DNA from: Bacteroidota bacterium
GTDB lineage: Bacteria > Bacteroidota > Bacteroidia > Chitinophagales > Chitinophagaceae
Reading direction: 5' to 3'
DNA: 34,860 nt
Assembly (NCBI GenBank): GCA_018267585.1
Contig: JAFDYE010000469.1
Location: 1-34,860, forward strand
How positions within the stretch are numbered: the first letter of the stretch is position 1; each line of letters opens with the position of its first letter. This document shows positions 1-34,860 of the stretch, one piece after another. The notes under the pieces are model-generated. The model was not told where the DNA came from. It saw only the letters and a list, made by a program, of their open reading frames with translations, and did not search any database. Position numbers and translations under genes: made by a program.

Positions 1-200
1 GGTTTGATCTTGTGGATGGCGCTTTTTAGAACCCTGGGGTCTCCCCCGTCGAAACTGGTTTTTATTTTTTGCACAAATTCGTCGTATTCGAGCAGGACAT
101 CTGTAAATGTCTCTTCGATCATTACATAATCACCTGCATATAAGTCGATTATGTATTGGCCATTGACGGCCTCGCTAAAGACGAAACGCTTGCCGGACAT
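1..200 (-). CDS. Hpt-domain phosphotransfer protein, N-terminal part (runs off window start)
   Basis: Sixty-six codons are visible on the minus strand from an ATG at 198-200; the C-terminus lies outside the window. The visible segment is acidic and helical, containing LYAGDYVMIEETF and ending in AIHKIK with His63. This resembles the first half of Bacteroidota Hpt proteins, in which the His of an HKIKP-type motif accepts phosphate from a response-regulator Asp. An in-frame TGA lies 14 codons upstream of the ATG. A TTG at 231-233 is the only other start I see. The gene is divergent from the hybrid histidine kinase at 306, so the two probably share a phosphorelay. The call rests on a short segment and on pattern memory of the family, without an alignment. 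Confidence 0.6.
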   Translation of the reverse strand, partial: MSGKRFVFSEAVNGQYIIDLYAGDYVMIEETFTDVLLEYDEFVQKIKTSFDGGDPRVLKSAIHKIK

Positions 201-305
201 AGGATGTGTTATGCGGTCGAATGGGATATACAACGGGGGTCAAAATAATTTATTGCCTTCGAACGTTCACGTAAAGGGATGTAAAAAAACCCTTATTCGA
301 ATCCT

Positions 306-2438
306 GTGAGCAACCCATTCGTACTTATTCAATCCTTCTATGAGGACATCGTCTATTCCGGCCTCCGGGAAGACTATACCCCATCGAAAAAGAAAAAGAC
401 GATCCGGTTCAACCAATTCATCCTGCTCATCCTCATCGCCCACTTCGTCTGTGTTATCTCCTACTTCTTTTATGGTCTTTATATCAGCGCGCTGATCAAT
501 CTTTCGGCCGCCTATGTCTTTATTATCGCCTATCACCTCAACCTGAGGAGGAAATACCAGCTCGCAAGGCTGGTGTCTATCGTAAACCTGAATCTTTACC
601 TGGTGATCATGAACTATATGGAAGGACTAAAGGCAGGGGAATACCTGTTCTTCTTTCCGTACTTCCTGATCATGACCTTTATCATCAGCTTCAGGAAGAA
701 TTTTATCGAGCTTGGTTTCGCTTACCTGGTAACGATGGTATCCCTTCTCTTCTGTTTTTACGCCTGTCCCCAGGAGAACCACTACCAGGTGCATATCGTG
801 AACATGTTCGAAAGACTCTATGACAGCAACCTGGTTCTTTCCCTGTTGCTGACCACCTTCTTTTCCTACGCGATCGTCCGGATCAACCGCAACAACGAGG
901 AGGCGATCCTCAAGGAAAAGCAGTTCGTGGATACCATCTACAATACTTCACTGGATGGCGTCTTTATCCTGGACGCAGAAAGACTGGCCATTACCGACTG
1001 TAATAATCGCGCGCTCGAGCTGCTGGAGATAGACGACAAGAAGCAGATCGTCGGCGCGCCTATGGAAAGCCTTTTTACAAAGGAGCATATACAATTATTC
1101 AGGGGCATCAAGGGCAGCCCGGGTGATGAACGCCTCAACAGCTGGCAGGGCGAGCTATCGCTCACGTCCCGAAAGGACAATACTGTATTCGCTTTTGTGA
1201 ATGTGGTCGCCTTTTTCGAAGACTTCCGCCATTTCTGGAAGATCAGCATCCTGGACATTTCCGAGATAAAGATGACCCAGTTCGAGCTGATGAAGGCCAA
1301 ACAAAAGGCGGAGTCCGCCTCCAGGGCGAAGTCGCGGTTCCTCTCGAATATGAGCCACGAGCTGCGTACCCCGCTGAACGGCATCATTGGCGCCTCCCAT
1401 CTCCTGCTGCAGGAGCAGTACCTGGAAGACCAGCGGTCCCACTTCGAGATACTCAAATTCTCCTCTGAGCATATGATGACCCTGATCAATGAGATCCTGG
1501 ATTTCAACAAGATCGAGTCCGGCCGGTTCGAGCTGGAGAACGTACCCGTCAATATGCGTGCGTTCCTGAGAAAATTGGAGACCCAGTTCTCCGTCCAGGC
1601 GCATACCAAGGGACTCTTATTCATGGTGGATATCGACGAGAATCTGGAGGTGGAATACCTTACTGATGAGACCCGGCTCAACCAGGTGCTCAGCAACCTG
1701 CTGTCCAACGCCATTAAGTTCACCCAGAAAGGGGGTATTACCCTTGGCGCAAGAAAACTCTCCTCGTCCAGCAAAAAATCCATAATACAGTTCATGGTGC
1801 AGGATACGGGTATCGGCATCCCGGCGCACAAACAGCAGGAGGTCTTCGATAGTTTTACCCAGGCAGATACGGATACCACCCGGAAATATGGGGGCACCGG
1901 TCTGGGTCTCGCCATCAGCAAGAAGCTGGTGAGTCTTTTCGCCGGCGAACTTATGCTGAACAGCGAGGAAGGGAAGGGCAGCACCTTTTATTTCAGCCTC
2001 GAGCTGGAGATCAACGAGAACGCAAAGCTCTATATCAATAACGAGAAGGTCAAGCAGCTGCCCGCATTCGAGCGGCTGCGGGTTCTGGTGGCCGAGGATA
2101 ATTTTGTCAACATGTCCGTCGCGCGTAAGTTCCTCACCAAATGGGGTATCGAGGTACACGAGGCTGTCAACGGGTTGGAGGCGGTGGAGAAGTTCAGGCG
2201 GGGTAGCTTCGACCTGGTGCTGATCGACCTGGAAATGCCCGAGATGGACGGGATCACGGCGCTGGCGGAGATCAGGAAGATGCAGCCGGCCGTACCGGCC
2301 ATCGCGTTCACAGCGGCCGTATACGAGGATATGCGTATAGACCTTATAAAGAAAGGGTTCATGGAAGTGGTGCCGAAGCCTTTCCGGCCGGAAGACCTGC
2401 ACAACAAGATACAGAAGCTCGTCGCGAACCGCGCATGA
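306..2438 (+). CDS. Membrane hybrid sensor histidine kinase with C-terminal receiver domain
   Basis: This 710-residue protein starts with GTG; an in-frame TAA at 282-284 leaves no upstream ATG, and the next internal ATG would remove membrane segments. About six hydrophobic helices occupy residues 35-195. A PAS-like region (about 205-325) follows, then a HisKA helix with SHELRTPLNG, where His351 is the predicted autophosphorylation site. The HATPase region has an N box (NLLSNAIKF, Asn468), a G1 box (DTGIGIP) and a G2 box (GGTGLGLAI). The C-terminal receiver domain (about 595-705) has the acidic pair AEDN, phospho-acceptor Asp641 in LIDLEMPEMDG, and a late Lys in PKPF. It is therefore a complete His-Asp hybrid kinase in the inner membrane. 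The divergent Hpt gene is a natural next relay step. The signal sensed and a DNA-binding partner are not evident. Confidence 0.93.
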   Translation: MSNPFVLIQSFYEDIVYSGLREDYTPSKKKKTIRFNQFILLILIAHFVCVISYFFYGLYISALINLSAAYVFIIAYHLNLRRKYQLARLVSIVNLNLYLVIMNYMEGLKAGEYLFFFPYFLIMTFIISFRKNFIELGFAYLVTMVSLLFCFYACPQENHYQVHIVNMFERLYDSNLVLSLLLTTFFSYAIVRINRNNEEAILKEKQFVDTIYNTSLDGVFILDAERLAITDCNNRALELLEIDDKKQIVGAPMESLFTKEHIQLFRGIKGSPGDERLNSWQGELSLTSRKDNTVFAFVNVVAFFEDFRHFWKISILDISEIKMTQFELMKAKQKAESASRAKSRFLSNMSHELRTPLNGIIGASHLLLQEQYLEDQRSHFEILKFSSEHMMTLINEILDFNKIESGRFELENVPVNMRAFLRKLETQFSVQAHTKGLLFMVDIDENLEVEYLTDETRLNQVLSNLLSNAIKFTQKGGITLGARKLSSSSKKSIIQFMVQDTGIGIPAHKQQEVFDSFTQADTDTTRKYGGTGLGLAISKKLVSLFAGELMLNSEEGKGSTFYFSLELEINENAKLYINNEKVKQLPAFERLRVLVAEDNFVNMSVARKFLTKWGIEVHEAVNGLEAVEKFRRGSFDLVLIDLEMPEMDGITALAEIRKMQPAVPAIAFTAAVYEDMRIDLIKKGFMEVVPKPFRPEDLHNKIQKLVANRA

Positions 2439-2530
2439 TCTCTGCGGTGCCAGCCGATCGAAGGCCGAAATCCGCCGGAGTTCGCGTTAATATTGCCGGC
2501 AAAAAAAACTTGCACGATTTTTTAAAATTT

Positions 2531-2563
2531 CTTGCCAGGAAGTAAAAAAGATTTTTAAATTTG
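2531..2563 (+). promoter_or_regulatory. Predicted Bacteroidota sigma promoter
   Basis: A TTG element at 2532-2534 is followed, after 21 bases, by TAAATTTG at 2556-2563. The latter matches the Bacteroidota -7 consensus TAnnTTTG exactly, and the spacing fits the usual 19-21. Transcription would begin near 2570, in an intergenic region with no large ORF for about 450 bases. The surrounding A/T-rich tract is also promoter-like. No transcript data were available. Confidence 0.6.
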
Positions 2564-2569
2564 TAGAGT

Positions 2570-2725
2570 TCCAAAGCACGAGTATATGCTACGACAGTCT
2601 ACACATACGCTTAGTATTTCCGGGTATAACCCGACTAAGGTGTGTATATCCACGGGGCAAAGTGCTGCTTAACTTTAAAAAAAGATCCAGCATATAAAAA
2701 GCCCCGCCGACCAGCGGGGTTTTTT
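2570..2725 (+). ncRNA. Candidate structured RNA (6S-like, Y-RNA-like or attenuator leader)
   Basis: The segment runs from the predicted promoter to an intrinsic terminator, about 155 nt. Complementary segments seen by eye are TATATGCT 2583-2590 with AGCATATA 2689-2696, TACACA 2600-2605 with TGTGTA 2641-2646, CTTAGT 2610-2615 with ACTAAG 2634-2639, and CGGGT 2621-2625 with ACCCG 2629-2633. Together they make a long interrupted hairpin with a large asymmetric internal bulge, a shape reminiscent of 6S RNA. AGCAC 2575-2579 can also pair with GTGCT 2662-2666, which would form a pseudoknot or an alternative fold. CGGGGC 2653-2658 can pair with GCCCCG 2701-2706 and so compete with the terminator stem. 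The family is not identified. No tRNA-like T-loop of the YrlA kind was found. Confidence 0.5.
2696..2725 (+). terminator. Intrinsic terminator
   Basis: Stem CCCCGC 2702-2707 pairs with GCGGGG 2714-2719 around a six-base loop. It is preceded by an A run and followed by six T residues at 2720-2725. It ends the candidate structured RNA and may also stop read-through from the histidine kinase gene. Confidence 0.85.
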
Positions 2726-2766
2726 CTTGGTCGGATTCGTTCTGACCGGTCCGCGAGAGCAGAGAT

Positions 2767-2889
2767 ATGCGTATGAAAACCACAAATCAATTAACCCACA
2801 CGGTGGGACGAAAGAAAAAGCAATTTCTCATTACGCTGGCGAAGCGTGAAGAGGCAAACTATTGCCCGGGACCGGGCTATATCGAATGA
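2767..2889 (+). CDS. Candidate small basic protein, 40 aa
   Basis: An ATG at 2767 opens a 40-codon frame ending in TGA at 2887-2889, with a second in-frame ATG at codon 3 (2773). The product has a basic centre (GRKKKQ, then KRE) and ends in NYCPGPGYIE. A purine-rich GAGAGCAGAG stretch precedes the start, although it is not a clean Shine-Dalgarno site. The stop is 30 nt before a strong intrinsic terminator, so the frame sits in a plausible transcription unit between two terminators. I do not recognise the family, and a frame of this length can arise by chance. Confidence 0.4.
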   Translation: MRMKTTNQLTHTVGRKKKQFLITLAKREEANYCPGPGYIE

Positions 2890-2919
2890 TAGTGACCATT
2901 ACGGACATTATACAGGAGA

Positions 2920-2947
2920 CCCGGTCGGCAACGACCGGGTTTTTTTA
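2920..2947 (+). terminator. Strong intrinsic terminator with GNRA-type loop
   Basis: Eight-base stem CCCGGTCG 2920-2927 pairs with CGACCGGG 2932-2939 around loop GCAA, followed by seven or more T residues from 2940. It separates the upstream small ORF and RNA from the TROVE gene that starts 70 nt further on. Confidence 0.9.
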
Positions 2948-3016
2948 TAAGAATTCCTGGAAGGGATACGCAGGAACGACAATCGGTTCTATAATAATAA
3001 AAGATGGGAGGTAGCC

Positions 3017-4564
3017 ATGAAATTCAATTTTAGCCTGAAAAAAAGACAAGCAGCCGGCGCCCGCTATGCTTTTGTAAAGGCAGGAATGCCGGAGATGAAG
3101 GGTGGATTGGGGATAACGGGAATGAAGGCTGGAATGCCGGATGCGAAGTGGGAATTGTATACCAGCCTGCTGTCTGCTGCCGTGATCGCTCATTCGGACC
3201 GGCCTCATGAATCTTTGTCCGCGGTCCGCGAGGGTATCCGCAGTAATGACCTGGAGTTTCTGACCGGTCTCTCCCTGTATTTGCAGCAGCAAAAGAACAT
3301 TGGTCATCTGGCTTTCCTTTTGACTGCCGAGCTGGCGGCCCTGCGGGGCGATGATGAGCGGGCGGCGCTGCTGGTGAGCCAGGTCATTCGTCAGGTCACG
3401 GAAGTGCCTGTGTGGTTGGGTTATTTCGCTATTGCTGCCGGCGGACGAAAACCCGGGCGGGCTATAAGAAAAGTCCTCGCGGAACTGCTCAATCATTTGG
3501 AAGAGTACTCTTTTAGCCGGTATAGTAAGGAGGTACACAGCGGTATCCGCCAGGCCCTGGTGCTCATCCGTCCCAGGCCAGCGGGGCCCGAACAGAAGGC
3601 CCTGTTCTCGAAGATTCTTCGCGATCAGTTGGTGCTCCGGCCGACCTGGGAGCAGGAATGGCATTCGCTTCATCATCAACACTATGACAGTCCTGAACAG
3701 CGCCAGGTGATCCTGCGCGATAAGTGGAAGGAGGGCATCTCTTCTTTCCGGATAGGATATACGGCTCTGCTGGATAACCTGCAGCCCATGCTGTGCGCGG
3801 GGGTCAGCGGGAAGGTGCTTAAGCTGGCGGCGGCCTATCTCGGCAATGCGGCGGCGGTGACGAGGACGGAACACTCCCCGCTGAAAATGCTGGAAGTGTA
3901 CCGGGGATTGCGGCGGATGGACCACGGCGGAGCCGGGATGCTGTGTGAAGCACTGGAGCAGGCCGTCCTTCATAGTAGCTGGAGCCGCTCGGATTTCGGC
4001 AGGGGATCGGTATCGGTTATAGCCATGGATGTCAGCAACAGCATGAGGCGCCCGGTTAGCGCCGGGTCGCGGGTTTTGCGGTTCGACATAGCGCCATTGC
4101 TGGCGATGCTGTGGAAGAGCAGGGGGGAAAAGGTGATTACCGGTATCGTCGGCAACACCTGGAAGCCCGTAGAGTTACCCGACGGTCCGGTGCTGCTGTC
4201 GACTGACGAGCTCCGACAGAGGGAAGGTGAGGCCGGGTATGCGATCAACGCCCACCTGGTAATTGAGGATCTCGTGCGGAAGCAGCAGGTTGTCGACAAA
4301 GTGCTGGTCTTTACGGATACCCGCCTGTGGGATAACAGGGCTTACAACCAGGGGGTGGGCGCAAATCTGGGAGATTGGTGGAGGCATTACAGGTCCTCCA
4401 TATCGCCGTATGCAAGACTATACTTGTTCGACCTTGCCGGGTATGGGGGAAAGCCGCTGGAAATTCCCGAGAATGGCGTGTCCTTATTGTCGGGGTGGAA
4501 CGAGCGGATTTTTGACGTCCTTGCAGCCCTGGACAGCGGACTGCCTGTCATCGAACTGTCATGA
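3017..4564 (+). CDS. TROVE-domain protein (Ro60/Rsr-like RNA-binding protein)
   Basis: This 515-residue protein is close in length to Ro60 (538 in human). The N-terminal helical region (about 45-320) carries recognisable TROVE landmarks: NHLEEYSFSRYSK, an ALVLIRPRP segment, a Trp-centred TWEQEW, and WKEGISSFRIGYTALLDNL before a leucine-rich helix. The C-terminal half is a von Willebrand A fold with the MIDAS-like DVSNS (Asp338, Ser340, Ser342) and a later FTD (Asp434). The usual mid-domain MIDAS Thr is not obvious. Ro proteins are cytoplasmic rings that bind Y RNAs and misfolded or structured RNAs and work with exonucleases. GGGAGG at 3006-3011 is a good ribosome site five bases before the ATG. 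The gene lies next to a candidate structured RNA. The family call is by motif; the RNA partner is inferred. Confidence 0.82.
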   Translation: MKFNFSLKKRQAAGARYAFVKAGMPEMKGGLGITGMKAGMPDAKWELYTSLLSAAVIAHSDRPHESLSAVREGIRSNDLEFLTGLSLYLQQQKNIGHLAFLLTAELAALRGDDERAALLVSQVIRQVTEVPVWLGYFAIAAGGRKPGRAIRKVLAELLNHLEEYSFSRYSKEVHSGIRQALVLIRPRPAGPEQKALFSKILRDQLVLRPTWEQEWHSLHHQHYDSPEQRQVILRDKWKEGISSFRIGYTALLDNLQPMLCAGVSGKVLKLAAAYLGNAAAVTRTEHSPLKMLEVYRGLRRMDHGGAGMLCEALEQAVLHSSWSRSDFGRGSVSVIAMDVSNSMRRPVSAGSRVLRFDIAPLLAMLWKSRGEKVITGIVGNTWKPVELPDGPVLLSTDELRQREGEAGYAINAHLVIEDLVRKQQVVDKVLVFTDTRLWDNRAYNQGVGANLGDWWRHYRSSISPYARLYLFDLAGYGGKPLEIPENGVSLLSGWNERIFDVLAALDSGLPVIELS

Positions 4565-4572
4565 TAAAAGCC

Positions 4573-4594
4573 CGCCCGGTTTCGTCCCCGGGCG
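4573..4594. terminator. GC-rich hairpin after the TROVE gene, possible weak terminator
   Basis: CGCCCGG 4573-4579 pairs perfectly with CCGGGCG 4588-4594 around an eight-base loop, nine bases after the TROVE stop codon. No T run follows on the + strand; on the - strand the stem is followed by CTTTT. It could be an mRNA 3' end stabiliser or a weak terminator. Confidence 0.35.
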
Positions 4595-4660
4595 ATCTCA
4601 AAATAAATAGAGGGAAGTTGACGATTTTGACTAACTTAACGGTTCAAACAGTCAATATTC

Positions 4661-5209
4661 ATGGAGCCCGCATCGTGGCTTGCGCGATTTAGCCGTCTAC
4701 GGCAGTTATTCTGGTTGTTTTTCCTGCTTACCATTGCTTACATGATCTGGGTAAGAAATTTCCTCGCCCCCCTAACCTCCGGGGAGATCGTCCAGTTCGA
4801 AATAGCCAAGACGACCGAAAAGGCCCGGATAATCATGGATCACTGGAAGGATAGCGGCAAGTACGAGCAAGGCATTAGGACGACCTATTTTGCCTATGTG
4901 TTCATGTTCCTCTATACCGTCGCCATCGCCCTGGGCTGTCGCTTTGTCTCCCTTTGCACAAGGAATGAGATCATGATCAAGGGTGGCAAGGGTTTTGCCT
5001 GGCTGATCCTGCTGGCGACCGCCTGCGACGCGGTCGAGAATACAGCGCTTTCCAGGATACTGCAAGGACACATCTCCCAGTTGAATGTGACGATCGCCTA
5101 CAATCTGGCGAGGGTCAAGTTTTCGATCGTTATCGTCTGCATTCTGTTCATGATCGCCTGTTTCATTTATTGGGGGATCGACAGGCTGGCGGGAGAAAAG
5201 GTCAAATAA
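4661..5209 (+). CDS. Four-helix integral membrane protein of unknown function
   Basis: This 182-residue protein has four predicted transmembrane helices at about 16-36, 74-97, 109-128 and 150-172, with short polar loops and a basic C-terminal tail. The loop between helices 1 and 2 (about 37-73) is longest and is amphipathic. I see no signal peptide separate from helix 1, no catalytic motif and no family I can name. It begins 96 nt after the TROVE gene and ends before the export operon leader, so its link to either is unclear. The first ATG (4661) fits, since helix 1 begins shortly after it. Confidence 0.75.
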   Translation: MEPASWLARFSRLRQLFWLFFLLTIAYMIWVRNFLAPLTSGEIVQFEIAKTTEKARIIMDHWKDSGKYEQGIRTTYFAYVFMFLYTVAIALGCRFVSLCTRNEIMIKGGKGFAWLILLATACDAVENTALSRILQGHISQLNVTIAYNLARVKFSIVIVCILFMIACFIYWGIDRLAGEKVK

Positions 5210-5233
5210 ATAAATGTTTTATATCAGAATGCC

Positions 5234-5241
5234 TATATTTG
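5234..5241 (+). promoter_or_regulatory. Possible -7 box for the polysaccharide operon
   Basis: TATATTTG matches the TAnnTTTG consensus, but no TTG element sits 19-21 bases upstream (a TTTT at 5217-5220 is too close). If used, transcription would begin near 5247 and leave an untranslated leader of about 260 nt before the NusG-like gene. Such long leaders are known for UpxY-controlled capsule operons of Bacteroides. Confidence 0.3.
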
Positions 5242-5398
5242 TGCGGGTTGCGGATGGCAAAAAATTCTTGCCAGATTGCAATAAATCAAGCAGTTAACAG
5301 TTTTTGAGTTTTTAAATCCAAAATGGAAAAATCTTATTATCCTGGGAGGGACGCGTTTTCGATTTTAAGGCCAATTATAATATATTAAAAGGTATGAG

Positions 5399-5416
5399 GA
5401 GTAATTATGGTTACTC
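5399..5416 (+). promoter_or_regulatory. Leader hairpin over a Shine-Dalgarno-like site and ATG
   Basis: GAGTAA 5399-5404 pairs with TTACTC 5411-5416, leaving a six-base loop. The stem takes in part of an AGGAG (5397-5401) and the ATG at 5407-5409 spans loop and stem. Folding would hinder translation of the tiny leader ORF starting there. The role is inferred only. Confidence 0.3.
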
Positions 5417-5463
5417 GCTTGTGCCTTTTTCTGTTAGGGAGCGCATCTAATATAAAGCATTAA
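5407..5463 (+). CDS. Candidate 18-aa leader peptide
   Basis: An ATG at 5407, five bases after AGGAG (5397-5401), opens the frame MVTRLCLFLLGSASNIKH and ends at TAA 5461-5463, 45 nt before the NusG-like start. It lies within the 299-nt gap 5210-5508, in which I see no larger gene. The peptide is hydrophobic and has no run of a single amino acid that would suggest classical attenuation. It may be chance. Confidence 0.25.
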   Translation: MVTRLCLFLLGSASNIKH

Positions 5464-5508
5464 AAGTCAATTAGTCACAAAAAAAATTGGGACTTAGGAG
5501 GCGAAGCT

Positions 5509-6033
5509 ATGTCTGTGGATAACAACTATTGGTACGCTGTATATACAAAGCCCCGCTGGGAGAAGAAGGTGTCATCCCTTCTTACCGAAAGGGGTATAGA
5601 GGCCTATTGTCCCCTAAACAGGACGCGGAAAAGATGGAGCGACCGGATGAAGTGGGTGGAGGAGCCGCTTTTTAAGTCCTATGTGTTTGTCAATATCAGT
5701 ATCGATGTGGTTCAGCCGGAAGTGCGGTTGACGAGCGGGGTGCTCAATTTTGTCTACTGGATGGGCAAGCCCGCAAAGATCATGCAGGCAGATATCGACA
5801 GGATCAAGCGCTTCCTCAACGAATACGAAAACGTGGCAGCAGAACCTCTGGAGCTGAAGCCCGGTGATGCCGTTCTCATCACCAGCGGCGCTCTTATGGA
5901 AAAGGCAGGGAAGGTCGTGAAGCGATCCGGCAATACCGTCACCATTACAATAGACAGTCTGGGATATAGCTTAACGGCAACGGTGGACAAACGCCATGTC
6001 GTTAAACGTGCCAGTAGCATGCAATATTCCTGA
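5509..6033 (+). CDS. NusG-family transcription antiterminator (UpxY type)
   Basis: This 174-residue protein opens with YWYAVYTKPRWEKKVSSLL, the beginning of a NusG N-terminal (NGN) domain that binds RNA polymerase. The domain continues through EPLFKSYVFVNI to about residue 105. A KOW-like beta-barrel follows at about 118-165 (ELKPGDAVLITSG, then GKVVKRSGNTVTI). In Bacteroides the UpxY proteins are encoded first in capsule operons and prevent premature termination in the long leader of their own operon. The position here, first gene after a 299-nt leader and just before the export genes, matches that role. AGGAGG at 5496-5501 gives a clear ribosome site for the ATG at 5509. Confidence 0.93.
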   Translation: MSVDNNYWYAVYTKPRWEKKVSSLLTERGIEAYCPLNRTRKRWSDRMKWVEEPLFKSYVFVNISIDVVQPEVRLTSGVLNFVYWMGKPAKIMQADIDRIKRFLNEYENVAAEPLELKPGDAVLITSGALMEKAGKVVKRSGNTVTITIDSLGYSLTATVDKRHVVKRASSMQYS

Positions 6034-6071
6034 ATAATTTAAAAGCCAACCATTTGGCCCTTTCTTTTAAA

Positions 6072-6887
6072 ATGCTTAATCCTTTTTTCCGGTTTTTGTT
6101 TTTTACGGGTTTGGCGGCAGTGGCGATGACGTCCTGCACCAATACGCGGCGTCTGCAGTACATGCAGGGCAGCTTCGACACGGCTGCGTTGTCACAATAC
6201 GTCATCCCGGAGCCGGTGATACAGCAAAACGATCTGTTGAGTATTACGGTATACAGTGACAACCCGGCGGCTACGGCCATTTATAATCAGCCGGTCGGCA
6301 TGAGCGGGATGACTCCTTCGGCGACCACCCCGACCGCATCCGCAGGTGCGAGTTCCGGCAGCACTGCTTCGTCGCCCGGCTACCTCGTCGACATGGAGGG
6401 CAATATTCAATTCCAGGGCATTGGCACTCTTCATGTGGAGGGTCTTACCAAAGAGGGCTTAAAGGAGAAATTGGACAGCACCCTCAAGAATTACCTGACA
6501 AATCCTCGGTATGCCATCCGGTTCCTCAATTTTAAAATTACAGTGATCGGGGATGTTGCGCATCCGTCCGTCTATTCCATCCCAGCGGAGCGCGTGAATC
6601 TTCTCGAAGCGCTGGGGCTTGCCGGCGACCTGACTGTTACCGCCAGGCGGGACAATCTGCTGGTCATACGGGAACAAAATGGCAAGCGCGAGTTCGGACG
6701 CGTCGACCTTACCCGTCCTGATATTTTTAAGTCGCCTTTTTTCCAGCTGCGCCAGAACGACGTGATATATGTAGACCTGACAAAGAATAAAGCTGCTGCT
6801 GCTGACCAGAGCACACTGCGGACCATTACTATCGCCACCAGCATCGTATCTACGATCGCCATTTTAATTACCGTCCTAAAGCGATAA
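6072..6887 (+). CDS. Wza-like polysaccharide export outer-membrane lipoprotein
   Basis: From the ATG at 6072 the product is 271 residues. A TTG at 6054 could add six residues but would weaken the signal peptide. Residues 1-22 form a lipoprotein signal ending in AMTSC, with Cys22 the likely lipidated residue. A poly-export domain follows (about 50-160), interrupted by a Ser/Thr/Ala-rich loop near 85-105. It contains NDLLSITVYSDNP, a Bacteroidota form of the family signature. An SLBB-type domain (about 160-240) contains KITVIGDVAHPSVYSIP. A hydrophobic C-terminal helix (about 245-268) probably spans the outer membrane, as in Wza. The gene is seven bases upstream of the tyrosine kinase gene, the usual Wza/Wzc pairing, and should form the export channel. 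Confidence 0.92.
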   Translation: MLNPFFRFLFFTGLAAVAMTSCTNTRRLQYMQGSFDTAALSQYVIPEPVIQQNDLLSITVYSDNPAATAIYNQPVGMSGMTPSATTPTASAGASSGSTASSPGYLVDMEGNIQFQGIGTLHVEGLTKEGLKEKLDSTLKNYLTNPRYAIRFLNFKITVIGDVAHPSVYSIPAERVNLLEALGLAGDLTVTARRDNLLVIREQNGKREFGRVDLTRPDIFKSPFFQLRQNDVIYVDLTKNKAAAADQSTLRTITIATSIVSTIAILITVLKR

Positions 6888-6894
6888 AAAATCC

Positions 6895-9288
6895 ATGAAT
6901 ATTCCAGCAGAAGAAGCGTTAGGATTCCACGACGAAGAAGCCAAATCCATAGATCTCAAGGATTTCCTAATTCGCCACCTTAAATATTTACCCTGGATTA
7001 TATTATCAGTCCTTGTCTCTTTATTCATCGGCTATGCGCAATTAAGGTATGCGAGCCCCGTCTTTGAAGTAGACTCTTCCCTGCTGACCAGCACTGATAA
7101 TTCACAAGGGACGTCGTCCAGCGATAAGTTCCAGGAGCTGTTTACGGGCGGAAACGAACAGAAGATAAAGGATCAGATAGCGATAATCCAGTCCAGGCCG
7201 CTGGTCAGGCGGGTGGTTCGAGCGCTGCATCTCAGGACCGTCTATATCAATAAGGGGAATATCCGCTCCACGGAAATGTATAATAATAGTCCGATGGAGC
7301 TGGAAGTACTCTCTCTGAAAGATTCTTCCATATCCTTCAGTTTTCCAGTGAGCCTGCTGGATTCGGGGCGCCTGTCGCTGGCGCCTGGCAAGGTCGTCCA
7401 TTTTTACGAGCCATTTGAAAACGAGTTCGGTACTTTCCGGTTCAGGAAAACCCGATTTATCAATATTGGTTTGCAAACCAACGAGTTCATAGTTCAGCAA
7501 TCAACGGAAGACGACGTTACGGAAGATATTGTAGGGGCTTTAACCGTAAAGCCGGTCGAGGAAGGCAATAGCAATGTTGTCGCGTTGAGCATGCAGACGA
7601 ATGTGCCGGAAAAGGGCGTGGACATCCTCAACCAGCTGGCAAAGGAATATGAGAACTCTATCATAGAAGATAAGAACAAGACTCTTTTGAATACGCTGCG
7701 GTTTATCTCCGACAGGCTGGACTCTCTGACAGGCGAGCTCGGAGGGGTCGAGGGAAATTTGCAGCGCTTCAGGGAAAAAAGCAATACGATCGATGTCGAA
7801 AGCCAGTCCAAGACTTATTTCAGCGGGGCAGAAGAGACGGATAAGTTCCTGACGGACCAGGAGGTCAAAATAAAGATACTCGATTACCTGGACAATTACC
7901 TGCAGGATACAAAGAATGGCTTTCGTCCGGTGCCTGTGAATCTTGGGATCATAGAGCCGGTGCTGATGGGTTCCATCACCGAATATAATAAGATGCAGCT
8001 GGAGCGCGAGAGTAACCTGGCCACAACGTCCGCGCAGAACCCGCTGATCAAGAGCATGGATATCACCATCGGCCGGCTGCGCGAGGATATACTGGAAACG
8101 CTCCACAATGTACGCGCCTCCTATATCATAGCCAGGGACAACCTGCTCAAAAAGAACAGGGAAATAAGGTCGGAATTGCTGTCATTACCGGGAAAATCGA
8201 AGCAATTGCTGGAGATCGGCCGCCAGCAGAAGATCAAGGAAGAGCTGTACGTATTGCTGGCCAGCAAGCGGGAAGAAACGGCCATTTCTCTTGCTTCCAC
8301 GATTTCCAATATACGGGTAGTGGAGCCGGCGCGCAGATCGGCCGTTCCCATCAAGCCAAATCACCGCAACACTTATCTGCTTTGCTTGTTTGCCGGTCTA
8401 TTGGTACCGGTGATCATCATCTTTATTTTCGAGTTGCTGAATGACAAGATCACGACGAGGACGGAGATAGAAAGAGGTACAGCGGCGCCCATTCTAGGGG
8501 AGATAGGGCATTCGATGGATGGCAAGGTAATGGTTACCACCAGCAACAGCCGAAAATTTATTGCGGAGCAGTTCCGGATCCTGCGTACAAACCTGCAGTA
8601 TGTTCTTACCAAGGTCGACAAGCCGACCATCCTGATAACCTCTTCTTTCAGCGGCGAAGGCAAATCTTTTATCAGTACGAATATCGGCGCCTCGCTGGCG
8701 CTCACGGGGAAGAAGACCGTTATCCTGGAGTTCGATATCCGTAAACCCAAGATCATCGAGGGCCTGGGAATAAACAAGAGCAAGGGTATCACGAACTATA
8801 TCGTCGGTAATGTAAAAGCGGAGAGTCTCCCGGTGCCTGTGGAAGGTTCGGACAATTTGTACGTGGTGCCCTGCGGTCCTATTCCGCCCAATCCTGCCGA
8901 GCTGCTCCTGGACCCGAAGATCGAGGAGCTGTTTGCATACCTGAAAAGGACTTTCGATGTGGTGATCATCGACACGGCGCCTGTGGGGCTGGTTAGCGAC
9001 GCCATGGTGCTATGCCCGTATGCTGACACGACACTGTATATACTGCGCCACGGCTATACCCGGAAAAAGCAGCTGCGGCTGATCGACGAGATCTATACGG
9101 GCAAACGTCTTCCGCGCATGGCCATTGTCATCAATGATATCGAGGTGGCCGGCGACTATAGCGGCTACTATGGGTATAATAGCTATGGGTATGGCTACGG
9201 GTTTGCTTATGGCGAGCACTATTTTGAAAAGGAAAAAAGGCGTAAGTCTATTTTAAGTTCTATAAGAGATTTATTTATCCCTAAATAA
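6895..9288 (+). CDS. Wzc-like polysaccharide co-polymerase and BY-type tyrosine kinase
   Basis: This 797-residue protein has an N-terminal Wzz-type chain-length domain with transmembrane helices near 32-52 and 492-512 and a long periplasmic coiled-coil region between them. The cytoplasmic part is a bacterial tyrosine kinase: Walker A SGEGKS with Lys590, a Walker A' strand VILEFDIRKPK, and Walker B DVVIIDTAP. A Tyr cluster follows (nine Tyr between 755 and 776), the usual autophosphorylation tail. Such kinases control polymer length and export through cycles of phosphorylation. The fused adaptor and kinase in one chain is the Wzc form rather than the split CapA/CapB form. No dedicated Wzb-like phosphatase is seen in the window. 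Confidence 0.95.
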   Translation: MNIPAEEALGFHDEEAKSIDLKDFLIRHLKYLPWIILSVLVSLFIGYAQLRYASPVFEVDSSLLTSTDNSQGTSSSDKFQELFTGGNEQKIKDQIAIIQSRPLVRRVVRALHLRTVYINKGNIRSTEMYNNSPMELEVLSLKDSSISFSFPVSLLDSGRLSLAPGKVVHFYEPFENEFGTFRFRKTRFINIGLQTNEFIVQQSTEDDVTEDIVGALTVKPVEEGNSNVVALSMQTNVPEKGVDILNQLAKEYENSIIEDKNKTLLNTLRFISDRLDSLTGELGGVEGNLQRFREKSNTIDVESQSKTYFSGAEETDKFLTDQEVKIKILDYLDNYLQDTKNGFRPVPVNLGIIEPVLMGSITEYNKMQLERESNLATTSAQNPLIKSMDITIGRLREDILETLHNVRASYIIARDNLLKKNREIRSELLSLPGKSKQLLEIGRQQKIKEELYVLLASKREETAISLASTISNIRVVEPARRSAVPIKPNHRNTYLLCLFAGLLVPVIIIFIFELLNDKITTRTEIERGTAAPILGEIGHSMDGKVMVTTSNSRKFIAEQFRILRTNLQYVLTKVDKPTILITSSFSGEGKSFISTNIGASLALTGKKTVILEFDIRKPKIIEGLGINKSKGITNYIVGNVKAESLPVPVEGSDNLYVVPCGPIPPNPAELLLDPKIEELFAYLKRTFDVVIIDTAPVGLVSDAMVLCPYADTTLYILRHGYTRKKQLRLIDEIYTGKRLPRMAIVINDIEVAGDYSGYYGYNSYGYGYGFAYGEHYFEKEKRRKSILSSIRDLFIPK

Positions 9289-9317
9289 CAATAGTTTCTC
9301 CGAACCGTTAATTGGTG

Positions 9318-10610
9318 ATGATGATCGACTTCCTGTTGCAAAAAGTCCGCCGATCCGATTTTCTGAAGAATACCGCAGTTCTTACTTCCGGCACTACCCT
9401 CGCGCAGGCCGTTTCGATCCTTACTGCCCCCTTCCTCACCAGAATTTATCACCCATCCGACTATGGCATGCTGGGCATATTTATGGTATTCACCTCGCTG
9501 GTGGTGACCATTTCCACCCTGCAGTACCACAATGCCATTGTCATAGCCAAAGAAGAGGAGGAAGCTAAAAAGGTGCTCCAGCTGGCGCTGATCATCAATG
9601 CGGCGGTGTCGGGCATTTTGGCCTTGTTCCTGCTGTTGTTTGGCCGCCTCGTCGGACAAATGTACCAGGATCCGCAAATTCTAAAGTGGCTGCCCCTGGC
9701 ACCGCTGTCCGTATTTTTTGTGGGATTGAACAACATCTTCACGGCCTGGGCTGTACGCCGCGCCAAGTTCAAGCTGGTCGCTTTTAACAGAATATCTGCG
9801 GCCTTTTTGGTACCTGTATTTTCTATCACCCTTGGCCTGCTGGTCAGCGGGCCGACAGGATTGTTCACAGGCCTGATCGTCAGCCAGGTCATTCCGACCA
9901 TACGAATGACCTATTATTTCTTTAATGCCGAGAAGTTAAAGCTTTCTTTCCTTAAAGCGGATATGGGCCAGATGCTCAAGAGGTTCCGGAATTTTCCACT
10001 CTTCAGCATGCCGTCGGATTTCCTGAATAACTTCACCAATCAGCTGCCGATCATGATGCTCAGCAGGATCGGGGGTGCACAGGTTGTCGGCTGGTACGGG
10101 CTGAGTGTAAGGATACTGGGGTTGCCTTCTTCTTTGGTCGCTACTGCCGTCGGAGACGTTTTCCGCCAGCGGGCCTCGAAGGACTATCACGAAACGGGCA
10201 GCTGTAAGCCCGTCTTTTTGAAAGTATTTAAATCGCTGCTCCTGCTGGCCGTTCCTCCTTTTGTAATACTCTTTATTTTAGGTCCCCAGCTCTTCGCCTG
10301 GGTATTCGGTGAAAAATGGAGAGAGGCGGGGCATATCTCTCAGCTGCTCGGCCTTCTGTATATGTTCCGGTTCATCGTCAGCCCGTTGACCTATGTCACC
10401 TATATTGTGCAGAAGCAGTGGATCGGTCTTCTTTCGGACATAGTACTTTTTCTGACCCTGGCCAGCATTTACTACATTACCCTGAGGCAGCACCTGCCTT
10501 ATACCACGGCGCTGTTCATTTATGCAGCCAGCTACGCAGCTCTATATTTCTTAACCTTTTATATTAGCTTAAAACTAACAGAAAATGCCAAACCCCATAC
10601 GGAAAATTAA
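9318..10610 (+). CDS. Wzx-like oligosaccharide flippase
   Basis: About twelve hydrophobic helices run through the 430 residues. The N-terminal part, with NTAVLTSGTTLAQAVSILTAPFLTR split by short polar turns and then IYHPSDYG, is the characteristic opening of MOP-superfamily polysaccharide flippases (PST/Wzx). The protein would move the lipid-linked repeat unit across the inner membrane. The start is placed at the ATG at 9318; a TTG at 9312 would add two residues. The gene begins 29 nt after the kinase gene. Its last 26 nt overlap the next gene, suggesting translational coupling. Confidence 0.92.
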   Translation: MMIDFLLQKVRRSDFLKNTAVLTSGTTLAQAVSILTAPFLTRIYHPSDYGMLGIFMVFTSLVVTISTLQYHNAIVIAKEEEEAKKVLQLALIINAAVSGILALFLLLFGRLVGQMYQDPQILKWLPLAPLSVFFVGLNNIFTAWAVRRAKFKLVAFNRISAAFLVPVFSITLGLLVSGPTGLFTGLIVSQVIPTIRMTYYFFNAEKLKLSFLKADMGQMLKRFRNFPLFSMPSDFLNNFTNQLPIMMLSRIGGAQVVGWYGLSVRILGLPSSLVATAVGDVFRQRASKDYHETGSCKPVFLKVFKSLLLLAVPPFVILFILGPQLFAWVFGEKWREAGHISQLLGLLYMFRFIVSPLTYVTYIVQKQWIGLLSDIVLFLTLASIYYITLRQHLPYTTALFIYAASYAALYFLTFYISLKLTENAKPHTEN

Positions 10611-11250
10611 ATCGTTATTTTCCAAACCGGCCTTTAGTTCGGGAAACTACTGGGAAGAACGATACAGAAGCGGCGGTAACTCAGGCGGCGGCTCCTATGG
10701 GAGGCTGGCCGATTTTAAGGCAAGGGTCCTCAATGAATTTGTGAAGCGAAACACAGTAAGGTCGATTGTCGAGTTTGGCTGCGGAGATGGCAATCAGCTG
10801 TCCCTGGCGGAGTATCCTCAGTACACCGGACTAGATATTTCTCCTACTATCATCGATAAATGCAAACAACGATTTGCAGCAGATCCGCGGAAGCGTTTTT
10901 TTGTTGCCGACGAGAAAGGTTTCAGGGAGAACGGGGACCTTTTTAAGAGCGAGCTTTCTCTTTCACTGGATGTGTTGTATCACCTCACCGAGCAGTCTGT
11001 TTACGAGAACTACCTGAAGTCGCTGTTCAATTATGCAGAAAAATACGTAATTATCTATTCTTCCAATCAAAACATCAAACCCTTCAATTCACACGAATTG
11101 CACCGCAAATTTACGGATGATGTTGACCGTTTGGTTACCGGCTGGCGGCTGGTCGATCAGATCGCCAATGACTACCAGCCGACCGATCTGGCGGATGACG
11201 AGAGCAGCATGGCCAATTTCTATTTTTACCAACGAACCCAGCAAGCCTGA
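10585..11250 (+). CDS. Class I SAM-dependent methyltransferase
   Basis: The 221-residue protein has motif I VEFGCGDGNQL (about 62-72), an acidic strand end TGLDIS for ribose binding, and a motif IV-like LSLSLDVLYHL. These fit a Rossmann-fold methyltransferase of the type found in O-antigen and capsule loci. The N-terminal GNYWEERYRSGG is common to sugar-chain methyltransferases of this type. The acceptor, presumably a sugar hydroxyl or amine in the repeat unit, cannot be told from sequence. The start overlaps the flippase by 26 nt, and the stop overlaps the next ATG by one base. Confidence 0.85.
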   Translation: MPNPIRKIKSLFSKPAFSSGNYWEERYRSGGNSGGGSYGRLADFKARVLNEFVKRNTVRSIVEFGCGDGNQLSLAEYPQYTGLDISPTIIDKCKQRFAADPRKRFFVADEKGFRENGDLFKSELSLSLDVLYHLTEQSVYENYLKSLFNYAEKYVIIYSSNQNIKPFNSHELHRKFTDDVDRLVTGWRLVDQIANDYQPTDLADDESSMANFYFYQRTQQA

Positions 11251-12386
11251 TGAAAACGGCCTTATTTCTGTTCGGTACCAGGCCCGAGGCGATCAAGCTG
11301 GCCCCTGTCATTCTCGAAATGAGAAAGGACCCCTTTTTTGATGTTAAGATATGCGTGACGGCGCAACACCGGGAAATGCTGGACCAGATACTGACCATTT
11401 TCGGGATTACGCCGGATTTCGATCTTGACCTGATGAGGCCCAACCAGAGTCTGACCTCACTTACTTCGAGGGCGTTGGAAGGAATCGATGAATGTCTCAA
11501 AGTGACAAAACCCGACTTTTGTATCGTGCAGGGAGATACTACCACCGTCCTGGCCGCTTCCCTGGCGTGTTTTTATAACAGGATACCCGTCGTGCACGTA
11601 GAAGCAGGCTTACGGACCTATCACAAGTACTCACCGTATCCGGAAGAGATCAACAGGGTGCTTACGAGCCACCTGACCGAGGTCCATTTCGCTCCTACTC
11701 CGCTGGCGAAAGCGAATCTATTAGCTGAAAGGATCCCGGACAGCAGGATTGTGGTTACGGGGAATACGGTTATCGACGCTCTGCTGCTGACCAGGTCCAG
11801 GATCGAGAAGGGTGAGCTTGCGGCCGGTGCGCCAGGCATAAGAGAGATATTGTCCGATGATCGGAGGCTGGTCCTTGTCACAACCCACCGAAGGGAGAAT
11901 TTCGGCGAAGGGATCGAAGCCATTTGTTCTGCCCTTAAAAAGTCGGCAGAGTCGTTTCCCGACGTAAGCTTTGTACTCCCGGTCCATTTAAATCCCAATG
12001 TAAAGGAGCCGGTACACCGTATCCTTGGGAATATCCCGAATGTTACCCTTTTGCCTCCGCTCGACTACGTTTCATTTGTGGCAGTGATGAACAAGAGCTA
12101 TCTTATTCTAACCGACAGCGGTGGTGTACAGGAAGAAGCGCCGAGTCTTGGCAAACCGGTCCTGGTGATGAGGGAGAATACGGAGCGGCCGGAGGCGGTG
12201 CAGGCGGGCAATGCCTTGCTGGTGGGGACCGATCCGGAAAACATTTTTGAAAATGTCCGGAGACTCCTCACCGATGCGGCGTCATATAACAGGATCTCTT
12301 CCATAGCCAACCCATTTGGCGATGGCAAAGCTTCTAAGCATATTATTGCTTTTTTAAAGAATGACAAACTATGCGAAGAGTATTGA
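11250..12386 (+). CDS. Non-hydrolysing UDP-HexNAc 2-epimerase (WecB/WbpI family)
   Basis: This 378-residue protein has FGTRPEAIK at the N-terminus and the conserved residues Asp96 (VQGDTTT), Glu118 (VHVEAGLRT) and His213 (TTHRREN), equivalent to the catalytic set in E. coli WecB. It also has TDSGGVQEEA and RENTERPEA, which line the nucleotide site. WecB makes UDP-ManNAc from UDP-GlcNAc. The WbpI subgroup epimerises UDP-GlcNAc(3NAc)A to the manno form. The wbpB, wbpD, wbpG and hisH/hisF-like genes close by favour the WbpI role, but sequence inspection alone cannot separate the two. It starts on the stop codon of the methyltransferase gene. Confidence 0.93.
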   Translation: MKTALFLFGTRPEAIKLAPVILEMRKDPFFDVKICVTAQHREMLDQILTIFGITPDFDLDLMRPNQSLTSLTSRALEGIDECLKVTKPDFCIVQGDTTTVLAASLACFYNRIPVVHVEAGLRTYHKYSPYPEEINRVLTSHLTEVHFAPTPLAKANLLAERIPDSRIVVTGNTVIDALLLTRSRIEKGELAAGAPGIREILSDDRRLVLVTTHRRENFGEGIEAICSALKKSAESFPDVSFVLPVHLNPNVKEPVHRILGNIPNVTLLPPLDYVSFVAVMNKSYLILTDSGGVQEEAPSLGKPVLVMRENTERPEAVQAGNALLVGTDPENIFENVRRLLTDAASYNRISSIANPFGDGKASKHIIAFLKNDKLCEEY

Positions 12387-13486
12387 TCCTCGATCAGGAC
12401 TATCCGAGCGAAAGCAACCTCTACGGTGACGTTTTCGTCCATACGCGTGTTAAGGAATATATAAGGGAAGTCGAGGTAAAGGTCGTTAGCTTCCTGAAAG
12501 ACGGCAAGGACTATGTCTATGAAGGAATAGCAGTAACGCATGCGGCGACGATGGAAGACGTACTCGGTATTTGTCGTGAATTCAAGCCGGATGCCATTTT
12601 CATTCATTTTTACAACAGGGCGCTGTCGGCGGTAGTGGAGACCTGTAAAGTCCCCGTTATCGTCTGGGTGCACGGCTATGAGGCGCTCGGGTGGTATAGA
12701 AGGCTCTTCAATTTTACGCCATATGGATTGTTGAGGAGCCTGCCCCGGATCGTTCCGCAGAATTTCAAGCAGATGGCCGGATTCAGAAAGCTGGTCCAGC
12801 GCTCCAACAGGGATGGCCGGATCCGTTTTGTCTTTGTTTCGGACTGGATGAAACGGATCGCACAGGCGGATTCGCTGAGCAGGATAAAGAACTACTCGAT
12901 AATAGCCAACCCGATCAATCACGGACTCTTTGCCTTTCAGCAAAAGACTCCGGAAATAAGAAAGAGCATACTGCTGATCAGGCCGTTCACTTCCAGGAAG
13001 TATGCGAATGATATTGCCGTGGCGGCCATACTCGAGCTGAGCAAACGGTCTTTTTTCGGGGACCTGCATTTCACCATCTATGGCAGCGGAAAGTATTTCG
13101 GCACTCTTACCGCGCCGTTAAGAGAGTTCCCGAATATCGAGCTTCATGAAACCTTTGTGCCCAACGTCGAGATCCCGGCGATCCACCGGAAGGCGGGGAT
13201 CCTGCTTTGCCCCACGCGCCAGGACGCCCAGGGGGTGTCGATGTGCGAGGCGATGAGCAGCGGGCTGGTGCCCGTGGCCACCGACTGTACGGCGATCCCC
13301 GAATTTGTGGAGGATAAGAAGTCGGGGTTGCTGACCAGTTCTCCAAAGGGAATAGCCGACGCCATTGAATATTTATACCATAATGAAGCGGCATTTTTAT
13401 CGATGTCTGCAAATGCTGCGGCATCCGTAAGGAGAAAGTGCGATATCGCCCAAATAACAAAACAGGAATTGTCGTTGATAAAATAA
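12371..13486 (+). CDS. Glycosyltransferase, GT4-like (GT-B fold)
   Basis: This 371-residue protein lacks membrane helices and has two Rossmann-like halves. The N-terminal half contains IVWVHGYEALGWYRR. The C-terminal half contains an RPFTSRKYANDIAV donor-site loop, the strand HFTIYGSGKYF, and CPTRQDAQGVSMCEAMSSGLVPVATD. This last has the Glu followed by small residues that contacts the nucleotide sugar in GT4 enzymes. It probably adds one residue to the lipid-linked repeat unit on the cytoplasmic face. Donor and acceptor are unknown. The start overlaps the epimerase gene by 16 nt. Confidence 0.82.
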   Translation: MRRVLILDQDYPSESNLYGDVFVHTRVKEYIREVEVKVVSFLKDGKDYVYEGIAVTHAATMEDVLGICREFKPDAIFIHFYNRALSAVVETCKVPVIVWVHGYEALGWYRRLFNFTPYGLLRSLPRIVPQNFKQMAGFRKLVQRSNRDGRIRFVFVSDWMKRIAQADSLSRIKNYSIIANPINHGLFAFQQKTPEIRKSILLIRPFTSRKYANDIAVAAILELSKRSFFGDLHFTIYGSGKYFGTLTAPLREFPNIELHETFVPNVEIPAIHRKAGILLCPTRQDAQGVSMCEAMSSGLVPVATDCTAIPEFVEDKKSGLLTSSPKGIADAIEYLYHNEAAFLSMSANAAASVRRKCDIAQITKQELSLIK

Positions 13487-13492
13487 AGTCAG

Positions 13493-14104
13493 ATGCTGGT
13501 AATTCTTGACTATGGGATTGGCAATCTCACCTCTATAAAGAACATGCTGAAACGCGCGGGATTCGACTCCCGGCTTTCAACCGATACAGAGGAGGTAGCC
13601 AGTGCTGAGAAGCTGATCCTTCCGGGGGTCGGACATTTTGACTACTGCATGACGCAGCTGAGAAAGGCGCCCTTTTGGGATATGCTGCACAAAAGAGTAC
13701 TGGAAGATAAGGTTCCCATACTGGGTGTTTGCGTGGGTTGTCAGATGCTTATGGAAAGCAGCGAGGAGGGCCGCGAAGCGGGGCTGGGCTGGTTGAAGGG
13801 GAAGGTCGTGAGATTCAATAAAGGGCGGATAGGTGACCTGAAGATACCTCACATGAGCTGGACCGATGTGGAGCCGGCGCCGGGTCATCCCCTCTATGAA
13901 GGGATCGAAGAGCCGCGGTTCTATTTTGTGCATTCTTATCACGTGCAGGCGGAGAACCCCCAGCAGGTGACGGGTACAGCCGAATACGGGTACAGATTTA
14001 CCGCCTCCGTCCAGAAAGAGAATATTCAGGGAGTGCAGTTCCACCCTGAAAAAAGCCATAGGTCCGGCATGCGCCTGTATACGAACTTTATAAAAAATTA
14101 TTGA
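13493..14104 (+). CDS. hisH2: HisH-like glutamine amidotransferase (HisH2, sugar amidination)
   Basis: The 203-residue class I glutaminase has the nucleophile Cys80 in GVCVGCQML and the His184-Glu186 pair in FHPEKS, a complete Cys-His-Glu triad. It opens with VILDYGIGNLTSIKNML, typical of HisH. In P. aeruginosa O5 a second HisH/HisF pair supplies ammonia to WbpG for the acetamidino group of ManNAc(3NAm)A, and the same set is present here. No other histidine genes lie nearby. It is ten bases upstream of the hisF-like gene. The assignment to sugar biosynthesis rests on context and on the altered HisF partner. Confidence 0.88.
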   Translation: MLVILDYGIGNLTSIKNMLKRAGFDSRLSTDTEEVASAEKLILPGVGHFDYCMTQLRKAPFWDMLHKRVLEDKVPILGVCVGCQMLMESSEEGREAGLGWLKGKVVRFNKGRIGDLKIPHMSWTDVEPAPGHPLYEGIEEPRFYFVHSYHVQAENPQQVTGTAEYGYRFTASVQKENIQGVQFHPEKSHRSGMRLYTNFIKNY

Positions 14105-14114
14105 TAGCTTTTCC

Positions 14115-14885
14115 ATGAAAAGAGTCAGGATCATACCGGTGTTATTGCTTCAGGACGACCGGCTGGTTAAATCTGTCCGGTTCAGGAACCACAAATATGT
14201 GGGCGATCCTATCAACGCCATGAAAATATTTAATGACAAGGAGGTAGACGAACTGGCTGTAATAGACATCACGGCGACGCAGAAGAAAAGAAAGCCCAAT
14301 ATAGGCAGGATAAGGGAATTGGCAGGGGAGGCGTTCATGCCCCTGTCCTATGGCGGTGGGATAACCAGCGTCGAAGAGGCCAGGGAGATCCTCCACAATG
14401 GCATCGAGAAAATCATCATCAACAAATCGGCGGTGGTTAATCCGAGCCTGATCACAGAGATCGCAGAACGATTTGGCAGCCAGAGCGTGGTGGTGAGCAT
14501 AGACTACAAAAAAAACGTCTGGGGAAAGCCCAAAGTGTTTACCGACAATGGGACCACCAATACGGGATTGGACGTCGTGTCTTTTGCCAGGGAGTGTGAG
14601 TCGAGAGGGGCAGGTGAGATACTGTTGACCTCTATTGAAAGGGACGGCACCTATGCTGGCTTTGACACCGACATGATCGATGGTGTGGCGAGCGCTCTTC
14701 CGATACCGGTCATAGCCTGTGGCGGAGCCGGTTCCATCGAGGACTTCAGAGCGGCGATCTCGAAAGGGCACGCTTCAGCTGTCGCAGCCGGCAGCATGTT
14801 TGTTTTTCAGCGTCCTCATAATGCCGTCCTGATCAGCTATCCATCTATTGCCGAACTAAAAGAAACATTGTACAAGCATCTATGA
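14115..14885 (+). CDS. hisF2: HisF-like cyclase subunit lacking the first catalytic Asp (HisF2)
   Basis: This 256-residue TIM barrel matches HisF along its length, with [30 protein letters not shown] and [11 protein letters not shown]. In IGP synthase the first strand reads ACLDVKDG with catalytic Asp11; here it reads PVLLLQDD, so Leu11 replaces Asp11. The second catalytic Asp, in VVVSID, remains. Loss of the first Asp is a recalled feature of HisF2 proteins in LPS clusters, where HisF serves as the ammonia channel to WbpG rather than making imidazole glycerol phosphate. Its last four bases overlap the wbpD-like start. Confidence 0.88.
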
Positions 14886-15454
14886 GTTATATTGCACATC
14901 CCTCGGCCGTCATCGACGAAGGCTGCCGGATAGGTCCAGACACCCGGATCTGGCATTTTTCCCATATTATGCCGGGCTGCACCATTGGCGAGCGCTGTAA
15001 TATCGGGCAGAACGTCGTGGTCTCTCCTGGCGTTGTGTTGGGCAACAATGTGAAGATCCAGAACAATGTTTCCGTATATACCGGCGTTATCTGCGAAGAC
15101 GATGTCTTCCTCGGTCCTTCCATGGTATTTACCAATGTCATCAACCCCCGAAGCGCGGTGACGAGAAAGGACGAATACCGGCAGACGATGGTAAGAAAGG
15201 GGGCTTCCATCGGTGCGAATGCGACGGTGGTCTGCGGCAACGAGATCGGGGCATACGCACTGATAGGAGCTGGGGCTGTCGTAACGAAGCCGGTCAAGGC
15301 ATATGCCCTTGTGGTAGGCAACCCTGCCCGTCAGATCGGGTGGGTCAGCGAATATGGACACCGTCTCGAATTCGACCATAACTTCCTTGCTTCCTGTCCG
15401 GAGACGGGGCAGCAGTATCGGTTAGACAAGGACCAGGTACACAGAGTAAAATAA
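14882..15454 (+). CDS. wbpD: WbpD-like UDP-sugar 3-N-acetyltransferase (left-handed beta helix)
   Basis: The 190-residue protein is a run of hexapeptide repeats ([30 protein letters not shown], and so on) forming a left-handed beta helix. [27 protein letters not shown], split over repeats, is the family hallmark with the TNV loop. WbpD acetylates the 3-amino group of UDP-GlcNAc(3N)A using acetyl-CoA, and the neighbouring wbpB-like gene supports this. The acidic C-terminal tail has [14 protein letters not shown], common in this subgroup. It starts at ATGA within the hisF2 stop. Other NeuD/PglD-like activities are possible but the context fits WbpD best. Confidence 0.88.
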
Positions 15455-15463
15455 AAAGATAAT

Positions 15464-16477
15464 ATGTCAGATAAGATCAGGTTTGCCGTAGTCGGCACGG
15501 GTCATATAGGAAAGAGGCACGCCGCTATGATATGCAACAATGCGGAGACGGAGCTGGTTGCATTATGCGATATCCGGCCAAAAGAAAAGCTCGGGCTTAA
15601 TGGGCTGGAAGCTCCGTTCTTCGGCTCTATCGAAGAAATGCTCGAGGGTTCTCCGAGTTTCGAAGTGCTCTGTGTGACCAGCCCGAACGGCCTGCACGAA
15701 GCGCATGCCCTGAAGGCGCTGGCCAATGGCTTTCACGTGGTAGTCGAAAAGCCCATGAGCCTTACCAAGGCAGGCTGCGAAAGGATCATTTACGAAGCCC
15801 TCCATAGACACAGACAGGTGTTTTGCGTAATGCAGAATCGTTATTCTCCCCCATCGGTATGGCTGAAGGATCTTTTGCGCGAGGGCGTCCTGGGGAAGAT
15901 ATATATGGTGCAGGTCAACTGTTATTGGAACCGTGATCAGCGATATTACACAAAAGAAAGCTGGCATGGCACCAAGGCCCTGGACGGCGGCACCCTATTC
16001 ACTCAGTTCTCGCATTTTATAGATATCATGTTCTGGCTGTTCGGGGATATCGAGAATATAAAGGCCAGACTCAATAACTACAACCATAAGGGTCTGACCG
16101 AATTCGAAGACTCCGGTGTGGTCAGCTTTGATTTTGTACAGGGAGGTATGGGATGCCTCAACTATTCGACGTCCGTGTGGGATAAGAACCTGGAGAGCAG
16201 CATTACGATCATCGCGGAGAACGGGTCGGTGAAAGTGGGAGGACAGTATATGAACGAAGTAGAATACTGTCATATCAAGAACTATTCTATGCCGGTACTG
16301 CCCCCGTCCAATCCGCCCAACGACTATGGTCCCTATAAGGGAAGTGCAGCCAACCATCACTATATTTTTGAGAATGTCGTGGACGTATTGAAAGGCAGGG
16401 CTCCTATCACTACGAATGCCCTGGAGGGGATGAAGGTGGTGGAGATCATTGAAAAGATCTATGCGGCGGGCAACTAA
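15464..16477 (+). CDS. wbpB: WbpB-like NAD-dependent UDP-sugar 3-dehydrogenase (Gfo/Idh/MocA)
   Basis: The 337-residue oxidoreductase has the nucleotide-binding VVGTGHIGKRHA (Gly11, Gly13, Gly16), a VEKPMSLT motif with Glu95-Lys96-Pro97, and a C-terminal beta-sheet domain with WHGTKALDGGTLFTQFSHFID. In the WbpA/B/E/D/I route WbpB oxidises C3 of UDP-GlcNAcA, and the partner aminotransferase WbpE then installs the 3-amino group. No aminotransferase is present in this window. The gene follows the wbpD-like gene by nine bases, the conserved B/D neighbourhood. Confidence 0.88.
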   Translation: MSDKIRFAVVGTGHIGKRHAAMICNNAETELVALCDIRPKEKLGLNGLEAPFFGSIEEMLEGSPSFEVLCVTSPNGLHEAHALKALANGFHVVVEKPMSLTKAGCERIIYEALHRHRQVFCVMQNRYSPPSVWLKDLLREGVLGKIYMVQVNCYWNRDQRYYTKESWHGTKALDGGTLFTQFSHFIDIMFWLFGDIENIKARLNNYNHKGLTEFEDSGVVSFDFVQGGMGCLNYSTSVWDKNLESSITIIAENGSVKVGGQYMNEVEYCHIKNYSMPVLPPSNPPNDYGPYKGSAANHHYIFENVVDVLKGRAPITTNALEGMKVVEIIEKIYAAGN

Positions 16478-16491
16478 TACCTCAGTCAGTC

Positions 16492-17592
16492 ATGTTAACA
16501 GAACTTGTACAGAGTAAAAGGACCACGATGAGGTCGTGGTTTGGGGATTTAAAAGTATTCAGGACCATCAACTCTCCGGACAGGATCTCGAGTGTCGATA
16601 TTTTCAGGAGTCTCGCCATTATACCGGTCGTACTGTACCATTTCAACTATACGCTTTACTTGGGGAATTTAGGCGTCGATCTCTTCTTTGTAATTTCCGG
16701 GTTGCTGATCGGGGGACTGCTGACCAGGCAATTCAGGAATAACGACCCGATACATTTCAGAAAATTTTTTTTACAGCGGGGCTTCAAAATATGGCCCTCC
16801 TACTATTTCTTCCTTCTTGTCGGAGGCGTGCTGGTGTACATCATGTACAGGCATTCGGCTCCTGATGAGCTGATGTCCCGCCAAAACTTAGCTTCCTATA
16901 TTTTTTTCTACAGGAACTATACGATAGGCGATAAGGAGTGGAGCTTTGGGCATACCTGGTCGCTTTGTGTGGAAGAATTTTTTTATCTGCTGCTTCCGCT
17001 TTTATATATCCTTTCTCAGCGCGCTGGCCGGTACAAGAAGGGCATATTGGTGGGATTTGTTTTGGGGCTGATTTTCGCCGGAATTATTTTTAAGGTGTTG
17101 GCCGTCCGCAATGATCCCAAAGCTGACACTTATTTCGCAACGCACATGCGGATCGATGCTCTGGCGTGGGGTGTTTTGCTGAGCCTGATAATTGCATATT
17201 CAAATCTCTACCGGTCGTTCAAGTACAAATACCTGCTTTTTATTGCCGGGGCTGTTTTGTTGGTAGTATCTATAAAGTTTTATTTTTATACCGGCTCAGT
17301 CTTCTATAAAAAGGTTGTTTTCCGGTCTGGCGTTCCGGCCTGTTTTTTTCTAATGTTGGCGGGCTTGTATTATACCGATTTCAGCAGGTTAAAGCCGCTC
17401 AGCTTTATAGCATATTTCAGTTATAACTGGTACTTATGGCATCCCATTTTTTCGATCTCGTTCACCAACTTGTTCGGAAAGGGGCTGGTCGGCGCGTTTG
17501 TCTATGCGCTGTTTACCTTTTGCATAGCTGTTGCGGTGACTATTGTCATCGAGGAACCTTTTCTGAGATGGAGAAAACAAATAATTAAGTGA
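16492..17592 (+). CDS. Membrane acyltransferase, family 3 (OafA-like)
   Basis: The 366-residue protein has about ten transmembrane helices after a short cytoplasmic N-terminus. The family signatures are present: SVDIFRSLAIIPVVLYHFN with the catalytic-type His, LGVDLFFVISGLLIG, an Arg before the next helix, and GHTWSLCVEEFFYLLLP. Such enzymes transfer acetyl or other acyl groups to sugar hydroxyls on lipid-linked or surface polymers. No fused SGNH domain is present, so it is the membrane-only form. It sits between wbpB- and wbpG-like genes, implying that an acylated repeat unit is made. Confidence 0.92.
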   Translation: MLTELVQSKRTTMRSWFGDLKVFRTINSPDRISSVDIFRSLAIIPVVLYHFNYTLYLGNLGVDLFFVISGLLIGGLLTRQFRNNDPIHFRKFFLQRGFKIWPSYYFFLLVGGVLVYIMYRHSAPDELMSRQNLASYIFFYRNYTIGDKEWSFGHTWSLCVEEFFYLLLPLLYILSQRAGRYKKGILVGFVLGLIFAGIIFKVLAVRNDPKADTYFATHMRIDALAWGVLLSLIIAYSNLYRSFKYKYLLFIAGAVLLVVSIKFYFYTGSVFYKKVVFRSGVPACFFLMLAGLYYTDFSRLKPLSFIAYFSYNWYLWHPIFSISFTNLFGKGLVGAFVYALFTFCIAVAVTIVIEEPFLRWRKQIIK

Positions 17593-17594
17593 TT

Positions 17595-18782
17595 ATGTCA
17601 TATAATGAAGAAGCGCTGAAGTCCGACCCAGAGGTCAATTTTGGCAGACCTTACCAGCAGTGCACGTTGACCGTAATGGACACGATCTCAGATCCATTGA
17701 TCACGTTCGACGAACAGGGTGTTTGTAACTACTGCAAAGAGTACCGGGAGCTGGAAGAAAAGAGCGTCTTTAAGAATGAAGCCGGAAAGGCAAAGCTCGA
17801 TCAGACAGTACAAAAGATAAAGGAATATGGCAAGGGCAAGAAATACGATTGCATTACAGGCGTCAGCGGAGGGGTGGACAGCACCTACCTGATGCTCAAG
17901 GCAAAACAGCTGGGGCTGCGCCCTCTTGTCGTGCATTTTGACAATGGCTGGAATAGCGAGCTGGCCGTAAAGAATATCGAAAACATCATTTCCAGGCTTG
18001 GTTTTGACCTTTATACCCTTGTCGTGGACTGGAATGAGTTCAGAGATCTGCAGCTTTCCTACTTAAAGGCTAATGTGGTAGATATCGAAGCACTGACAGA
18101 TCACGCCATTATTGGGACTTTATACAAACTGGCCAGCGAGAACAGTATCAAATATATCCTGAGCGGCAGCAATATCGTTACAGAAGCGATCCTTCCCAGA
18201 TACTGGATATTCAACAAAGCGGATGGAATGAATATAAAGGATATCCATAAGCATTTTGGGGAGGTCGAGCTGAAGACCTATCCCTTTTTCTCGACTTACC
18301 GCAAGCGCTATTACCTGAATGTGAAGAAGATCGAATCGATAGACCTGCTGAACTGTCTGCCATACGTCAAATCGGAAGTGAAGGAGACCATTAAAAAGGA
18401 GCTGGACTGGAAGGATTATGGGGGTAAGCACTATGAATCCAAGTTCACGAAATTCTACCAGGGATATATATTGCCGAACAAATTTCTTATCGATAAGCGA
18501 AAGGCCCATTTGTCCACGCTCATCCTCTCGGGCCAGATGACAAAGAAAGAGGCGCTGGAAGAGCTCAAAACGCCGATCTACCCTCCCGGGGAGATCGCCG
18601 GAGATCGTGAATTCTTCCTAAAAAAGCTTGGTCTTACCGAGGAATGGTTTGATGGTTACCTAGCCGCCCCGAGGCGGGAGCACACCGAATTCAGGCATGA
18701 AAAGGGCGTATGGGACGATATCCCTTACATAAAGGTGCTTCGTCCGGTATGGAGGCTGGTGAAAAGCAAGCGTCTAAAGTAA
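17595..18782 (+). CDS. wbpG: WbpG-like N-acetyl sugar amidotransferase (PP-loop)
   Basis: The ATG at 17595 gives 395 residues; a GTG two codons upstream overlaps the preceding stop. A CNYC pair (Cys44, Cys47) with Cys23 looks like a metal site. The ATP pyrophosphatase PP-loop SGGVDS spans residues 91-96, followed by VVHFDNGWNSELAVKN. These features fit the WbpG/PseA amidotransferase family. The enzyme uses ammonia made by HisH2 and passed through HisF2 to turn a 3-acetamido group into an acetamidino group on a UDP-sugar. The three subunits are all present here, although wbpG is separated from hisH2/hisF2 by three genes. Confidence 0.92.
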   Translation: MSYNEEALKSDPEVNFGRPYQQCTLTVMDTISDPLITFDEQGVCNYCKEYRELEEKSVFKNEAGKAKLDQTVQKIKEYGKGKKYDCITGVSGGVDSTYLMLKAKQLGLRPLVVHFDNGWNSELAVKNIENIISRLGFDLYTLVVDWNEFRDLQLSYLKANVVDIEALTDHAIIGTLYKLASENSIKYILSGSNIVTEAILPRYWIFNKADGMNIKDIHKHFGEVELKTYPFFSTYRKRYYLNVKKIESIDLLNCLPYVKSEVKETIKKELDWKDYGGKHYESKFTKFYQGYILPNKFLIDKRKAHLSTLILSGQMTKKEALEELKTPIYPPGEIAGDREFFLKKLGLTEEWFDGYLAAPRREHTEFRHEKGVWDDIPYIKVLRPVWRLVKSKRLK

Positions 18783-18813
18783 GCGTCGATAAATTTAAAT
18801 TGAAAAACCTAAA

Positions 18814-20019
18814 GTGGAAGAGCGACCTAAATGTGCGTACATCGTTGCAGAGACGGCCTGTTTATATCCGACGAGCGGAGCCGGCAAACATATCAGGGTT
18901 GGTATGGAAGAGCTGGCCAAGGTATTTGAAGTTGAACTGGTCTTATTCTGTAAACCCTGGGATAATTCGGTCAGCGTCTTAAACGCGGCTGCTCAGACGG
19001 GCAGACAGCGAAAGGGGCCGGCTGCGGCGTTGAAGACTTTTTTACGGCGCTGGTTGAAATGGTGGTATATCCTGTTCAGCAACCACCGGTCATTTCTGAA
19101 GTACTACCGGACGATAAGAGACCGGAAGCCCGATTTCATTTATGAACGATCAGCTTATCTCAATTATAATGGATTATTGATAGCCAGGCTCCTAAAAATT
19201 CCCCATTGTTATGAGGTCAACGGTATCAATGCCAGGGACCATGCCTCCCGATATATGGCGTTGTATAACTGGATTAGTTTTCACCTGGAGCGTAGGGCTT
19301 ACCGATCCACTTTGAGCTTTTTTGTGGGCGGACTGAATACGGAAATGGGTATACCCGAAAGTGACAGGGCCGTCGTTATTCAGAACGGGATAGACGAGAA
19401 TTTTCTCGATGGTTTTCGGTATCATAGCGGGCGGACCGGGAGTAGTGACAAAAAGGTAAATCTTGTCTTTGTTGGCCATGCAATGGATCACCACCGGCTG
19501 GACATCTTTTTCGAGGCGTTGAGAAAGATCAGTCATAGTGACCGCCTTCGGGTGCATCTGATCGGTTCGAATTTTGCTAAATATGACGAATTGTTTGCCA
19601 GACTGCCGGTGGAGGTGGTCAATCATGGGATACAGGAACACGATGCGCTTCGTGAGACGCTGAAAAAAATGGACGCCGGTATCGTTCCTTTTGCGCTCGA
19701 TTACCATTCGAATATGAAGGTGTTCCTCTACGGCGCCGCCCGGCTGGTCGTATTGCTGCCTGAAACAAGGAATTTTAAAAGGCTATTCGATGCCGGGGAG
19801 GCCATTTTTTTTGAAAATGGGGACCCCCAGCCATTGGCAAAGGCGATCGATAGAATGGTGGAATTATTCGGTTCCGGAGATACGGAAATCCGGGAAATGA
19901 CCGACCGCCTATTTGAAAAGGTCCGCAACGAATACGTCTGGCCGGCGATCTATAAAGACATAATAAGACGAATAAATCATCCCAGGCATGAAGGTGCTGC
20001 TCTTACATCAGTACATTGA
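18814..20019 (+). CDS. Glycosyltransferase, GT4-like, with altered donor-site Glu
   Basis: A GTG at 18814 is the only start that keeps the first beta strand and the glycine turn (PTSGAGKHIRVG), since an in-frame TAA lies at 18796-18798. The protein is 401 residues and soluble, with a GT-B architecture. The linker strand VNLVFVGHAMDHHRLDIFFEAL begins the C-terminal domain. At the place where GT4 enzymes read KxxEY with a Glu, this one reads MKVFLYGAAR, so Leu replaces the usual Glu. It could be a divergent GT4 branch or a weakened enzyme. It overlaps the next gene by 32 nt. Confidence 0.78.
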   Translation: MEERPKCAYIVAETACLYPTSGAGKHIRVGMEELAKVFEVELVLFCKPWDNSVSVLNAAAQTGRQRKGPAAALKTFLRRWLKWWYILFSNHRSFLKYYRTIRDRKPDFIYERSAYLNYNGLLIARLLKIPHCYEVNGINARDHASRYMALYNWISFHLERRAYRSTLSFFVGGLNTEMGIPESDRAVVIQNGIDENFLDGFRYHSGRTGSSDKKVNLVFVGHAMDHHRLDIFFEALRKISHSDRLRVHLIGSNFAKYDELFARLPVEVVNHGIQEHDALRETLKKMDAGIVPFALDYHSNMKVFLYGAARLVVLLPETRNFKRLFDAGEAIFFENGDPQPLAKAIDRMVELFGSGDTEIREMTDRLFEKVRNEYVWPAIYKDIIRRINHPRHEGAALTSVH

Positions 20020-21190
20020 AATAGGCGGAGGGGCGGATGCCCATGTGCACTATATGCTGGAGGCGTTGCCGCGTTATGGAGTGGCGTCAAGGCTGATGGC
20101 TATACGATCTCTGGCAAAAGGTTTTGAGATCGAGTTGTTTGGGGGGGCGGGCGCTGTGCATTTTAGCGACGAGACCTCTGCCTTTGATTTCATACGGGAG
20201 CTCTGTGAGAAGGAAGGCATCGATATCATTCATGTCCATACCATTACAACACCGGAGATCACAAAACAGCTATCGGAGCACTATCCGATGGTGCGCACCC
20301 TGCACAATGCGGCCATAACCTGTCTTTCAGGCGAGAAGTACCATTTTTCATCGGGAAAGGTCTGCGATTGTTCATTCGGACTGGTGTGTTTGAAGAACGC
20401 CTATACCGAAAAATGCGCTTCGGTACGCAAACCCGGGAAGCTTATTGGTCTTTTCAAGCGGGTAAGCTTTGAGAAAGCTAATGCCGCGAAAATGTATTCG
20501 CACCTGATCGCGCCGTCTTCATTTATCCGGCAAAACTGTATTGGCGAAGGAATTGCGGGCGAAATGATCGAGCAAATTCCTTATCCTTATAAAAAGCAGG
20601 TCCGGCCTTCGGCCCTGCCACAGCGACCAACGGTGAATATCGTATACAGCGGCCGGCTGACAAAGGTCAAAGGCGTTCACTTGCTGGGGGAATTAATGCA
20701 GCCTTTAATGTCTGCTGATCTGAATATTGTTTTGCATATCTTAGGCGACGGGCCTCTTAAGGACAGCCTGATGAAGAGCCAGGCGCTAAGTGGTCCAAAT
20801 GTCGTATTTCACGGATGGCTGGACCAGTCCGGGGTGCAGGAAATATATGAGGATGCTGATATCGTGCTTATCCCTTCCATATACCCTGATAATTTTCCAA
20901 TCGTCTGTATAGAGGCGCTTTGTTTTGGAAAGCCTGTAATTGTGTTCAAGGTAGGCGGATTGCCTGAAATGATCTCGGACGGGATAAATGGCTTTGTCAT
21001 TGCGCCCGGCGATCTGAAAGCTATGCGGGAGAGGGTTCTCCAACTGGTCGTGGACAAGGATAAAAGGAGGGCGATGGGCGCAGAGGGCAGGAGAATATAC
21101 GAGGAGAAATTCAGGGAAGAGGTGGTCATGCCCCGGTATCTGGCCGTTTACCGCGAGTCGATCGAAAAATTTACGCTGAAGCATAAATAA
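19988..21190 (+). CDS. Glycosyltransferase, GT4
   Basis: The 400-residue protein has the N-terminal GT-B turn HQYIEIGGGADAHVHYML and a DIIHVHTIT acceptor-side strand. A Cys-rich loop near 113-145 (CLSG, CDCS, CLKN, KCAS) is typical of a subgroup of capsule GT4 enzymes. The C-terminal donor half has YSGRLTKVKGVHLL, LHILGDGPLKD and the E-x7-E-like PDNFPIVCIEALCFGKPVIVF, followed by GGLPEMI. It should be active as a retaining glycosyltransferase on the lipid-linked oligosaccharide. The sugar is unknown. Confidence 0.9.
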   Translation: MKVLLLHQYIEIGGGADAHVHYMLEALPRYGVASRLMAIRSLAKGFEIELFGGAGAVHFSDETSAFDFIRELCEKEGIDIIHVHTITTPEITKQLSEHYPMVRTLHNAAITCLSGEKYHFSSGKVCDCSFGLVCLKNAYTEKCASVRKPGKLIGLFKRVSFEKANAAKMYSHLIAPSSFIRQNCIGEGIAGEMIEQIPYPYKKQVRPSALPQRPTVNIVYSGRLTKVKGVHLLGELMQPLMSADLNIVLHILGDGPLKDSLMKSQALSGPNVVFHGWLDQSGVQEIYEDADIVLIPSIYPDNFPIVCIEALCFGKPVIVFKVGGLPEMISDGINGFVIAPGDLKAMRERVLQLVVDKDKRRAMGAEGRRIYEEKFREEVVMPRYLAVYRESIEKFTLKHK

Positions 21191-21200
21191 TCACTGCCGG

Positions 21201-22187
21201 ATGACTTTGTCTACAGCTGCGAACATAGATAAAAAGGAAGAATACAGGAAGTATCTCTCGGCTAATGATAGCCTTCCCATCTATCTTCAGGACTGGTATC
21301 TGGATTTAGTATGCGGGAAAGACAACTGGAATGTTGTTCTGGCATATAAAAATAATGAAGTTGTCGCTTTCCTGCCGTATTATCTCAAAAAGAACCGGTT
21401 TTTCTCCTGGATCGCCATGCCCCCGCTGTCAAAATTGCACGGTCCATATATCAAGGAGGGGTTCAACAGCATGCGTCATCACCATGCGCTGATAGATGAA
21501 TTGCTGGACCAGCTGCCGGATATCGCCTTTTATCAGCAGGCATGCGGCTACGATTTTCGCAACTGGCTACCGTACTTGTGGAGAGGGTATGTACAGGTAA
21601 CCTTATATTCCTATGTGTTCAATGATCTCAACCTGGAGAATATTCTTGCCGGCATGGAGTCTGACTACAGAAGAAGGATAAAGAAGGCGGAACGTGAGCT
21701 GATGGTCCGGCATGACCTTCCATATAAATTGTTCTATGAAACGTTGATCAAGACTTATGAAAGGCAAAAGCTCCCCGTCCCCTTCGATCCGGTTTTTCTG
21801 GAAAAATACTACCAGGACTTAAAGGCGAGATCGCTGGCCGAGCTTTTTTTCGTTCTCGACCAGGAGAATAATGTACAATCGGTGGCCATGCTGATATGGG
21901 ACAAGCATTGCTCGTACTATCTGCTGGAAGGGACTGATCCATTTGCAAAGGACAAGAATGCGGGCACCTATATCAAATGGCTCGCTATAAAGTATACGAA
22001 GGAAATTCTTGGACTGAACAGGTTTGATTTTGAGGGAAGCATTTCGCGGAGGATCGAGAAGATCTACCGCGAATTTGGTGCTTCTGCCGAGCCTTATTAC
22101 GTGATAAAGAAATACAATTCCAGGTTGTTCCTCTTTCTTAAATTTATACAGAATTACAGGCAGTATGGAAAACTGGCCCAGTGGTAA
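21201..22187 (+). CDS. FemAB/GNAT-like acyl- or aminoacyltransferase
   Basis: This 328-residue soluble protein resembles the BioF2-like/FemAB branch of the GNAT superfamily. It has an N-terminal half with WNVVLAYKNNEVVAFLPYYLKK, a central YRRRIKKAE basic helix (about 155-163), and a second GNAT-like core with LFFVLDQENNVQSVAMLIWDKHCSYYLLEGTDP. FemAB enzymes move amino acids from tRNA, while exopolysaccharide relatives are thought to acylate amino sugars. The long KNAGTYIKWLAIKYTKE segment is typical of this branch. It lies between two glycosyltransferase genes, so a substituent on the repeat unit is likely, but the group is not known. Confidence 0.75.
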   Translation: MTLSTAANIDKKEEYRKYLSANDSLPIYLQDWYLDLVCGKDNWNVVLAYKNNEVVAFLPYYLKKNRFFSWIAMPPLSKLHGPYIKEGFNSMRHHHALIDELLDQLPDIAFYQQACGYDFRNWLPYLWRGYVQVTLYSYVFNDLNLENILAGMESDYRRRIKKAERELMVRHDLPYKLFYETLIKTYERQKLPVPFDPVFLEKYYQDLKARSLAELFFVLDQENNVQSVAMLIWDKHCSYYLLEGTDPFAKDKNAGTYIKWLAIKYTKEILGLNRFDFEGSISRRIEKIYREFGASAEPYYVIKKYNSRLFLFLKFIQNYRQYGKLAQW

Positions 22188-22190
22188 ACA

Positions 22191-23345
22191 ATGCGAATGA
22201 AAATTGCGCTATTAACCGACGGTATCTGGCCCTTTGTGATCGGAGGAATGCAGAAACATTCTTATTACCTGTGTAAGTACCTGGCGCGAAGCGGGATTGC
22301 AATCGATCTTTATCATTCAACACGGGACGGGCGAAAACCGGACCTCTCGCAGTGCTTCACCGGAGAAGAGCTGGCATACATCAAAGAGCACTATATATCC
22401 TACCCCCCTTCCGATAGGTGGCCCGGACATTATTTGAGGACTTCCTATCGCTACTCCAAATTGCTATATGCGGAGCTCGTTAAGAACCCGGCTGTGGATG
22501 TTGTCTATGCAAAGGGGCTTACGGCGTGGAGGCTGTTGGAAGAAAAAGAGGCAGGAAAGGATCTCCCTCCGATAGCCATCAATGTACACGGGTATGAATA
22601 TTATCAGAAGGCCGCTTCTTTTCGCAGCAAGCTCGAGCAATACTTTTTAAGAGGGCCGTTCCGCTATATAAATGAGCAGGCGGATCACATCTTTTCCTAT
22701 GGGGGCAATATATCGGCCATAATCAGGAAAAATATAAAAAATTCGGATGGAAGGATCGTTGAGGTGCCGGCGGGCATTGAAAGCGATTTCTTATTTACCG
22801 GGGAAGTAAGGGCTAATAGCTGTCGGCAGTTTGTATATCTCGGTCGCTATGAAAGAAGAAAGGGTATCGAGGAACTGACCGCTGCTATTAAGTCACTGAT
22901 GGGGAAGTACGATTTCCATTTTCATTTTATCGGAGCGATACCGGAGAGCCGGCGGATCAGCAGTCCCCAGGTAACTTATTATGGGCGTCTCGACGACAAG
23001 CGCGGGATCGAGTCGATCCTGCGGAAATGCGATATCCTGGTCTGTCCGAGCTATGCGGAAGGGATGCCGAATGTTATCCTCGAGGCCATGGCATCCGGCT
23101 GCGCTATCATTGCTTCGGACGTAGGCGCCGTCAATGTGGAAGTGGACTCCGGCAATGGTTGGCTGATCGAGCCGGGATCGGTAAAGGCGATAGAAGACGC
23201 TATGGTGAAGAGCATCGGCATGCAGGACGGTCTATTGCTGGGAATGAGAAAAGCCTCGATGGATAAGATAAAGAGGGAGTTTTTATGGGAGGACGTAATT
23301 GGCAGGCTAGTTTATCTGCTGAACAAAATCAGAAAAAGAAAATGA
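22191..23345 (+). CDS. Glycosyltransferase, GT4
   Basis: The 384-residue GT-B protein opens with LLTDGIWPFVIGGMQKHSYYL, a GT4 glycine turn. The C-terminal domain has FVYLGRYERRKGIEELTAAI, FHFIGAIPES, and CPSYAEGMPNVILEAMASGCAIIASDVGA, the E-x7-E donor motif in intact form. There are no membrane helices. It presumably works on the cytoplasmic face. Its last four bases overlap the ATG of the secreted LamG protein. Confidence 0.92.
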   Translation: MRMKIALLTDGIWPFVIGGMQKHSYYLCKYLARSGIAIDLYHSTRDGRKPDLSQCFTGEELAYIKEHYISYPPSDRWPGHYLRTSYRYSKLLYAELVKNPAVDVVYAKGLTAWRLLEEKEAGKDLPPIAINVHGYEYYQKAASFRSKLEQYFLRGPFRYINEQADHIFSYGGNISAIIRKNIKNSDGRIVEVPAGIESDFLFTGEVRANSCRQFVYLGRYERRKGIEELTAAIKSLMGKYDFHFHFIGAIPESRRISSPQVTYYGRLDDKRGIESILRKCDILVCPSYAEGMPNVILEAMASGCAIIASDVGAVNVEVDSGNGWLIEPGSVKAIEDAMVKSIGMQDGLLLGMRKASMDKIKREFLWEDVIGRLVYLLNKIRKRK

Positions 23346-26161
23346 TCAGACTATCTATCAAGGCCATGGCCATTTTTCTTTTGTGGACGCCGGTCATGGC
23401 ACAGTCGGTCGAGCCGATCCGATATTGGAATTTCGATAGCGCTGATCGTTTGCGGGACAGCAAGTCCAAAGAATTGTTGAATGTAGAGAACTATAAATGT
23501 AAATATGCGGTAGTCGACAGGGGCAATGGGAAGGCCATCGATCTTCAGTATGCGAGCTGTCCCGTTGTTACGTCGGTTATAAGGGGAAACGTAAAGAGCC
23601 AGCTGACACTTGAATTTCTTTCCAAAGGGAAGGCATTCGAGTTTACCAGCTTTCCCTCTCCGGAATTCCATATTTATTTTACCTATCCGATACTGCAGTT
23701 CACAACGACCGTGGCGGTCAACGGACATCCGGAAAAGGACGATTGGATAATGCAGCTGAATGGAGCCGGGAGGAAGTCCTATAACTATTATACCGACGGC
23801 AACTGGCATCATTGGGTCTTTGTGCTGGATGCAGGAAAAGGGATCAAGCAGGTCTATGTAGACGGGCAGGCTCCTGACGGGTTCACAAAGTCTTTCAAGC
23901 CGGGGTCGGTGATCTATGCCGAGGGGGCGGATGCATTCACCAACAGCGGAATGCTGGACGAGATAGCTTTTTACAATACAGTTTTGCCACCTGAGCTTAT
24001 TGCCCAGCACTATTACGAGTCCTCGTCCGGCGCTGCGTACAGCTTTCAGCTGAAGGAAGGACTCAAGGCGATCACAGGCAAGGCGATCGAGGCGACGAAT
24101 AGCAGGGGGAAAATGAACGGGGTGGACACCATGGAATTTGCTCCGGGCTATCCGGCCTATACGGTACAGGCGACCGACCAGCTGAAGGCTTTTCCGCTGC
24201 CAAGATTTTTGCCGAACAAAAAGGTACAGCCGAATTTCCCGTGGACAGATATCACGTACCTGCACCGGGAGTTACCGGGCAGGGGGGGAGCCGGCTTTGG
24301 CGAATCGAACCCGCACAAGGCCGTCGAATTGAGCGAAGAGATGGCCAGTAACTGGAATTATTATGTCGAGGTGCCCTGCCTGCGCAATGATTCGACTACG
24401 GTAAATGGGGTCTATAAAGATCCCAATTCAGTGCAGCATGCGCTGATCGACTTTTCGAATCGTCACCCGGAATACCCCGTGGCAACCGTTGCGTTTCAGC
24501 TGGCGGATGCGCCCAAACAGGCGGGCTTTTCGCGGGACCGTCCTTATATCGTAGCCCAGGACCTTCCTGATATTTATTATATGAGAGACGAAAAGGGCAG
24601 GCCGATCGTCTATAACGGTCAGAAATGGCTCAGTCCCTTGTGCCCGCTGGACAGCATCCGGCAGGACGGATTTACCACGCGATTCTACCTGCGCCAGCTA
24701 CTCCGGTATTTGCATCGTCCGATAAATATGATCAATGAGAATGGAGAGATATTCAATCATATGCGGCCTGAAGCGCTCATCGATCAGGATCCCCGGCTGG
24801 TAAAACACCGGGAGGCATTAAAGATGAATAACTCCCGATATAACGGCTGGTTCCAGCAGAAGCTGGACACCTGTTATAAGGACGCCATTCTTGCATTGCC
24901 TGTGCTGAACAGGACCAAGTTCTCCTTTTATAACGTTTCCGCCTATAATCCTACCTATTGGCCGGGCTATAGCGCCAGGAGATACACCAATTCCTGGTTT
25001 AATAATATGCACTACTCCACCCCCAGCTTTTATCCCGCGGTACCGGAATACTGGCTGGCCGGGCAAGGCAGCTACAACGGGTTTGCGGATATAGCCTACG
25101 GGCGGGTACGGGAGATTGCGATGGGAGACAAGCTGTTCTCCCCCTTCGTGAGCGCCGGATGGGGGTTTGAAGAAAACAATGTAAGGCCGGCTGAGTGGCT
25201 GGGCTTGCTAAAAAGCATGGTGATGCTGGGAGCAGACTTTTTTTACACCGGCTATTTTAACACGACCGGCGCCACGGGCTGGCCGAATGGCAAAGGCCCC
25301 AACGATCCCCGCGGATATATATACCAGGTTGCCATGCCTGCTTATGCCCAGGCGATCGGCGACCGCATCTGGAATTTCCTGACCATCGGACAGCTGATAA
25401 ATCCTGTCGACAGCAGCACCTATTACACGCAGTACCGTCTCCCTACAGAAAGGGGCAATGACCTCGTAGTCGTCAGAAAGCTGAACAACCGATACCTGAT
25501 ATTTGGCAGCATAAACCCCATGTCGAATATAAGGGGGAACGCTCCGGTATCCGCAATCACCACCATTAATCTGGAAGGAATGAAGCTTTCTTTTGAGATC
25601 CGCAGACAAGGCAGCGTTTATGTCCTGGACCTGACGAACAGGAATGCTCCGGTATTTTATCAGCTGGATGCCTGGCACCAGTACGAGCATCCCTATTTTT
25701 GGACGAAAGACTATGATATTGAAGCCGAGGTCTTCGATAGGGACAACGGCAAGGCGGTGATATTGACGGAAAGGCCTGGGGCTGCATCCGCCTTTGACTT
25801 TTCAAAGTTTACCAGCTTTGTAAGATTGAATGGTGAGAGCGGATCTGTCGACTACAATTATCGTCCCCGGGAAACGAAGCCTTCTTTTATTTACTTCCGG
25901 GCAAGGGGAAAGAGCGGGAAGGCAAAGATAAATCTGGCTATTAACGGCAAAATAACAATAAAAGGTAATATCATTGCGGACGGCAATGACTGGAAATGGT
26001 ACAAAGTAATGGGACAGGATGGAAGAGACCTTACCGTTGATACAAGTCCTGATTCCGGTGTTATCCTATCTGTAAACGTGGCGCAGGGTCAGGCGGATAT
26101 AGACAAAATCATTCTTAGTTCGAATGGCCATGCAGCGGTAAACGGCAACCTGACCCGGTAA
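23342..26161 (+). CDS. Large secreted protein: LamG domain plus TIM-barrel hydrolase-like region
   Basis: The ATG at 23342 overlaps the preceding stop as ATGA and starts a clear signal peptide (to about residue 22, ending in PVMAQS). An ATG at 23285 would bury that signal. The mature protein is about 917 residues. A LamG/concanavalin-like jelly roll covers about 25-225, with WHHWVFVLDAGKG, QVYVDG and LDEIAFYNT. A long region (about 280-680) rich in Trp, Tyr, Asn and Asp resembles a glycoside hydrolase-like barrel. Possible acidic residues occur in NENGEIF and GWGFEENNVRPAEW. Two beta-rich modules follow. No known family was recognised. A secreted enzyme acting on the polymer is plausible, as is a carbohydrate-binding role. 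Confidence 0.75.
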   Translation: MIRLSIKAMAIFLLWTPVMAQSVEPIRYWNFDSADRLRDSKSKELLNVENYKCKYAVVDRGNGKAIDLQYASCPVVTSVIRGNVKSQLTLEFLSKGKAFEFTSFPSPEFHIYFTYPILQFTTTVAVNGHPEKDDWIMQLNGAGRKSYNYYTDGNWHHWVFVLDAGKGIKQVYVDGQAPDGFTKSFKPGSVIYAEGADAFTNSGMLDEIAFYNTVLPPELIAQHYYESSSGAAYSFQLKEGLKAITGKAIEATNSRGKMNGVDTMEFAPGYPAYTVQATDQLKAFPLPRFLPNKKVQPNFPWTDITYLHRELPGRGGAGFGESNPHKAVELSEEMASNWNYYVEVPCLRNDSTTVNGVYKDPNSVQHALIDFSNRHPEYPVATVAFQLADAPKQAGFSRDRPYIVAQDLPDIYYMRDEKGRPIVYNGQKWLSPLCPLDSIRQDGFTTRFYLRQLLRYLHRPINMINENGEIFNHMRPEALIDQDPRLVKHREALKMNNSRYNGWFQQKLDTCYKDAILALPVLNRTKFSFYNVSAYNPTYWPGYSARRYTNSWFNNMHYSTPSFYPAVPEYWLAGQGSYNGFADIAYGRVREIAMGDKLFSPFVSAGWGFEENNVRPAEWLGLLKSMVMLGADFFYTGYFNTTGATGWPNGKGPNDPRGYIYQVAMPAYAQAIGDRIWNFLTIGQLINPVDSSTYYTQYRLPTERGNDLVVVRKLNNRYLIFGSINPMSNIRGNAPVSAITTINLEGMKLSFEIRRQGSVYVLDLTNRNAPVFYQLDAWHQYEHPYFWTKDYDIEAEVFDRDNGKAVILTERPGAASAFDFSKFTSFVRLNGESGSVDYNYRPRETKPSFIYFRARGKSGKAKINLAINGKITIKGNIIADGNDWKWYKVMGQDGRDLTVDTSPDSGVILSVNVAQGQADIDKIILSSNGHAAVNGNLTR

Positions 26162-26181
26162 AACAAGGTCCCAACCAGAAC

Positions 26182-27456
26182 ATGGTCAATAGAACGATCA
26201 AATATAAGAATCGGTATTATCGGTACACATGGGCCGAGATATTTTTTGTAATCGCTGTATTTACGAAGGAGATCGGTTCCCGGAATTTCCTGGGGATCGA
26301 TTTTGATTTTATCAGCTACCCTTTCTACATTCTTTATTTTGTAGTCAACATTACCAAGACTCTTAATCCGAAGACCGCCCCCGTCGCGCTGCTGCTGTAT
26401 CTGTCTGTTTCTTCCATCATATCGATCGCGCTGTTGGACCTTAAGTTCGACGGGTTCCTGAAGCAGATTATCCCTATTATAATTATTCTGACCGCCTCCT
26501 TCACGATCCTCAAGGGGCGGGGCATTGAGCAGGTTTTCCTTCTCTATGTCAGGATCACTTACTGGACTGCAGTTTTTGGTATCATACAGGTTATCCTATC
26601 CTCCTTTTTTGGGGTGCTTATACTGGAAAAGGAAAGAGGCAGGCTGGATTCCATTGCGTATGAGCCCTCCCACTACGCTGCCTTGCTGATGCCGGCGTTA
26701 ATTTATACTTTCATTAATTTGCGCTACTTTAAGAAGTACTTTGTCGTAATGCTCACTGCATTGATACTTACTTTTAATCTTACTGCCTACCTGGTATTTA
26801 TCGCCCTTTTCACCGTTGCCCGTTTTAGCCCCATCTATTTGCTTATATCTGCGCCGGCGGCTTATTTTGTACTGTTCAATGTCCTGCCGACACTGACCAC
26901 CAATTTCAGCACACGGTTCAATGATACTTTTGCCACACTCAACGGGACAAAGGACATATTCACCAATAACCTTCAGGTCAATGGTACCACCCTGTCATTT
27001 TTCTCCAATTTCGAAGTGGCCAAGTCGGTTCTTTCCGCGAGTCCGTTGACGGGTTGCGGGATCGGCGGCCACGAAGAAATGTATTTTCGTCATTTTGCAG
27101 GAACTCCTTTTGTATCCAATTATTATTATGGGCTGAATGCCAAGTCCGCACACTCCCTGAGTATCCGGGTCCTGTCGGAATTGGGCATAGTTGGGATGGC
27201 GTTGTACATCTTCACCCTGATCAGAAACCTGATCTTTTCGGGCAAGGGTGTTCATTTTGCAATATCACTGGGCTGTCTGGGACACTTTCTTTGTAAATCC
27301 TTTAAGTTGGGCGGCTATATTGATTATGGAACCCCCTTCTTTTTCACCATTTTAATTTTGAATGCAAGGGAATACCGTTCACATTTCAAGAAAAAAAAGA
27401 TTGGCAATGCACCCTCCAAAAGGCCCGGTGATCTTCCTTTATACCCGGCTCCCTGA
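26182..27456 (+). CDS. Wzy-like O-antigen/exopolysaccharide polymerase
   Basis: The 424-residue protein has about ten to eleven transmembrane helices and one large polar loop (about 245-325, between NFSTRFNDTFATLNGTK and the next helix), the usual topology of Wzy polymerases and O-antigen ligases. A Tyr/Gly-rich segment in the loop (NYYYGLNAKSAHSLSIR) ends in SAHS, recalling the HN/HS element of the Wzy-C family. It would join repeat units in the periplasm after flipping by the Wzx-like protein. Sequence drift in this family is high, so the call rests on topology and locus. The 3' end overlaps the next gene. Confidence 0.82.
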   Translation: MVNRTIKYKNRYYRYTWAEIFFVIAVFTKEIGSRNFLGIDFDFISYPFYILYFVVNITKTLNPKTAPVALLLYLSVSSIISIALLDLKFDGFLKQIIPIIIILTASFTILKGRGIEQVFLLYVRITYWTAVFGIIQVILSSFFGVLILEKERGRLDSIAYEPSHYAALLMPALIYTFINLRYFKKYFVVMLTALILTFNLTAYLVFIALFTVARFSPIYLLISAPAAYFVLFNVLPTLTTNFSTRFNDTFATLNGTKDIFTNNLQVNGTTLSFFSNFEVAKSVLSASPLTGCGIGGHEEMYFRHFAGTPFVSNYYYGLNAKSAHSLSIRVLSELGIVGMALYIFTLIRNLIFSGKGVHFAISLGCLGHFLCKSFKLGGYIDYGTPFFFTILILNAREYRSHFKKKKIGNAPSKRPGDLPLYPAP

Positions 27457-28492
27457 TTATTTTTATCAGTGCATACTGCATTTTACCCGTGTTTATGGGC
27501 TGAAGGCGGTCGTCGTGATGTATTCGGGAGACGCCAATACGGGCTATCATTTTAGCGAGACGGACCAGTTGAGGCTGGTACAGAAAGAAGGTATACGCGA
27601 TCTGGGAGCGTTTGTCCTGGAGCAGCAGCCCCTGGCTGTTTATGTTGCCGGATGGTCTGATGGGGACTACAGGGCCGTGCTGAAAAAATTGCGTGCAAGC
27701 AGCGCCGTCAATGTCGTGCTGGGTTTTGATAATCCGTGGACAGGAGCGCTGAAGCAGCGTCTTTACTCCCTTCTTTTCCCGGTGATGCTGAAGAAGTACT
27801 TCACGAAAATATGGGTGGCGGGAACGCATCAGTATAATTATGCGCAGCGGCTGGGCTATCGCTCCGATGATGTTATGCAGGGAGTGTATGCCGCGGATTC
27901 GGGGAAATATAGCAGTGAGCAATACCGGGAAAGAGTCGCGGGAAAGAAAGATGCTTACCCCAGGACGCTATTGTTCGTGGGCAGGATGGTGGCCTATAAA
28001 CAGCCTGTACTGCTGGCTGAGGTCTTTAATGAATTGCAGGAGGAATCCCCCGGCCTTTACGGGCAGTGGAGGCTGGTAATGGCCGGTGAAGGACCACTCC
28101 GTGGGGAGATAGCTTCAAAGAAATACCCGCATGTTTCGCTGACCGGCTTTGTTGCTCCGGAAGAGCTGCCCTCCCTTTATGCCAGCGCGGGCGCATTTTG
28201 TATTCCAAGCGTGGAGGAACACTGGGGGGTAGTGGTGCAGGAGGCTGCATTTGCGGGCCTTCCGTTGCTGCTGTCGGATACTGTCTATTCCGGGTATTCG
28301 TTCCTGATACAAGGGTACAACGGTTATCGGTTTATTTCCGGCAAACGGGCGTCTTTGAAGCAATCGCTTGGGATGCTGATGCAGACATCCGCGGATCATT
28401 TGTGGGAAATGGGTCAGCGAAGCAGCGTACTTGCAGGAAGGATCAGTCAGGATACCTGGTCTGCCGAGCTGAGAGGGGTGTTATCGTATTAA
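27407..28492 (+). CDS. Glycosyltransferase, GT4
   Basis: The ATG at 27407 (361 residues) overlaps the polymerase gene by 50 nt. An earlier ATG at 27362 would give 376 residues but a 95-nt overlap and a basic extension without fold. The N-terminal half is short and begins VIFLYTRLPDYFYQ. The donor domain has LLFVGRMVAYKQPVLL, LVMAGEGPLRGEI and PSVEEHWGVVVQEAAFAGLPLL, an intact E-x7-E motif. The protein is soluble. A strand VLGFDNPW in the middle suggests an aromatic acceptor site. The sugar is unknown. Confidence 0.87.
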   Translation: MHPPKGPVIFLYTRLPDYFYQCILHFTRVYGLKAVVVMYSGDANTGYHFSETDQLRLVQKEGIRDLGAFVLEQQPLAVYVAGWSDGDYRAVLKKLRASSAVNVVLGFDNPWTGALKQRLYSLLFPVMLKKYFTKIWVAGTHQYNYAQRLGYRSDDVMQGVYAADSGKYSSEQYRERVAGKKDAYPRTLLFVGRMVAYKQPVLLAEVFNELQEESPGLYGQWRLVMAGEGPLRGEIASKKYPHVSLTGFVAPEELPSLYASAGAFCIPSVEEHWGVVVQEAAFAGLPLLLSDTVYSGYSFLIQGYNGYRFISGKRASLKQSLGMLMQTSADHLWEMGQRSSVLAGRISQDTWSAELRGVLSY

Positions 28493-28520
28493 TATTCTGT
28501 AAAAGGAGGAAAGACATCGG

Positions 28521-29846
28521 ATGGATTTTTTTCTGATAAGCATGCCCGAATCTTTTTATGAGGAAAGATCGTATGTGGCCGGGGTTATTTTTAAAGAATT
28601 CCTGGGCCTCGGCAATCGTATCCAGGCGTCGCCCGAGCTGACCGACAGTTATATCATCAGCATGGGTGGCAAAAGGATCGTTATTACCGATGATTTTTTC
28701 TGTCGTTATAGCGAGCCGGACGGTTATCTCGGAATGGATGGTATACCGAAGAGCGTTCGCTATCTTTCGAACTCCTTCCTTGCCGGAAAGGATACGCCGG
28801 TTTTTTTTGGCGGTGAGCATCTTACAAAAAATGAAAAAGAGATCGTCTGCGGGATCGATATTTTTTCCATGGTATTTTTTATGCTTACGAGATGGGAAGA
28901 ATGTGTTATCGGGGATAGGGATTACCTTCTACGCTTCCCGGCTGAGGCGTCGCTGGCATTCAAGAGCGACTTCCTCCACCGTCCCGTGGTCAATGAATGG
29001 ATCGCCATGCTGGCCAATATGATGCGTTTTCTGTGGCCGGGTCTTGTGATTAGTCCGCGGGAGCGTTATGGAGTGGTATTTACCCATGATATCGACCTGA
29101 TGAGCAAACCCGTTGCCTTGCGGGAATTTGCAAAGGACATCCTGAAGCGGAAAAGCCTGTCTGCGTTCTCCAAAAGGCTGGGCTATTTATTTGCGGCCGG
29201 GAACCCTTATGACGTTTTCGACTATTTCATGGATGTAAGTGAAAAACACAATACGACCTCGCGGTTCTATTTTATGACCGGGCACCAGGTTCCGTACCGG
29301 GACGGGGAGCCGTATAACGGCAAGCCCATCTATAGAAGGGCCCTGCAGCGGATAAAGGAGAGGGGGCACGTCACCGGCTTTCATCCAAGTCTCAATACGT
29401 ACAATGATGCGGGGCTGTTCTTGGCGCAGAAGAACCAGTTGGAGATGGATTGCGGGACCGCAATTGTCGAAGGAAGGCAGCACGCGTTGCGTTTCGAGCT
29501 GCCGCTGACCTGGCGGATATGGGAAGGGGCGGGAATGCGGGTCGACGGTACGCTGGGGTATTCGTCCAGAGAGGGCTTTCGATGCGGTACGGGCAATAGC
29601 TTTCCGGTATTCGACGTGGTGGAAAGGAGGCAGCTGCAACTGCGGGAGCAGCCGCTGGTGGTGATGGATACCACCCTGCACGTAAACAGGAGGCTCAGCG
29701 TTGAGGCATCCGGGGACGTCTTCAGGCATTATATGGAGACGGGGAAGAGATACGATATGCCGGTCACATTGCTTTTTCACAACCTGCTGCACGACACGAT
29801 CGACTGGCAGGGCTGGGGTTCGTTGTATTCCGAATTGTTCGAATAA
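28521..29846 (+). CDS. Polysaccharide deacetylase-like protein (NodB-type)
   Basis: The 441-residue protein has an N-terminal domain (about 1-170) found in many Bacteroidota deacetylases, then a NodB-like half. The metal-site motif appears as FTHDID (His189, Asp190, Asp192). The second motif appears as GFHPSLN with His288. The usual second His at +4 is Asn292. No signal peptide is present, so it is probably cytoplasmic or released by another route. It may deacetylate a GlcNAc- or ManNAc-like residue, which would fit a cluster making N-acylated sugars. The changed motif leaves catalytic activity uncertain. A ribosome site AGGAGG-like stretch precedes the ATG at 28521. Confidence 0.8.
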   Translation: MDFFLISMPESFYEERSYVAGVIFKEFLGLGNRIQASPELTDSYIISMGGKRIVITDDFFCRYSEPDGYLGMDGIPKSVRYLSNSFLAGKDTPVFFGGEHLTKNEKEIVCGIDIFSMVFFMLTRWEECVIGDRDYLLRFPAEASLAFKSDFLHRPVVNEWIAMLANMMRFLWPGLVISPRERYGVVFTHDIDLMSKPVALREFAKDILKRKSLSAFSKRLGYLFAAGNPYDVFDYFMDVSEKHNTTSRFYFMTGHQVPYRDGEPYNGKPIYRRALQRIKERGHVTGFHPSLNTYNDAGLFLAQKNQLEMDCGTAIVEGRQHALRFELPLTWRIWEGAGMRVDGTLGYSSREGFRCGTGNSFPVFDVVERRQLQLREQPLVVMDTTLHVNRRLSVEASGDVFRHYMETGKRYDMPVTLLFHNLLHDTIDWQGWGSLYSELFE

Positions 29847-29936
29847 TCATTTGTTAAAACTTTTTACTGATGCGTATCCACCTAACACCTATGTTGCTAA
29901 CCCTTTTGTTAAAAACCAAGAAACCTGGAAACGGTT

Positions 29937-31184
29937 ATGAAAGTCTTGTTTGTCAATCATTATGGCGCATTTGGAGGTGCGCAGCGGAGCATGGTCGAAA
30001 TGCTGGATAGCTTTCCTCCGGGCGTCGTGCAACCGGTCATTGTGTCCCCGAAGGGAAAAAGTACGCTGGTCTTTCAAAGATCAGGAATTCCGGTCTATAC
30101 GATCGGGGGAGTCTCTAAATTCGATCATACCCTTTACGGTTATTACCGGGGTATTCGATGGCTGATACTGCTGAGGGAATTCTTTTATGCTTTTCCGACC
30201 CTGTGGTTTTTCATCAGCAAGCGCAAGGCGCTGAAAGACGTCGACCTGGTGCATATCAATGAGATCACTTGTCTGCTTCCGATGGTGCTGGCAAAGAGGA
30301 TCCTCAAAAAGCCGGTGGTCGTCCATGCGCGGGCGGTGCTTAATTCGGATAAAAGACTTTGGAGAACGGGATTCATTGCGAAGCTGCTGGACAGATATGC
30401 GGACAGCATTATTGCTATCGATATGACTGTTGCCCGGAGTATCCCTACTCAGAAGAACCTCACGGTCGTTCACAACGGACTGAGGCTGGATGGGATATTG
30501 AGCCGTAGCCAGGACGAAGTGCTGAATGAAAAATTAAATGGCATTTTCCGCCGCAGGCTTACTATAGGCTTTATCGGAAATATCTCGCCTGCAAAGGGGA
30601 TATTCGAATTGGCGGAGGCTGTCAGACGCTGTGTTGCCGAAGGGATGGACGTTAACCTGGTGATAATCGGCAACAACAAGCCCAGCATGAATCGATTTCT
30701 TACGAATATGCTGAAAAGGCTGCGTCTCACATTCAGTGCGGTGCATTACATAAATGAATTTATTGCCGTCAATGGTCTACGTGATCATATACATATGATC
30801 GGGTTTTCCACCGACCTGATGACTTTTTACGGATATATTGATCTTCTTGCTTTCCCATCCTATTACCAGTCAATCGGCAGACCAGTCTTCGAGGCTGCTT
30901 TTTTCTATAAGCCCGCTGTGGTGGCCATTGAGGATCCACTGCCGGATACATTTATCGATGGAGTGACCGGTCTTGCCGTTAAAGCAAAAGATGCGGCGTC
31001 CCTCCAGACGGCAATACGCAAGATGTATGACTACCCGGACGATCTGATCGCGATGGGAAAAGGTGCTTACCAATTGGCAAGAGCGAATTTCGATAGCAAG
31101 GTGAATTCGGCAAAAGTCCTTGAGCTTTATAAAAGCGTTCTTTCTGCGGCAACCACTACGGCGACAGGATTAAAATCCAATTAA
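29937..31184 (+). CDS. Glycosyltransferase, GT4
   Basis: This 415-residue GT-B protein begins with VLFVNHYGAFGGAQRSMVEML, the GT4 nucleotide-binding glycine turn. The C-terminal half has TIGFIGNISPAKGIFELAEAV, LVIIGNNKP and PSYYQSIGRPVFEAAFFYKPAVV, with the Glu-containing E-x7-E-like motif in variant form. It is soluble apart from a short hydrophobic stretch near residue 80. A 90-nt gap separates it from the deacetylase-like gene. I see only A/T-rich sequence in that gap and no convincing promoter. Confidence 0.88.
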   Translation: MKVLFVNHYGAFGGAQRSMVEMLDSFPPGVVQPVIVSPKGKSTLVFQRSGIPVYTIGGVSKFDHTLYGYYRGIRWLILLREFFYAFPTLWFFISKRKALKDVDLVHINEITCLLPMVLAKRILKKPVVVHARAVLNSDKRLWRTGFIAKLLDRYADSIIAIDMTVARSIPTQKNLTVVHNGLRLDGILSRSQDEVLNEKLNGIFRRRLTIGFIGNISPAKGIFELAEAVRRCVAEGMDVNLVIIGNNKPSMNRFLTNMLKRLRLTFSAVHYINEFIAVNGLRDHIHMIGFSTDLMTFYGYIDLLAFPSYYQSIGRPVFEAAFFYKPAVVAIEDPLPDTFIDGVTGLAVKAKDAASLQTAIRKMYDYPDDLIAMGKGAYQLARANFDSKVNSAKVLELYKSVLSAATTTATGLKSN

Positions 31185-31275
31185 AAAAGACGGGTAACTC
31201 ATAATAATTCGGGTATTTTTAGTGTTTCTATGTAGCATTATACATCGAAATCCTTTATCCCAAGTTACCATTAGA

Positions 31276-32502
31276 ATGAGATCGTATTCGATTGGAAATC
31301 AGTCTGCCTTGACCATTTCGGATTTTACAGCCAGCCGAGTCAGCTCGGGAAGGCCTGCAATTCTTGTCTTCAACGATTATTTCTGTCCGGCATTTAAGGG
31401 GGGCGGGCCGGTCCGGTCGCTTGCCAACCTCGTTAGCCGGTTCAATAATGAATATGACTTTTATGTCGTTTGCCGAACGCACGATCTGGAGGATAAGACC
31501 CGGTTGGCCGGCATCAGACCGGGTGAATGGCAGGACTGGGAGAATAAATGTCAGGTGTTTTATTGGGATCCGGGTGTATTCGACCTTGGAACGCTGATCC
31601 AGATTGCCCGGCAAGTACAGCCCGATATTGTATATATCAATGGGATATTTTCCTTCTTTTTCAATCTGATGCCGCTGCTTTTATTGCGGAAGAAATTTGT
31701 GATCGCTCCGCGGGGGATGCTATTTGACGAAGCCTTGTCCTCCAAGGCGTTTAAAAAGAGGCTGTATCTTTTTTTCTTCAGAAAGATCGTCTGGCTCAAA
31801 GAGATTTCCTGGCAGGCGAATGAAAAAAATGAGGCGATGGCGATCAGGAAGAACATCAGCTCGCGTACGAGGGTGAGGATAGCGGAAAATATCCCTTCCA
31901 TCCGGACCGGCGACGATCACCCGATCATTGAAAAGAAGAAGAACATACTGCGTATAGTCTACCTATCACTGATCACGCCTAACAAGAATTTGCACCTGGT
32001 GCTGGAAGCGCTGAAGCATTTCGAAGGCCATCCGGCAAAGATAGAGTTCGATATCTTCGGCCCGGTGAAGGACCGGCAGTACTGGAAGCAATGTCTTGCG
32101 CTGTTTGCGAGCATGCCGGGCAATATCAAAGTACAATACAAGGGTTCCGTCGCTCCTTCGCAGGCGATAGACACCATTTCCCGCTACCACACGCTGGTTC
32201 TGCCTTCCAGCAGCGAGAATTTCGGACATGCGATCTATGAGACTTTCCTGGCAAAGCGGCCGGTGATAACGAGCAATTTTACACCCTGGAAGGAACTCGA
32301 GGTGAAAGAGGCCGGCTGGAATATCGATATTCAGGATGAAGCGGCGCTGCGCTCCTTATTCGAAAAGCTCCTTTCCTTTGACCAGGATCAATACGATCCT
32401 TTCTGCAAAGGGGCGTCGGCGCTGGCTAGCGGCTTTTTGCAGAGCGCGAACTTCGAAATTCAATATAAAAATCTATTCCTGGGAAATGCAGACTGTGCAT
32501 GA
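31276..32502 (+). CDS. Glycosyltransferase, GT4
   Basis: The ATG at 31276 gives 408 residues; a GTG at 31222 would add 18 residues with no fold. The GT-B domain starts at about residue 28 with ILVFNDYFCPAFKGGGPVRSL. The C-terminal half has RIVYLSLITPNKNLHLVLEAL, FDIFGPVKD and PSSSENFGHAIYETFLAKRPVI, the intact E-x7-E donor motif. The FAPRGML-type segment (VIAPRGMLFDEAL) is a hallmark of this GT4 subgroup. No membrane helix is seen. Donor and acceptor are unknown. The gap before it (31185-31275) holds no feature I can name. Confidence 0.88.
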   Translation: MRSYSIGNQSALTISDFTASRVSSGRPAILVFNDYFCPAFKGGGPVRSLANLVSRFNNEYDFYVVCRTHDLEDKTRLAGIRPGEWQDWENKCQVFYWDPGVFDLGTLIQIARQVQPDIVYINGIFSFFFNLMPLLLLRKKFVIAPRGMLFDEALSSKAFKKRLYLFFFRKIVWLKEISWQANEKNEAMAIRKNISSRTRVRIAENIPSIRTGDDHPIIEKKKNILRIVYLSLITPNKNLHLVLEALKHFEGHPAKIEFDIFGPVKDRQYWKQCLALFASMPGNIKVQYKGSVAPSQAIDTISRYHTLVLPSSSENFGHAIYETFLAKRPVITSNFTPWKELEVKEAGWNIDIQDEAALRSLFEKLLSFDQDQYDPFCKGASALASGFLQSANFEIQYKNLFLGNADCA

Positions 32503-32588
32503 AAAACAGCTATTTCTGTTTTCTCCCGGGGTACAAAATGAAGTACATTTGCCCCGGCTGTTCCAAGAGGTAAAAAAATCAATTCAGA

Positions 32589-34319
32589 ATGTACATTTTA
32601 GGGATCAACGCTTATCACGCTGACTCGTCTGCCGCAATTTTTAAGGATGGGATCATGATCGCCGCTACTGAAGAAGAGCGTTTCCGCCGTATTAAGCACT
32701 GGGCGGGCTTTCCATCCCTTGCCGTTGAATTTTGTCTGCGCGAGGCCGGAATAAGCCTGTCGCAGGTAGACCATGTCGCCATAGGAAGGGACCCCTATGC
32801 CAAACTATCGAAGAAAATCCTGTTCATGTTAAAGAACCCGGGGGGCGGGTTGAAGGCTGTGGCTGACCGGCTGCAGAATGCAAAAGCCGTGTCTTCGCTG
32901 GAAACGGAGCTCAAATTGATCGACGGGGCCATCGACGAAAAGGCTTTCAGGGCCAGAATCCACCAGATCGAGCACCACCGCAGCCATCTGGCATCTGCAT
33001 TTTTTGCCTCTCCATTCGAGGAGGCGGCTTTGCTGTCCATCGACGGTTCGGGTGATTTTACAACAACGATGCTGGGTGTGGGGAAGGGCAACAAGATAAA
33101 CGTGCTCGACTCCGTGGATTTCCCTCATAGTGTCGGTCTCTTCTATACTGCTTTTACCCAGCTGCTTGGTTTTCCGCACTATGGAGACGAATACAAGGTC
33201 ATGGGGCTGGCTCCTTATGGCAAGCCGGAGCACGTGGATCGTCTACGGAGGGTGCTGGAGTTTCTGCCCAATGGCCTGTTCCGGCTGAGGCTGGAATACT
33301 TCCGGTCAGCCAAGAGCGGTATCGTCAGCTATGGGGATGACCATATCCCTGTCGTAGCGCCCCTGTATTCGTCCCGGATGGTGGAGGAGTTTGGCTCCGT
33401 ACGGGGAAAGGACGAGCCGCTGACGCAATATCATAAGGACCTGGCCGCTTCGGTCCAGCGGATAACCGAAGAGCTGATCTTCCACATTTTAACGCATCTG
33501 CACAAACGGACCGGCCTTTCGGCTGTTTGCATCGCAGGGGGCGTCGCGCAGAACTCTGTCGCCAATGGAAAGCTGACCAGGAATACGCCTTTTAAAAATA
33601 TTTATATTCCTTCGGCTGGACACGACGCCGGTATTTCGATGGGTGCTGCGCTATATGTATATAACCAGGTGCTCGATCAACCGCGTGCGGAACCTATCTG
33701 GTCTGCCTACACGGGGAGCCGGTTCGACAATGACGAGATCGAGGGGTATCTCCGGTCGCGGAATATCTCCTATACCCGATATACGGACGCGGAGCTTTAC
33801 GAAAAGGTGGCGGACCGCCTTATCGACGCCGGGGTCATCGGCTGGTTCAATGGGCGGGCCGAATTCGGTCCCCGCGCTCTCGGCGCCCGGTCAATACTGG
33901 CTGATCCGCGCCGTCAGGATGCCAAAGACCTGCTGAACAGCAAAATCAAGAGGCGGGAGAGTTTCCGGCCTTTTGCGCCCAGCATACTGAAAGAGTATGT
34001 CGGCGAATATTTCGAAGTTACGGACGTGGTGCCTTTCATGGAGAAAGTCTTTCCGATCCGGATGGAAAAGAGGCATCTGATACCTGCCGTGACCCATGCC
34101 GACGGTACCGGCCGTCTGCAGTCGGTAGACAAGCAGGTAAGTCCCCGGTACTATGGGCTCATTGATACTTTCCGTCAAAAGACCGGCATTCCGATCCTGC
34201 TGAATACTTCTTTTAACGAGAACGAGCCCATCGTAAACTCGCCGGAGCAGGCATTGGATTGCTTTCTGCGAACCAGCATGGATATGCTCGTCCTGGAAAA
34301 CTGCGTCATTACCCGATAA
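32589..34319 (+). CDS. NodU/CmcH-type carbamoyltransferase
   Basis: The 576-residue protein has the N-terminal ASKHA-like domain with NAYHADSSAAIF, TEEERFRRIKH and the metal-binding HHRSH (His129, His133). It then has SIDGSGDFTTT, and GVAQNSVANGKL. The C-terminal YrdC-like domain has FGPRALGARSILADPR and NTSFNENEPIV. Members such as NodU and TobZ transfer a carbamoyl group from carbamoyl phosphate, through carbamoyl-AMP, to sugar hydroxyls. Length is as expected. In this locus it probably carbamoylates a sugar of the repeat unit. It ends four bases before the next ATG. Confidence 0.95.
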   Translation: MYILGINAYHADSSAAIFKDGIMIAATEEERFRRIKHWAGFPSLAVEFCLREAGISLSQVDHVAIGRDPYAKLSKKILFMLKNPGGGLKAVADRLQNAKAVSSLETELKLIDGAIDEKAFRARIHQIEHHRSHLASAFFASPFEEAALLSIDGSGDFTTTMLGVGKGNKINVLDSVDFPHSVGLFYTAFTQLLGFPHYGDEYKVMGLAPYGKPEHVDRLRRVLEFLPNGLFRLRLEYFRSAKSGIVSYGDDHIPVVAPLYSSRMVEEFGSVRGKDEPLTQYHKDLAASVQRITEELIFHILTHLHKRTGLSAVCIAGGVAQNSVANGKLTRNTPFKNIYIPSAGHDAGISMGAALYVYNQVLDQPRAEPIWSAYTGSRFDNDEIEGYLRSRNISYTRYTDAELYEKVADRLIDAGVIGWFNGRAEFGPRALGARSILADPRRQDAKDLLNSKIKRRESFRPFAPSILKEYVGEYFEVTDVVPFMEKVFPIRMEKRHLIPAVTHADGTGRLQSVDKQVSPRYYGLIDTFRQKTGIPILLNTSFNENEPIVNSPEQALDCFLRTSMDMLVLENCVITR

Positions 34320-34323
34320 GCGA

Positions 34324-34860
34324 ATGAAGATATCGATTGTCACTGCCACCTATAACAGCGCAGCTACGGTGAGGGATACGCTTGTGTCCGTCAGTGGCCA
34401 GGGCCATTCCGATGTGGAGCATATCATCATCGATGGAGGGTCCCGGGACAATACGCTCGAGATCGTATCGGAATTTCCGCACGTCGCGAGGGTAGTCTCC
34501 GAGAAGGACAGGGGTATCTACGATGCGATGAACAAGGGCATCGCTCTGGCTTCGGGGGATGTCGTCGGTATATTGAATTCGGATGACGTGTACGCGGATG
34601 TCCTTGTCCTTTCTGAAGTGGCGAAGGCCTTTGAGGACCCTTCGGTCCAGGCCTTCTATGCCGACCTTCAATACGTCTATTCGGACGACCTCGACCGGAT
34701 CCAGCGGACCTGGAGGTCGGGCCCCTTCAAAATGAGTAATTTTTATTTCGGCTGGATGCCGCCCCACCCCACTTTTTTTGTCCGCCGGGAGGTTTATGAC
34801 CGCTGCGGTCTCTTCAATCTCGGGCTCCGTTCGGCGGCTGATTATGAATTGATGTTGCGA
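34324..34860 (+). CDS. Glycosyltransferase, GT2 (GT-A fold), N-terminal 179 codons
   Basis: The frame begins with ISIVTATYNSAATVRDTL, a GT2 opening, followed by HIIIDGGSRDNT and EKDRGIYDAMNKGI, and has the DxD-like metal site NSDD (about 88-91). The later PPHPTFFVRREVYDRCG and AADYELMLR match the acceptor-side part of the subgroup related to WcaA- and colanic acid-type enzymes. Coding continues past the window edge with no stop seen. It starts four bases after the carbamoyltransferase stop, so it belongs to the same operon. Confidence 0.92.
   Translation, partial: MKISIVTATYNSAATVRDTLVSVSGQGHSDVEHIIIDGGSRDNTLEIVSEFPHVARVVSEKDRGIYDAMNKGIALASGDVVGILNSDDVYADVLVLSEVAKAFEDPSVQAFYADLQYVYSDDLDRIQRTWRSGPFKMSNFYFGWMPPHPTFFVRREVYDRCGLFNLGLRSAADYELMLR

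What the first reader, a model, noticed from the sequence alone, without database searches (positions are those of the whole stretch)
2531..2725. Promoter-to-terminator structured RNA with a competing antiterminator pairing
An exact TAnnTTTG promoter leads into about 155 nt with no long ORF that folds into a compact interrupted hairpin. CGGGGC 2653-2658 can pair with GCCCCG 2701-2706, which would break the terminator stem. AGCAC 2575-2579 with GTGCT 2662-2666 crosses the TATATGCT/AGCATATA stem, giving a pseudoknot or switch. This could be a 6S-like RNA, another small RNA, or a riboswitch-like attenuator for the small ORF and TROVE gene downstream.
Basis: partly seen in the sequence, partly recalled or inferred. 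Interest (0 to 1): 0.78.

Follow-up and report, generated by a model that had tools for sequence, protein, structure and literature searches.

The report
Possible tRNA-loss-sensing leader peptides
The 'structured RNA' looks like a genetic switch with a tiny leader peptide that, across relatives, contains nearly every amino acid, so that running short of almost any tRNA would switch on RNA-repair genes or spare tRNAs; this is inferred from sequence comparison and has not been tested in cells.

Summary
It is the first of two tandem attenuators before a divergent TROVE/Ro60-type gene. A 28-codon ORF (2586-2672) contains strand A (2653-2658); A can pair with the 5' arm B (2701-2707) of a terminator whose other arm is C. 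The second ORF (2767-2889) repeats the layout.

A covariance model from 19 TROVE leaders matched 199 of 394 Chitinophagaceae genomes (E<=0.01). Of 80 further loci fetched, 56 have tRNA genes downstream, and 71 have tRNAs and/or RtcB, Band-7, RNase H-like or RNA-ligase/RlaP genes.

The leader peptides are near-pangrams: 18.0 distinct amino acids in about 30 residues, 11 of 95 with all 20 (window: 16). Codons 1-20 are more diverse than column shuffles (16.07 vs 14.42; 0 of 1000), codons 21-30 are not. So the diversity lies upstream of A, where a stalled ribosome would leave A free.

Best reading: ribosome-mediated attenuation that senses loss of almost any charged tRNA and switches on divergent spare tRNAs and RNA repair. 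Nine capped searches of the open-licence library showed no precedent. No expression data.

The parts
2532..2563 (+). Bacteroidota-type promoter: TTG (2532-2534), 21 nt, TAAATTTG (2556-2563)
   Evidence: Sequence. In 98 leaders TTTG occurs within 60 nt upstream of the ATG in 98 (no control run for TTTG alone), mostly ending 17-32 nt before it; full TANNTTTG in 21 of 98, against a mean of 2.2 for T[AC]NNTTTG in mononucleotide shuffles. Promoter consensus recalled.
2586..2672 (+). Leader ORF 1, MLRQSTHTLSISGYNPTKVCISTGQSAA, 28 codons + TAA
   Evidence: Sequence. In all 19 TROVE leaders the ORF from the equivalent ATG is open past strand A and stops before B; frame +1 has a stop in 14 of 19, frame +2 in 19 of 19.
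2603..2645 (+). Hairpin H1 inside ORF 1, just upstream of strand A; core CGGG 2621-2624 / CCCG 2630-2633; candidate RNAP pause hairpin
   Evidence: Fold of 2598-2648: -18.1, z -3.9. In 47 representatives own halves pair better than swapped halves, -9.03 vs -5.83, 0 of 2000 swaps.
2653..2658 (+). Strand A (CGGGGC), in the T-G-Q codons of ORF 1; antiterminator 5' arm
2662..2667 (+). Strand D (GTGCTG), nested in the antiterminator
   Evidence: Pairs with 2688-2693 in the fold; all 6 pairs show changes on both sides across 99 sequences, but only 73.7% of cells are paired and one pair is unpaired in 65 of 99.
2688..2693 (+). Strand D' (CAGCAT)
   Evidence: As for D.
2701..2707 (+). Strand B (GCCCCGC): pairs with A (antiterminator) or C (terminator)
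2714..2725 (+). Strand C (GCGGGG) and T run: intrinsic terminator 1
2767..2889 (+). Leader ORF 2, MRMKTTNQLTHTVGRKKKQFLITLAKREEANYCPGPGYIE, 40 codons + TGA
   Evidence: Sequence. A second terminator preceded by a short ORF is found in 73 of 80 related loci.
2870..2876 (+). Strand A2 (GACCGGG), in the C-P-G-P-G codons
   Evidence: Same letters as C2; pairs with B2 in the fold of 2866-2928.
2920..2946 (+). Terminator 2: B2 CCCGGTC (2920-2926), C2 GACCGGG (2933-2939), T run (2940-2946)
   Evidence: Fold of 2916-2943, -21.1, z -6.4; letters.
3017..4564 (+). Downstream gene: divergent TROVE/Ro60-type protein, 515 aa
   Evidence: Pfam TROVE 19.6 bits, below the 23-bit cut-off, on its own; of the 16 aligned proteins 13 match TROVE (best 4.3e-29) and 7 the Ro60 vWA domain at E<=0.001; the profile matches two solved 'TROVE domain-containing protein' sequences (9l5y, 9kop), E 3e-18.

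Best explanation
Two ribosome-mediated transcription attenuators in series. A ribosome that translates the leader freely reaches its last third and stop codon, covers strand A and the D segment, and leaves B to pair with C, so transcription stops. If the ribosome stalls in about the first 18-20 codons, because one of many charged tRNAs is missing, A pairs with B (with D:D' inside) and RNA polymerase reads through. The leader carries about one of each amino acid instead of a run of one, so it reports on the tRNA pool as a whole. Because two such devices stand in series, basal leak should be low. The output in many relatives is a set of divergent spare tRNAs, each anticodon once, plus RNA-repair proteins (RtcB, Band-7, RNase H-like, AAA); in the window it is a TROVE/Ro60-type protein. 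SHOWN: alternative pairings, ORFs, their geometry, peptide diversity, gene neighbours. INFERRED: that the ORFs are translated, that stalling causes readthrough, that tRNA loss is the signal, and that the spare tRNAs function.
For: Geometry: over 97 leaders A ends 9-37 nt before the stop (16 nt in 50 of 97) and B starts 20-35 nt after it. Pairing: own strands pair better than strands swapped among 47 representatives, 0 of 2000 swaps as good, for H1, A:B, D:D' and B:C; on the 99-sequence alignment the covariation score is 0.169 vs 0.124 in shuffles and <=0.039 when slid. Diversity: 95 unique leader-1 peptides average 18.03 distinct amino acids, against 15.45 for draws from their own pooled composition and 14.7/14.3 in the other frames; 11 have all 20. 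Column shuffling of 55 thirty-residue leaders: codons 1-20 16.07 vs 14.42 (0 of 1000), codons 21-30 7.20 vs 7.25 (765 of 1000); 18 representatives <50% identical: 15.28 vs 13.59 (0 of 1000). Leader 2 (73 loci): 18.64 distinct in 48.9 aa, against 16.73 for protein windows and 17.0 in each other frame. Neighbours of 80 non-seed loci: 56 have tRNAs, 406 in all, none on the opposite strand; no array repeats an anticodon (ARAGORN), against 33.7 of 56 in random draws; 41 have RtcB, Band-7, RNA ligase or RlaP, and 71 have tRNAs or one of these or the RNase H-like gene.
Against: No transcript, ribosome-profiling or reporter data. The window's own leaders are incomplete: 16 and 17 kinds of amino acid, together lacking Asp and Trp, and only a TROVE gene follows. 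Diversity in codons 1-20 is about 16, not 20. In leader 2 a smaller excess also appears in the last 9 residues (7.73 vs 7.18, 0 of 1000), where the model does not need it. Frames +1 and +2 show slight excesses too (12.49 vs 12.16, 10 of 1000; 12.00 vs 11.73, 31 of 1000), so relatedness explains part of the effect. The 80 loci were found with a model that holds leader sequence, A and B, so conservation of these is partly by selection; they are also nearly all the best-scoring matches. A:B is better than its median swap in only 22 of 47 and only 3 cells of A:B change on both sides. In leader 2 a complement A2 of 5 nt or more lies 9-26 nt before the stop in 63 of 73 loci, of 6 nt or more in 52. 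Four of 80 loci have neither tRNAs nor a recurrent operon protein in view: L132 and L172 end at contig ends, L144 and L157 do not.
Confidence: 0.72

Rival explanations
1. A translation-coupled attenuator that senses general ribosome slowing (antibiotics, low initiation), with the amino-acid variety incidental.
For: Architecture alone fits any signal that stops ribosomes early; the Rtc system of E. coli is linked to ribosome-targeting antibiotics (PMC12606134, start of abstract in the search listing).
Against: Diversity is held up by compensation between columns, strongly in frame 0 only, and in leader 1 only before strand A.
Confidence: 0.17
2. The leader ORF makes a functional small protein (signal or toxin), and the RNA pairings are secondary.
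For: The N-terminal pattern M-L-R-x-x-L-H-I-E is fairly constant among 55 thirty-residue leaders.
Against: The frame in which the ORF crosses strand A differs between relatives (L025, L026, L050 against the window), two different leader sequences share the same layout, and diversity rather than identity is conserved.
Confidence: 0.04
3. Non-coding RNA: 6S-like, Y-RNA-like partner of TROVE, or a metabolite riboswitch.
For: Compact fold next to a TROVE gene. The best sub-threshold Rfam match, Leu_leader (24.9 bits, cut-off 50), rests on the terminator.
Against: No Rfam match at threshold (in 8 related loci only tRNA); no tRNA gene found by ARAGORN in the window; conserved ORF through the element; same element in front of operons without TROVE.
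Confidence: 0.04
4. Opposite polarity: ribosomes that proceed to the stop allow expression and stalling causes termination.
For: Not excluded by pairing alone.
Against: A ribosome at the stop should cover the D segment and abut A (footprint size recalled), which favours the terminator; free RNA can fold A:B before C is made.
Confidence: 0.03

Closest known systems
trp/his/leu/thr-type ribosome-mediated attenuators
   Same: Leader ORF, pause-type hairpin, mutually exclusive antiterminator and terminator, stop codon between strand A and the terminator (known side recalled).
   Different: [quoted passage not shown] Here about one of each amino acid is carried, two devices stand in series, and the downstream genes are tRNAs and RNA repair.
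Rtc RNA-repair operon regulated by RtcR (PMC7790460)
   Same: RtcB operon regulated by damaged tRNAs (title and start of abstract); the Ro60 link is recalled.
   Different: Control there is by the activator RtcR with a CARF-type domain; a term search of its main text had no hits for 'leader', 'attenuat', 'tRNA genes' or 'tRNA array'. Here control is by leader ORFs and terminators.
RNA-repair gene clusters with RtcB, Band-7/SPFH, TROVE and tRNA-like RNA (Burroughs & Aravind 2016, recalled; not held)
   Same: Same kinds of protein partners.
   Different: Tandem near-pangram leaders; I could not check whether that paper mentions tRNA arrays in these genomes.
Bacterial tRNA array units (PMC5966550, mycobacteria; passages seen)
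   Same: Dense tRNA gene groups.
   Different: Those passages name HNH endonuclease, XRE regulator and RF-1-domain genes; the paper has no occurrence of 'RtcB'.

Membership tests
Ribosome-mediated transcription attenuator | Short ORF upstream of an intrinsic terminator | tested here: met
   Open in 19 of 19 TROVE leaders and found in 78 of 80 further loci (none found in L181; wrong ATG taken in L183). Translation itself not tested.
Ribosome-mediated transcription attenuator | Mutually exclusive antiterminator and terminator, antiterminator arm inside the ORF | tested here: met
Ribosome-mediated transcription attenuator | Regulatory codons for one amino acid made by the operon | tested here: not met
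   Instead 18.0 of 20 kinds per ~30 residues, so it is not a member of the amino-acid biosynthetic subclass, though it may work like one.
Ribosome-mediated transcription attenuator | Ribosome stalling changes readthrough | not testable with these tools
   Needs a reporter or profiling experiment.
6S RNA | Match to 6S models | tested here: not met
   No 6S family among the 26 matches at E<=10.
Y RNA / YrlA | Rfam match or tRNA-like module next to TROVE gene | tested here: not met
T-box or metabolite riboswitch | Match to a known model | tested here: not met
   (window); one search lists only tRNA in 8 related loci.
TROVE/Ro60 protein (ORF 3017-4564) | TROVE domain above Pfam cut-off | tested here: inconclusive
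   19.6 bits vs cut-off 23 alone; 13 of 16 aligned proteins match at E<=0.001, and the profile matches solved TROVE proteins.

The most novel reading that the evidence does not exclude
A family-wide emergency circuit: pangram leader peptides in tandem act as a whole-tRNA-pool sensor. When tRNAs are destroyed (for example by anticodon nucleases of rivals or phage defence), they release a non-redundant set of divergent, nuclease-resistant replacement tRNAs together with RNA ligase, TROVE and partner proteins.
Probability: 0.5. Interest if true: 0.95.

Novelty: new variant of a known kind. Interest (0 to 1): 0.9.

Why it matters
Known leader-peptide attenuators read one or a few amino acids (recalled). 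One that reads nearly all of them would be a simple genetic detector of tRNA damage, and it would give a purpose to puzzling tRNA arrays and to TROVE/RtcB repair genes in Bacteroidota. It makes an open question, what bacterial Ro60 and RNA ligases respond to, directly testable with a reporter. The codon-window result (leader-1 diversity constrained only before strand A) is a precise prediction that can be tested codon by codon.

Tried and rejected
6S, Y RNA and riboswitch readings: no Rfam support. blastn on the plasmid collection: no match. RNAalifold on the MAFFT alignment A3 gave the terminator and a short hairpin, not A:B; A:B and B:C exclude each other, and strands B of three sequences were misaligned there, so swap tests and the model-based alignment were used instead. 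The automatic choice of strand A in L042 probably picked a wrong site. One script stopped with an error; its remaining loci were done. Loci L010-L012 of the first DNA search match only the terminator hairpin and were not used. Rows dropped: L181 (no ORF found) and L183 (wrong ATG) from leader-1 statistics; L159 trimmed to an inner ATG; L019 replaced by L005; TROVE fragments L030-L032 and duplicates L038, L039, L043 left out. Match G320:C113 was left out of the 80 because it lies at a contig end. In the palindrome count the TROVE start was mis-set for L017 and L048.

Full report
WHAT IS IN THE WINDOW. No Rfam family reaches its threshold in the window. The stretch is not without an ORF: ATG 2586 opens 28 codons ending TAA 2670-2672. 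Its T-G-Q codons contain strand A, CGGGGC 2653-2658, which can pair with strand B, GCCCCGC 2701-2707; B also pairs with strand C, GCGGGG 2714-2719, to make an intrinsic terminator. The second small ORF, 2767-2889, repeats this plan: GACCGGG 2870-2876 (A2) equals C2 (2933-2939), and both can pair with CCCGGTC 2920-2926 (B2). Fold energies of the alternative pieces are -17.6 and -15.1 (first) and -21.2 and -21.1 kcal/mol (second). The gene that follows, 3017-4564, is a divergent TROVE/Ro60-type protein.

RELATIVES WITH TROVE. The window is G000:C409; among five named relatives of the TROVE protein found in genome contigs are Puia dinghuensis, a Flavitalea and Chitinophagaceae MAGs. TROVE-type genes are in 15 of 33 held genomes of the genus (E<=0.001) and 31 of 394 of the family (E<=1e-30). 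Of 44 TROVE loci examined, 19 carry the leader (the model was built from these 19, so this is a count, not a test). In all 19 the ORF is open past strand A and stops before B. The upstream gene differs: a kinase C-terminus in about half of them, other or no recognised genes in the rest (by eye), so the leader travels with the TROVE gene. TROVE copies without the leader often have a TGCGCA-type palindrome just upstream (15 of 25 by an exact pattern, variants in others by eye; none found by that pattern in 18 leader loci, one of them with a mis-set start). Beside one of them, L027, lies a divergent WYL-domain gene; similar coding sequence was seen by eye upstream of others. The two controls look alternative.

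A FAMILY-WIDE ELEMENT. A covariance model of the 19 leaders matched 199 of 394 family genomes at E<=0.01, 69 of 101 genera (about 135 genomes at E<=1e-5 by my hand count of that listing), 26 of 33 in the genus, 17 of 198 in the order at E<=1e-5, of which 14 are in the family, and 1 of 247 in the class at E<=1e-5, the window's own genome. These searches score only the best candidates of a first look, so counts are lower bounds. I fetched 80 matches outside the 19 seeds, with up to about 8 kb downstream: the 79 best-scoring (E 7e-23 to 2e-13, one at a contig end left out) and the second copy in the window's genome. Of these 80, 56 have tRNA genes downstream, 406 in all, none on the opposite strand; 48 have three or more. 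Infernal finds tRNAs in six of eight such loci tested, the same six in which ARAGORN does. RtcB, Band-7, RNA ligase or RlaP follow in 41 of 80; tRNAs, one of these or the RNase H-like gene in 71; tRNAs or any of eight recurrent protein clusters in 76. The four exceptions are L132 and L172 (contig ends), L144 and L157. Recurrent clusters, by loci: AAA ATPase 43, RNase H-like 41, RtcB 32, Band-7 25, DinB-like 14, an unknown 261-aa family 10; RNA ligase and RlaP 2 each. Names come from one representative each. Genes were listed only up to the first long ORF on the opposite strand.

THE tRNA ARRAYS. By ARAGORN no array repeats an anticodon; drawing the same numbers at random from the pooled list gives on average 33.7 of 56 arrays with a repeat, never fewer than 24 in 2000 draws. 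ARAGORN misses some: Infernal finds an extra tRNA in L137. Commonest are Lys(UUU), His, Gln(UUG), Phe, Asn, Arg(ACG), Ile(UAU) and Asp; several of these are known targets of anticodon nucleases (recalled). In one genome, G370, nine array tRNAs with a same-anticodon counterpart among the 25 non-array tRNAs held are only 49-71% identical to it; Ile(UAU) and Ser(GCU) had no counterpart among those held. They are not recent copies of those housekeeping tRNAs.

THE PEPTIDES ARE NEAR-PANGRAMS. Over 97 leaders (95 unique) the first peptide averages 18.03 distinct amino acids in 30.3 residues, 11 with all 20. Draws from the leaders' own pooled composition give 15.45; frames +1 and +2 give 14.7 and 14.3. 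For the 19 seeds alone it is 17.8, against about 14.5 for windows of the window's proteins. To separate this from shared ancestry, residues were shuffled within columns among 55 thirty-residue leaders: codons 1-20 16.07 observed, 14.42 shuffled (0 of 1000); codons 21-30 7.20 and 7.25 (765 of 1000). The excess stays with 18 representatives under 50% identity (15.28 vs 13.59, 0 of 1000). Off-frame controls show about 0.3 (10 and 31 of 1000). Counted from codon 1, the excess grows to 1.59 at codon 20 and then declines to 1.15 at codon 30 (52 peptides). Strand A starts at nt 61-70 of the ORF, codons 21-24, in 89 of 97 leaders. So variety in leader 1 is kept up by compensation only where a stalled ribosome would leave A free. 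The second leader (73 of 80 loci) has 18.64 distinct in 48.9 residues, against 16.73 for protein windows and 17.0 in each other frame. Its excess lies before the last 9 residues (18.59 vs 16.83 for 51 peptides of 48 or more residues) and, less tidily, to a smaller degree within them (7.73 vs 7.18). Both leaders together hold all 20 in 53 of 72 loci.

STRUCTURE. In 97 leaders A ends 16 nt before the stop in 50, range 9-37, and B begins 20-35 nt after it. Swapping strands among 47 representatives worsens pairing for H1 (-9.03 to -5.83), A:B (-17.43 to -16.62), D:D' (-6.45 to -5.43) and B:C (-17.64 to -16.20), 0 of 2000 swaps as good in each; own pairing beats the median swap in 40, 22, 32 and 35 of 47 (A:B is nearly invariant). 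On the 99-sequence alignment, 36 cells have changes on both sides against 14.8 in shuffles; D:D' supplies 33 of them, A:B three, and D:D' is paired in 73.7% of cells, A:B in 96.6%. That alignment was fitted to the structure.

OUTSIDE THE FAMILY. Band-7 relatives occur in 17 of 295 genomes drawn from the class. Of 17 loci fetched around them, 9 have tRNAs. Nine of the 17 were scanned for a terminator preceded by a short ORF: three (L261, L263, L265) have leaders of 36-39 residues with 18-19 kinds of amino acid (L261 has a second, of 43 residues and 17 kinds), with a 5-11 nt complement of the terminator arm 49-67 nt before it (best of a search, no control); six gave none. The model missed these, so the device may be older than the family.

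MECHANISM AND LIMITS. Early stalling would leave A and D free, so the antiterminator forms before C is made; a ribosome in the last third or at the stop would cover D and part of A, so the terminator forms. This polarity, the identity of the signal and the use of the tRNAs are inferred. Nothing here is expression data. The window's own leaders lack Asp and Trp together.

LITERATURE. Nine searches of the open-licence PMC library listed no paper that by title and abstract start describes leaders with all amino acids, or attenuators before tRNA arrays or RtcB; several listings were capped (for instance 25 of 478 and 20 of 78 papers shown). I saw passages of PMC7824862 and PMC5966550 and ran a term search without hits in PMC7790460; others were seen as listings only. 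Most subscription papers and preprints are outside this check.

Noticed in passing
L261, L263, L265 (another Bacteroidia family): Short pangram-like leaders with a terminator-arm complement precede tRNA genes and Band-7 genes, though model R1 did not find such leaders in the class search.
   Followed up: partly
tRNA arrays in L124-L203: Ile tRNA with anticodon UAU in 23 of 56 arrays; bacteria normally read AUA with a modified CAU tRNA (recalled).
   Followed up: no
L133:4438-4494, L137:5306-5362, L146:3709-3772: Weak tRNA-like Rfam matches (two of them truncated, model positions 7-64) well downstream of the arrays; possibly the tRNA-like RNA reported with Band-7 modules (recalled).
   Followed up: no
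TROVE genes without leader, e.g. L051-L067: TGCGCA-type palindromes upstream in 15 of 25 by an exact pattern, with a divergent WYL-domain gene in at least one, L027: a second mode of TROVE control.
   Followed up: partly
L124 (G027:C8): A leader with a tRNA array lies about 4.5 kb upstream of a TROVE gene on the same strand.
   Followed up: no
L203 (G000:C344): The window's own genome has a second copy of the element before tRNA-Ile(UAU) and an AAA gene.
   Followed up: partly
window 5509-6033: NusG-like gene at the head of a polysaccharide cluster, probably a locus-specific antiterminator.
   Followed up: no
L136, L153, L188: A transporter gene of one cluster (representative L188: MatE) sits downstream of the leader.
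   Followed up: no
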